From contig CM049320.1 of assembly GCA_026874595.1 (NCBI GenBank), positions 44,094,714-44,158,713 of the forward strand: DNA of 64,000 bases, written 5' to 3'. Positions within the stretch are counted from its first letter, which is position 1, and each line of letters starts with the position of its first letter. Below, piece after piece: positions 1 to 64,000 of the stretch. Source of the DNA: Sipunculus nudus (taxonomy: Eukaryota; Annelida; Sipuncula; Golfingiida; Sipunculidae). A program made the position numbers and the translations under genes. The notes beneath the pieces are model-generated. The model was not told where the DNA came from. It was given only the letters and a program-made list of their open reading frames with translations, and searched no databases.

Positions 1-1042
1 TGAGAAAAGAGAGGGCAGTAGACGCCCAAAATGTGGTTGGAGAAAGGGGTAGTCCTTTCTACCGAGGCTCCTCCGACTCAAACAAACCTCAGTCCAATAA
101 TGGTAAGTCCCAGTTTAAAGGTCCGTCTGACTCTCCCACTCAAAAAAGGAAAGGGGCCACCTAGGACTGAACCTGATAGATGCACATTCTGTGGAATCAT
201 GGGGCATATAGAATATGAATGTCGTATAAAGAAAAGTCAGATTAAGCCTAATGCGTTAACTGTTACGCAGAGCGTGAACCTGGTAGCAATGCAGTCAAAA
301 GACAGAGACTATAGGTGTAAAACAAAACCCTGTCATTGAGAGCTTTCAGCCCTTTGTGTCAGACGGTTTTGTTTAGTTAGAGGGATACCATTCAAGGAAG
401 GGTCGTGTTAAAATCTTAAGGGATAATAGGGCAACACAAAGTCTCGTTCTGAAATCTGTTTTACCCTTTTCTAAAGAGAGTTACACAGGGGTCTGTTCTA
501 GTACAGGGTGTCAGGTATATTACAATCACAATTTTTTATGTAACTCGATTCGATTTTTCATAATTGATTTTTACTACAAAATATAACTATTGGAAATCAT
601 TTATTAATTGATATATTGATATATATTATTGTAGAACCAAACCTGAGCGCTATACTTATTCAAATCAATTTTCAAGGCTCCATAAAACACTTGACTCGTA
701 AGTAAGACAGCAGGAGTTTGTTCGACGTTGCCAGTACAGGGCGCTTCACTTCTCCAAGGCAACGATTTAGCAGGTGATAGAGTGAAAATTGTTCCCAAAA
801 AGAAAAAATTGCCGAGCACTGAAAATGACATAGACCTGCTCCAGCAGGAGTTTCCTGGCGTATATCCAGGCTGTGTGGTGACTCGAGCTATGAGAAAAAA
901 GGCAAGTCTAAAAACAGAGAGTTCTTTACTTGACCTATCGTATTTGTTTATGGTGCATTCAAATTATGACTTTATTGGCTTAATACCCAATACATGATTA
1001 AATGTAGATAATACATGTGACCTATGTGGCACACTGGGTCCA

Positions 1043-1160
1043 GAGGAATCTATTACAACCGTAGTACAGGGTAATCAACCCCTAAATACAAAGGAATCTG
1101 TTACAACCGTAGTACAGGGTAATCAACCCCTAAATACAAAGGAATCTGTTACAACCGTAG
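1043..1160 (+). repeat. 48-bp direct repeat inside the gypsy remnant
   Basis: About 2.4 units of a 48-bp repeat starting AGGAATCT(A/G)TTACAACC, at 1043, 1090 and 1138. In frame it would encode a 16-residue repeat in the spacer before integrase. Confidence 0.75.
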
Positions 1161-1621
1161 TACAAGCGCAAGAGAAAGATAGGAGAGTAGAGAATGTAGG
1201 ACCTAGTATGACTGAAGATTTGATTTAACTGCAAAAGAAAGATCCTGATATTGCCTCCCTTAGCGAAAATGCGTTAGCTAAAGAGGAAGCAGATAAAGTT
1301 CCCACTTGTTTCACATTGCAGAACGATATGGTGGTTAGGAAATATGGATCTCCCACCATCCCGGCTAATGAAACATGGAAAACACTTTATCAAATTGTGC
1401 GCCCCCCCCCCCCCCCCTTAATATCGCCCAGAATTATTCAAACTTGCGCATGATCACCCCATGGCTGGGCACCTGGGCGTCAGAAAAACCTAACATAGAA
1501 TTCTTCAAAACTTCTATTGGCCTTCACTGAAAGGAGCCGTGGCTAAATATTGTAAAACATGTCACGTGTGTCAAGTGATTGGTAAACCAGCCCACCAAGT
1601 TGGTCCTGCCCCACTCTTACT

Positions 1622-1634
1622 CATACCAGCTACA
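1622..1634 (+). repeat. target-site duplication, left copy (13 bp)
   Basis: CATACCAGCTACA, identical to 7851-7863 and bounding the LINE insertion. One copy belongs to the gypsy integrase. Confidence 0.85.
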
Positions 1635-2059
1635 CATTTTTATTTTCACGTGTATTTTTTATTTTGTGAATTCACATTTTATAGCGCGAGGAATATATTT
1701 AGTAAAGAAAAATGTGGGACAAATTCACCAACTCGATTTTGCACAACCGCTCTGCGCGCCACTTTCGGAAATTTATATTTAATTAAAGGTTCTCCTAAAA
1801 CCATAAAATAAAGACGGTCATTTTATCGCCTTTTTTCACAACAGTGAAGCATGTTTTAAATAAAATTCTTATTGTCATCAAGGTAAACTCTACATAATTT
1901 TGGATTGTTTCTTCTGGCTCTCCTCATAAGTCTGTCTATAACTGTTGCAAGCACTGCTGCTAACAGACGAATCAACCAACGTCGATAATTACATGATAAA
2001 CATTGCTTAGCAGTGGTATAATGCACTCAGCAAATAAAGAATTCTCTGGGGCAAGCAGT

Positions 2060-2266
2060 CAGAATGGGGTATCAGAAGCGGATCGGGGGGGGGGGGGGGG
2101 GACCACACACCTTTTTTTCATCAGAATCAACGTTTTTAAGGGCTTCAGACAAAATTGTGCCGCCTGGATCCCCCTTTTCCAGACCTGGGTACCTTTTTAG
2201 GGTTTTCATTAGTTCCCCTGGGTTGGACCCCCCTTTTTCTAAATCCTGGATCCGCCCCTGGGTATT
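2060..2266 (-). mobile_element. hAT-like MITE fragment
   Basis: Read on the minus strand it begins CAGGGGCGGATCCAGGATTT, a terminus widely seen in hAT-type miniature elements of marine invertebrates. It ends near a 14-G run at 2087-2100 and GCGGATC at 2079. The open frames across it (G-R-I-Q-D-x-E-K-G-G type) are the usual spurious translation of this repeat. Confidence 0.45.
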
Positions 2267-3830
2267 CATAGCAAAAGTATAAATGATCTGGGGCCTGTTG
2301 CATAAAATTTCCGCAAATCGCAAAGTTGCGATGAGTTTGCGATGGAAATTGCGAAGCTCTTGCGACGGTTGCATAAAACATGACGCAAATTTCACGTACT
2401 TGCCACACACTTGCGATGGGATTAACTCAATTTATGCTTCACGTGTCGTGTGTTCTTAGATTCTGCCGGCACGTACACCTGTCCCAATAAGGCACGTGAT
2501 TCCATGTGCCTCATAAGTAGTGTCAAACTATGTGTCTCCTAGGTAGTGAAAAAATCGTGTAACCACCTTCGATAAGTACACATATCAACTTCGATTTTAA
2601 AAGCAGATATTTTTTGTGACAACGTTAAATAAGAAACACCCTTGAAGGTCCTAATATATATAATTCCAAGAATAAGTTATCATCTTTATAATTCGTCAAT
2701 AACTATAAAACACATTTTAAATAATATTGAACAAAATGACAAAATGGGAAAGTACATATGTCCGCCACAAGAATTTAAACATCGCCAAGGGCATTTTTAA
2801 TTCACATGCATCTTTCATGAACAAATAAATATCATATAAGGTTAGACCTACGCATCGTAACGAAACCTCAATGATTTCACCTGTGGAATATAGTTTAACA
2901 TTTTTTTAAATTTTATTGACATGGGATTATCAGCTATGCAAATTAGGATAACCAATTATCATATTAACATATCATTTGTCAATTGTTTCATTATTGTAAT
3001 ATATAAGTTTAATATATAAACTTTTATCGCCAAGAAACTTTAAGATTTCCCCATTTTCTCTTCGTTTAGCCCTCCCCCCTCCCCCCCCCCCCCCCCTACA
3101 TACACACTTCCTAATTAAAAGACATGAATTGATTACGTGTCATATGCACATATACCAAACAAGATTCAGCTTATAAACATTAATATATTCACACCACTGA
3201 CATTTCGTATTCATAATTATATTTCATTTTTATACATGTATACCATAATTTATGAAAAGTTAGAGGTAATGAAAAATGTAAATTTTTGTCAGTTTCACCG
3301 TTTCATCTAAGCTGTGTAATTTCCAAAAAATATCTACAAGACAAAGCATTGTTATTTAACTATATGGCATAGGAATTTCTTTTAAGTTCTTCCAATTGCC
3401 CGATTTCGTGTACTAACTTCTCATTTCGAATCAATGGCCCTAAAAATAATTAAAAAAAAAAAATAAAATGTTCATATAGTTGTGCGCTATAGTTGGCACC
3501 AATTTTAACTTTCCACTTTGAATATCTCCAGAAATCTCTACACCCAACTGCAATTAAGGATTTAGGCGTGGTAAAAAAAATAGAGTTATTCCGCTTTATA
3601 CTTAGTCGAATCACGCTTCGTTGTAATCGAACTCTCTCCGAAACGATTGGAGAATGTTCCAGGAGTACTGTTATGTCGCATCTGAGCGCTCAGATCGAAT
3701 CCTGACAGGTTTATATATCAAAGCTTATCGATGCCTCTCACGAGTTTTAGCATTATGCGCGCACATTAAAACCCGGATTTTCAGACCACATATCGAAGTT
3801 ATGGTCGTACCGCTGCATTTTAAGCTCAGC

Positions 3831-3905
3831 TGACTGTAAGTTATCTGAGCTATAACGATGGTGCTTTGTCCGTCGTCCGTCCGGCCGGCCGTCCGTAAAC
3901 ACACA
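3831..3905 (-). mobile_element. RC1 3'-end fragment
   Basis: On the minus strand: GGACGGACGA-type simple repeat, then a TATAGCTCAGATAACTTACA-like hairpin and GCTGAGCTTA, the decayed 3' end of the RC1 family, inside the TIR element. Confidence 0.65.
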
Positions 3906-4191
3906 ACGTTTTGAATTGGACCTTCATGAATCCAAAATTCGAAATACACTCTGTCAGCTTTTAAATCTCATTTGAAAACTCATTAATGTAGTCAATGAAT
4001 TTCTGTGATACGAAGTCTCTTGAATCGTTTTTATTGTTCTAAATTTAATTTTGTAACTTTTGGGTTTTTTTTCCATTGTAAAATTAAAAAGTATCCTCCC
4101 ATTTGTCACCCTTTAGTCATGTATAACACGTTTAAGGCACCATTTCTCGCGGATTTTACGCTTTATAGAAAAAATAAATATTAATATTATA

Positions 4192-4241
<50 letters not shown>
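4192..4241. repeat. (ATT)n microsatellite
   Basis: About 16 uninterrupted ATT triplets, within the TIR element. Confidence 0.95.
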
Positions 4242-4859
4242 GGCTTAAAATATGTATATTACGATTTAAATCTAACAGTGAACAGATGTTCTTGGGACAA
4301 TGTGCCAGTCTACAACTAAGGCCCTATATACATATTTTCATATATTACAAATTCTGTTAATGAGATATTGTAAAAAAAAGAAAATGGCGCATATAATTTG
4401 CATATTATGATGTATGAATATTATGTATTTCTAAAGAACGTCGGTTTACATTATATTATGACAGAATATTTCTATGTAATGCTGTAAAGGTTAAATAATA
4501 ATTTATGAAACAAATATCGTATTGCTTCTTGTAATATTAGAGCTAGAAATAAATTTTAGTCAACAGCGGCCGTAATAATATAACAATTATATTCCAAGAT
4601 CTTGATTAAAAACAACCGGTGAAAACATATTTTTTACATTTATTTTTGGATTAAAAGGTGCTGCGATGGGCTTGCGACCCCGATTTTGTCGTCTCAAATT
4701 TTGGGTGTTTTGCGACACATCGCAAGTCTGCAACAGTTTTATGCAACCGACTCTTCTGCTTGCGACCCTGTTGCGACGCCTCGCAGCCTTGCGATGCCTT
4801 TATGCAACAGGCCCCTGGACAGTATTTTTCTCTATCAACCGATTTATAACCTCAAATAA

Positions 4860-7740
4860 GACTTGGGTATATTAATAATCTCTTTTTAAGGTATCGTGCA
4901 GAGATGAACATGAGATGTGAGCACAAGTGCCCAACGATGTAAACATATCATTCATTAATTTTTATTTATTTTAATGATCCACTGCCTTTTCATGTCACCA
5001 TGTGTCCCATCGGCAGCTATTATGGGATGGGTTTCTCTTAATCGTAGCTCGCTTTCCCATATAAGGTCTGGACTTTTTTCTCGCCATACTTGTATATACT
5101 GATACACATTTTTGCAATCAAAATATATAGGTTTATAATTAATATATTTGTTCTAGAATAGTCTCCTTGGTAACCAAGCATTACATGAGATTCTTGAAAT
5201 TTGATAAAGTTTCCTATTTTGCATCGAAGGTCTCGTTCAACTTTATCCCAAAATAGTCTTAGTTTTTATATATAGCATGACAAAAAGAAATGTTCAACAT
5301 ATTCGACTTCTCCACATTGAGTGCATCTGTTACTATCCGCTATTTTTATCTTCTCAAACAGAATTTTTGTGGGATACATGTTGTGCATTATCTTCCAATG
5401 TAGCGTTTTCAGTCTCACTTCTCCGGTACATTGTCCAGCCATTGTCCATGTATTGCTGTTAACTAAATGTGAGGGGTATTTCCTTTGCCAGGAAAGTTCG
5501 ATATTCGGCCGTTCAGTTTTTTCATCTTGTAATGTTAGTCGCAGTGATTTTGTTTTCCAGTATTGCAGTGGCTTTCCATGGAAGTAAATATTCCTATCCC
5601 TAGTCATCATATGTTCTTTGGATTTGATGAATGTGCTCAGCACTGTAGTCACCAACATATACTGCATCCTTATTGCGGCAGGACATACAGTTTTAATCAA
5701 TTTTGTAATATGACCTAAAGATACCATATCACCATTATCTTTTAAAATATCCTGAATATATACAATACCAGAATTAATCCAGTCATGAAAAAATAGTACT
5801 CTCTTATTATACACAAAATGTTTGTTATTCCATATTACTGGAGAACATGTTTTCATTAATCTTATTTGAATGTAACCATTTTTAAGGGATACTCAATTAG
5901 GTCCAATCCCTTAAAGTCATCTGGCCTTACATTCCCTTAAATACACTATGGTTTTTTTCCTAATTTGCTGTATGAGAAAAGGGCTATATTTTTTCCATGT
6001 TTCTCTTGTATCTGTGCAGAGTGTTGATATTAATTTTATATGTAGAGCATCTTGCATGGTAGCGATATCTATTAGATTAAGACCCCCTGTCTCATATGTA
6101 GCAACGAGTGTTTTTCTTTTTACTTTTTCAATAGTTTTCCGGTTGTTGAATTGTTTTTGCCGTATAAACTTATAAATAATTCCATTCAAATCTTTAATGA
6201 ACGATCCGGAGCGCATAATGCTTGAAGTACATAGATATATTTCGAAATGATAAATGTTTACTACAAGAATTTTTCGGATAATTGATAGATTTCTCCGACT
6301 CCGTTTTTGAAAGATATCTTTGATTTTCTCTGCTTTGGTTTCCCAATTTTCTTGTATATCAAATGCTGACCGTGAATTGCTAAACCAAATTCCCAGAATG
6401 TTTATTTTACTTGATGTTGAGTTTTTCCAACTGATTTCGTCTATCTCATTTTCTTGATTGGATTCTGCACCTCCCAACCATAGACCTTCAGTTTTGGTTT
6501 ATTTAGTTTTAGTCCGGAAAATAACGAAAATTTATCAATAATTTTAAGGGCGTTTAAAACTTCCTTTTTATCAGTTATGAAAAGCGTTGTGTCGTCCATG
6601 TATTGGACAATTTTCAAGACGTTACGAACATAACTTTTTATGGGGAGCTGAATGCCTTTAATATCTTTAGATTGTCTTATTTTACACAACAGCAGTTCCA
6701 CTGCGACTACAAAGGCCAAGGGCTATAATGGACAGCCTTGCCTGACACCGCATTGTAATCCATTGACTTAACCATCCGTTGTACTGAATAGTTTTTTGTG
6801 TCATTGTTAACAATTTCCAACCATTTGACAAAATTTTCTCTAAAACCAAATAGTCGGAATGTTTCAATCAAATATTTTTTGGATATCAAATATTTTTTGG
6901 ATAAAGTGTCAAAAGCCTTCCTGAAATCGAGTGCTAATATGCCCCTTTTGTTTTTGTTATGTGTGTGTATGTTGCGAATCATCAATTAGTCTGATGATGT
7001 TAGCTTTATTTCCGTCTTTTATAAAACCAGTTTGGTCTGTATTGATCACAGATTTAATTACTTTTTGTAATCTAATGGCAAGTGTCTTAGCGAGTATCTT
7101 ATAATCTGTGTCACTAACAGTGATGGGTCTATAATTATCTAGATTGTCTCTTTCTAAATGTTTTCCTTTATGCGCTATTATCATTACTCCTTTCTTTTGT
7201 GAGGTTGAGAGTTATCCGGTGTGGAAAGCATAATTAAATGAATTAATTAATAATTTAGATAAATCGGGCCAGAAGGATTTCAAATTCTGTAGTAAGACCG
7301 TCTAGTCCTGGGCTGGAACCGTTTTTCATTTCTTTAACAGATTTTGTAGCTTCCTCATTAGTTATTAATCATTCACAACTCATTTTATCTTCGTAACTCA
7401 ACTGTGGTAGTTCTTAATCTTGTATAAAGACCTGAAGCAACTTTTCATCTGTATTTTTATATGTATATAAGTTCATATAATAGTTTTGTTGACTTTTTAA
7501 AATTTCTTTTTGGGTTCCGACGACTTTTCCGTCTTTTAATCTGTTTTGTATACATTTTGATATACCTCTACTTTTTTCTAAGCCCAGAAAGTATTTTGTG
7601 TTACGTTCCCCTTCTTCCATCCATCTTAACCTGGAGCACGTTAAGGCTCCTCTTGCTTTGTTTAATGCTATTAAATCGAATTGTTTACGTGCATGTGCTA
7701 ATTCTTCTTCTATTATCTTATCGCACTGATTATTCACTAA
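4860..7740 (-). pseudogene. LINE ORF2 remnant (reverse transcriptase, zinc-binding tail)
   Basis: Reading downward: a pre-RT segment with GERNTKYFLGLEK (about 7600); RT motifs NYRPITVSDTDYKILAK (about 7140) and ALDFRKAFDTL (about 6930); the catalytic YMDDTTLFI (about 6600); a thumb/connection region (5917-6440); and a C-terminal zinc motif C-x2-C-x6-H-x4-C (CTQCGEVEYVEHFFLSC, about 5280-5330), followed by a conserved LINE tail down to about 4980. Several frameshifts and stops separate the pieces. The pattern fits the L1/Tx1 group. An 18-bp local duplication repeats KKYLIS near 6880. Confidence 0.85.
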
Positions 7741-7850
7741 GCTCGTTTCTAGCTCCTTTTGTCTTGAGTTGATTATATTTTCATGAAGTTCTTTAGATTT
7801 TGCTTTAGATTTACTATAGCCTGCACTAAAAGATTTAATTTCTACTTTAC

Positions 7851-7863
7851 CATACCAGCTACA
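7851..7863 (+). repeat. target-site duplication, right copy (13 bp)
   Basis: CATACCAGCTACA, the second copy; the interrupted integrase resumes right after it. Confidence 0.85.
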
Positions 7864-8007
7864 TATGATGCGTTCGAGTCCGTAATATTAGATTGTGTTG
7901 GACCGCTACGGAAAAACTAAACATGGTAATGAATATATCTTAACTATTATGTGTGTGGCAATCAAATTTCCAGAGGCCATTCCTCTCAGAACAATATCAG
8001 CAAAGAA
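7864..8007 (+). pseudogene. gypsy integrase core, middle piece
   Basis: Continues from 1634. It contains the first catalytic aspartate region (LDCVGPL, about 7890-7910), then KTKHGNEYILTIMCVAIKFP and EAIPLRTISAK. A one-base frameshift lies near 7912. It is cut at 8007 by an RC1 element. Confidence 0.85.
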
Positions 8008-11000
8008 CAAGGGACCCATGGGTCACGGCGCTCAGCTGTTATATATGATCACAAAATATGATTTGGAAGAGGAGGTAGCAAAGGCTGGTTTTGTGAGGTA
8101 ATATAAGCTCTATTATGAGTTGGTGTTTAACTCAAGTTATGTCAGATTTTGATAATATCCTTGGAGACAGGGAAGAGGATTGATGTCACTAATATTATTT
8201 ACAGTTGGAAATGGTGTGCTATAAGCACACAGGTTTTGACTTGGCCATAAAACTTTACCTACATTGCAGCAGAATTATTTGAAAAGTTAAACTATTTATA
8301 TAAAACTAAATACAAATATTGTGTCAAGTATAATTTAAATTAAAAATAATAAAAGTATCATGTTTTCTTTCAAATATTTTTTAAATAATATTATCGAAAT
8401 AAATGATTATTAAAATAATATTGTAGGATATATTCATGAATGCATTTGTGTTCAAATACTTTCATTTTTACCTGTATTCCTATCCTTATACATGAAATTA
8501 TGGAGTGCATATTCATATTTGCATTCAAATATATTGCAAAGTACTGCACCATGTCTGGTATTTTATTTAGTTTCAGCCAAACAAAGTTCATGCGAATCCA
8601 GAATAAACAAATATCACAAATTTAAATAATGATCATAAGTACATGGTTTTAGGAATTTGATTTATATTAAAACAATAATACTATAATATTCACTTTGGAC
8701 TACCTTCATATCAATCTATGCACTAGACATAGCAAGAGTTTTATGACAATTATTAACATTACAGAAATCATAATGAGAACTTGTCTAAGATCTGATTTTT
8801 TATCATATTCAATTTTTTTATTTCAAAAAATGTATCAGAAAAAAAATTTGAAGTATCTCAGCTATGAAACCATTATATGTGTAAAAAATAACACAAGGAT
8901 AAGAACACCCTATAAATCATACAAGAAGAAAACTAGAGATGGGCAAGTTTATTTTTATTAACTGAAATACAGGAATCAGTAATATAAATTTTGATTATTT
9001 ACATAGTCTTGTGACAGCTGTTACAGCCACATGTCTCAATGTCATAAGTGAAACATATTGACATCTTTAATCAGTACTTGTCTGAGTAAAATTAAAAATT
9101 TCTGACATTTTAACTTTTTTTAAATTTTGAAATAAATATAAATTAACAAGCTGAAACACTTGGAAAAGATCTGGGAATTTAGATTTATATTATCAACTGC
9201 ATCTTTGTCAATCATTAATTTCCTTCATATAATCCCTAATAGTATAAAACAATATAATTTTTTTTTATTATTAAAATTGAAAAGAAAAATACCATAGGCG
9301 ACTCAATGGTGTTATTTGGAATACATTTTCATCAATCCATACAAAATCCATAAATCATCAGTAACTGCAAGATAATTCCCTGTTAATCATCAACTGTCAA
9401 ATTCCTTTTCTATTGATTATTTTTAAAGTTGTTATTATAGACCTATAAAAATTTATTTATTCATTGTTTATTGTTATGCTGTTGGTCTAAACAACTAATA
9501 GATGAGCTAGGTTGGACACCTGGATCAGCTGTGGCCAGCAGTAACCTGCCCAACTGCAAGTATATGCCCCACGTCAAGTGTGCATAATTGGCCTGAAAGG
9601 TCAAGTAGAGGACATACAGGTGACTGAAGAGGGGCTGGGTAGAGCCTTGGTCTGACATGGTCTCATAAAAAAACTTTAATAAAAGCTAGTTTTTGGCCAA
9701 ATTCTTTCAACTTTCAAAATTAACAAGTTCAAATCCTTATTTTTGCATGATATGAAAATTATATCAACAGTGCTTACAGGAAACAAAACATGCCATGTTC
9801 AAAATTAGGCAAAATTTAAGTTACTGATTTTATATTTATACTAATGACTTATAAAATTTGAAAAATTCAGAACTAATTTTGGGTATACAATTGAATCTTG
9901 ATTAAATAATGTTATATCCCTGACAAAAAAAAAATCTCTAGCTTAAGCAATTTTCATGTTATGGGAGTAAATATATTTCTTGTTTACAAAGTGCATTATG
10001 TTTGGGCCTATAACTTAAAACAATTTCGCAATACTGAAATCATTTCTGACATGTGCATAGCGAATGTATAGAAAAATATGTATATTATATATGATCAAAG
10101 TCAGATCAGTGGTTTTGATATTAGGCAGTCTTGTGTAACAATGGCTTTTTAATGGAAAAATGAAGTGTTTCATTAATATCTCGAAAGAATTAAGTCCTAG
10201 TGGCCGAATTCTTGGCATGATAGGGGATTTTGGAGACATCTAACTGTATACCAAATTTTAGGAACTGAAAGCTGAAGCTGGGGAGCTGAGCTCTAGCAAA
10301 CTGCATAACACTAGCTTGATGTAAACAATATGTGACATGGTGCTTGAAAACTTGAGTAAAATCTAGTTTTTGATCAATTGGTTTCAAATTTTTGGTGTTA
10401 ACAGATGAAATACTATCAAAAACATGCTGTAAAAATTAAATCCAAAGCAGTTACAGAACAAAATGTGCCATGGTCAAAGTTGGGCAAAATTTAAGGTACC
10501 AATTTTTTGTTTTGGCTAATATCTAAAAAAATTTAAAATATTTTGATTTAATTTTGGGTATACTATTTAATTTTGATTAATTAAAGTTATATTACTGGAA
10601 AAAAGTCCTTAGCTTTAATATGTTTTGTGTTAAGTGATCAAATATCTTTCCTGATTTTTAACAAAATGCATTATGTTTGGGCCCATAACTTTTTTTAATT
10701 GTATAATACAGACCAAAATTCTGGCATGTACATAAGAAATATAGAGGAATATTTATGGTAAATATGAGGAAAAACAGATGCGTGATTTTGATATTAGGCA
10801 GTCCTGAAGTGTGAAAATAGGTTTTTAATAAAAAAATTGATGTTTTACCTTAATTTCTCAAAGGAACAAAGTCACAAAGACCCAGTTTTCGGCTTAGTAG
10901 GAGATCTTGGGGACATCTAACATTATGCCGAATTTTGGATTCCTAGGTCTAACGGTTTCAAAATGTGCCAGTTTAACAGATGGATGGACGGACGGACGGC

Positions 11001-11063
11001 TGGACTGCCGACGGAAAAAGGACCATGACTATAGCTCAGACGACTTATAGTCAGCTGAGCTAA
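8008..11063 (+). mobile_element. RC1 element, full length, in gypsy integrase
   Basis: About 3.06 kb. It starts CAAGGGACCCATGGGTCACG, with the palindrome GACCCATGGGTC at 8013-8024, then GCTCAGCTG. It ends with a GACGGACGG tract (10986-11000), a terminal hairpin and GAGCTAA. Two core units about 676 bp apart (marker GCATTATGTTTGGGCC at 9993 and 10669) fill the 3' half. No protein is encoded. The integrase on either side (AK.. and ..IVEALV) defines the edges to within a few bases and shows no target duplication longer than 2-3 bp. Confidence 0.85.
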
Positions 11064-11400
11064 AAATTGTTGAAGCTCTGGTAAATTTTTTACCATCTTT
11101 GGCTTACCTAAAACCATACAAACTGACCAAGGTTCAAATTTCATGTCAAATATATTTGCTCAGGTCATGGTAGAATTAGGTATAAAACATTACAAATCCA
11201 GTGCATACCATCCTGAGAGTCAAGGGGCTCTAGAGTGATTTAACAAAAACCTCAAAAACATGATTAGAGCTTATTGTCTCGATACTAGAAACCATTGGAA
11301 TAAGGGTTTACCCTTTTTGATATTTGCAGCCAGAGAAGCTGTACAAGGAAGCTCAGGGTTTAGTCCTTTTGAGTTGGTGAGGAGCCCTTCTGTGTAGTAA
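11064..11400 (+). pseudogene. gypsy integrase core, last piece
   Basis: Resumes the integrase: GLPKTIQTDQGSNF (second catalytic Asp, about 11100-11140), then SSAYHPESQGALE (catalytic Glu), followed by a stop codon, then NMIRAYC and SGFSPFELV. Coding similarity stops near 11395; nothing of RT or the 3' LTR follows. Confidence 0.85.
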
Positions 11401-12117
11401 GGTCAACAGGATTTATGCCTTTTTATTTATTCTTTTACATTAATTCTTCAGTCATAACCTGGAAATAAGATTACAGGCTGTGTATATTGCAGTACAAAAA
11501 CACTGCAAGAGTATGGATGGCATACAAAGTGCAGTTTTCTGCATGACTAGTTTCATAACTTAAAGTATGCCTTATTGGTCCAATTAAAATATCTCCCCAG
11601 TTGTTTTTCTGAGGCTGGATGGAGGAATGATGTATACTGACTGGCATGTAGTCTTTCCTTATCAAGAAATGATATGTATATCTGACAATTCAATATTCAG
11701 AATGAAATATTGAAACAGAGCTTATCAACACAATCTAGCAATAACAAGACAACGTGGCATGAGATATTTTAATCACACAGCAGGTGTAGGAACCTTCCTG
11801 GTAACACTGGAGTACAACACTCGCTACATAATACACTTGTTTTATCCCTGATCTGGGCAGAAATGGTCTGAAATTTTATCTAGATTGACCAACAGATCTG
11901 AACCTTTTTAAAATGTGGTAATTCATACGTTAATATACATCTCTGGGCAGTGTTTAACATGGTAAAAGTGTCTGGTACAGATGATATAAAATTATACAAA
12001 TTTGGAGCACCTTTGTGGAACCCTAGTTAAAGAAAGGCTGTGCACATACAGTCAGCTAATTATATAACAAAATGATAAGCCTTGAGGTAAAGTAGGATTG
12101 ATGTAATGAACAACACA
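11401..12117. other. no recognisable feature
   Basis: AT-rich sequence between the gypsy remnant and the 31-bp minisatellite. I see no coding potential or known repeat end here. Confidence 0.5.
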
Positions 12118-13795
12118 GATCCATCACCATCTAGTGATACAGTGTAACGTCATCACTGTCTAATGAAACAGTAGATAATGTCATCACTGTCTGATTACAC
12201 AGTATATAACATCATCACTGCCTGATAACACAGTAGATAATGTCATCACTGTCTGAAAACACAGTAGATAACGTCATCACTGTCTGATAACACAGTAGAT
12301 AATGTCATCACTGTCTGAAAACACAGTAGATAACGTCATCACTGTCTGATAACACAGTAGATAATGTCATCACTGTCTGAAAACACGGTAGATAAAGTCA
12401 TCACTGCCTGATAACACAGTAGATAATGTCATCACTGTCTGATAGTACAGCAGATAACAACATCACTGTCTGACAACACAGAAGATAACATCATCACTGC
12501 CTGAAACCACAGTAGATAATGTCATCACTGACTGATGACACAGTGGATAATGTCATTATGGTCTGATTACACAGTAGTTAACGTCATTACTGTCTGATGA
12601 CAAAGTAGATAAAATCACAGTCTGGTGACACAGTAGATAACGTCATCACAGTCTGGTGACACAGTGGGTAACGTCATCACTCTAATGACAGTAGGTAACG
12701 TCATCACTGTCTTGTTACACAGTGGATAACTTCATCACTCTAATGACACAGTAGATAACATTATCACTGTCAGGAGACACAGTAGATAACATCACTGTCT
12801 GGTGACACAGTGGATAACATCACTGTCTGGTGACACAGTTGATAATGTCATCACTGTCTGATGACACAGTGGATGTCATCACTGTCTGATGACAAAGTGG
12901 ACGTCATCACTGTCTGATGACACAGTGGATAAAGTCATTACTGTCTGATGCCCCATGGATTACATCATCACTGTCTGAACACACAGTGGATACATCACTG
13001 TCTGATGACACAGTGGATAACATCATTACTGTCTGGTGACATAGTGGGTAATGTCATCACTGTCTGATGACACAGTAGATAACGTCATCACTGTCTGATG
13101 ACACAGTGGATAACGTCATCACTCTAATGACACAGTAGATAACATCATCACTGTCTGGAGACACAGTAGATAACATCACTGTCTGGTGACACAGTAGATA
13201 ACGTCATCACTGTCTGTTGACACAGTGCATAACGTCATCACTCTAATGACACAGTAGATAATGTCATCCCTGTCTGGTGACACACTGGATAATGTCATCA
13301 CTGTCTGATGACACAGTGGATAACATCATTACTGTCTGATGACACAGTGGATAACTTCATTACTGTTAGGTGACACAGTGGATAACGTCATCACTCTAAT
13401 GACAGTAGTTAACGTCATCACTGTCTGGAGACACAGTAGATAACATCACTGTCTGGTGACACATTGGATAACGTCATCACTCTAATGACACAGTAGATAA
13501 CATCATAACTGTCTGGTGACACAGTAGATAACGTAATCACTGTCTGACGACACAGTGGAAGTCATCACTGTCTGATGACACAGTGGATAAAGTCATTACT
13601 GTCTGATGACACAGTGGGTAATGTCATTACTCTGATGACACAGTGGGTAACATCAATACTTTGATGACACAGTAGATAACATCATCTCTGTCTCGTTACA
13701 CAGTCATCACTGTCTGGTGACACAGTGGATTAAGTCATTACTGTCTAGCGACATAGTGGGTAATGTCATCAATGTCTGGTAACACAGTAGGTGAC
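12118..13795. repeat. 31-bp minisatellite (about 54 units)
   Basis: Tandem units of the form CAGTRGATAACGTCATCACT followed by GTCTGRTGACA. Many units are shortened by loss of GTCTGG or CAGTGGATAA parts. It lies downstream of the SLC25A11 stop codon. Frames in it are not coding. Confidence 0.95.
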
Positions 13796-14374
13796 ATTGA
13801 GTCTCACGCAGGTCTTAATCGAATCTACATCACCAGGTTTTTATATTCTCATATCTCTTTTTTAGAAGTTTACAAAGTTATTTGGAATATGCAAGTTAGA
13901 TTCAGTTTGAATGATGAGTTGAAATATACTTTCTATTTTTTTATTACTGATTAAATGATAACACTGGTTGGAGCATTCCATTTGACATTTTCTGTGGAAT
14001 TGTCTGTGTAAAAAAAGTTCTCTAGTTCTGCTGGTAATATCAGCAGGCTTAAGTATCTAAGATAAATGACAAATCTGTTGACTGAGCAAAGAACAAGAGC
14101 TATTGTTGTCACTCAATAAGTAAAAGTTTTAATTCTTGTTTTCTGAAGAGTGTACGACAATCACTTCACATTCACCAACATTTACATTAATGAGTCTTGC
14201 AGCAGTGCTGATTTCCGCTTAGTAACATTCAAGATGACCTGGCTCTTTCTCTTATCTATGACTAAACCAGTCTCCCAAGAACAAATTTTCCTAACTGCTG
14301 CTCACAAGATCATCAAACACCTACACAGCAAATCACAGTGCTACATCAATGATGTGTTGAGTGTTTGTGAGTGA
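13796..14374 (-). other. probable SLC25A11 3' UTR and flank
   Basis: Unique-looking AT-rich sequence between the stop codon and the 31-bp minisatellite. Small frames here have no recognisable product. The true 3' end is unknown. Confidence 0.4.
13940..13945 (-). other. possible polyadenylation signal of SLC25A11
   Basis: AATAAA on the minus strand, 430 nt beyond the stop codon, with AT-rich flanks and just before the large 31-bp minisatellite (ending at 13795). It is one of several AT-rich hexamers downstream, so the call is weak. Confidence 0.25.
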
Positions 14375-14551
14375 CTATAGACCACCCTTGATGTTATCTT
14401 TTCCTAGTACCACCTTGGCATACCACTTATTCATTTGTTCAAGGAAGATGAAGGTCAGGACAGTGTGTGGTCCAAGCCGGGCGTAATATGGAGTGAAACC
14501 TTTCCACAAACTGAAGAAGCCTTCCTTCCTTATGGTCTTGAAGAGCACATC
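14375..14551 (-). CDS. SLC25A11: SLC25A11 terminal coding exon I (h56, helix 6, stop)
   Basis: A 177-nt terminal exon, acceptor AATTTCAG, stop codon TAG at 14375-14377. It starts DVLFKTIRKEGFFSLWKGFT, then PYYARLGPHTVLTFIFLEQM and a short tail ending NIKGGL. This covers helix h56 (K-E-G...L-W-K-G) and transmembrane helix 6, including the R-L-G-P-H stretch with the arginine known to be substrate-critical in this carrier. With exons A-H it gives 288 residues. The tail after MNK is a little longer than the vertebrate one. Confidence 0.95.
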   Translation of the reverse strand, partial: DVLFKTIRKEGFFSLWKGFTPYYARLGPHTVLTFIFLEQMNKWYAKVVLGKDNIKGGL

Positions 14552-14735
14552 CTGAAATTGAGCAGAAGAAACCTTGTACATTAATCTCCTCATGACAAGA
14601 TTTAATCAACAGAGTTATCTATCACCTAGACAGCCTACACATGAAGAATCCAGCAGAATAACTCACACTCATGGTGCTTCTGACCAGGTATCAATGTATA
14701 TCAGTCACATATCATTCCTCCTGACCAGGTATCAA
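14552..14735. repeat. 41-bp repeat cluster, left half
   Basis: Units containing CTGACCAGGTATCAATGTAT and CAGTCACATATCATTCCTC. The cluster is cut at 14735 by an RC2 element and resumes at 17748. Confidence 0.75.
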
Positions 14736-17700
14736 ACTAGAGATTTCTTGGCACCTCAGGTGCCATAGTTTCCCCAGACAATTAACCGCCCCCTTCCCCC
14801 CCTTTAAGAATAGGCCACCCATCTTCAGCAGCATATACCGGCACTTAGCAAGCTACTATGGTGTCTTCCATCTATCAACTTGAGAAACAATATTTTTCAC
14901 CAAATATGGGGGCCAATATGATGAATCACTCTTGAGAAAAGGGATTAATTTATATGATAAAAATGGTGAGGGAGGTGGCGCCACCTGGCTGGTTGACAAG
15001 AAAACACTCCAAGATGGATGTACATGCCTCACTGGAGACCAACACATTGAACGACTCCTCAGATATGAGTAATTTTCACCTAAAACAACTTAACGGATGG
15101 ACAACACACGAACAAAAATGGCAGATGGCGCCAGTAGTTTGAGTACAAGGATGGAGGAGGCCAAGATCTATGGACATGCACAGTTTCAGACCAATATGGC
15201 ACACTACTCCTAAGAAAAGAGCATTAATTTATTCTACAGGAACGGGAAGGTAGGTGGCCCCACCTGTCTGGTTTAAGAGCACTGAACTCCTCGGCCAAAT
15301 TCAGATTCTAATCTCGGATGTATCAAGGGCACAGCCATGGAAGTAGTTTGGCGAAGGTCAAAGCAAAGTCATGGGTTGATTAAAAACAAACCAACATTTA
15401 AAGAGACATGCTATACATGTAATTGATATTATTGATTACTAGCTGATAAACCCGGTATACCAGGCCTTTTACCCAGGTTTGGGAGATATATTAACTGAAA
15501 TGTGGAATGATGGCTCATTTTTTATTCTAAATGTTAAAAGAAAATGTAGGTTTTGAGTGACCACAATGCACACAATCTGGTCATTGCCGAAGGCAGTTTG
15601 GATGTGCTTGCTCTAACCTCCGTGCAAGTCAGTAAAAACGGAAAAATCACTCAAAATTATATGTAAATTGAAAATTATTTATTCTGATATCAGCTCTGTC
15701 ACTGCAGGGATGATAACCTTTAAAATGAGGTATCGCACAGTGTCAAACAATGTGCAGTTTCAGAGAACACTGCAAACAAAGATGGACCGAATTCCTTTTA
15801 TAAGTATTAGATTTTGACGGAATATATGGCAAGAGACTCGTAGATTACATGCACTTCACATATTTTTTGCACTGCGGTAGTTTCGCCCAGTTTTTCTGCA
15901 TGAGGATAAAGATGTCGGCTTGTACGGTTTCTGGGGTGAACATTACTCTCATGCTGTTTCAATCTTCGGACTGTCGCCATGACATACCTGGAGATGTCGT
16001 GCAACAAGATGAAATACCTTATTACAGCGCTTATAAAAAGTGCTTTAACAATGTTTCTAAATGTTCAACTGTTCTTGTTTAATCAAAGCTTGGGGATTAA
16101 GTTTATGAGGAATTATTTGATTATAAACTGTGGTTGTTGTTCACCGTACTTCCTGCACAGAAAATACCCATGTTGTGGGGATATCCTAGGGCCATAGATA
16201 CATCCAAGCCTAATATTGAGTATTTCGCGAGATGAGGCGAGATGTTCCGATTGGTTTATGAGAAAAATTTCCAAGATGGATTGACATGCAAAATTTCAGA
16301 CCAATATCTTGAACCACTCAGGAGATATGAGCAAATTTTCACCCATAGCACATGTACAGATGGACCCCTAGGCAAATTGATTGCAGAAGGCCCCACTAGT
16401 CTTGAGTACAAGATGGAGGAGTCCGAGATCTATGGATATCCACAATTTCAGGCCAATAGGGCAAATCACTCCTGAGAAAAGGGCATTAATTTATTCAAGA
16501 AAAACGGGAAGGAAGTTGGCGCCACCTGTCTGGTTTATGAGAAAACTTTCCAAGATTGATGGACATGCCAAATATCAGACCAATACCTTGAACCACTCCT
16601 GACATATGAGTATTTTTCACCAAAAGCACATGTACAGATGGACACCACGCAAAACAATTGCAGATGGCCCCACCAGTCTTGAGTACAAGAAGGAAGCCCC
16701 AAAATCTATGGATTTGGACAATTTCAGGCCAATAGGGCTATTCACTCCTCAAAAACAGGCATTAATTTATTCTACAAGAACGGGAAGGAAGGTGGTGCCA
16801 CCTGTCTGGTTTACAAGAAAACTTTCCAAGATGGATGGACATGCCAAATATCAGACCAATACCTTTAACCACTCTGGAGATATGAGCAATTTTCACCAAA
16901 AGCAAACATACGGATGGACGACACACAAAATCAATTGCAGATGGCGCCACCAGTCTCAAATGTAAGATGGAGGTATCCAAGATCAATGGACATGCACAAA
17001 TTCAGCCCAATCTGTCCATTAGTGTTTGGCTTAAAATGCTCACAGTACTGTCAAGTGGCAATGATGGGATATTAAAAGGCACGAAAAAAAGAAAAGGACA
17101 GAAGGTGGCCCCACCTGTCTTCTGTAGAGGCAAAGGTATCCAAGATGGTCAATTTGATTTTTTGACCAATTCATGCATCCCTTATTGAGATATTTATGAT
17201 TTTTTGTGATTTTCACCATATATGGCAATTCAAGATTAAGGCCACTCTCAAAGGAAAGGTCATGACCCCAATTTAAATATACAGCATTTCATAACCCATG
17301 TCTATGGTATATTCATAATATGAAAGAAATAAGCTTATTAGTTTTTGACTTAAAATTTTCACAGTACAGTTAAGTGGCAATCACTGGGGTATTAAACGGC
17401 ACAAAAACAAGAAAAGAATAACAGTTCCCGGTACATGACAACACTATCCAAGATCTTTTGTCAAGTTGATTGTTGGATCAATCCATGCCAGATTTCTTGA
17501 GATATTTAAGATTTTGTGTGTTTTCCCCACCCCCCTATAATGGACTTATTCACTGTCAATGTCTGTCCTATTAAAATGTTATGACCCCATTTTAAATAGG
17601 CTTCGTCCTCTCACCCATATCTATGCACATGTCAAGTTTGGTAAGATCTGGGAAATATTTTCTGAGTTATTGCATCCAAACGAAATCTGCTAGCGGCGGC

Positions 17701-17747
17701 GCGACCATGCTTAAACCATAGTATCCCGACTTTGTCTGGGGATACAA
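14736..17747 (+). mobile_element. RC2 element, full length
   Basis: About 3.0 kb. It starts ACTAGAGATTTCTTGGCACC with the 6-bp-arm palindrome GGCACC-TCA-GGTGCC (14750-14764), then ATAGTTTCCCCAGAC. It ends GGCGGCGCG, then a hairpin (GTATCCCGAC-TTT-GTCTGGGGATAC) and AA. Core units of about 300 bp carry the GGTGGCGCCACC palindrome and AAGATGGATGGACATGC-like text (15000, 16270, 16550, 16830). The interrupted 41-bp repeat reads straight across (ATCAA + TGAATACC), giving an A/T target with no duplication. Confidence 0.8.
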
Positions 17748-17875
17748 TGAATACCAGTCACGTACCATTCCTTCTGACCAGGTGTCAATGTACATCAGTC
17801 ACCAACCGTTTCTCTTGACCAGGTATCAAATGTTAATCATTCACCTACCATTCCTCCCGACCAGCTATAAAATAT
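17748..17875. repeat. 41-bp repeat cluster, right half
   Basis: Three further units (CAGTCACGTACCATTCCTTC, CTGACCAGGTGTCAATGTAC and variants), the other side of the cluster interrupted by RC2. It ends 160 bp from exon H. Confidence 0.75.
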
Positions 17876-18035
17876 AACTGTTTAAGAAACTAAAAACTTT
17901 ATTTCATTCATTATGCTTATAGTTTCATTATTCCATTTCAAACAAGCTTCATGTAATTCAAACATTACATAACTTCTGTTAGTCTGATCTTTCATCCAAG
18001 AATTATATTTGAATGATAATTAAACCTGTATTTAC

Positions 18036-18087
18036 CAAAGCTCCTTTGTACTCCGGTACTCCATCAATGGTCTTCATGTTCTGGATT
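18036..18087 (-). CDS. SLC25A11: SLC25A11 coding exon H (matrix loop 3)
   Basis: A 52-nt exon, too short for a simple open-frame scan. Acceptor CATTGTAG, donor GTAAAT. It encodes IQNMKTIDGVPEYKGAL, the third matrix loop right after the K-T-R of exon G. It continues the split arginine codon (AG|A) and ends at a codon boundary for exon I. It was identified by similarity to the oxoglutarate carrier and by exact phase fit on both sides. Confidence 0.93.
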
Positions 18088-18485
18088 CTACAATGACAGA
18101 GAGAAAAGCTTCTTGAGACTTCTATGAACGACTGCACAACGCTGGTGTGTAGGTATATCATAGCCAGTTGCAGTCACATAAAGGAGATGTCTGAAACTCT
18201 CATTAAAGGTATGTCAGTGGCCATGCCAAAAAATATCCATGGTATTTGCTTGTAACCTGTTACATCAGAACACAGTTTGTATAACAGCACTCAAAATAAC
18301 CGGTATTCAATCGCAATTTGCAATGCAAAATAGACCCAGTACAAACCAATTTCACTTTCATATCGCTCTCAATCAATTAAAATGCATATCTGGCCTTTTG
18401 AGGTGAATGATTTCTGGTACCCCTGCCTGGTGAAATGCAGTGTTAACAGAACAGTAAACATGTACATCAGAAATGCAAGTGCATA

Positions 18486-19838
18486 ACTAGACATTTCTTG
18501 GCACCGCTGGTGCCATAGTATCGCCAGACAAATGAGGTTTTGGTCAAGACCACTCTCAAAGGAAAATGATCCAGTTGTGACTCTGTGGTACACCCAGTGC
18601 ACTAATTTATTTATCACTGACCATCATATCTATTTATAGAATCTGACCATGGCCCAGAACTGCTGATGTTTGGGCAAAACATGATGCAACACCATGTGCA
18701 GACCACTAGCTGAAGCAATCCCCCAGGTTCACTGGAGATTTTCATGATTGTTGGTGATTTTTACCATATATGGCAATATTTAAAGTCAAGTCCACTCTCA
18801 TATGCAAGGTCAGGACCCAAATGTAAATATATCTCATCCCATAATCCAAATCTATGTATATGCATAATATAAAAGAAATCTGTCCATTAGTTTTTGACAT
18901 ATAATGCTCACGGTGCTGTCAAGTGGCCCTTTTTAAGATATTCATGATTTTATGTTTTTTCACCAAATATGGGAATATTCAAGGTCAAGGTCACTCTCAT
19001 AGTCACTGTCATGACCCCAAATCAATAAACTGCATTCCAAAATATCCAACTTTTGAAAAAAAAATTAAATTAAAAAAAAAAAAATTTAAATTAAATTAAA
19101 TTTTAAAATTAAATTTAAAATTAAATATACCTCATTCCATAAACCATATCTATATACATGCATAACATGAAAGAAATCTGTCCATTACTGTTTGACTTAT
19201 AATGCTCACAATATATACTGTCAAGTGGCAATGATGGGGTATTCAAAGGCGCAAAAAACAAGAAAAGGACAACAGGTGGTGCCACCTATCTTCTGCAAAA
19301 GACAAAACTATCCAAGATCTTCCGTCAACTTGATTTTTGGACCAATCCATGCATCCCTTTTTAAGATATTCATGATTTTATGTGATTTTCACCATATATG
19401 GTAATATTCAAGGTCAAAGCCACTCTCAAAGGAAAGGTCATGACCCCAATTTTATTTTACATCATCCCATAACCCATACCTATGTACATGCATAATATTA
19501 AAGAAATCTGTCAATCAGTTTTTGACTTGTGATGCTAAAAGTACTGTCAAGTGGCAATGATGGGGGTATTAAACGGCACAAAAACAAGAAAAGTATACTA
19601 GGTGGCACCACCAGTTTCCGGTACATGACATCACTATCCAAGATCTTTGTCCAACTTGATTTTTGGATAAATCCATGAAAGATTTCTTGAGATATTTAAG
19701 AATTTGTGTGATTTTCCCCAAAAATGGATCTATTCAAGGTCAAGGTTATTGTGTCCAAAAGAAATCTCTGCGGCGGCGGCGGCGGCGGCGCAACCGTGCC
19801 TAAACCATAGTATCTCCAGACTACGTCTGGCGATACAA
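18486..19838 (+). mobile_element. RC2 element, shorter copy
   Basis: 1.35 kb. It starts ACTAGACATTTCTTGGCACC with the palindrome GGCACC-GCT-GGTGCC, then ATAGTATCGCCAGAC. It ends with a GGC tract (19770-19789) and the hairpin GTATCTCCAGAC-TAC-GTCTGGCGATAC (19810-19836), then AA. The flanks GCATA and TAATG join as an A/T target. An A/T-rich stretch lies at 19050-19130. Confidence 0.8.
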
Positions 19839-21042
19839 TAATGTATTCTTAAGTCCCTATCCTATTATCTGATCTGCTTTTCCGGGCATTACATTTTGTC
19901 ATGGTGATGATAGATATATAAATTAGAAAAACCTGCCCACAGGAATGGGAAATCCCAATGAAAAGTCCCGCTCATGTGTCAACAAAACACGTTTGTTTCA
20001 TTTTATATTTGGAAGGTTATCAGTTATATTATTATACAAATTTATATTAAAAAAACTGGCCATATGAATAAACCTCTCAAATAAACTTGTCATGTTTCTA
20101 TAAAACATGCAGACAAAGTGACGCAGATGCAATGTTACAGAATGTAGTACACATTTGAGGCATTGAGTTCATTTATTACCGTCCTTCCTAATTATACCTC
20201 TTCACTTGCAAAGGAAATCACAAACAGCACTCATTCCTACAATTCTGGCACTCGCATACGACACAATATAAAATTGTCTGCAAATTCTTGTGAGATCCAG
20301 AACAAGGCTTACAGGCCTAATGCGAACCTGTGCAATGGGATATACATCAGTTATAATGCTTCCATGATAACATGCTTGACCATTATTGGAAAAGTACTTG
20401 ATAACTTTTCAAATACGTGAATGTTTGACATTTACATGTTCAAAGCATGTACTAAAACATTTTAAACCAAAGTACAGGATTTTAAGCCTGTAATAAAACA
20501 CAAAATCTGTTCAGAGATACCTTGTTGTGCATGTTTCAATGGTATCGAGGCAAGGAATGAATGGAGTACGGGTATGTTATTTGACATAAACCTCGCATAT
20601 GCTAATATCCGGTAAAAAAAAGGTGTAGTAAACTCCAGATCCTCCTTTAAAAAAAATATTTTTTTCCTCCCTACCTGATGACTTTTTTTGGACCAATGTT
20701 AGCCCCAACACAGAAATTTTTAAGGATAGCCTAACTAAAGAAACATGCCTTTTTACCTGAATCTCCCATGAAGATAAACATATCATCAAGCCTGATTTGT
20801 CCACTGATACTTTAAACTGGTGATAATGATAATTTTCTCGAAGCACCCACGATGTACCAGTTTGTTTTATAGACCCTAATACACAATCTAGTTATCTTTA
20901 TTGTTACAACAGTTATACAGTCAATCATACATGCAAATATATATAATATTTACAATCTTCATTTAATTTTGAATATCTATTACTTGTAAAGGTATGTTTT
21001 GCCCACAATCAAATAAAAAAAATAAAAATATATATATATATA
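19839..21042. other. intron sequence with an RC3 5'-end fragment
   Basis: Mostly unassigned AT-rich intron. At 20303-20440 it holds the 5' end of the RC3 family (CAAGGCTTACAGGCCTAATG then CGAACCTGTGCAATGGG), truncated. Confidence 0.55.
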
Positions 21043-21217
21043 CAGTGAAACTTTGTTGTGTCGTTTAAGTTGAATACCCTGCTTATGTCGAAGTTACAGA
21101 CTCGGTATTCTGTATAACTCTAGTTAAATTATTACCAAATAAAACCTGCTTGTGTCAAACCTCGGATGTTTTGAAGTTTTCTGAGGGTTCCTTTGACTTT
21201 GACACAACGAGGTTTCA

Positions 21218-21220
<3 letters not shown>
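21043..21220. mobile_element. pogo/Tigger-like MITE flanked by (TA)n
   Basis: 178 bp with 20-bp terminal inverted repeats, CAGTGAAACTTTGTTGTGTC on the left and its near reverse complement GACACAACGAGGTTTCACTG on the right (18/20). It is flanked by TA on both sides, as expected for Tc1/mariner-superfamily elements. It lies within a TA microsatellite. Confidence 0.75.
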
Positions 21221-21297
<77 letters not shown>

Positions 21298-21303
21298 GTA
21301 TAT
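21221..21303. repeat. (TA)n microsatellite with (TATG) tail
   Basis: About 64 bp of uninterrupted TA then GTATGTATG. It is next to the MITE and likely unstable. Confidence 0.95.
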
Positions 21304-21863
21304 GTATATTATTTTAAAACCAAATAGTGTGCATGACAACATTTCAAATCTTTATTTAAATCAAATCTTATAAATACAAAAAAAATTGCTTATAAAAATT
21401 CTGTAATTGCTGATCTAAATTTAATTTTAATTAGCAGTTCTGCTACACATGATTTTCTTAACAATTTGAGCACTGTATAACCTGTTGCATCAGAAAACAT
21501 TTTTTTTAACCAGCTTCATCAGAACAGAGTTTGTATAACCTGCTTAATCAGAATATATATGTAAATGAGATATTTTATTTCAAGTTTTGATCCCCAGGCA
21601 AATATTTTGTTTTCTATTGTCAAACACTCTGAAGACTTTAATGTGCTTGAAATTATGTTTTTGTAAGGCTTCCATGATATAGGCAACCATAACCTAGTTT
21701 TTAGATTTATCTCACCAGAATTGCACAGAAGATCAATCTAGGACTGAAGGTTACATATGTAGCCCTGAAGGTCAGACAGAAGGATGACAGACAAAGACTG
21801 ATTGCAATAGTTAAGCATGACTGGGAGTCAGCTCAGCGGAAAATAATTTCTAATTGTTCTCAC

Positions 21864-21963
21864 CTGGTTTTCACGATGTCCACAGGCATGGAGGCTGCTG
21901 TTGTAATCAGTCCACTGATCATACTGGCCACAAAGTGACAAAGTACATTATCACTGAAGTAAC
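21864..21963 (-). CDS. SLC25A11: SLC25A11 coding exon G (helix 5, third carrier motif)
   Basis: A 100-nt exon, acceptor TGTTTTATCAG, donor GTGAGA. It encodes a segment beginning GYFSDNVLCHFVASMISGL and ending ASMPVDIVKTR, i.e. transmembrane helix 5 with the third carrier signature (P-V-D-I-V-K). The acceptor and the first part of the exon are present three times in tandem at 69-bp spacing (acceptor edges 21963, 22032, 22101), and the reading frame stays open through all three. Use of an upstream acceptor would add 23 or 46 residues. I take the innermost acceptor as normal because it gives the family's length and sequence. Confidence 0.93.
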
Positions 21964-22103
21964 CTGATAAAACAACAAAATCACTGATCATACTGGCCAC
22001 AAAGTGACAAAGTACATTATGACTGAAGTAACCTGATAAAACAACAAAAATACTGATTATACTAGCCACAAAGTGATAAAGTACATTATGACTGAAGTTA
22101 TCT
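21895..22103 (-). repeat. three 69-bp tandem copies of the exon G 3' splice site
   Basis: Each unit holds a polypyrimidine tract, AG, and about 45 nt of exon G coding sequence. Acceptor edges are at 21963, 22032 and 22101. The two inner acceptors are identical (TTGTTTTATCAG|GTTAC). The outermost reads TTTCAG|ATAAC because an RC1 element has replaced its upstream part. 69 is a multiple of three and no stop interrupts the frame. Confidence 0.92.
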
Positions 22104-22107
22104 GAAA

Positions 22108-23614
22108 CAAGTGGCCCATGGGCCATGACACTCAGCTAATTTAGACTGGGTGCTCATTTTTTTATTAATGTTATATATTGTCTGTGAGAATAGCCTATGG
22201 CTAAAGTTACAGTGTTAAAAAAAATGGACAGAAAATAAAAATTTCAGGATTCATAGGAGACCTGCCCAGGACCCCCTGGATTTCACAATAGAGGGTTCCA
22301 AGGAAAATGGATACAATTTGTACCCTGTCTGTCTGGGTGCTCAAAATCATGTTTCTGGTCAATAGCTGGTAGAATTTAGGTCACCATGATCCAATTTCAG
22401 GTTTTCAAGGAGAATTGCCAAGGATTTCCCTGAATGTGATGTTAGAAGATTCTAGGGCTAATGGATACAATTTGTGCCTTGTTTGTCTGGGTGCTCAAAA
22501 CCATTTTTTCAGCCCATAGGTCACCATGACCTAATTTCAGGTTTCCAAGGACTCTTGACTAAGACCTCCCTGATTTTTATATTAAAAGATTCTAGGCCTA
22601 ATGGATACAATTTGTGCCCTGTCTGACTGTCTGGGTGCTTATATGACATCTTTTCTGATAGGTTGCATAATATAGGTCATATATTTTCAGTTTTCCAAGG
22701 ACATTGGCCAAGGACGTCTCAGAATGTTACATTAAATGATTCTGGGCCTAACAGAAACAATGTGTTCCCTGACTAAATATCTGGGTCCTTTATGACTTCT
22801 TTTCCTAAAGGTTGCAAAATTTAGGTCATGGTGACCTAATTTCAGTTTTCCAATTACATTTGCCAAGGACGGCTCAGAATATTACATTAGAAGATTCTAG
22901 GCTTAACAAATACAATGCGTGCCCTGCCTGACTTTCTGGATGCTCAAAATCCTGTTTGGCCTGTAGGTCACAAAAGGTAGGTCACCATGACCTAATTTCA
23001 GGTTTCCAAGGAGATTTGCCTAGGGCCTCCCAGGATGCATTAGAAGATTCTAGGTCTAACAGATACGATTTGTGCCCATCTTACATTCAGGGTGCTCAAA
23101 ATCAGGTTTATGTCTCGTAGGTCACAAAATGTAGGTCACCATGAACTCATTTCAGGTTTCCAAGGAGATTTGCCTAGAGCCTACCAGGAAATTCTGTAAG
23201 AAGATTCTAGGCCTTACAGATACGATTTGTCACCATCTGACATTCAGGGTGTTCATACAACATCTTTTTCCTATAGGTTGCAGAATATAGGTCGCAGTGA
23301 CCTAGTTTCAGGTTTCCAAGGATATTTACCTAGGATTTCCCAAAATGTCAGCTTAGAGGTTTCTAGTAGATACAATTTGTGCCACGTCTGACTGTCTGGG
23401 TGCTCAAAATCATGTTTTCGGCCTGTAAGTCACAAAATATAGGTCACCATGACCTAATTTCATGTTTCCAAGGAGATTTGCCCAGGACCTCCCTGGATGT
23501 ACAGTTAGAAGTTTCTAGGTGTAATGGTTACGATTTGTGCCCTGTTAACCGACGGACGGCCGGACAGCCAGACAGACAGACGGACGATGGACAAAGGGTG
23601 ATCGCTATAGCTCA
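22108..23614 (+). mobile_element. RC1 element, 3' end truncated
   Basis: Starts CAAGTGGCCCATGGGCCATG (palindrome GGCCCATGGGCC, 22113-22124) and CACTCAGCTAA. The interior is about eight core units of 150-240 bp with GACCTAATTTCAGGTTTCCA and GATACAATTTGTGCC. A GACGGACGG tract (23550-23587) and CGCTATAGCTCA follow, after which the last 30 bp are missing. Confidence 0.8.
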
Positions 23615-23998
23615 TGCATATTAGCATGGATGTTTGCATGTGTATGTAGGTGGCACCACCTGCCACAAAATCCAGAAAGTTATCAAAGTTGTATACAATG
23701 GTAACATTTTAGGCAGATAAGTCAAACCACTGCCGAGATCTGAGTGATTTCATCCCACGGCAGACAAACAGATGGACTTAGTGCAAAAATGATTGCAGGT
23801 GGCGCCACCAGTTTTGTGTATGATAAAGAGCTATGTGAAATATATATACATGCAAAATTTCAGGAGGATACATCAAACCAGTTTTGAGATATAAGCCTGG
23901 ATGTGTGCAGCCTGAACATGAATGAAGGTTGCGCCACCTGCCGCATAATCGAGAAAGCTATCCAAGATGTATTTACAAAAATTAATAAATTAAGAAAA
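23615..23998 (+). mobile_element. RC2-like core fragment
   Basis: Contains the GGTGGC.CCACC palindrome twice (about 23649 and 23798) and a third weak copy at 23930, with TATCCAAGATGTAT text as in RC2 cores. No ends are seen. Confidence 0.55.
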
Positions 23999-24607
23999 CA
24001 AGGGACCCATGGGTCACGGCGCTCAGCTGTAATATATGATAAAAAAATATGATTTTGAAATGAGGCACATGCTGGTTTTGTGTGGAAATAAATATAAGCT
24101 GTATTATGAGTTGTTGGTGTTTAGATTATGTATGATTTTGATAGTTTTTTTGGAGACAGGGAAGAGATTGATATCATTTATTTTATTAACAAATGGAGTG
24201 CTATTGTCATACAGATTTTGACTTGGCCATATAACTGATAAGCAGCACATATAAGATAAGAGTTTAACTATTTAATAAAATTTAATAACAAATATTGTGC
24301 CAAATATATTTTTTATTAAAAATAATAAGAGAATCATAGGATTTTTTTAATAAAATATAACTGAAATGATTATTAAAATAATATTATAGATTATATTCAT
24401 GAATGCATTCATGAATACATTTTGAAAGTATTTGCACTGGTATTCAAATACTTTCATTTTTACCTGAATTCCCATTCTTATGCAAGAAATTTTATAATGG
24501 AGTACATATTAATATTCGTATTCAAATACATTTGCAAAGTATTCGCACCATGTCTGGTATTTATTCAGTTTTAGCCAAAAAATGATGTTGAGAATCCAGA
24601 ATATAAA
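23999..24607 (+). mobile_element. RC1 5'-end fragment
   Basis: Starts CAAGGGACCCATGGGTCACG, and its first 600 bp parallel those of the 8008 element (ATATGATTT.GAA, GCTGGTTTTGTG). It stops where a second RC1 copy begins. Confidence 0.75.
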
Positions 24608-26457
24608 CAAAGGACCCATGGGTCACGGCGCCCAGCTTAAGTTTGAAATTTTTGCAAATGCAAAATATGAAAAATATTCTATTGTAATATTTTTCATTTA
24701 TATAAGCATATGAGAAGCTAAGAAGAAAGGGGCCCTCCTACTTGGTTATAGTAAAGTTCTAAATATATGATTGCAAACTAATACTCTGACAAGACTGTCA
24801 TGAAGGAAAACAGTAAAAGTACTGAGATACTGTGATGCATATGAAAAATTTACAGATGGACAGGCAAGTGGACCGAATGGACTAATACCTTTATTTTACT
24901 TTCAAGGGAATAATGCATTAAAGTTTATATATAAGCCTATTTTTTTAGCACATCCACTTTTTCCATTAATAGTTTTTATCTGATCCATTTTTTTATTTAC
25001 AAGTGTTATAAATTTGTAATAAAAAAACTGAAAATATAAGTTAAAATATTAGAATTCTAAGTTGCAATAATTATATATCCAGATTGTAGCTCATATTGGG
25101 TCATATTATGCATACACATATATTTTATTATTTTTAAATCAAATGTTTAAACTGAATTTAAAAGAAAATAATGCCACAACATGGCATCTACAAGATTATT
25201 CCTTGAATCCCTATTAAAAAGTTTTGCATATTGGAGTTTTCAGTACATGCTTAATTTTATTCACCGAAATAAAATAAAAGATTCAGTAAATATGATAAAA
25301 TAAAAACATCTTTTCAAATAAAGTATTCACACTGTTGGTTGAATGAGGGACAAACAATATCATTATGCTAATTACAATCTCAGCTATAATTAATTACTGG
25401 AATTTATAGTCAATTTCACACCTGGTGAAGTTTTACTCTTCTGAAGTAAAGCATTACTTATCTGATGAACATTCTCACTTTCATAGCAATACATCACTTT
25501 GTGGACACAATTAAATGTGCACCTTAATCATTGTAACCCTGGTGGTACAATACAAAATCTAAAATATAGCATAGCCAAGAATAAAATAAAATACAGAAAA
25601 TGATAACATTTATGCACCAGCTGCGGGGGGGGGGGGGTGCAGGGCAGAGGGGAAGCCTGGGGTGGGTTACATAATGCAAGTGAAGGCTATATTACTAGGT
25701 GGGCTAGATGTAAACAACACTTGACATGGTGTATGAAAACTTGAATAAAAGCTACTCTTTTCAAACAATTCCTTTGAAATTTCAGTTTTTAAAAGATTAA
25801 ATCCTTATGTATATATGCTGTGAAAATTAAATCAACAGTGCTTACAGGGAAAAAACGTGCCATTGCCAAAGTTGGACAAAATTTAAGGTATTGATTTTTT
25901 ATTTATGCTAATAACTTGAAAAATTTGCAAAATTCAGATCTAATTTTGGGTAAACAATTGAATCTTAATTAAACATAGTTATATACTTGATAAAATAGAC
26001 TCTAGTTTCCAAATTTTTCATGTTAAGTGAGTTATTATTTTTCCTGATTTTTTACAAAGTCCATTATGTTTGGGCCCATAACTTAAAAAATTTAAACTTT
26101 ACAGACTTAATTTCTGGCATGTACATAGGAACTATATAGAGGAATATTTATGGTAAATATGAGGAAAAACTGATGAGTGGTTTTGATATTAGGCAGTCCT
26201 GAAGTGTGAAAATAGGATTTTAATAAAAAATTGAGGTTTTTCCTTAATTTCTCAAAGGAACGAAGTCCCAAAGACCCAGTTTTTGGCTTGGTAGGAGATC
26301 TTGGGGACATCTAACATTATGCTGAATTTTGGATTCCTGGGTCTTACGGTTTCAAAACGTGCCACATCTATGGACGGACGGACGGACGGACAGACGGACG
26401 GACGACAGACAATGGACCACTACTATAGCTCAGATGACTTATAGTCAGCTGAGCTAA
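24608..26457 (+). mobile_element. RC1 element, full length
   Basis: 1.85 kb. Starts CAAAGGACCCATGGGTCACG and GCCCAGCTT; ends (GGAC)n at 26371-26402, then ATAGCTCAGATGACTTATAG and TCAGCTGAGCTAA. A G-run is at 25625-25637. It has one long core unit (TTTGGGCCCATAACTT, 26070). Confidence 0.8.
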
Positions 26458-27780
26458 AAACATGCTTACCCCGACTGGCCACTTTAATTTTACTATAAAA
26501 TCACTCGTTTTCACGTGTCATGTTTCCTATATGTGCGTATCTGGACAAGGTAACATCAGTTACTTTTATACTTAGTTAAGTTGACCAGCAATGTTTTCAA
26601 ACGCACCAGCAAATTGTGATATGGAGCAATGTCAACGTACGATGTGACGATGATAATACCAAAGTAACCAATATGAAAATGATTCGAATCTTCCGAGTAA
26701 TTCAAGAAAATGGAATTTTCATCATAGATTAAGATTTCAAAATATTACTTTTAGACTTAAAATATACAGTGACTTGAAATGGATCAGCAGAATATTTTTC
26801 TAAAATATAATGGAAAATCAGTAGCAAACAAGAATACGGCATGGCATATTAAATCTTTATAAACACACAAAGGTTCACTGGCCCTTACTTCCCAAACTTC
26901 ATGCTTGAGTGAACCTGCAAAAAGTGTTTTGATGTGTTTGAATAAAATGCCCAGGGGAATTTTATAGTTTACAGGAATGTCCGAGTCGCAACCTATGCGT
27001 GTTGATTTCTAGATAATAGCTTGATTGTGTCTTGTGTCAAATCATTCCCTAGTGAAAGTTGGTGCGGTTTTAAAGGGGGGTTCTTAGTATTTGAGCCCCT
27101 CGCGGTGTCTCACCTGGGGTTTCGGCAAAGTCTGGGTGCGGTTTTAATTGGAAGTGCGGTTTTAAGTGGAGATTTTACGGTAATAGAGACCTTGTTTCAG
27201 GTTTCCAAGGAGATTTTCCATGGACCTCCATGGATGTTAAAGAAGAAGATTTTAAGCTGAATGGTTATGATTTGTACCCTGTTAACAGACGACTGCATCT
27301 TTGAATGTCTCAAAAATAGAGAAAAAAATTGTGTAAAAGTTTTAAAAAAAAATTTCAAGGTGGCGTCACCAGTCTACAGGAACCGATGAATTCAACACTC
27401 TATGATGATTATGCATGCAAAGAAACATGGTGATCAAAGCATTAGTTGTTCAGATACTTGGGCCTTTTTATCAAATTATTTAAATTATTCTGGGGGGTAC
27501 TTCTTAGCTCCATATTTCGGAGGATATGGGTAACAGAGACCTAATTTCAGGTTTCCAGGGAGATTTTTCATGGATCTCCCTGGATGTCAATATAGAAGAT
27601 TCCAGGTCCAATGGTTACAATTTGTCCTGTTAACGACGACCATTTGGCTAAAAATGCTTTTTATAAGATGATGCATTCACAAGATTTTTTATAAAAATGT
27701 TTAGAATAATAAAAGATGCAGTCCTTTCATTTTTAAAGGTCTAATAATTGTGCCAAAAATCATTTAAGTAAACTTGAATG
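26458..27780. other. intron sequence with degraded RC1 core
   Basis: 26458-27180 is unassigned, apart from a TGCGGTTTTAA repeat at 27061-27167. 27180-27660 holds two RC1-type core units (CCTTGTTTCAGGTTTCCAAG; GACCTAATTTCAGGTTTCCA) with TGGCGTCACCAGTCT. No ends are seen. Confidence 0.5.
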
Positions 27781-28048
27781 AAGGCCACTTACGAATCATT
27801 TCTGTGCAATGTTACATAAATTGAAACAGGTTGGCTGCCAAGTATGCCCTGCATCAAGCATGAATAATGAGCATGAAAGGTCAACAAGGGTGACATACAG
27901 GTGACTGAAGAGGGGCTTCAGTTTAGCAGCCTAGGTGTAAGTATGACATGGTCTCATAATGACTTTAATAAATGCTACTGTTTTTGGCCAATTCCTTTCA
28001 CATTTTAGAATTTAGAAGCTGAATTCCTTACGTGTGCATGATATGAAA
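27781..28048 (+). mobile_element. RC1 core, left of a nested insertion
   Basis: Shares the ACATACAGGTGACTGAAGAG block with 9620 and 48375, and GCATGATATGAAAA with 9747. It is interrupted at 28048 and resumes at 28672. Confidence 0.6.
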
Positions 28049-28671
28049 ACTAGAACACAGGTGGTTGACAAGCGACTAAGTGTATGATCTGCCAAAATCA
28101 GAGTGGGAAGAGTGAAGTGAGGCATGGATTGAGTGGCAAGGGGAAATGGACTGAGATGTTTTGCATATTAGCATGGATGTCTGCCACGTAAACATGATTG
28201 TAGGTGGTGCCACCTGTTAAGAGAAAGTTATCAAAGATGTATACATATGCAAAATTTCAGGTGGATAAGTCAAACCACTGCTGAGATATGAGTGATTTCT
28301 ACCCTAGGCAGATGAATAGATTGAAACCATGCAAGAATGGTTGCAGGTGTCACCACCAGTTATTTGTATGAAATAAAGCTATCCAAAAGCTACACTCATG
28401 CAAAATTTTTTAGCTCGATTTGTAAAACAAGTCCAAAGATTTGTGGATTAATGTGTGAAAACAGATGCACAGATGGACACACTGCAGAGAGGAAAGATCA
28501 GAGGTCAATGCAAAATGGTTAGGCACCAGATCACATGTGACCTGATAATGGGGCAAGTTTTGGAAAAATTGGTCAAGTGGTCTCAGAGGATTTCACTAGA
28601 AATGAACGCCCCGGCGGCAGAACCTGGTCAAAAACAGTATCCGCAAAACTTTGCTTTGGCGGATACAATTA
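28049..28671 (+). mobile_element. short RC2-like element nested in RC1 core
   Basis: Starts ACTAGAACACAGGTGGTTGA. It ends with a CCGGCGGCAG stretch and the hairpin GTATCCGCAAA..TTT..GGCGGATAC, then AA. The host reads on: GATATGAAAA joins TTACATC.. exactly as the intact copy at 9747 does. Confidence 0.6.
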
Positions 28672-29284
28672 CATCTGCAGCTTACAGGAAAAAAACGTGC
28701 CATGGCTAAAGTTGGGCAAAATTTAAGGTACTGATTTTATATTTATGGTAATAACTTATAAAATTTGAAAAATTCAGATTTAATTTTTGTTATACAATTG
28801 AATCTTGATTAAATGAAGTTATATCCCTGAAAAAAAAAGTCTCTAGCTTCAGCAATTCTTATGTTAAGTGAGTAAATATATTTCCTGAATTTTACAAGGT
28901 GCATTATGTTCTGGCTCATAACTTCGACAAATTACACAATAGTGACCTGATTTCTGGTTTGTACATAGGAAATGTATGGAAGAATATGCATATTAATTAT
29001 GATCAAAATCAGATCAGTGGTTTTGATATTAGGCAGTGCTGAAGTGTGACAATGGGTTTTTAGTGGAAAACTGAGGTTTTTCCTTAATTTCTTGAAGGAA
29101 CTAAGACGTATTGACCAACTTTTTGGTACGGTAGGAGATTTTGGGAACATCTAACTGTATGCCAAATTTAGGATTCGTAGGTCCAACAATGTCAAAATGT
29201 GCTTGTCTTACAAATGGACAGAAGGACGGACAGACAGAGGACTACACGACTATAGCTTAAATGACTTATAGTCAGCTGAGCTAA
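28672..29284 (+). mobile_element. RC1 3' part, right of the nested insertion
   Basis: Continues the RC1 core (GTGCCATGGCTAAAGTTGGG, TGCATTATGTTCTGGC) and ends GACGGACAGAC, then AATGACTTATAGTCAGCTGA and GCTAA. Confidence 0.75.
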
Positions 29285-30376
29285 AAACAATAAATATCTC
29301 AAAATTAAACTTGATTCAGAATCCTTATTTCTAAATTGCGCCTTTATTTATCAATAATCTGGCTAATATATAATCAATTTATGCATACTCATGTGTTTAA
29401 TTATATTTTAATATGTTAAAATTATTTAAAAGGAAATTAATTTGTTTAAACATGATACATTACCTCTGGATTGGTCCTTGTATAACTATCTCAAGCAAAG
29501 TTGGGTACACTAGAGTGAAAACAGCTTTACAATTAAAAAAATTCAGTTCAAACAATAACAATTATTGCATTACACTTGCTGAATATTGCTGGTGGGGGGG
29601 GGGGGCAGGGGTAAGGGGGGGAGAGGGTGATATGAGAATTACTGTACACCTGTGACAGCATGGGTGCTCAACCAGTGATGCATTACTAATAAGGTTACCC
29701 AGGCAGGGCTGAAGTGACCAGACATGGGCTGCCTGGGGATTGACAATGCAAGTCAGTACAATGGGCCTTCAAATAAAAATTCAATTTCTAACCCAAATTT
29801 TGAGCTTTTATTTTCAAATTTCAGATTTTAATACATTAAACCCAATTTTTATAAATACTGTGAAAATTAAATCAATAGTGCTTACAGGAAAATAAATGTG
29901 CCATGGTCAAAGTTGGGCCATATCTTAGGTATTGATTTTACAATTATGGTAATAAATTAAAAAATTACAAAATTCTGATATTTTTCCAGATTTTTCCTAA
30001 TATATTTTCTGATTTTTGACAAAGTGCATTATGTTTGAGCCCATAACATCAAGTAGTGCAATGTTGACCTCATTTCTGGCAGGGTCATAGGAATTGTATG
30101 CAGGAATGCTTATATCAAACACGAATACATAAACACCTGCAGTTTTTATATTTTGAGCAGTTTTGAAGTGTAACGATAAGTTTTTACTTGAAAGTTTTAA
30201 TTTCTCAAAGGAACAAAGTCGTAGTGACCCAGTTTTCAGTTTGGTGGGAGAACTTGAGGACATCTGACTGTATGTAAAATTCTGAAAGGTTTCAAAACGT
30301 GCCTTGTTAACGGACAGCCGGCACCAGACAAAGGACCATCAATATTGCTCAGATGACTTATAGTCAGCTGAGCTAA
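29285..30376 (+). mobile_element. RC1 3'-part copy
   Basis: Unassigned AT-rich start with a G-run (29593-29624), then an RC1 core (GTGCCATGGTCAAAGTTGGG at 29897) and the 3' end GATGACTTATAGTCAGCTGA, GCTAA. The 5' end is not identified. Confidence 0.65.
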
Positions 30377-30946
30377 AAACTCACCAGGCCAAATTCCTTA
30401 AAATATCACATGATGAAAAAGATATATATGGGGATAATGCAGATCCTTTTCTTTATTTTTAAATCCAAAAATTGTTGAACATCAACACAAATAATATTTT
30501 CTAAAGGCTAAAAAAAAAAACCCTGGTAAACTCAGAAAACCTCTGTAAAATCAGGGAAATAGGTTATGGTTACCAATATTTTGGTTTCCATGAAGATTCT
30601 TCTATCCTTATCTGGACTTTTAAGATTTCTAGGTCACTCGGTAATAGTGTCCTGTTAACCAGACACACAGATGTAGGACAAAGGGAGATCACTACAGATA
30701 GATGACTTGCAGGGCAATGACAATGAAACACAGAAGTTCATGGGACCTTGTGAAGTTAATCTTAATAACTAAAGATAACTGAAATCATACATGTGAGCTA
30801 TGTAGGAGAACAAATCAGACATCAGATGACTCTCTCCCAAATACTGAGTAAATTAAACTTATGGTGCACTGTAAGAATTAAATCAATGTACATATATTGT
30901 CCAAAAGGTTAAACTGCTAAGCAGGGTTACATGACTATGACATCAC
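30377..30946. other. intron, mostly unassigned
   Basis: Contains a weak RC1-core trace at 30590-30700. Exon F version 2 begins at 30947. Confidence 0.4.
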
Positions 30947-31037
30947 CTGTCCCCAGAACAAGCTGTTTAGCCTGTGAATATGACGCCAGTTGAGCCGCAT
31001 TGACCACAACCGCTCTGCCAACTGTAGGACCACAGCC
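30947..31037 (-). CDS. SLC25A11: SLC25A11 helix-4 exon, alternative version 2 (3'-proximal)
   Basis: A 91-nt exon, acceptor ATTGTAACAG, donor GTGATG (the same donor hexamer as version 1). It encodes GCGPTVGRAVVVNAAQLASY then SQAKQLVLGT plus one base. It is nearer the vertebrate carrier sequence (V-V-V, L-A-S-Y) than version 1. Between the two versions 15 of 30 codons differ only silently and four change the amino acid, which argues that both have been kept under protein-level selection. It joins exon E (codon boundary) and exon G (G|GT) exactly as version 1 does. A long 39-bp minisatellite (31279-32872) starts about 240 bp upstream of its acceptor. Confidence 0.92.
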
Positions 31038-31278
31038 CTGTTACAATAAAACACAACCAATACAGGGTTTAATAATCATCTGTTAGTATCAATCACATGA
31101 TTAATGTCGAAGTTCACAGGTCATGACTGTGTTAAAGAAAATGAATGGATTGAATTATATTGTGCTCCAAAACCGTTCACCAAACCCCCACCCCATCTGA
31201 ATGGATATAAAATATGGGAATTAAAGTTGCATGTACATGCAAACAAAGCTCTGACCTACAAAGAAATTGTACCATGCA

Positions 31279-32872
31279 AGCAGTGTGATGAACAAGGGAC
31301 CACTCACAGCATATACAGGCAGTGTGATGAACAGGGGACCACTCATAGCATATACAGGCAGTGTGATGAACAGGGGATCACTCATAGCGTATACAGGCAG
31401 TGTGATGAACAGGGGATCACTCATAGCATATACAGGCAGTGTGATGAACAGGGGACCACTCATAGCATATACAGGCAGTGTGATGAAGAGCAAACTATCC
31501 ATAACGATAAACAGGGAGCCACTCATAGCATATACAGGCAGTGTGATGAACAGGGGACCACTCATAGCATATACAGGCAGTGTGATGAACAGCAATCTAT
31601 CCATAGCGATAAACAGGTAACCGCTCATAGCATATACAGGCAGTGTGATGAACAGGGGACCACTCATAGCATATACAGGCAGTGTGATGAACAGGGGACC
31701 ACTCATAGCATATACAGGCAGTGTGATGAACAGCAATCTATCCACAGCGATAAACAGGGACCACTCATAGCTTATACAGGCAGTGTGATGAACAGGGGAT
31801 CACTCATAGCATATACAGCCAGTGTGATGAACAGGGGACCACTGATAGCATATACAGGCAGTGTGATGAACAGGGGATCACTCATAGCATATACAGGCAG
31901 TGTTAAGAACAGCAAACTATCCATAGCGATAAACAGGGACCACTCATAGCATATACAGCCAGTGTGATGAACAGGGGATCACTCATAGCATATACAGCCA
32001 GTGTGATGAACTGGGGACCACTGATAGCATATACAGGCAGTGTGATGAACAGGGGACCACTCATAGCATAAAGGCAGTGTGATGAACAGCAAACTATCCA
32101 TAGCCATAAATAGGGAACCACTCATAGCATATACAGGCAGTGTGATGAACAGGGTACCACACATAGCATACAGGCAGGGAGATGAACAGGGTACTACCCA
32201 AAGCATACAGGCAGTGTGATGAACAGGGGACCACCCATGGCATAAAGGCAGGGTAATGAACAGGGTACTACTCAAAGCATACAGCCAGTGTGATGTAAAG
32301 GGGACCATTCTTAGCATATACAGGCAGTGTGAAGAACAGGGGAATACTCATAGCATACAGGCAGTGTGATGAACAGTAAACTATCCATAGCGATAAACAG
32401 GGAACCACTCATAGCTTTTACAGGCAGTGTAATTAACAGGGTAGCACCCATAGCATACAGGCAGTGTGATGAACAGGGTACCAACTAAAGCATACAGGCA
32501 GTGTGATGAACCAGGGACCAACCACAGCATACAGGCAGTGTGATGAACAGGGTACTACCCAAAGCATACAGGCAGTGTGATGAACAGGGGACCACACATA
32601 GCATACAGGCAGTGTGATGAACAGGGTACTACCCAAAGCATAAGGCAGTGTGATGAACAGGGTACCCCCTATAGCATACAGGCAGTGTGATGAACAGGGT
32701 ACCACCTATAGCATACAGGCAGTGTGATGAACAGGGTACCACCTATAGCATACAGGCAGTGTGATGAACAGGGTACCACCTATAGCATACAGGCAGTGTG
32801 ATGAACAGGGTACCACCTACAGCATACAGGCAGTGTGATGAACAGGGTACTACACTTACAGCATGTGATGTA
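31279..32872. repeat. 39-bp minisatellite (about 40 units)
   Basis: Units of GCAGTGTGATGAACAGGGGA then CCACTCATAGCATATACAG, with a longer variant unit (AGCAAACTATCCATAGCGAT) interspersed as a higher-order pattern. The distal units (32440-32870) are a shorter 36-37-bp form. It lies in the intron between the two helix-4 exons. Because 39 is divisible by three, long frames are open on both strands. I regard them as artefacts. Confidence 0.95.
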
Positions 32873-33594
32873 TATTACAGTATGTAGTTTAAGCCTACTG
32901 TAACCATCAATCAAGCTGTTTACCCACTGTTTGAAGTTGTTTTAAATAAGGGTATACATATTGCATGCAGGCAGCAGATTGTATGTGCTCAGTTGCTCCA
33001 CCAAATTGTCTGAACATGTCTGTAATTTGTGAATGACTAAAGAGCAATGCTATTTTGAGGATTTTGGTGAAGGAACAGGTGAAGTCATCATGTCAATGAA
33101 TCTCTTAGAATAGTCCACCTCTTTAAGGGAAATTATTAATGGTCAGTTGGGGTGGTTAAATGGTTAATGATGATGTTTCTATAACGTTACAGTTTCTTTA
33201 CATCTATGAGAAATCCAGTGCACTACAGGTTGGGGAATTTTCTTTTAGGCACAATATTACTGGTAAGTTAGTTGCAGCACCTGTACTTTGTGGACAGACC
33301 TGTAACCAGGGGACAGCTGACTGGTGACTCTCCATGCCGTCCACCCAGCCTGACATAATGAGGGTGCAGGACATGGCAAAAACTATCAAGCTAAAAATTA
33401 CTAGAATGTCTCCTGGCACACCATAATAATCTCAACTGTTAATTCTATAAATATATACAATGTTAAGTCCTCAAATATCTGTAGTAAAGGATTTTCTATG
33501 GAGCTGATTTCAGATACTTTTCTTCTGAAGCAATTTTGTCAATTCATCTGCACTACAAGGATTTGGAGCTAATTAATGGTTATCCTAGATCTGA
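32873..33594. other. intron, nothing recognisable
   Basis: Single-copy-looking sequence between two minisatellites. No coding exon or repeat end is seen. Confidence 0.45.
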
Positions 33595-33785
33595 AGGTAA
33601 GGGCTGATTGACAGGTTCTGTAAGTTGGTAAGGGCTGATTGACAGGTTTTGTAAGTTGGTAAGGGCTGATTGACAGGTTCTGTAAGTTGGTAAGGGCTGA
33701 TTGACAGGTTTTGAAGTTGGTAAGGGCTGATTGACAGGTTCTGTAAGTTGGTAAGGGCTGATTGACAGGTTTTGTAAGTTGAAAG
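33595..33785. repeat. 31-bp minisatellite (6 units)
   Basis: Unit GGTAAGGGCTGATTGACAGG then TTCTGTAAGTT. It starts 94 bp beyond the donor of helix-4 exon version 1. On the gene strand each unit contains AACTTACAG, an acceptor-like string. Confidence 0.95.
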
Positions 33786-33878
33786 GAAGTTGTTATGGAA
33801 AGCAGTCAAGCAGGGAAATGGACACAGGGCAACATATGAACAAAAACATCAGGTGAAAAAAGGAATCCAGCACATCAC

Positions 33879-33969
33879 CTGTGTTGAGAACAATCTGTTT
33901 TGCCTGCGAGTATGATGACAATTGTGCTGCGTTGACTACAATGGCCCTTCCAACAGTTGGTCCACAGCC
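33879..33969 (-). CDS. SLC25A11: SLC25A11 helix-4 exon, alternative version 1 (5'-proximal)
   Basis: A 91-nt exon, acceptor AATTATCAG, donor GTGATG. It encodes GCGPTVGRAIVVNAAQLSSY then SQAKQIVLNT plus one base of the next glycine codon. This is the start of transmembrane helix 4 through the cytoplasmic gate motif (Y-S-Q-x-K). A second 91-nt exon with the same phases and 26 of 30 identical residues lies 2.8 kb downstream (30947-31037). Since 91 is not a multiple of three, including both would break the frame, so the two look mutually exclusive. Substitutions relative to version 2 are V to I, A to S, L to I and G to N. A 31-bp minisatellite lies 94 bp beyond the donor and a 39-bp minisatellite 116 bp upstream of the acceptor. 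Confidence 0.9.
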
Positions 33970-34084
33970 CTGATAATTGTACAAGGTCAAAAGCAAAAAC
34001 TCAAGCAATAGCAGCAACAAAAGAAGTGCAAGCATGCATCAGCAGCTTACTGTCAGCTGACAACATATGTCCTGCATAAAAAGC

Positions 34085-34512
34085 TGTGAAACATCATCTA
34101 CATGAAACAATACTTCCCATGTATGTGAAATATCTACATGAAACAATACTTCCTGTGTATGTGAAACATCATCTACATGAAACATTACTTCCTGTGTATG
34201 TGAAACATCATCTACATGAAACATTACTTCCTGTGTATGTAAAACATCATCTATATGAAAAATTACTTCCCATGTATGTGAAACATCATCTACATGAAAC
34301 ATTACTTCCTCTGTATGTAAAACATCATCTATATGAAAAATTACTTCCCATGTATGTGAAACATCATCTACATGAAACATTACATCCCGTGTATGTGAAA
34401 CATAGTCTACATGAAACATTTCTTCCAGTGTATGTGAAACATCATCTACATGAAACATTACATCCCTTGCATGTGAAACATCATCTATATGAAACATTTC
34501 TTCCAGTGTCTA
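34085..34512. repeat. 39-bp minisatellite (11 units)
   Basis: Unit GTGAAACATCATCTACATGA then AACATTACTTCCTGTGTAT. It lies 116 bp upstream (gene sense) of helix-4 exon version 1. It is open in frames on both strands for the same arithmetic reason as the other 39-bp array. Confidence 0.95.
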
Positions 34513-34583
34513 AAACAGAATTCAGAACAATTTCACAAAAGGAATTAACTATAGCTGAAGCAGACATCGTTTAATGATAAAAA

Positions 34584-35020
34584 CAAGTGACCCATGAGCC
34601 ATGATGCCCAGTCGATGGCATGATCTGGAACATTATGACCTATTCCAACCTACAACTTGTACATCAGACAAAAAAAAATAAATGCAAAACAATTTTTCTT
34701 CCCAGTCATCAATGATTTTCCTGAAGGAATTTAAAATAAATGAATATCCAAGTCCTAATGGTTTCTGTCATAATAATTTCCCATTTCTGCTTTAATTCTG
34801 TACTAGAGTGGGCCCTGGTTTTGGCAGTCTCTGGTAACGGTGACCACCTGGTGATAACGGCCATTTTTCCAAAATATATGAAAACTGGGCTGAACCTAGT
34901 TGTATTAAAACTTGCAGGCCTGTAGCTTTCATTCACACAAAATGTGCCCTGTGAATAGGCAGACAGTGTGAATGATGGCTGATGGACAGAGGGTAACCAC
35001 TACAGCTGAGTTTTAGCTAA
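34584..35020 (+). mobile_element. short RC1 element
   Basis: 437 bp. Starts CAAGTGACCCATGAGCCATG and GCCCAGTCGA; ends ATGGACAGAGGGTAACCACT, then CAGCTGAGTTTTAGCTAA. Both ends are decayed. Confidence 0.6.
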
Positions 35021-36177
35021 AACAGATCAGCGAGGGGAAGGTCAGTCCTGGTCATACTAGGATGCATGTTGAATCCAAGGACTACCACCAATCTGAACAA
35101 ATCACTGACTCTTTATACACTAACAGGTAATGCTTTCACTCAGTGCAACACAAGTGTATGAACAGATGTTCTTCACATGTAAAAAGTATGTGCTGCAACA
35201 TGTCAGGTACATGTCTTGTCAAAGATGATGAGTGTAAAGCAGGTTCTCTTCATGTTGACTGATGATAGTACCAGTTAGATTTATATATAGTTAACTAACT
35301 AACAATAAAAGGTCCTAAAGGTTTTATTACTGAAATAAGTAACATAATAAAACTGTAGCCATCATGTACAGCTGTATACATCATGTATGAATGAAAGGAA
35401 CTCTACTGAAAAATTACAAGAGTAAAATATTTAAAACTTTGTGTTATTGATGTGCATGTACAGTAGAGCACCAATTTTCTGAAAGCATCAGGGGACAAGC
35501 TTTTTGCTGGGAAAGATGAACTTTCAGAAATATGGTCAGGGGTCCAGCGGCAAGTTCCTACGACAGTTACCGTACATTCTCAATCAATTCGGAATATGTT
35601 TTATTTCGTAAATGCTTTTTTCTAAAAACATTATTTATTTTTCTTTACTATATATCATTTCGAAATGAACAAAACTCAGCTGTCAGGTAGCTGGTTTCAT
35701 GTTAGACCCAAACCATTCTAGCGGGACCAATGATTGTTATGATCACAATGTTTTGATCCAACGTATTAATTAATCATGAAAGGATTGGCGTTTGAGTCTT
35801 GCACCCTGGCAGTTTTCCTCTATAATTAATTAAAATAATTTGAAGGCTTAATTTCTAACATGATTGTAATTCTGTGACTACAGATGATGCTTACTGCTGA
35901 CAATGTTTAGGTGAAACGCTTCTGTCTCTTGCGGGAACCACAGTCTGTATCTGACTAGCATTCTTATTACATGACATGCTATTATGCAGTATCCATATCA
36001 AATCTGAGCTTGTTTGCATTACAATTTTTTTTAAGATACAAAGATGCATTTATCATAATATATAAAGCACTCAATAGTTCAAAATGGGTGTCTGTGACTA
36101 ATCAAACTTGTGTACCATTCCTGGTACGCACCTGCCCCATTTGCAATTCACGCGGGATATTTGACAATAAAGATAAA
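35021..36177. other. intron with a possible Tigger-like fragment
   Basis: TA + CAGTAGAGCACCAATTTTCT at 35459-35480 and GGGGACAAGC resemble a pogo/Tigger terminus, but I cannot place a matching right end. The rest is unassigned. Confidence 0.4.
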
Positions 36178-37964
36178 CAAGGCCTACAGGCCTAATGCGA
36201 ACATGTGCATTGGGAAATACACCAGGTATACTGCTTCAATGCTGGACCATTACTTTTCATGTATATGAACAATGCAAGTACTAAACATTTTGAATAAGAA
36301 ACAATTACACAAACATCACTGCCGAAATTCTGGCATGGGTGCACACAACACTAAAAAGATTGTAGCTGGCACCACCAGTCTTGTATACAATGAAGCTATC
36401 AGAGATATATACATATGCCGAATTTCAGACTGATATATCAAACCCCTCCTGAGAAAAACGCAGGGACACACACTGTGCAAAAGTCATTGTAAGTGGGGAC
36501 ACCTGTCTTGTGAGCAAGAAAGACATCAAAGACACATAGACAGGTCAAATATTTGGCCAATACATCAAACTTACCTTGAGTCTGATGCATTGGGCTGACC
36601 AGGCTTAGGTGAGAAAGGCTGTTGCCCGGAGTGAACTGTGACAAATTGCTTGCTCAGGCTACTGCACTGAGTGAACTCATGACCTGCACCTGGCTAGACT
36701 GAGTGAACTTTTGACCTGTACCTGGCTGCACTGAGTGAACTCTTGACCTGTTACAAAATCGGAACATTTGGCAGTCTGCCAAAGCTTTAAATAGAATGCA
36801 GCTACTGCACTGCGTAAACTCCTGACCCATACCTGGCTGCACTGAGTGAACTCTTGACCTGCTGCCTAATCTGATACAGTTGGCAGTCTACCAAAGCTAT
36901 AAATAGATCCAGACTGACCTCTAGCCTGTGGCCAAATCTGAAATAGCAGCCACACCATTGCATAAGCTCATGCAGGGGCCCTGCCCTGAGGGGCTTGACA
37001 CCCATGAAGTGATCACATGGTGCCCATGAGGTGATCACATGCCTTGTGCTTGGCTGCACTTATTGAACTCTTGTCCTATATCTGGCTGCACTGAATGAAC
37101 TCTTGATCTGTTGCCAAATCTGAAACAGTTGGCAGTTTCTTAACCTATTTAAAGATACGGATTCAATCTTGGCCTGTTGGTATATCTGTTTAGACATACT
37201 GAAAGGCTTTGGCTAAAATGTTTTTATTTTCAAGCCAACATATTCATTAACTTTTTATCAAAATATATAGAATAATAAAAAAGCAGAACTTTTCTTGTTG
37301 AAGGTCCAATAGTTCTGCCAAAAATCATTCTATTAAACTTGAACAAAGGCCACCTCAGAATAATTTTTGTGCAATGTTACAGAAGATACAATTGAAACAA
37401 TAATTTTGTAGAAGAACACTATTGCAGTCCTCTGTTTGAAAAAGACATAATAATGGCCATAAGACCAACTTGAGCTTTTCACAACTCGACCAAATATCAA
37501 CAAACTCAGTATATTCTGATATGATTTAAAGAACCATTTCCTAGGATAATTCTTTTGAAAAACTAAACAATTCAACTTGACAGTTTAATCATTAAGCTGA
37601 AAGAGGCTAAAATTATGAGTTTTTTGCCCATAAAAAAACAGGTCATTGTAGGTGGCACCACAAAATCTGCAACTTCAAATATGAGTCATGTGACCAACAT
37701 TTGCACAATACCTGGTAATGCTAGCTTCTGTAATTTCTGAGAGTACTATGTCAGTATGCTTACTTGGCGAAATGACTGTTCAAATTGGTGTAACTCCACT
37801 AAAATTCATCAAATGCAAACCATTTGAACAAATTTGAGAGGGCTTTCCTCTGGGATCATTTATGTAAAATATTGAACAATTTGGCTGGACTGTTTACACG
37901 AAGAAGACTTTTAAAAGTTTTTCAGCTTTTTCCCTATAAAATCTAAGTAAATGCAGATAGCAAA
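36178..37964 (+). mobile_element. RC3 element, left part
   Basis: Starts CAAGGCCTACAGGCCTAATG (palindrome AGGCCT-ACA-GGCCT) then CGAACATGTGCATTGGG. A tandem patch of GGCTGCACTGAGTGAACTCT lies at 36650-37110. The core with TTAAACTTGAACAAAGGCCA follows. It is interrupted at 37965 by an RC1 element and continues at 40347. Confidence 0.65.
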
Positions 37965-40346
37965 CAAGTGACCCATGGGTCATGACGCTCAGCTGACTTG
38001 GAAGAGATTTGCAAAAGGAAATTTTATCATCTGAATGGTAGTATATAACCATTCAACTGAAGCATCAAACATATTAACCAACAGGCTGAGATTGTGTCTA
38101 TATTAATATATCTCAAGAATAGAGAAAAAATGCGTAAACTTTTAAAAAAATGCAGGTGGCTCCACCAGTCTGCAGAAACTAATAAAAACACTTAATGGTC
38201 AATATCCATGCAAAGAAGTTGTTACAATTTGTACCCTGTTGACAGATAACCACATCTTTAAAGTTCTCAAAAATAGAGAAAATTATTCGTAAAAATTTGA
38301 AAAAAAATAGAGGTGGGACTCCCAGTCTGCTAAAACTGATGGAACATGTCATGATCAATATGTATGCAAAAAATCATGAGCAGCAGTATTGTAGTTATTG
38401 AGATACTGGAGTTTTTGTATCAAATTTTTCATTATTCTGGGGGGTATTTTAGAGCCATACAGCTAAATGGATGTGGGTAACAGAGACCTAATTTCAGGTT
38501 TCCATGGAGATTTTTCATGGGTCTCCCTGTGTGTAAAAAATGAAGATTCTAGTTCCAGTTGTTACGATTTGTGCCATGTTTACAGATGTTCATATTTTTT
38601 AAGGTCTCAAAAATAGAGAAAAAATTTCGAAAAAAAAAGCCCGGAAAAAAATATGTGGTGTCACCAGGGTGCAGAAACTGATGAAACACTCCATGATCAA
38701 TATCAATACAAACAATTATGGTGATCTCTGCATTAGTTGTTCAGATACTTCAGCTTTTGTATCAAATTTTCCATTATTCTGAGCTGTACTTTGGAGTGCC
38801 ATAGCTCAAAGGATATGGGTAACAGAGACCTAATTTCAGGTTTCCATGGACACTTTTCATAGGTCTCCCTGTGTGTCAAGAATGAAGATTCTTGGTCCAA
38901 TTTGAACCCTGTTGACAGATAACTACATCCTTAAAGGTCTCCAATATAGAGAAAAAAAAATTGTAAAAATTTGAAAAATACAGGTGGCGCCACCAGTCTG
39001 CAGAATCTGATGAAACATCTCATGATCAATATGTATGCCAAAAATCATGACTATCAGTGATGTAGTTAATCAGATATTGAAGTTTTTTTATGAAATTTTT
39101 TACTATTCTGGGTGGTACTTTGGGGCCCCATAGCTCGAAGGATATGGGTAACAGAGACTTAATTTCTGGTTTCCATGGAAACTTTTCATAGGTCTCTCAG
39201 AATGTCAAGAATGAAGATTCTAGGTCCAGTTTTTTACGATTTGTGCCCTGTTAACAGATGCTCACATTTTTAAAGGTCTCAATAATAGAGAAAACAATTC
39301 ATAAAAAATCGAAAAATACAGGTGGCGCCACAAGTCTGCAGAAACTGATGAAACATCTCATGATCAATATGTATGCCAAAAATCATGACCATCAGTGATG
39401 TAGTTAATCAGATATTAAAGTTTTTGTATGAAATTTTTGACTATTCTGAGGGGTACTTTGGGGCCCCATAGCTCGAAGGATATGGGTAACAGAGACCTAA
39501 TTTCTGGTTTCCATGGAGACTTTTCATAAGACTCTCAGAATGTCAAGAATGAAGATTCTGGGTCCAGTCTTTACAATTTGTGCCCTGTTAATAGATGTTC
39601 ACATTTTTAAAGGTCTCAAAAATAGAGATAAAAATTCATAAAAATAAAAAAATACAGGTGGCGCCACCAGTCTGCAGGAACTGATGGAACATCTCATGAT
39701 CAATATGTATGCCAAAAATCATGACCATCAGTGATGTAGTTAATCAGATATTGAAGTTTTTGTATGAAATTTTTCACTATTCTGGGGGGAACTTTGGGGC
39801 CCCATAGCTCGAAGGATATGGGTAACAGAGACCTAATTTCTGGTTTCCATGGAGACTTTTCATAAGTCTCTTAGAATGTCAAGAATGAAGATTCAAGGTC
39901 GAGTCTTTATGATTTGTGCCCTGTTAACAGATGTCCACATTTTTAAAGGTCTCAAAAATAGAGAAAAAAATTCGTTAAAAATAAAAAATACAGGTGGCGC
40001 CACAAGTCTGCAGAAACTGATGAAACATCTCATGATCAATATGCATGCCAAAAATCATGACCATCAGTGATGTAGTTAATGAGATATTGAAGTTTTTGTA
40101 TGAAATTTTTCACTGTTCTGGGGGGTACTTTGGGGCCCCATAGCTCGAAGGATATGGGTAACAGAGACCTAATTCCAGGTTTCCAAGGAGATTTTTCATG
40201 GACCTCTCTGGATGTAAAGTAAGAAGATTCCAGGTCCAGTGGTTACATTTTGTGCCTTGTTAACGGACAGATGGCCGGATGGCCGGACGGCCGACGGACA
40301 AAGAGTGATCGCTATAGCTCAGATGACTTACAGTCAGCTGAGCTAA
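37965..40346 (+). mobile_element. RC1 element, full length, with homogeneous core array
   Basis: 2.38 kb. Starts CAAGTGACCCATGGGTCATG (palindrome 37970-37981) and ACGCTCAGCTGA. Core units of 336-338 bp (GGTGGCGCCAC at 38983, 39321, 39657, 39993) are nearly identical; earlier units near 38150 and 38310 are more diverged. It ends with (GGCCGGAC)n at 40272-40298, the hairpin AGCTCAGATGACT-TAC-AGTCAGCTGAGCT (40316-40344) and AA. Confidence 0.85.
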
Positions 40347-41943
40347 AAAATACCCTGAATCCCACAACATTTGATATGTGACAGATTATTGCATAAAATC
40401 TGGGAATGGTAGCTCCTGCTATACCTGAGAAATTATGGATTAATGTACAGATGACCAATGACCCCCGTACAAAAAAAGGTCAATGCAGGTGGCGCCACCA
40501 ATACCTGAATTTCATATATGACTCATGTGACCAACACTGGCAAAAAATTTGATGATGATAGCTCCGGCTGTTTCTGACACTGTCATTTTAGTATGGTTTT
40601 TAGGACAGATGACTAAGTTCAACTTCCTGTAACTCGGCCAAAATTCACCGAACTTGAACCATTGGAACAAAATTGAGGGAGATGGTATAAAAGATGATTT
40701 CTGTAAAATATTTAACAATTTGGCTTGAGTGTTTCGTCGGAGAAGATTTTTAAAGGTTTTTTAGCTTTTTCTCTATAAAATTTAAGAAAATGCAGAGTTT
40801 TTCAGATGGCTAATTTTTTGCATTAAATTTTATGATGCTAGCTCCAGTCATGATCAAGATAGTATGGGTTAACTTACAGATGACAGACTAAGGACGCCGC
40901 CACACAATTGCATTAGCTCACAGGTTCACTGAAAATTATTACAGATGCATATTGAATGCAAAATTGTAATACAGATACATCCCACTGATGGCAAAATCTT
41001 GAATTAAGTTGACTTAGGATACCAATTATTTATAATCCATGTACAGGCATCTTTATATACCCACCGAGAGCTGTATACCTGTGATTGTAAACATTGTCTG
41101 GCATGAGGAATATCTAAAAATCATAAATCTACATTTTTTCAAAGCTTTTAAAAAACATCCTTGTCAATATTAACCATAGATAACCTGAAATCTAAATGTC
41201 TAGAGGCATGATGTAATAAAAGCTGATAAACTGGTGCCAGGCTAGATGTATCTGCTTCACACAGCTAACATATATGGTAAAATTCAGCTTCCCATAACTC
41301 AGCCAAAACTCACTGAACTGAGACCATTTGAACAAATTTCAGAAAGCACTACCCTAGGATCATTTCTGTGCAATATTAAACTATTTGGCCATATGGTTTC
41401 AGAGAAGAAGTTTTTTGTAGCCGTCAGTATGATTCGGGCACCGATGACCCCCATACAAAAAAGGCCGATGCAGGTGGCGCCACCAATACCTTGATTTCAG
41501 ATATGTCTCATGTGAACAACATTGGCACAAAATTTGGTGATGATAGCTCCAGCCGTTTCTGAGATAGTAATTTTAGTATGTATTTTTGGACAGATGACTA
41601 AGTTCAACTTCCTTTACCTCGGCCAAAAATCACCGAACTTATACCATTCGAACAAACTTGAGAAAGTTTGTTCCAGGAATCATTTTTGTGAAATATTGGA
41701 CAATTTGGCTGAACAGTTTCGGAGAAGAAGATTTTTAAAGCTTTTTTAGCTTTTTCCCTATAAAATCTAAGAAAATGCAGTTAGCCAAAAAATAAGCAAA
41801 ATCCGATATAGTTTTTTAGATGACTTATTTTTTGCATAAAATTTTGTGATGCTAACTCTTGCCGTTTTCAAGATAGTATGGGTTAACGTACAGACGCCGG
41901 ACGACGGATGCCACACCATTGCATAAGCTCACAGGTTCGCTAA
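40347..41943 (+). mobile_element. RC3 element, right part (two 3' ends)
   Basis: Continues the RC3 core (GATGATAGCTCC.GCTGTTTCTGA; GGTGGCGCCACCAATACC at 40489 and 41474). It carries an internal 3' end at about 40932 (GCTCACAGGTTCACTGA) and the terminal one at 41943 (TTGCATAAGCTCACAGGTTC, GCTAA). CACAGGTTCGC is the reverse complement of GCGAACCTGTG at the 5' end of the family. Confidence 0.65.
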
Positions 41944-42084
41944 AAAATAATAAAGCAAATTCTATTGATATTAATCATGATTAATATAAATTGTTACTTC
42001 ATATATATATATATTTTTGGTCCAGGGAAGCAATAAACATCTACGCCATTACACACTTTTTGCATTCAATTTGTACATTTGTTT

Positions 42085-42200
42085 AGTGGAACAACTGTAA
42101 GACAGTTGGAATGATCATCTTAGTTAAGCTTGATGGAGGGTGTTTAGCTTTTGGATGGGTGACCACATGTACAAAAGTGTCTGATAGAGAACACGGGAGC
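42085..42200 (+). repeat. 5S rRNA-derived sequence (pseudogene or SINE head)
   Basis: GATCATCTTAGTTAAGCTTG (42113-42132), TTTAG, and TTGGATGGGTGACCAC (42151-42166) match the 3' half of 5S rRNA. The 38-nt distance between the two blocks equals that in 5S rRNA, so the internal promoter boxes A and C are in register. The outer parts (before 42100, after 42170) match weakly. It is not a functional 5S gene as seen; it could be the head of a 5S-derived SINE. Confidence 0.7.
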
Positions 42201-42625
42201 TAGGGCTATTTTCCGATGGTACATTTTTAATGCACCTGTACTTTCCCGTATTTATTACGCATTATGCATATCAAAGTTATCCGATAAAAGCCAGTTATTT
42301 TTTATAAAGTCTTCTTCTATCTTACATAGAGCTGCTTGTCTCTCTGTCCTCTGATATCACCGCCTGGTGGGTAAACTTGAACAACTGGTTGCCTTCTTAT
42401 GTCAAGTGATCGTACCAGCTGCAGGCTACACATAAAGTAGTGATCATTTCGTAAAGTGACTGAGCTCAGTTTGATAAATCATTTGCGGACTCTGTATAAT
42501 CCATTTGACGACAGGAAGCCCATTTGAAGGAAATAATACAAAGCTAACAAAACAAACTTAAATACCCATATTACCTCTCAGTCCATATGAGCACTCAGGT
42601 GTCAGAGCGGCTTGTCTAACCCACG

Positions 42626-42695
42626 GGCACACTGAGTGTGGGTGATATACCAGGTATAAAAGAACCAACTGGTATATCGCCCATACTCATTGTGT
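42626..42695. repeat. imperfect inverted repeat, about 25-bp arms
   Basis: CACACTGAGTGTGGGTGATA(TACCAG) is mirrored by CTGGTATATCGCCCATACTC(ATTGTG) across a 14-nt spacer with TATAAAAGAACC. Possibly a fold-back element. No ends are identified. Confidence 0.65.
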
Positions 42696-43298
42696 TTACA
42701 GTTTCTTAGCCATATTAGTGCTGGATATGAGTGCCTGTGATCCAACCAGCTGCCTCTAAAATCTCCACCACTGCAAACTCAGCAGGAGGTCATTTTCACA
42801 TATCCTCCATTATATCGACCTTTGAGAATATTAAAAACTTTCAAGTGTTTGCTAAATTGGAATAAAGACAGTATATTATAAGGTAGATATTTTTAAATTC
42901 TAGTATTATCCCCCTTCAATGAATGACATTGACTGTCCATGCGTCGGCAAAACTATATTTACTCATTTTTACTGTTTTATTTAGGAATTCCAAGATCGTA
43001 ATTCATTCTTTCTTTCCGAATTGATTAGAATGTATGGTTATTATAAACTTATGCCATTTTACTTGGGGGGAAACAGTGTTTCTTTTTGACCTAGGTAATT
43101 GACCACTGGGACATATGAAAAATACTGGATTTATAGCAGAGCTTTATTGGCAAAGATCAGTTAAACCTTTTTTAGGATACATGCGAACCATTTTTTAACA
43201 AATTGTACCATTGGTGAAGCTTAGAAATTTTCTTTTGCAGCACACATATAACAAGTGAAAGGTAAGTTTTTGAAAGATCTTAAAGCCTTACATATTAA
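42696..43298. other. intron, nothing recognisable
   Basis: No repeat ends or exons seen. A G-run occurs at about 43064. Confidence 0.4.
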
Positions 43299-44486
43299 CA
43301 AGTGACCCAGGGGTCATGACCCTCAGCAGACTAAGAAGACATTAACAAAAGGAATTTTATCATCTAAATGCCAAATTTTGTAGGTGGTATCCTAATTCAT
43401 CTGAAGCATAGTTAAAAAGAAATGGGTAACAGAGACCTAATTTCAGGTTTCCAAGGATATTTTGCATGGACCTCCCTGGATGTCAGGTAAGAAGATTCTA
43501 GGTGCACCGATTATGATTTGTGCCCTGTTAACTAATGACCGCATCTTTGAAGGTCTCAAAAATATAAATTTAAAGAAAACGCATAAAAATTTGAAATAAA
43601 AATCCAGGTGGTGCCACCAGTCTGCATGAACTGATGAAACACTCCATGATGAATGTGCATGCAAAGAATCTTGTTTCCGATACTGGAGCTTTTTTTTTTT
43701 TTTTGAGGGGGGGGGGGGGAGAGTTCCAATGGCTATGATTTGTGCCCTGTTAGCAGACATTCCATATCTTTGAAGGTCTCAAAATAGAGAAAAAAATATG
43801 AAAATATGAAAAAATCCTGCAGGAACTGACAAAACACTCCATGATAAAAATATGCATGCAAAAAATCATGATGATCGATGTATTACTTGTTCAGATACTG
43901 ATGCTTTTGTATCAAATTTTTAATTATTATGGGGGTATTTCTATGCCCCATAGGTCGAAGGATATAGATAACAGAGACCTATTTTCAGGTTTCCAAGGAG
44001 ATTTTACATGGACCTCCCTAGATGTCAAGTAAGAAGATTCCAGGTCCTATGGTTACAATTTGTGTCATGTGGGACGACCACATGTTTGAAGGTCTCAAAA
44101 ATAGAGAAAAAAATGTGTAAAATTTAGAAAAAATCCAGGTGGCACCACCAGTCTGAAGGAACTTATGGAATACTCCATGATGAATATGCATGCAAAGAAT
44201 CATGGTGATCAATACATTAGTTGTTCAGATCATGAGCTTTTGCATCAAATGTTTAATTATTATGGGGGGGGGGAATTTCTGAGCCCCAGGGTTCGGAGTA
44301 TATGGCTAACAGAGACCTAATTTCAGGTTTCCAAGGAGATTTTTTATGGACCTCCTTGGATTTCAAGTAAGAAATTTCCAGGTCTAGCGGCTAGGATTTG
44401 TGCCTGGTTAACGGACTGACAGACGGACGGACACCGGACAAAGAGTGATTGCTATAACTCAGAGGACTTTCAGTCAGCTGAGCTAA
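43299..44486 (+). mobile_element. RC1 element, full length
   Basis: 1.19 kb. Starts CAAGTGACCCAGGGGTCATG and ACCCTCAGCAGA. Three core units have GACCTAATTTCAGGTTTCCA and GGTGGCACCACCAGTCTG. It ends (GACG)n at 44423-44434, then CAGTCAGCTGAGCTAA. T- and G-runs at 43691-43719 come from a core. Confidence 0.8.
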
Positions 44487-45336
44487 AAATAGATAATTTA
44501 ATATATATTTTAGAGTCAGGGGTACCTGGCAGTTTCATTTCAAATTCTACAAGGTTCTCTCTGCTATTCTTTATATAGGTAATAGTGGAGCTGCTGATAA
44601 TGAAATCCCTTGCCAATGATCGGGCCACTCATGGATTGATTGTCATCAATGTATAATGCCGTCCTTTAACTCTTGTTTGGTTCCAAATCTTTGCCAAATG
44701 ATATTTAGGTGATTTTGCTTAAGTAGAGTTGTTCTTCTTGACAGGAAAAGTGAAATGATGAATAAGCTAAATATTGGCAAGATTAAGTAGATGACCGAAT
44801 TGCTCACGGGAGTGAACTGTTCATTTGTATGCAAGGCTCACATGCTATGGCCGTGCATCTAAACATGCTTGAGCACAAGCAATGTATGAATGATACCACA
44901 CTTAATGCTCATTTGAGTAAACTGCTCAGTTGTTTGGCCTGACATCCAGCTCAATGAACTATGCTTGCTTGAGTACAAACTAGATATGGTTGCTAGAACA
45001 CAGGTGCTCTTGGATACAATTCAGCTGGTTTCTAGGGGTTAAGAGAGCCTAGGGGTGCGCCGGTAGCTGTATTTTTCACCCCTTTGCCCTGGCAACAACA
45101 TCGGCCTAGAACTAATTAATTAGGGTATCCATTGGTTATACACCTTCCTCCAGGCCCTTTTGATTCATAATTACAAAAATTCATGAAGTATTTATATGCT
45201 TGAAAAATATTTTGTAAATATAAAAAAAATTCAGTCCCCAATTTTAAATTAGAAAAAAAACGTATTTTCTGAGAAATAGCATTTGGAAAAACAGCGCTCT
45301 ACTGTGTATATTAGCAAACTAAAATGACCCACTGAC
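44487..45336. other. intron, unassigned
   Basis: No repeat family end recognised. Exon E lies at its right edge. Confidence 0.4.
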
Positions 45337-45427
45337 CCGCCACAACGTGGTGACTCCCTCCTCCCGTGTGATCCTGGTCAGGGCGTTGAACACTCCTTTG
45401 TAATTCCTTCTCTCTGCTGGTGGCAAC
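45337..45427 (-). CDS. SLC25A11: SLC25A11 coding exon E (matrix loop 2 and h34)
   Basis: A 91-nt exon, acceptor GTTAATCTAG, donor GTCAGT. It encodes LPPAERRNYKGVFNALTRIT followed by REEGVTTLWR, the matrix loop and amphipathic helix h34 of carrier repeat 2 (E-G...L-W-R). It ends at a codon boundary, so both versions of the helix-4 exon, which start with a full GGC codon, can follow it in frame. Confidence 0.95.
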
Positions 45428-45719
45428 CTAGATTAACATAGCATTTTTTATGCGTTTTATTGAGCATTGTGAAAAGATAATTGCCAGCATATATGTTAAG
45501 GCATGCTAATATGATGTTGTTACTCAATACATAGGGACCACATTTTTACAATTTCTGTATTATGGTAAATGATTGTTGGTTTGTTTCAACAAAAAATAAC
45601 TAGAATATCAGCAGAAGCTGACGAATGCCCTCAGGAAAAAGAACAGTGTTTATAAGTCTGAAATATTTGTTCTAACATGATTGTATATCTGTACATATCT
45701 CAATTATAAATTTAAACTG

Positions 45720-46700
45720 TAGAGGTATGTAGTCCCTTTGCAAGTATGGTAAGACCGATCTCATGCAGGACTTAGACATCATCAAGGAATATTGTTATAC
45801 AATGTTTCACAACAATCCACCCATTGGTTCCTGAGAAATAAGCTCCTAATTTTTTTTCTATTCTAAGCTCTGTGACCTTGAAAAGTAGGTCAAGGTCACC
45901 AATCTTCAAACTTGACCAAGATTTTGTTAATTTGCATCAGCACTGAAGACATGAAGTTCCTGTGTTGAATAGATATTCAACACAGGAACTTCATTTCATT
46001 AGAGATATCCCGCTCACAAGGCCCAAGTTGAAAAATCCAATAAAAATTCATTGAAGATCAGAAATTGTAGATGGTGCACCCAAACTTCTTCAGCAGGTAC
46101 AGACCATCAGTCCCAATACTCATAGTAGGTTTTGTGAAAATCCACCCATTGATTCCTGAGAAATAAGCTCCAAAGTTTTTTTTTCTATTCTAAGCTATGG
46201 GACCTTAAAAAGTACGTCAAGGTCACCCATCTTCAAACTTGACCAAGATTTTGTTAATATTCATCAGCACTGAGGAAATGAAGTTCCTGTGTTGAATGCC
46301 TTTGGAGATATCCTGCTCACAAAGCCAAAGTTGAAAATCCAGTAAAAATTCATTAAAAATCAGAAATTGTAGGTGGCGCCCCTAACCTTCGTCAGCAGGT
46401 ACAGACCATCAGTCCCAATGACCATAGTAAGTTTTGTGAAAATCCACCCAATGGTTCGTGAGAAATAAGCTTGTAAGTGTTTCTCTATAATCAGCTCTAA
46501 AATGTAGAAAAATAGGTCAAGGTCACCCATCTTCGAAAATGACAGAGATTTTGTCGATATACATCTTCCCCAAAGAAATAAAATTCCTACGGTGAATCCT
46601 TTTAGAGATATCCTGCTCACAAAATAAAAGTTAACTGACGCCGGACGGACAGCTTGGATGGACGCCCAGGGGCTGAGGGCTAAAGACCCCTGCAAACAAT
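45720..46700 (+). mobile_element. unclassified element of three ~300-bp tandem units
   Basis: Three units share GGTCAAGGTCACCCATCTTC, TTGACCAAGATTTTGTTAAT and ATGAAGTTCCTGTGTTGAAT (about 45890, 46220, 46520), ending at GCCGGACGGACAGC (46639). The organisation is like the RC families (core tandem plus GACGG), but neither a palindromic start nor a terminal hairpin is seen. Confidence 0.6.
45951..45994. repeat. 21-bp perfect inverted repeat, 2-nt loop
   Basis: ATGAAGTTCCTGTGTTGAAT+A, spacer GA, then its exact reverse complement. Sister units of the same tandem array lack the second arm. Confidence 0.95.
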
Positions 46701-46719
46701 TCTGAATCCTCAGTTTTAT

Positions 46720-47165
46720 CACCATAAAGGTCATGTGTTTAGCAGTGTTTTGATGGTACTAACACAGAGACAGGTCACATGTTTAGCCATGTCTTTATGG
46801 TATTGACACTGAGACAGGTCATGTGTTTAGCAGTGTCTTCATGGTACTAACACAGAGACCGGTCACATGTTTAGCATTGTCTTTATGGTACTAACAAAGA
46901 GACAGGTCATGTGTTTAACATTGTCTTTAAGGTATTAACACCGAGACAGGTCATGTGTTTAGCAGTGTCTTTATGGTACTAACATGCAGACAGGTCATGT
47001 GTTTGGAAGTGTCTTTATGGTACTATCACTGAGAGAGGTCATATGGAGTCTTTATGGCATTAACATCGAGACAGGTCATGTATTTAGAAGTATCTGTATG
47101 ATGTTAACACATATATTTATTGTGTTAATACCAAGACAGGTCATGTATTTAGCAAGGCCTGTCTA
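46720..47165. repeat. 44-bp minisatellite (about 10 units)
   Basis: Unit ATGTGTTTAGCAGTGTCTTT then ATGGTACTAACACAGAGACA, GGTC. It begins about 20 bp past the exon D donor. Confidence 0.95.
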
Positions 47166-47187
47166 AGACTATACATTAACACTTTAC

Positions 47188-47307
47188 CTCCCATCTGCTG
47201 TCATTCTAATGAGGGAGATCTCTGCTGGCGTACCAATAAATGCTCCAACACCACCGGCAACCATCCCTATACTGGCCTTCATGAAAAACCCAGGAGGCTT
47301 GTCTCCT
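47188..47307 (-). CDS. SLC25A11: SLC25A11 coding exon D (helix 3, second carrier motif)
   Basis: A 120-nt exon with acceptor TTTTTTCAG and donor GTAAAG. It encodes a helix-3 segment containing GMVAGGVGAFIGTPAEISLI and ending RMTADGR. The second repeat signature is P-A-E-x-x-L-I-R. Phase continues from exon C (AA|A) and into exon E (AG|G). The exon is tightly enclosed by minisatellites: a 44-bp array begins about 20 bp beyond its donor (46720-47165), and a 52-bp array that includes copies of its own acceptor runs upstream (47291-47765). Confidence 0.95.
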
Positions 47308-47765
47308 CTGAAAAAATAGGTATATTAGGTCATCCAACAGACCAGGTGGATTGTCTACTCTGAAAGATTAGGTAAAATATGTCATCAAACAGACCAGGTG
47401 GATCATCTCCTCTGAAAGATTAGGTAAAATATGTCATCAAACAGACCAGGTGGATTGTCTCCTCTGAAAGATTAGATAAAATATGTCATCAAACAGATCA
47501 GGTGGATCGTCTCCTCTGAAAAATTAGGTAAAATATGTCATCAAACAGACCAGGCGGATTGTCTCATCTGAAAGATTAGGTAAAATATGTCATCAAACAG
47601 ACCAGGTGGATTGTCTCCTCTGAAAAATTAGGTAAAATATGTCATCAAACAGACCAGGTGGATTGTCTCCTCTGAAAGATTAGGTAAAATATGTCATCAA
47701 ACAGACCAGGTGGATTGTCTCCTCTAAAAGGCAGGTTCAAAATGTCATCAAACAGACCAGGTGAC
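47291..47765 (-). repeat. 52-bp minisatellite made of the exon D 3' splice site
   Basis: Nine units at exact 52-bp steps (47291, 47343, 47395, 47447, 47499, 47551, 47603, 47655, 47707). The first is the real intron/exon D junction. On the gene strand each unit reads about TAATCTTTCAG|AGGAGACAA then CCACCTGG, i.e. pyrimidine tract, AG and the first 17-20 exonic bases. Eight decoy acceptors thus precede the real one. Confidence 0.95.
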
Positions 47766-48111
47766 CTTATCTCTGGCATTTACATTAGAAATATACAGAG
47801 GAATATTTAAACAAAATATTAACAAAAGTTCACCAGTGGTTTTTATTATATGAGTCAATTCTCAAGTGTAACAAAGGCTTTCAATGGAAAATGAAATTTC
47901 TTAAAGCAACAAAGTTGCAGTGACCCAGTTTCAGGTTTGGCAGGTGAACCAAGAGACATCTAACAGTATATCAAATTTCCTTATTTTTAGGCCCTATAGT
48001 GTCAAAATGTGTCAGTCTATGAGACAGGCAGACGCACATATGGACAGACAGACTGCTGACAGAGAAAGAACCATCGCTATAACTGAGTTATCTTGTAGTC
48101 AGCTGAGCTAA
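47766..48111 (+). mobile_element. RC1 3'-end fragment
   Basis: RC1 core text (GGCATTTACATTAGAAATAT; AAATGAAATTTCTTAAAGCA), a decayed GACAGAC tract and ATCTTGTAGTCAGCTGAGCT, AA. It ends 25 bp before the exon C donor. Confidence 0.7.
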
Positions 48112-48136
48112 AAATAAGAGGGATTATCACACTTAC

Positions 48137-48220
48137 TTTGAAAACTGCTCAAACAGCATAGTGTAGACCCCTAGACGTGTGGTGGTGTAGGTGGCTTGTC
48201 TCAGTAGCCCAGCAGATAAC
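48137..48220 (-). CDS. SLC25A11: SLC25A11 coding exon C (helix 2)
   Basis: An 84-nt exon with acceptor TTTGTCAG and donor GTAAGT. It encodes LSAGLLRQATYTTTRLGVYT followed by MLFEQFSK, which is transmembrane helix 2 of the first carrier repeat. The R-Q-A-T-Y-T-T-T-R-L-G stretch is diagnostic of the oxoglutarate carrier and contains the family's conserved substrate-site arginines and tyrosine. The acceptor with the first nine exonic bases is duplicated 70 bp further into the intron (48282-48310), leaving a decoy 3' splice site upstream of the real one. Confidence 0.94.
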
Positions 48221-48310
48221 CTGACAAACACAAAGTACAGAGGGGCCATCAGGCTGTACAGAATACATGATCATTAACCAGGCAGATAACCTGACAAACA
48301 CAAAGTACAG
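48212..48310 (-). repeat. duplicated exon C 3' splice site
   Basis: 29 identical bases at 48212-48240 and 48282-48310: TTTGTGTTTGTCAG|GTTAT on the gene strand plus a few exonic bases. The outer copy is a decoy acceptor. Confidence 0.95.
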
Positions 48311-49598
48311 CCTGGCTGCCCTAGTGTATGCCTCAACCCAAGCGCGCATAATCTGCTGAAAGGTCAACAAGGTCAACATACAGGTGACTGAAGAGGGGCT
48401 GGGTAGAGTCTGGGTCTGACATGGTCTCATATACACATTAATAAAAGCTACAATTTTTTGGCCAATTTCTTTCAGCTTTCTAAAATACAAAGCTGAAATC
48501 TTTATGTGTGCATGATATGAAAATTATATCAACAGTCCTCTCAGGAAACAAATGTGCCATGGTCAAAAGTGGGCAAAATTTAAGGTACTAATTTTATATT
48601 TATACTAATAACTTATAAAATTTGAAAAATTCAGAACTAATTTTGGGTACTCAATTGAATCTTGATTAAATAATGTTACATCCCTGACAAAAAACCTCTA
48701 GCTTCACGATCCTCTTGTTAAGGGAGTTAATATATTTCTTGATTTTTTAAAAAGTGCTTTATGTTTGGGCCAATAACTTAAAACAATTACGCAATACTGA
48801 CATCATTTCTGGCATGTGCATAGTGAATGTATAGAAAAATATGTATATTATATATGATCAAAGTCAGATCAGTGGTTTTGATATTAGGCAGTCTTAAAGT
48901 GTAACAACGGGTTTTTAATGGAAAAATGAAGTTTTTCATTAATATCTCCTAGAAATTAAGTCCTAGTGACCAAATTCTTGGCATGGTAGGGGATTTTGGA
49001 GTCATCTAACTGTATGCCAAATTTAAGGAACTTAGAGCTGAAGCTGGGGAGCTGAGCTCTAGCAAACTGCATAATACTAGCTTGATGTAAACAATATGTG
49101 ACATGGTGCTTGAAATCTTGAATAAATCTACAGTTTTTGATCAACTGGTTTCAAATTTTTGGTGTTAACAGTTGAAATGCTAACAAAAACATGCTTTGAA
49201 AATTAAATTCACAGCAGTTACAGGAATAAAACGTGCCATGGTCAAAGTTGGGCAAAATTTAAGGTACCAATTTTTTATTTTTGCTAATATTTTAAAAAAT
49301 TTAAAAGATTTTGATCTAATTTTTGGTATACAATTTAATTTATATTAATGAAAGTTATATTACTGGAAAAAAAGTGCTTAGCTTTAACAAGTTTTGTGTT
49401 AAGTGATCAAATTTCTTTCCTGATTATTTACAAAATGCATTAGGTTTGGGCCCATAACTTTTTAAATTATATAATACAGACCTAATTTCTTACATGTACA
49501 TAGGAACTATATAGAGGATTATTTATGGTAAATATGAGGAAAAACAGATGAGTGGTTTTGATATTAGGCAGTCCTGAAGTATGAAAATAGGTTTTTAA
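48311..49598 (+). mobile_element. RC1 core, left of a nested RC1
   Basis: Parallels 9540-10830 block by block (ACATACAGGTGACTGAAGAG; GTTTGGGCCAATAACTT; GAGCTGAGCTCTAGCAAACT). It is interrupted at GGTTTTTAA (49598) and resumes at 51237. Confidence 0.75.
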
Positions 49599-51236
49599 CA
49601 AGGGAGCCATGGGTCACATCGCTCAGCTGAATTTTGGAAAATATTAGTAACTGCAAAATATTTTTATTTCTTTTGGTTTTTCATGTATATTTTCATTAGA
49701 AAAGCTATGATAAAATGGCCCTGCTAAAATGAAACTCTGTAAATTATAGAATAATGGACATGAGCTAAACCATTTAGTGATGCACCAAGGGAACAAATAG
49801 GCCTTTGGTAAGTGTTTTATAAAAGTAACATTAAATTAACAAATAATGTGTGAAGGTAATTAAGTTTTCAAAAGTTAAATATATGACAATATGAGTTAAA
49901 AATAAATCCCACAAAGTTTGACCAATATTCCTAATATTAATACTAAGTTAACAGTGTTTTTCACACCTATGCCCCGCCAACTTTAAGAGATATGAATGAA
50001 ATGCTACAAAGTATTTATATCTTCTTAAATCTTGTCAGTTAGCACTTACATTAGATCCTAATATTTTATCACATTTGAATATTAGGATTAAATTCCTGAA
50101 ATTTTTTTTCTTTAAAAAAAAATCAAAATTGTCCAAGTCTCATCAATAAGAATTAAAATTAAAATTATAAGATTCATCTTGTTTATTAGTCCTGTGTATT
50201 GAAGGGGTGAGCGGGGGAGAGGTCTCCTCTGTTACTGCTCATTGCTGAAAACAAAGGTTAATTTTAAGATTCATCTAGTTCATAGTACAGGTCTGTCAAC
50301 AGAATGGGAGGGGGGTGGGGGGGGGGGGAGAAATAAAGGCTCCCTGTGGTATGGTATTAACTGAAGACAGCCTGATCAAGCTCAACTCAATGGAGAGAGG
50401 GCTTGCCCTAGTGATAGGATTGCATAACATTATGCCAACAGCCGGTGGAGCATAGAGAGTTGCACTGAATGACCTACAGTGACCTGAATGGACTGCTTGA
50501 CAATGTGAGGGAATACAACAAGAGCCTCCAAAAATTCAATAACTAGCCTAATGTTGCAGCTTTTATTTTCAAATTTCAGATTTTAACAGATTAAATCCTT
50601 ATGTGCACATGCTGTGAAAATTAAATCCACAGTACTTACAGGAAAAAAAAGTGCCGTGGCCAAAGTTGGGCAAAATTGAAGGTACTATTTTTTATTTTTG
50701 TTAATATTTTAAAAAATTTAAAAGATTTTGATCTAATCTTGGGTATACAATTTAATTTTGATTAATTAAAGTTATATTACTGGAAAAAAGTCCTTAGTTT
50801 TAACATGTTTTTTGTTAAGTGATCAAATATCTTTCCTGATTTTTACAAAATGCATTATGTTTGAGCCCATAACTTTTTCAAATTATATAATACAGACCTA
50901 ATTTCTGGCATGTTCATAGGAACTATATAGAGGAATATTTATGGCAAATATGAGGAAAACAGATGAGTGGTTTTGATATTAGGTGGTCCTGAAGTATAAA
51001 AATAGGTTTTTAATAAAAAAATTGAGGTTTTTCCTTAATTTCTCAAAGGAACGAAGTTGGAAAGACCCAGTTTTCGGCTTGGTAGGTGAGCTTGGGGACA
51101 TCTAACATTATGTCGAATTTTGGATTCCCAGGTCTTATGGTTTCAAAACGTGCCACATCTACGGACAGATGGACAGACAGACGACGGACAATGGACCACG
51201 ACTGTAGCTCAGATGACTTATAATCAGCTGAGCTAA
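49599..51236 (+). mobile_element. RC1 element nested in another RC1
   Basis: 1.64 kb. Starts CAAGGGAGCCATGGGTCACA and TCGCTCAGCTGA; ends GACAGACGACGGAC, then ATGACTTATAATCAGCTGAG and CTAA. The host sequence GGTTTTTAA + TAAAAAATTGAGG equals the intact version at 10811-10832, so the element sits between A and T with no duplication. Confidence 0.85.
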
Positions 51237-51535
51237 TAAAAAATTGAGGTTTTGGCAAGGAAGGAGATCTTGGAGATCACAATTACTGCATAACACTTGG
51301 TGGGCAAGGGGGTTTGTTTGATATGAGAATAACTGTACATTTTCATAGAAGGGATCTCCCCTGAGGACCTGTGACAAATCAGATATCCTGGCATAGTTGA
51401 CCTCCAGTTACCAGAAGCTCTTTTTCAAATATCAGAATATAACAGATTGGATCTTCATGTATACCTTCTGTGAAAATTAAATCAAATGTATTTTCAGGGA
51501 AAAAAGGGGCTAAATTATGAGGTTTTTGCCCATAA
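51237..51535 (+). mobile_element. RC1 core, right of the nested RC1
   Basis: TAAAAAATTGAGGTTTTGGC resumes the host core for about 60 bp; the rest is degraded repeat text. Confidence 0.5.
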
Positions 51536-52600
51536 CAAGCACCAAAGGGCCATGACTATCAGCTGAATTTGACATATATCATAAGATTTAAGTGATCTCA
51601 TTTCAGGATTCACAGGTGACTTGCCAAGGACCTCCCTGGATTTTAGAAGGTTCCAAGGAAAATGGATACAATTTGTACCCTGTCTGTCTGGATGCTCATG
51701 CAGATTCATATTTTTGGCCAATCGCTCACAGGATATAGACCAATAGGTCGCCATGACCTAGTTATAAGTTTCCAAAGAGCTTTTTCCAGAATCTACATGG
51801 ATGTTGCATTAGACATTATCTGTGCGTATCTGACATTCAAGGTGCTCAAAATCATGATTTTAGCTTATAGGTTGCAAAATATAGGTCACCATGACCTAAT
51901 TTTAAATTTCCAAGAATTGCCTAGAACCTCCCAAGAAGATTCTTGGCTTAACAGATACAATTTGTGCCAATCTGACATTCAGGGCGCTCATATGACATCT
52001 TTTACCTAAAGGTTCCAGAATATAGGTCACAGTGACCTAATTTCTTGTTTCCAAAGACAAGTACCTCCAAGAAGTTTTGTTAGAAGATTCTAGGCCCAGT
52101 GGATACAATTTTTTGTGCTCCATCTGACTGTCTGGGTGCTTGAAATGTATTTGACCCATATGTCACAGACCTAATTTCATGTTTCCAAGGAGATTTGCCT
52201 AAAACTTCCCTAGATGTTGCGTTAGAACATTCTATGCCTAACAGATACAATTTGAACTAATCTGACATTCAAGGAGCTCATATGACATATTTTACCTATA
52301 GGTCATAGAATAAAGGTAACCCTGACCTAGTTTCAGGTTTCCAAGGACATTTGCCTAGACCTCTGAGAAGGTTATGTTAGAACATTCTAGGTCTAATGGA
52401 TACAATTAGTGCCCCATCTGACTTGTCGCTCATATGACATCTTTTAACTATAGGTCGCAGATTTGCCTAGGACCTCCCTGGATATACAGTTAGAAGTTTC
52501 TAGATGTAACAGTGACGATATGGGCCCTTTTAACAGACGGACGCACAATGGACAATGGGTGATAGCTATAGGTTAGATAACTTACAGTCAGCTGAGCTGA
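51536..52600 (+). mobile_element. RC1 element, full length
   Basis: 1.07 kb. Starts CAAGCACCAAAGGGCCATGA and CTATCAGCTGA. About five core units of roughly 180 bp follow (GACCTAATTTCATGTTTCCA; GATACAATTTGTGCC). It ends TAACTTACAGTCAGCTGAGC, TGA (CTGA fits the CTRR pattern). Confidence 0.8.
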
Positions 52601-54286
52601 AAATCAGGCGATGAAGGTGGCGCCACAAAAACATCAATTTCAAACATGATTCATGTGACCAAAATTTGTACAAAACTTGATGATGCTAGCTTCTGTCATT
52701 TCTAAGACTGTTTTTTTAGAATGCTTACTTAGCGGCCAAATGACAAAGATTAAATTCATGTAAGTTCATGCAGGTGGAGCCACAAAAGCTCTAAACCAAC
52801 AACATTTGGCATTTGATTGATTTTTGCATAAAATTTGGTGATGCTAGCTGCTGCTGTTCCTGAGAAATTATGGGTTAATACACCGAGGACCTCGTGCACA
52901 AAAGGTTGATGCAGGTAGTGCCGCCAGCACCTCAATTTTAAATAACAGAATGGCTTGTTTTCGCACTTGCAAAAACAGATGTCTCCCCCCCCCCCATTGC
53001 ATATAGTTTGTATCAATAAAGACATGGTAAGAAATCTTGAGTTCCCAAAAATTTTACATTTCACCAGATTTGACCTTGAAAAAGAGGGGAAAGGTCACCA
53101 GATTTCAATCTCGTCAAAGAAGTTGGTAGGAACAATTTCTGTTCCAAATTTGAGAACTAAATGTGAAGTGGTTCAAAACTTATGGGGTCCTCAAAAATTT
53201 TACATTTTGGCAGATTTGACCTTGAAGATGAGGGTCAAGGTCAGTGGATTTAGTGTAAGCCAAGAACTTGGTAGGAACAATTTGTTTACCAAATTTAAGG
53301 ACAAAAGGTGCAGCACTTCAAAAGTAATGGGATTCACAACAATTTAACATTTTGGCAGATTTGACCTTGAAGATGAAGGACAAGGTCACCAGATTTTTTT
53401 TAATCATCTGAGATTTGGGTAGGAACAATGAGTGTTTCATATTTGGGAGGAAAAAATGTAACCCTTTAAAAGTTATCACATTCACAAGACAATAACTATT
53501 ATTTGGCTGATTTGACCTTGAAGATCCTGGTCAAGGTCACTAGCGTTTAAACTTGGTCAAGAACTTGGTAGGAATAATTTGTGTAACAAATTTGAGGTCA
53601 AAATGTGAAGCCCTTCCAATGTTGTGAGGTTCACAAGAACTTTACATTTCGGTCAATTTGACCTTGAAGATGAAGAGTTCCAACTCATCCTAGAATTTGG
53701 TAGGAACAATGAGAGTTTAAAATTTTGGAGGAAACTATGCAGCCCTTCAAAAGTTATGGCATTCACAAAATACAGACGCTGCTGATGCCAACAACAACAG
53801 ATGATGTCACTTAAAACAATATGGTCTCCCTTGGAGGTGCGACATAATGACTCATGTGACCATAAAATTAGGTGATGATAGCTCCTGCTGTTTCAGAGAT
53901 TGCAATTTTAGTATGCTTTGTTGGCTGAATGACTTAGTCCAGTAACTCAGCAAAAAAACTCGTCCAAAATTCACCAAACTGAAACCATTCAAAACAATCT
54001 TGAGAGAGATTATTTCAGGGATTATTTCTGTGAAATACTGAACAATTTTGCTAGACAGTTTCGGAGAATAAGATTTTATAAAGTTTTTTTAACTGTTTTC
54101 CTTTAAAATTTAAGTTAATTCATATACGAAAAAATAAGCTCAATCATATAAGAGTTTTTTAGATGACTGATTTTTCTGCATAATATTTGGTAATGCTAGC
54201 TCCTGTTATTTTTGAGACAGTATGGGTTAACCTACAGATGACGGACGAGACACCAGACCATCGCAAAAGCTCACAGGTTCGCTATA
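52601..54286 (+). mobile_element. RC3 element, 5' end not seen
   Basis: Core with GGTGGCGCCACAAAAAC (52617) and GATGATAGCTCCTGCTGTTT (53875). A 53030-53770 insert of about five ~150-bp units shares TTTGACCTTGAAGATGA and GTAGGAACAAT. The 3' end is CAAAAGCTCACAGGTTCGCT, 98 bp before exon B. Confidence 0.6.
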
Positions 54287-54383
54287 AATGTTGGTCTATT
54301 ATTTCTTGAAGCCTTCAGGCACTGGCATTAAGTTAGCATTTCATCTTGTTTGCCAGGTGTTCTCAGCTTGGATGATTACATAC

Positions 54384-54474
54384 CCTGTGTAGATGCCTCG
54401 CACACCTTCCTGTCTCAAGATGGAGCGTATCGCATGAAGGCTGGTCTTGTGCTCCTTTGCCTTGCCTCCTTCCC
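54384..54474 (-). CDS. SLC25A11: SLC25A11 coding exon B (matrix loop 1 and h12)
   Basis: A 91-nt exon with acceptor TTTTACAG and donor GTATGT. It joins exon A in frame and encodes a segment ending SILRQEGVRGIYTG, the amphipathic matrix helix h12 with the E-G...Y-x-G pattern typical of carrier repeat 1. Its first residues (EGGKAKEHKTS) match the position of the variable matrix loop of the oxoglutarate carrier. An opposite-strand frame across the same bases is a shadow. Flanks are ordinary intron; a truncated RC1 element starts 85 bp away at 54559. Confidence 0.93.
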
Positions 54475-54558
54475 CTGTAAAAGTCAACAGTGTACAGCTT
54501 CACTTTGTAAAAACATCAGTCAACATGGGGATCAGTTTACTAATGCATAAAAGTACAA

Positions 54559-54935
54559 CAAGTGCCCTATGGGCCATGATGCTCAGCTGAATTCAAGGAG
54601 CCTTGAACAACGGTTAAAATGATTCCAGATTGCTCAAAATTATGCATTTTGCAAAAAAAAAAGGTTACAGTGACATCAAGAATAGTACATCAAGCTGCCA
54701 CCATTTGTGCCCTTCTGACTAAGAGGGTTAAAACCATGTTTTTTTCACATAGTTAGCAGAAAATAGATCACAGTGACATTATTTCAGGTTTCTAAGGAGA
54801 TTTTTTTATGGACCTCCCTAAAGTCATGTATGAGGATTCTAGGCCAAATTGATACAATTTGTGCCCCTCCTGACTCACTGTGCTTAAAAATCATGTTTTC
54901 TCCCCTCATTTGCAAAATATAGGTCACCATGACCT
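54559..54935 (+). mobile_element. RC1 5'-end fragment
   Basis: Starts CAAGTGCCCTATGGGCCATG and ATGCTCAGCTGA, with one or two core units. It is cut off by the LINE fragment at about 54936. Confidence 0.7.
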
Positions 54936-55235
54936 ACCATAAATTCCTTTTTATACATTGCACATATTATACACAGGTATGGTGAGAGTCGGCATCCCTG
55001 ATATACTCCTCTACCCACTTGGAAAATCCAGTGGCCCATCCATTATTCATGGCACAGGATGAGATGTCTTTATAAAAGATTAAAATCCATTTACAAAATG
55101 AGTGTCCAAAATTATAATACTTTGATGCTTTCTAGATAAATGACCATTCTAATAAATCAAACGCTTTTTCAAATTGATAGTTATAATATTAGCTTTGATT
55201 TTGCTTTTATTTACAAAATTTAATGTGTTGAACCA
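54936..55235 (-). pseudogene. LINE reverse-transcriptase fragment
   Basis: Minus-strand reading: FEKAFDLLEWSFI, KYYNFGHSFCKWILIFYKDI, AMNNGWATGF, then after a one-base frameshift GVYQGCRLSPYL, the RT palm motif. One stop and one frameshift. It differs in sequence from the LINE at 4860-7740, so it is a second L1/Tx1-like family. Confidence 0.8.
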
Positions 55236-55796
55236 ATGTCGGTGGCTCACAAGTCCGGCGTTTCAACGGCTTCACTAGAAAAGCAGGCTTCACTAGTGAG
55301 ACAGTTTGGCCGGTTTTATGTCACCCCTTAACAATTGATCACTTTGATTCTTTCTATGCATATTTATCATGGAGAGTTTCATCATGTCATGTAGACTGGT
55401 GGCGCCACCTGGATTTTTTAGAGTCTGCAGGAACTGTTGGAACACTCCTTGATCAATATGCATGCAAAGAATCATGGTGATCAATGCATTGGTTATTCAG
55501 ATACTGGACCTTTTGTATCAAACTTTTAATTATTCTGGGGGATCTGAGCCCTATAGCTTAGAGAATATGGGTAACAGAGACCTTATTTCAGGTTTTCAAG
55601 GACCCCCCCCCCCCCTCGCATAACCGTGTGAGTCAGGCACAGTCTCCCGACAGAGTACAGCTTGTGAAAATCTCATGGCTCCTCGGCTGATACTCAAGAC
55701 TCGCACACTGTTCTCTGCTGTCTGAGCCTGTGAGCTCACAGATCACAAAAGTTGGTAAAATGCAAAGATTGTCATAAGACCTAAACATATCAATTT
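55236..55796. other. mixed repeat debris
   Basis: 55380-55605 is RC1/RC2-type core (GGTGGCGCCACCTGG; GTAACAGAGACCTTATTTCA) ending in a C-run at 55604-55616. The rest is unassigned. Confidence 0.5.
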
Positions 55797-56170
55797 TTAG
55801 CTCAGCTGACTATAAGTCATCTGAGCTATAGTCGTGGTCCATTGTCTGTCGTCCGTCCGTCTGTCCGTCCGTCTGTCCGTACGTAGATGTGGCACGTTTT
55901 GAAACCGTAAGACCTAGGAATCCAAAATTCAGCATAATGTTAGATATCCCCAAGATCTCCTACCAAGCTGAAAACTGGGTCTTTGCGACTTCGTTCCTTT
56001 GAGAAATTAAGGAAAAACCTCAATTTTTTATTAAAATCCTATTTTCACACTTCAGGACTGCCTAATATCAAAACCACTCATCTGTTTTTCCTCATATTTA
56101 CCATAAATATTCTTCTATATAGTTCCTATGTACATGCCAGAAATTAAGTCTGTTAAGTACAAAATATGAA
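55797..56170 (-). mobile_element. RC1 3' part, reverse orientation
   Basis: TTAGCTCAGCTGACTATAAG at 55797, CGTCCGTCTGTCCG tract, then RC1 core up to about 56170. The 5' part is missing. Confidence 0.75.
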
Positions 56171-56318
56171 CATAATAGTACACAGGCCTAAAGCCTTATA
56201 CAGGACTGCCACCAAATGCAAGATGTCTACCGGGGCTGTTAATGCTTAAATTCTCTCTGGACAAATACTATCAGTTGTTGATGTTACAGGTGCTTCATGC
56301 TTTCCAAAATTGTTATTT

Positions 56319-58196
56319 TTAGCTCAGCTGACTATAAGTCATCTGAGCTATAGTCGTGGTCCATTGTCCGACGTCCATCTGTCTGTCGGGCTGTCCGTCC
56401 GTCTGGATGTCCGTCCGTAAGACTGGCACGTTTCGACACCGTTGGACCTACGAATCTGAAATTTGGCATACAGTTAGATGTCCCCAAAATCTCCTACCAT
56501 GCCGAAAATTGGGTCAATAGGACTTTGTTCCTTCGAGATATTAAGGAAAAACCTCAATTTTTTATTAGAAATCTATTTTCACACTTCAGGACTGCCTAAT
56601 ATCAAAACCACTCATCTGGTTTTCTTCATATTTACCATAAATATTCCTCTATATAGTTCCTATGTACATGCCAGATATTAAGTCAGTATTATATAATTTA
56701 AAAAAGTTATGGGCCCAAACATAATGGACTTTGTAAAAAATCAGGAAAAATATTTACTCACTTAACATGAAAAATTTTGAAACTAGAGTCTGTTTTCCCA
56801 AGTATATAACTATGTTTAATTAAGATTCAATTGTTTACCAAAAATTAGATCTGAATTTTGTAAATTTTTAAGTAATTAGCATAAAAATAAAATCAGTATC
56901 TTAAATTTTGCCCAACTTTGACCATGGCACGTATTTTTCCTGTAAGTACCATTGATTTAATTTTCACAGCATGTAAACATAAATATTTAATTTGTTTAAA
57001 TCTGAAATTTGGAAGTAAAAGCTTGAAAATTAAGCTAGTTATTTTTTTCTTGAGGCTCTGTTGTAGTCATTTGCTTTGTTTACAGATTACAGATGCAGGG
57101 TCCCACTCCAGGTCACTGGAAGTCAGCTATGCCAGGGTTTCTGATTTGTTATTTGATATCACCACCCCCAGTATAACCCCCCCCCCCCTACCCCCCCCCC
57201 CCCCAAACCCAACCCACCAAGTGTTATGCAGTATTGTTATTGTTTTCACTGTATCTCCTTAATTGTAATGCTGTTTCCACTCTGATATGCAAAAACTTTC
57301 CTTGAAAAAGTTATTCAAGGTGTAATCCAAAAGATGCAATGTTGTGTTATGTAGCATTTTTAAAGAAATCATTTTTCTTTTAAATGATTTTACCAATCAT
57401 AATGGAACCCATCAGTATGCTTAAATTATGATAAAATATGAAGCACATTATGGATAAATAAAGACACAATTAAAAATTGTCAAATCTTAATCAAGTATTT
57501 TTTTAGATATTTATTGTTTTGCAGATTTAAAAGATATATTTTTGTGGTAAAAAATAAATAAACATTTGTATGCATGATGTGGTGTTATCTGACAAGATTG
57601 AGATTTATGATGATGCAATTGAGAATTATGAATAAACTTTTATATTCAGATATATATGTTATATTGAAAATGTATAGAAATATAAACTTAAATTAAAAAA
57701 AAATTGATGTGATAAAAAAATGAGGATTTATTACAAACATTTGTTCATTATTTTCCTGCATCAGCAGAATTTGAGATCAGGCTTTGTTTGCCATGTTTTA
57801 TGTTGTTAATTAGTTATATTTCAACTGTATACATTTCATAAAAAAAAACATATATTTAATAATATATATTATACAAAAAAAGATTTGATTGAACAAATGT
57901 GTAAACTACTGAAATGTCAACAGTTAATCGAAAAGCCAACTAATGATCATGGTAATTGTACAGATCATTTGTTCACAAACTGCTCACATGCCTCAGTTTT
58001 AACATTAGGAAACACATGGTCAAGTCACAAAATATTATTTGCAACAATTTCTTGCTCATCAATACAAACCAATCATATAAACCAACCATGGCCTTTATTA
58101 CCTCTTCCTCTAACACTTTATCTCCATTTGATATTATTTTAGATTTTTACCTTCAAGGTTAACGTCAGCTGAGCACAGTGACCCATAGGTCCCTTG
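56319..58196 (-). mobile_element. RC1 element, full length, reverse orientation
   Basis: 1.88 kb. The 3' end at 56319 (TTAGCTCAGCTGACTATAAG) and the 5' end at 58196 (rc CAAGGGACCTATGGGTCACT, GTGCTCAGCTGA). A core unit and two C-runs (57178-57205) lie inside. The AT-rich 57260-58130 parallels 24650-25600 of another full copy in length and composition. Confidence 0.8.
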
Positions 58197-60180
58197 TTTT
58201 ACAATGAGTACTACATATAAATAGTGACATTTTGCAAGTTATAATGTATAAACGTGCATTTCATCATTGATATTAACATGTTACAAACTTTTGAATATTT
58301 GGACTTTCCAGTTTATACCATAATTTAATAGAAATAGAAATATTAAAGCCCAACAACCTAAAATTTTAAAACATTGTTCAAAAACCTGTAGGAGATCAGT
58401 TTATGAACAGAAAATCTTCATAATCTTTTGTTTAAGGTGCCTCAAAATGTCCTCTTTACATTGCATATTTTGAAAATTTAAAACTTCCCATACCCTCCCC
58501 ATGTAAATATAAATATCTTTAACAAAAACATTTTGTTTTAGATTTAAGATTCAGATTTTATTAATATATTTCATGGGGTGAAATATATATACATGAAAAT
58601 ACACCCACATATATGTATATACATATATTAAATTTACAAAACAAAAAATCAAGAACTTATAGTTTTCTTATTATGTATCATGTATTGTATTGTGGGTGTC
58701 TGTGCTGCTGACGCAAGAAATGTGGAGGATTGAGCTTCAGACACATAAATTCTGAGGGTTTTTGCAGGGTTCTGTCACCAATTTTCGGTTGCTGGGGCTA
58801 TTACTCTCTCTCTCTCTCTCCTTCCCTGGCAAGCACAGATCACACCAGTCAAGATGCAACTCCGAGCGGTATAACTTCATACTTTTATTCCTTAAATGAA
58901 AGTCCCATCAATATTCATGCAGGTGTATGGCTGGTAGTTATGCTGCACTTCTATTACTTCACTTGTGATGCACAAATAAAACTTCAATCCCTGGTCTTAG
59001 AAAGCTACATCCTTCTCTCTATCATTCCTACAGGGGCACTGTATACTTTGGGTTGTCTGGGTACAGTCCGTTCTGGGGTCAGTATGGGGTCACCGGGTTC
59101 ATACCGAGCTGTCATCGGTATGGGACGTCACATGGGATGCTTATGCCGGCATCTGGAGCTTTGTTAACGTTTGTTTACTGGTATATACCAAGTGATTCCT
59201 GGAATTTTAACTGGTATTATTGCCCAAATAAGGGGTTGTGGCTACCTTGGTCGTCTGCATGATGCAGCGGTCACTGCAAGTCACTGCAAGCCGGGCGATT
59301 GACCTCATTCCCGTGTTACCGCCCATGGCGTTTATTTGATCTAACGTAAACAACAATACTTCTCCCTTCTGTGAGAATAATATTTTACGAGCAATGGCAA
59401 ACCCTCACAGTATTATACACTCATTAAAAGCAGAATCATGCATAAGCAATTTTAATATATGCATGCAACTAAAATTATAATGAAACTGCATTTGGGCTGT
59501 GGCTTTTAAGTGACCACAAGTTAACCAGTGCATCTCTGGGACTTCCCAGTTATACACATTAGATCACATCCCAGCACTTCTGAGTGATTTTCAAGATGGC
59601 TTCCGAGCTCAAAATCATCCATAACTTTCAGATAAAAGAATGGATAACTATAATTCTTCACAGAATGATAATAAAAATCTTATTCTATTGGGGGAAAAAA
59701 TAAAACGGTACTGAAGCGTCAGCATTTTGTATATGCTTTAAACTGCTTTATTTATAAAACAATTCCTTGGTTTCCGGCTTCTGACTTCCAAATTTACATA
59801 CACGGCCCTGCCATGACACCTTCAGTTTTGAACAAATGTATCGCTTCACGTGAATCAGTAATAGTGATGAAAGGAGGTAATAAATGTAATTATTTTTGTG
59901 TAGCAACATTTTTTCTTTGATATAAAGCACATATAATGCGACCATACAAGCCTGTGATGCCAAATTATACCAAATAGGAAATATTCTGATCCAACCCTTG
60001 GAATTGGCATTCTGTTGTGACTGCCATCATAACTCCAGGCCCTATCAGTTTATTTCCCAAGGCTTGAGTGTCATGTTGTCATGGCTAGTCCAATAGATGT
60101 TGGACAATAGTCTCACATTGCGCCATCTTCAGTTTACAATGAGCCAATCAGAGGCCTTAAGTTGTGGTGCAATTTTTATG
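58197..60180. other. intron, mostly unassigned, one long frame
   Basis: 58690-59330 is less AT-rich than its surroundings, with a (CT)n at 58801-58820. The plus-strand frame 58730-59167 (145 codons) has no domain I recognise. No repeat ends are seen. Confidence 0.4.
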
Positions 60181-60188
60181 ACAAAAGG

Positions 60189-60355
60189 GTTCAAAGGTGA
60201 AAAGCCACACGAGGGAGGTTTGTTAGTACACTTTTGAAAAAAGCCACACAAGGAACAGAAAGCCACACATTGGAAAAAAAAACAAAAGCCACACAAGGGA
60301 AAAAAGCCACACAAGGAAAAAGACACACAAGGGCAAAGGCACACAAGGCTGATTC
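60189..60355. repeat. short tandem repeat AAAGCCACACAAGGRA
   Basis: About eight irregular 12-17-bp units of AAGCCACACAAGG, directly followed by the RC1 3' end. Confidence 0.85.
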
Positions 60356-60437
60356 ATTAGTCTGCCCAGATGGACTGACGAACAACGGACAAAGAGTGAT
60401 TGCTAAAGCTCAGATGACTTACAGTCAGCTGAGCTAA
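60356..60437 (+). mobile_element. RC1 3'-end fragment
   Basis: GACGAACAACGGACAAAGAG, then CTCAGATGACTTACAGTCAG and CTGAGCTAA. The 5' part is not placed. Confidence 0.75.
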
Positions 60438-60670
60438 AAACAGAAAGGTAGATGGCACCACCTGTGTGCTTTACGAGAAAACTTTCTAAGATGGATAAAC
60501 ATGGCAAATTTCAAACCAATACCTTGACCCACTCCTGAGACATGAGCAATTTTCATCCTAAGCACATGTACTGATGGACGCCATGGGAAAACTATTGCAG
60601 ATGGCGCCACCAGTCTTAACCACAACAAGGAGGAGTCCAAGATGCAAAATTTCAGAAATTTCAAATTTCA
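60438..60670 (+). mobile_element. RC2-like core fragment
   Basis: GATGGCACCACCTGTGTGCT, TTACGAGAAAACTTTC(T)AAGATGGAT and GATGGCGCCACCAGTCTT match RC2 core units at 16500-16960. Confidence 0.65.
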
Positions 60671-61500
60671 AGGTGCCTACTAGAAATAACCTTGAATTAA
60701 ACAGACTTGCACTGACTTGTTTAAAATAATACCGGACAAAGATCTTACCATGAAAACACCACACTAAGCTGTTATAGTAGTCAGACTGCAGCACATAGGC
60801 CTCTTCCAATCCTGGCACTGTGCAAAAGCTATTTATAGAGGTGAAATAAATTTGGCCAATTACAAACATCCAGGCACTGGCAAATCTTGGCAATCTGCAA
60901 ACCGTAAACCAAGTACTGCCCTCTGTACACAAAAGTGGTCCCTACTTGAAATAACTTTAAAAAATAAATTTTCCCAATACATAATGCTTTTCAGCTGACT
61001 TTTTATAAAAAAAGAAATCAAGAATATATGTAAAATTATTATAAATGCATACTAAATGCAAAATTATAATACAGATACATCTCACTGATGGCAAATTCCT
61101 GAATTAAGTTGAGTATGGATACCAATTATTTATAATCCATGTAAAGCCGTCTTTATATAGCCACAGAGAGCCAAGTACACATAGTTGACGATATTGCCTT
61201 ATATGATGACTATCTTTACTTTTAATCATAACTCTAAATTTAAAAGCTTTTAAAACTCATTCGTGTTAATATCAACCATAGATAACCTGAAATCTAAATG
61301 TCTAGTGGCAGGATGTAATAGATGCTGATTATCTGGTGCCAGGCTAGATGTAACTACTTCACACAGCTAACATAAATGGTTAAATGACTCAATTCAATCT
61401 CCATAATTCAGAAAAAAATCATTCAAGTGGAATCATTAAAGACAATTATTATAAGAATTATTCAGGGAATTATTCTTGTAAAATATTAAACAAATTGGCT
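60671..61500. other. intron; segment shared with 40930-41300
   Basis: 61030-61380 repeats 40940-41280 closely (GCAAAATTATAATACAGATA; ATCTAAATGTCTAGTGGCAG), so a non-RC3 or inter-core segment was carried along in both RC3 regions. Confidence 0.55.
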
Positions 61501-62213
61501 TCAGTGGCATCAGTCGAAAAACGTTTTGCAGGTTCATAACTCATATAGGAAAATACAGCTAATTGGCTAAGTTCAGCTTCCCGTAACTCAGCCAAAAATC
61601 ACTGAACAGAGACCATTTGAACAAACTTCAGAAAGCACTAACCAAGAATCATTTCTGTGCGATATTAAACAATTCTGCCATATGGTTTAAGAGTAGAAGT
61701 TTTTTTGTAACCCTCAGTTTGATACAGGCACTGATGACCCCCATACAAAAAGGCCAATGCAGGTGGCACCATCAATACCTCAATTTCAGATATTACTCAT
61801 GTGACCAACACTGGCATAATGTTTGGTGATGATAGCTCCAGCTTTCTGAGGCTGAAATTTAGTATGCTTTTCTTGAGAAATGACAAAGTTCAACTTCCTG
61901 TAACTCAGCCAAAAATCATTTAACTGGAACCATTCGAATAAACTTTAGAGAGATTGTTTCTGGATTTTTTTCTGTAAAATATTGGACAATTTGGCTGGGT
62001 GATTTTTGAGAAGAGGATTTTTAAAGGTTTTTAAGCTTTTCCCCTATAAAACTGAAGTTAATGCAATCCGATAAAGTTTGACATGTGACTGATTCTTACA
62101 TGCAATTAGATCTGCTAGCTCTGACAGTTTCTGAGATAGCATGGATTAACATAAGGATGACGGTAGACAGCGGATGGATGACCCTGTGCCATAGCATAAG
62201 CTCACAGGTTCAC
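61501..62213 (+). mobile_element. RC3 element, 3' part
   Basis: RC3 core (AACTCAGCCAAAAATCACTG; GGTGGCACCATCAATACC; GATGATAGCTCCAGC), ending TAGCATAAGCTCACAGGTTC. It lies 124 bp before the exon A donor. Confidence 0.6.
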
Positions 62214-62336
62214 AAGAAATGCACCCTTTGAGAAAATAAGATAACGGAATGAATCTCATGGAGAAAGTAATGATTTTTTACACAATATACTTTATTTTTA
62301 TTTTTCTAGTAAAGCATATTTCAATAGCAAACTTAC

Positions 62337-62398
62337 CACTGAGCTGCATTCTGTTTTTCACCAAATCAAGGGGTTGTACGAAACATGTCGCTGCCATG
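62337..62398 (-). CDS. SLC25A11: SLC25A11 coding exon A (helix 1, first carrier motif)
   Basis: Exon of the mitochondrial 2-oxoglutarate/malate carrier, an inner-membrane antiporter that swaps matrix 2-oxoglutarate for cytosolic malate in the malate-aspartate shuttle. The 62-nt exon lies between an acceptor reading TACTTGCAG and the donor GTAAGT. It encodes MAATCFVQPLDLVKNRMQLSG, which holds the first mitochondrial-carrier signature (P-x-D-x-x-K, as PLDLVK). It starts with the last base of a codon, so at least one earlier exon exists. The known family protein is about 314 residues and roughly 25-30 residues are missing upstream. I found no match for them between 62399 and 64000. The 62-nt length and phases join in frame to the next exon. 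Confidence 0.93.
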
Positions 62399-64000
62399 CT
62401 GCAAGTACAGTACCACTGACAATCAATAACAAATTCTTGCACTTCTGCCAAGTAACACACAAACAGAACAAATAAACAAGATGCAGGGATGTTCAGATAA
62501 AATATCAAACATGGGCCTAAAGACCTAATGCTCACCTATGAACATTTTTCAATTGGTAATACCATAATAGTGAAAAGGGACCAGCGGGTAATGGCGTTTA
62601 GCTCCAACTGATTCTGAGAATATTTGTATGTATAAAAACCTAGTGGTTCTATTAACTGTTTACATTAATGGACTACATAAAAGATGCAGGAGCCTCTCAT
62701 GATCACAAACATGTATTTGTAAAGTTTTTAGTATTTCAACTAAGTGACTGTAATATGCATGTACATATATCCATTGGGCACATACAAAACCCTGCAAATT
62801 ATAAAACAATCAACATGAGCTAAACCAAAATGTTTCACATTTAATTTATAAACTAAAATAATAATGCTGTAACCAAATTAAAACTTTCCATTTTCAAATG
62901 AGCGTGAACTAATTCTGATTAGCAAATAACAGCCAATAGGTTTTTGTACATACACTGGACTTGGTTGGGATACATGACAAGGATTTTTTCAAGTCTAACA
63001 TTAACAACTGCACATAAATTTTAAAACTGGGTGTGTGTGGTCATATAAGTAGTAACATTACACTAACTGCATATAAAAATTTCTCAATCAGTAATATTTA
63101 ACAGTTACAATTAACACTTTTTCTGAAATATGTTATAGAATATCGTTATAAAAAATTGCTTTTAGTGTTAATTATCAAATATATAGAGAAGGATGCAGTT
63201 TATACGCTCCAAATATGTTTTATTAAACTGTATCCATAACGATCCATATACATATGGAAACACCAGGATTCCAGTGCTAGTGGTAAGACTAAGACCCTTA
63301 AAAATGCCAAAACAGTCAAAAGACTCCATTGCATGGGCTGCTTGCTTGCAAAATACACCAAACTTATTCCTCAAGCTTCCCATTTCAGACAGCTGAAGCA
63401 AACTTGTCAATATGGATGAGCAAAAAGCTGGATCAAATGGCTTTATCTTGTGATGATACACTGAATCACTTTTTCCCCCATGTGATTTATTATCCAGATA
63501 CATAATAAACAAAAGCACTGCACCGGTGCATAATGCCTGTTTTATGTCTTGTGACCTTTGACCTATTTGAAAAGTGTGAGTTTTGATTAGAATTTACTAG
63601 AAATTCAGGTGAAAACTGTTTCACGAGTCTAGTGACCTCTGACCTAATTAAGTATGAATGTGTTTTGCCAGGAATCTAACACAGGTGAAAAATAATACTG
63701 GTTACCCGGTAAAAACTTTTAACCGGTTAATACTTCTCCCGAGTTTCATCAAAATGCATCATATTCCTTGTAGGTTATTGTGGGACCACTACAAAGTAGC
63801 TTAGTGACCTCTGAACTTATTAAATTTGTGTTGATTTTGTCTATAATCAAGAAAACCTATTGGTAAGTAGTTTTGGAGAGTTTTGTGAAAATGCATCAAA
63901 GATCTGGTAAGTTACTGTGGTAATGGTAAAAGTTAAAAGGATGGGGGCAAGCCTTGCAAGGTGACGTCAAAAGGTAGCCTGGTGACCTCTAACCTTATAA
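62399..64000. other. intron upstream of exon A
   Basis: 62576-62620 resembles a decayed RC1 start (AAGGGACCAGCGGGTAATGG). A 116-codon minus frame at 63168-63518 is not recognised. 63550-63995 holds four spaced TGACCTNTGACCT-like repeats. No upstream SLC25A11 exon was found. Confidence 0.5.

What the first reader, a model, noticed from the sequence alone, without database searches (positions are those of the whole stretch)
30947..33969. Mutually exclusive helix-4 exons in the mitochondrial oxoglutarate carrier
Two 91-nt exons with identical phases (0 in, 1 out), identical donor hexamers and good acceptors encode the same part of SLC25A11, from the start of helix 4 to the cytoplasmic gate motif Y-S-Q-x-K. 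Counting codon by codon, 15 of 30 differ silently and 4 change the residue (V/I, A/S, L/I, G/N), which suggests purifying selection on both. Since 91 is not a multiple of three, including both shifts the frame. The A/S change sits two residues before the gate tyrosine and could tune transport. I know of no described helix-4 isoforms for this carrier.
Basis: partly seen in the sequence, partly recalled or inferred. Interest (0 to 1): 0.85.

Follow-up and report, generated by a model that had tools for sequence, protein, structure and literature searches.

The report
Twin alternative exons in malate carrier
A mitochondrial malate/oxoglutarate transporter gene of what is probably a clam-like animal carries two old, well-kept versions of one exon, of which only one can be used at a time, so the animal very likely makes two slightly different transporters.

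Summary
On the minus strand SLC25A11 (2-oxoglutarate/malate carrier) holds two tandem 91-nt exons, 7A (33969-33879) and 7B (31037-30947), for the same helix-4 segment. They share 69 of 91 bases and 26 of 30 residues; 15 codons differ silently, 4 by residue. dS is about 1.65 (near saturation), dN/dS about 0.06, and flanking introns show no homology. In simulation neither copy can have been neutral for half the time since duplication. An mRNA with either exon is open from exon 2 to the stop; with both, or neither, a stop falls 172 or 107 nt before the last junction. Mutually exclusive use is very likely, but no transcript was seen and no relative could be checked. Short-intron hindrance, minor-spliceosome incompatibility and a long AG-exclusion zone are not supported. 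The same genome carries a COQ2 exon pair like the published a/e pair: a positive control and a hint of anaerobic metabolism. No report of SLC25A11 twin exons was found in the searches made. Closest known: SLC25A3 exons 3A/3B. New member of a known kind; the gate-tuning idea is untested.

The parts
33879..33969 (-). Exon 7A (first in the transcript), 91 nt: GCGPTVGRAIVVNAAQLSSYSQAKQIVLNT + 1 nt
30947..31037 (-). Exon 7B (second), 91 nt: GCGPTVGRAVVVNAAQLASYSQAKQLVLGT + 1 nt
31038..33878 (-). Intron between 7A and 7B, 2841 nt, 62% minisatellite (31280-32853 and 33596-33781)
62337..62398 (-). Exon 2 of SLC25A11, 62 nt
54384..54474 (-). Exon 3, 91 nt
48137..48220 (-). Exon 4, 84 nt
47188..47307 (-). 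Exon 5, 120 nt
45337..45427 (-). Exon 6, 91 nt, donor CGG|GTCAGT in phase 0, joins 7A or 7B
21864..21963 (-). Exon 8, 100 nt, entered in phase 1 from 7A or 7B
18036..18087 (-). Exon 9, 52 nt
14375..14551 (-). Exon 10, coding part with stop codon, 177 nt

Best explanation
7A and 7B are an old tandem exon duplication in SLC25A11, used as mutually exclusive exons. Each mRNA takes one of them, giving two carriers that differ at four residues of helix 4 and the loop after it. Shown from DNA: homology, matching phases and splice sites, open frame with either one, premature stop with both or neither, amino-acid-level constraint on both copies. Inferred: that both are spliced in vivo in different cells or conditions, that double-inclusion and skipping products are removed by nonsense-mediated decay, and that the choice is made by trans-acting factors or an RNA structure not found here, since the simple physical blocks are not supported.
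For: Single-copy gene: of 18 matches to the OGC protein in the genome 8 lie at this locus; the other 10 are 24-47% identical. Either exon gives 288 codons open from exon 2 to the stop in exon 10; both give a stop 172 nt, neither a stop 107 nt, before the last junction. dS 1.65, dN 0.092, ratio 0.056, bootstrap 95% range of the ratio 0.005-0.21. If one copy had been neutral half the time, 4 or fewer residue differences with no stop had probability 0.003 at total distance 0.8 and 0.000 (of 1500) at 1.2 and 1.65. Flanks score no better than shuffles (154 and 201 of 300 shuffles reach the observed score), so the exons alone were kept; silent sites are near saturation, so selection acts on the protein, which requires translation in this frame. 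R190, critical for OGC transport (PMC11475482, passage), is exon residue 8 (numbering by recalled human sequence) and is kept in both, as is YSQAK. The same search style finds a COQ2 exon pair matching a published mutually exclusive pair.
Against: No transcript seen; no other species examined. Only 30 codons: at the low end of the dS range (0.8) one copy could have been neutral for 30% of the time (probability 0.083). Four mostly conservative changes leave the purpose unclear. No docking stem was found near the exons (25 of 41 pairs shown).
Confidence: 0.88

Rival explanations
1. One copy is a decaying pseudo-exon left by an exon duplication.
For: No expression data; exon 4, 5 and 8 starts show that failed or partial local duplications occur in this gene.
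Against: dN/dS 0.056 and both splice sites intact; simulations exclude long neutrality of one copy; flanks have diverged beyond recognition while the exons have not.
Confidence: 0.05
2. The second exon is a poison exon: double inclusion triggers nonsense-mediated decay to lower carrier level, with no second protein isoform.
For: Double inclusion and double skipping do give premature stops 172 and 107 nt before the last junction.
Against: A poison exon needs no amino-acid conservation; here silent sites have turned over (16 of 22 changes at third positions) while residues are kept in both. It may still be a by-product of the exon pair.
Confidence: 0.04
3. The two exons belong to two different genes or to two haplotypes stacked by the assembly.
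For: Assembly of 153 contigs includes bacteria-like contigs, so it is not perfectly clean.
Against: Every other exon of the gene is single in the window and only one SLC25A11 locus is found in the genome; dS 1.65 is far beyond haplotype divergence.
Confidence: 0.03

Closest known systems
SLC25A3 (mitochondrial phosphate carrier) exons 3A/3B
   Same: Mutually exclusive homologous exons inside an SLC25 carrier, differing little in sequence; B ubiquitous, A mainly in striated muscle (PMC13252106, passages; PMC5740500, passages).
   Different: Another carrier and another segment (near the first helices, recalled). The phosphate carrier gene of this genome shows no second copy of any exon among the 5 matches at its locus.
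COQ2 exons 6a/6e (coq-2)
   Same: Mutually exclusive homologous internal exons in a mitochondrial membrane protein, in helminths, annelids and molluscs (PMC7434440, passages); a matching pair is present in this genome, e before a.
   Different: COQ2 copies differ much more (25 identical of 45 aligned columns) and switch ubiquinone to rhodoquinone synthesis; the SLC25A11 copies share 26 of 30 residues.
Oyster alternative oxidase, duplicated exon 10
   Same: Bivalve, mitochondrial inner membrane, tandem duplicated exon, the first copy being the more diverged one and dominant under air exposure (PMC5589949, abstract and passages).
   Different: Terminal exon chosen by an alternative 3' splice site, 15 of 41 residues differ; oyster-specific according to the authors.
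OGDH exons 4a/4b
   Same: Mutually exclusive exons in 2-oxoglutarate metabolism (PMC7969005, start of abstract in listing).
   Different: [quoted passage not shown] here the AG-free stretch before 7B is only 40 nt.

Membership tests
Mutually exclusive tandem-duplicated exon pair | Adjacent homologous exons of equal length and phase with working splice sites | tested here: met
Mutually exclusive tandem-duplicated exon pair | One, and only one, gives an open reading frame | tested here: met
   A or B open; A+B and none have premature stops
Mutually exclusive tandem-duplicated exon pair | Both copies kept by selection | tested here: met
   within one genome only
Mutually exclusive tandem-duplicated exon pair | Transcripts carry one or the other | not testable with these tools
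   no RNA data available
SLC25A11 (2-oxoglutarate/malate carrier) | Mitochondrial carrier fold by sequence, orthologous to animal OGC | tested here: met
SLC25A11 (2-oxoglutarate/malate carrier) | Critical residues R90, Y94, R98, R190, R288 (PMC11475482, passage) | tested here: inconclusive
   R190 equivalent (exon residue 8) kept in both copies; the other four were not checked one by one
MXE by short-intron steric hindrance | Intervening intron too short to splice | tested here: not met
   2841 nt
MXE by U2/U12 incompatibility | One exon flanked by minor-class splice sites | tested here: not met
   All introns around E6, 7A, 7B, E8 are GT-AG without the minor-class donor (consensus recalled)
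MXE by distant branch point | Long AG-free stretch before the second exon | tested here: not met
   AG-free stretch 28 nt before 7A and 40 nt before 7B; 15-76 nt over all ten acceptors
MXE by competing RNA structures | Docking/selector complementarity near the exons | tested here: inconclusive
   None of the 25 longest of 41 inverted repeats has an arm between 30,900 and 34,500; 16 were not shown and short pairings cannot be judged in one genome

The most novel reading that the evidence does not exclude
The exon switch is part of a splicing programme that re-tools mitochondria of a facultatively anaerobic mollusc: as COQ2 switches between a and e exons and oyster alternative oxidase between its exon-10 copies, SLC25A11 switches 7B to 7A to adapt malate/2-oxoglutarate exchange to hypoxia, when malate import feeds fumarate reduction.
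Probability: 0.15. Interest if true: 0.75.

Novelty: new member of a known kind. Interest (0 to 1): 0.5.

Why it matters
If both exons are used, SLC25A11 joins SLC25A3 as a mitochondrial carrier whose transport core is swapped by splicing, in a step (malate/2-oxoglutarate exchange) at the branch point of aerobic and anaerobic metabolism. The pair is a ready natural test of how four residue changes around helix 4 alter an SLC25 carrier, and with COQ2 it asks whether molluscs re-tool mitochondria by coordinated exon switching.

Tried and rejected
Weak-donor idea rejected: predicted U1 pairing of 7A and 7B donors (-9.2, -8.4 kcal/mol) lies inside the range of the nine donors, -5.3 to -11.1. Motif counts for five splicing-factor motifs near the exons gave small numbers without a clear pattern. 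No docking stem found. DNA searches of the genome with each exon found only that exon, not even its sister, so their silence about further copies means little. The search for relatives in bacterial/archaeal genome contigs gave one 28-residue, 43% match in a Chryseobacterium contig, not followed, and viral contigs gave none, so there is no cross-species evidence. Dating the duplication was dropped: 24.5 silent sites near saturation, bootstrap dS 0.7 to above 3. The idea that repeated acceptors are a special property of exon starts was not supported: 41 of 300 random window positions also have a copy of 30 or more of 38 bases within 1.5 kb. A COX1 search meant to identify the species through its mitochondrial genome found bacteria-like frames instead (one search was read in a wrong frame). 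Alternative oxidase was searched and its region fetched (L010) but not analysed. Scripts 12, 59 and 63 ended in errors (63 after printing the SLC25A11 rows) and were repeated in corrected form (16, 61, 64); one search translated in a wrong frame because of two bases added by mistake and was replaced.

Full report
The window lies at G000:C15:44094714-44158713 of a 1.43 Gb genome in 153 contigs. Reading splice sites by eye and checking them by script gives exons 2 to 10 inside the window; exon 1, MAKQEATTPKYIKFLFGGGAG with a GTGAGT donor, lies outside it near window coordinate 76440. Every exon is single except the helix-4 exon, which exists as 7A and 7B. Of 18 genome matches to the carrier protein, 8 lie at this locus and the other 10 are 24-47% identical, so the gene itself appears single-copy.

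They have 91 nt, phases 0 and 1, intact acceptors and donors. They share 69 of 91 bases; 11 codons are identical, 15 differ silently, 4 change the residue; differences fall 5, 1, 16 on codon positions 1, 2, 3. dN is 0.092 and dS 1.65, ratio 0.056, bootstrap range of the ratio 0.005 to 0.21 and of dS 0.72 to above 3 (pS capped). The alignment of the flanking introns is no better than shuffles, whereas the exons score 76 against at most 24.

To ask whether one copy could be idle, I simulated two lineages in which one is constrained throughout and the other neutral for a fraction of the time (1500 runs each). With total neutral distance 1.65, 20% neutrality gives 4 or fewer residue differences and no stop with probability 0.006; with 1.2, 30% gives 0.008; with 0.8, 30% gives 0.083 and 50% gives 0.003. 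So on any plausible distance both copies were constrained for more than half of their history. Since silent sites turned over, the constraint is on the protein; a protein is made from these exons only if each is spliced between exons 6 and 8.

Why exclusive: with 7A or 7B the frame is open to the stop in exon 10; with both, the frame shifts and stops 172 nt before the last junction; with neither, 107 nt before. By the usual rule of 50-55 nt (recalled) these would be targets of nonsense-mediated decay. This is an inference; no RNA was seen. The three simple physical blocks are not supported: the intervening intron is 2841 nt, all splice sites are of the major class, and no long AG-free stretch precedes 7B (40 nt). 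Paired intron elements were not found near the exons (25 of 41 pairs shown), which is inconclusive in one genome. 62% of the intervening intron is minisatellite.

What the difference could do: R190, one of five residues reported as critical for OGC transport (PMC11475482, passage), corresponds to exon residue 8 (recalled numbering) and is the same in both, as is the YSQAK motif. Aligned to human UCP1, residue 8 matches an arginine too. On an ideal helix, variable residues 10 and 18 lie 130 and 150 degrees from the mean direction of residues 8, 16 and 20, residue 26 70 degrees and residue 29 130 degrees; the last two may lie beyond the helix. Effects, if any, are more likely on helix packing, lipid contact or the outer loop than on substrate contact. 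Against the recalled human sequence 7A differs at 10 and 7B at 8 of 30 residues, so 7B is slightly more conservative.

Context. A positive control appeared in the same genome: COQ2 on C10 has two alternative exons for residues 138-182 of the human query, 25 identical of 45 aligned columns, the less human-like copy first (27 against 33 identities to human). Such a pair is reported to switch COQ2 between ubiquinone and rhodoquinone synthesis in helminths, annelids and molluscs (PMC7434440, passages). Oyster alternative oxidase also has a duplicated exon whose first copy is the diverged one and dominates under air exposure (PMC5589949, abstract and passages). In SLC25A11 too the first copy is, by two residues, the less human-like. 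A common hypoxia programme is therefore my boldest reading, at 0.15; nothing here tests it. As a contrast, the phosphate carrier gene of this genome shows no second copy of any exon among 5 matches at its locus, so the mammalian SLC25A3 type pair was not detected here.

Literature. Searches for mutually exclusive exons with the oxoglutarate carrier (2 papers), SLC25A11 (7 papers), mitochondrial carrier, malate carrier and bivalve and a five-term search (10 of 282 listed, none of the ten holding SLC25A11) gave no report of SLC25A11 twin exons. Of the 9 listings (8 different papers) I looked at passages of three: one lists SLC25A11 among genes with some alternative splicing event in human head and neck cancer, type not stated in the passage (PMC6545735); the others use 'mutually exclusive' in another sense. 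The other five were not opened. A survey of human MXEs does not name SLC25A11 in its main text but names SLC25A3 (PMC5740500); a paper on human tandem duplicated exons names neither (PMC9741552). A review of Drosophila mitochondrial carriers reports many splice isoforms, without the term mutually exclusive (PMC7504413). The library is open-access only, and gene models of other molluscs could not be consulted, so unannounced isoform annotations may exist.

Verdict: a real, old, selected exon pair; mutually exclusive splicing very likely (0.88); isoform function unknown.

Noticed in passing
window 47307-47723, minus strand: The acceptor and first ~18 nt of exon 5 are repeated in nine tandem units of 52 nt (the last is the real exon start), giving a ladder of near-identical 3' splice sites.
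   Followed up: partly
window 21963-22101, minus strand: The acceptor and first ~51 nt of exon 8 are repeated with period 69 (starts at 21963, 22032, 22101); upstream acceptors would add 23 or 46 residues in an open frame. The units at 21963 and 22032 hold AGGT at the junction, so a unit might itself be spliced out (inference).
   Followed up: partly
window 48220-48290, minus strand: The acceptor of exon 4 has a 34 of 38 copy 70 nt upstream, out of frame.
   Followed up: partly
L007+L008 (G000:C10), positions 12895-14302 of the joined piece, minus strand: A COQ2 exon start (SVFLGASS) is preceded by an array of copies of its own acceptor over 1.4 kb. In SLC25A11 3 of 10 acceptors and 0 of 9 donors have such copies, but 41 of 300 random window positions do too, so enrichment is not shown.
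   Followed up: partly
L008 and L007 (G000:C10): COQ2 with an e-like exon followed by an a-like exon, as published for rhodoquinone-making animals.
   Followed up: partly
G000 contigs C60-C90, C123, C138; L001: Bacteria-like cytochrome oxidase and UbiA frames, nearly identical over many contigs of the assembly, suggest symbiont or contaminant genomes.
   Followed up: no
window 31280-32853, 33596-33781, 34085-34509: Minisatellites fill most of the 7A-7B intron and lie about 100 nt from 7A on both sides; length variation could affect exon choice (inference).
   Followed up: no
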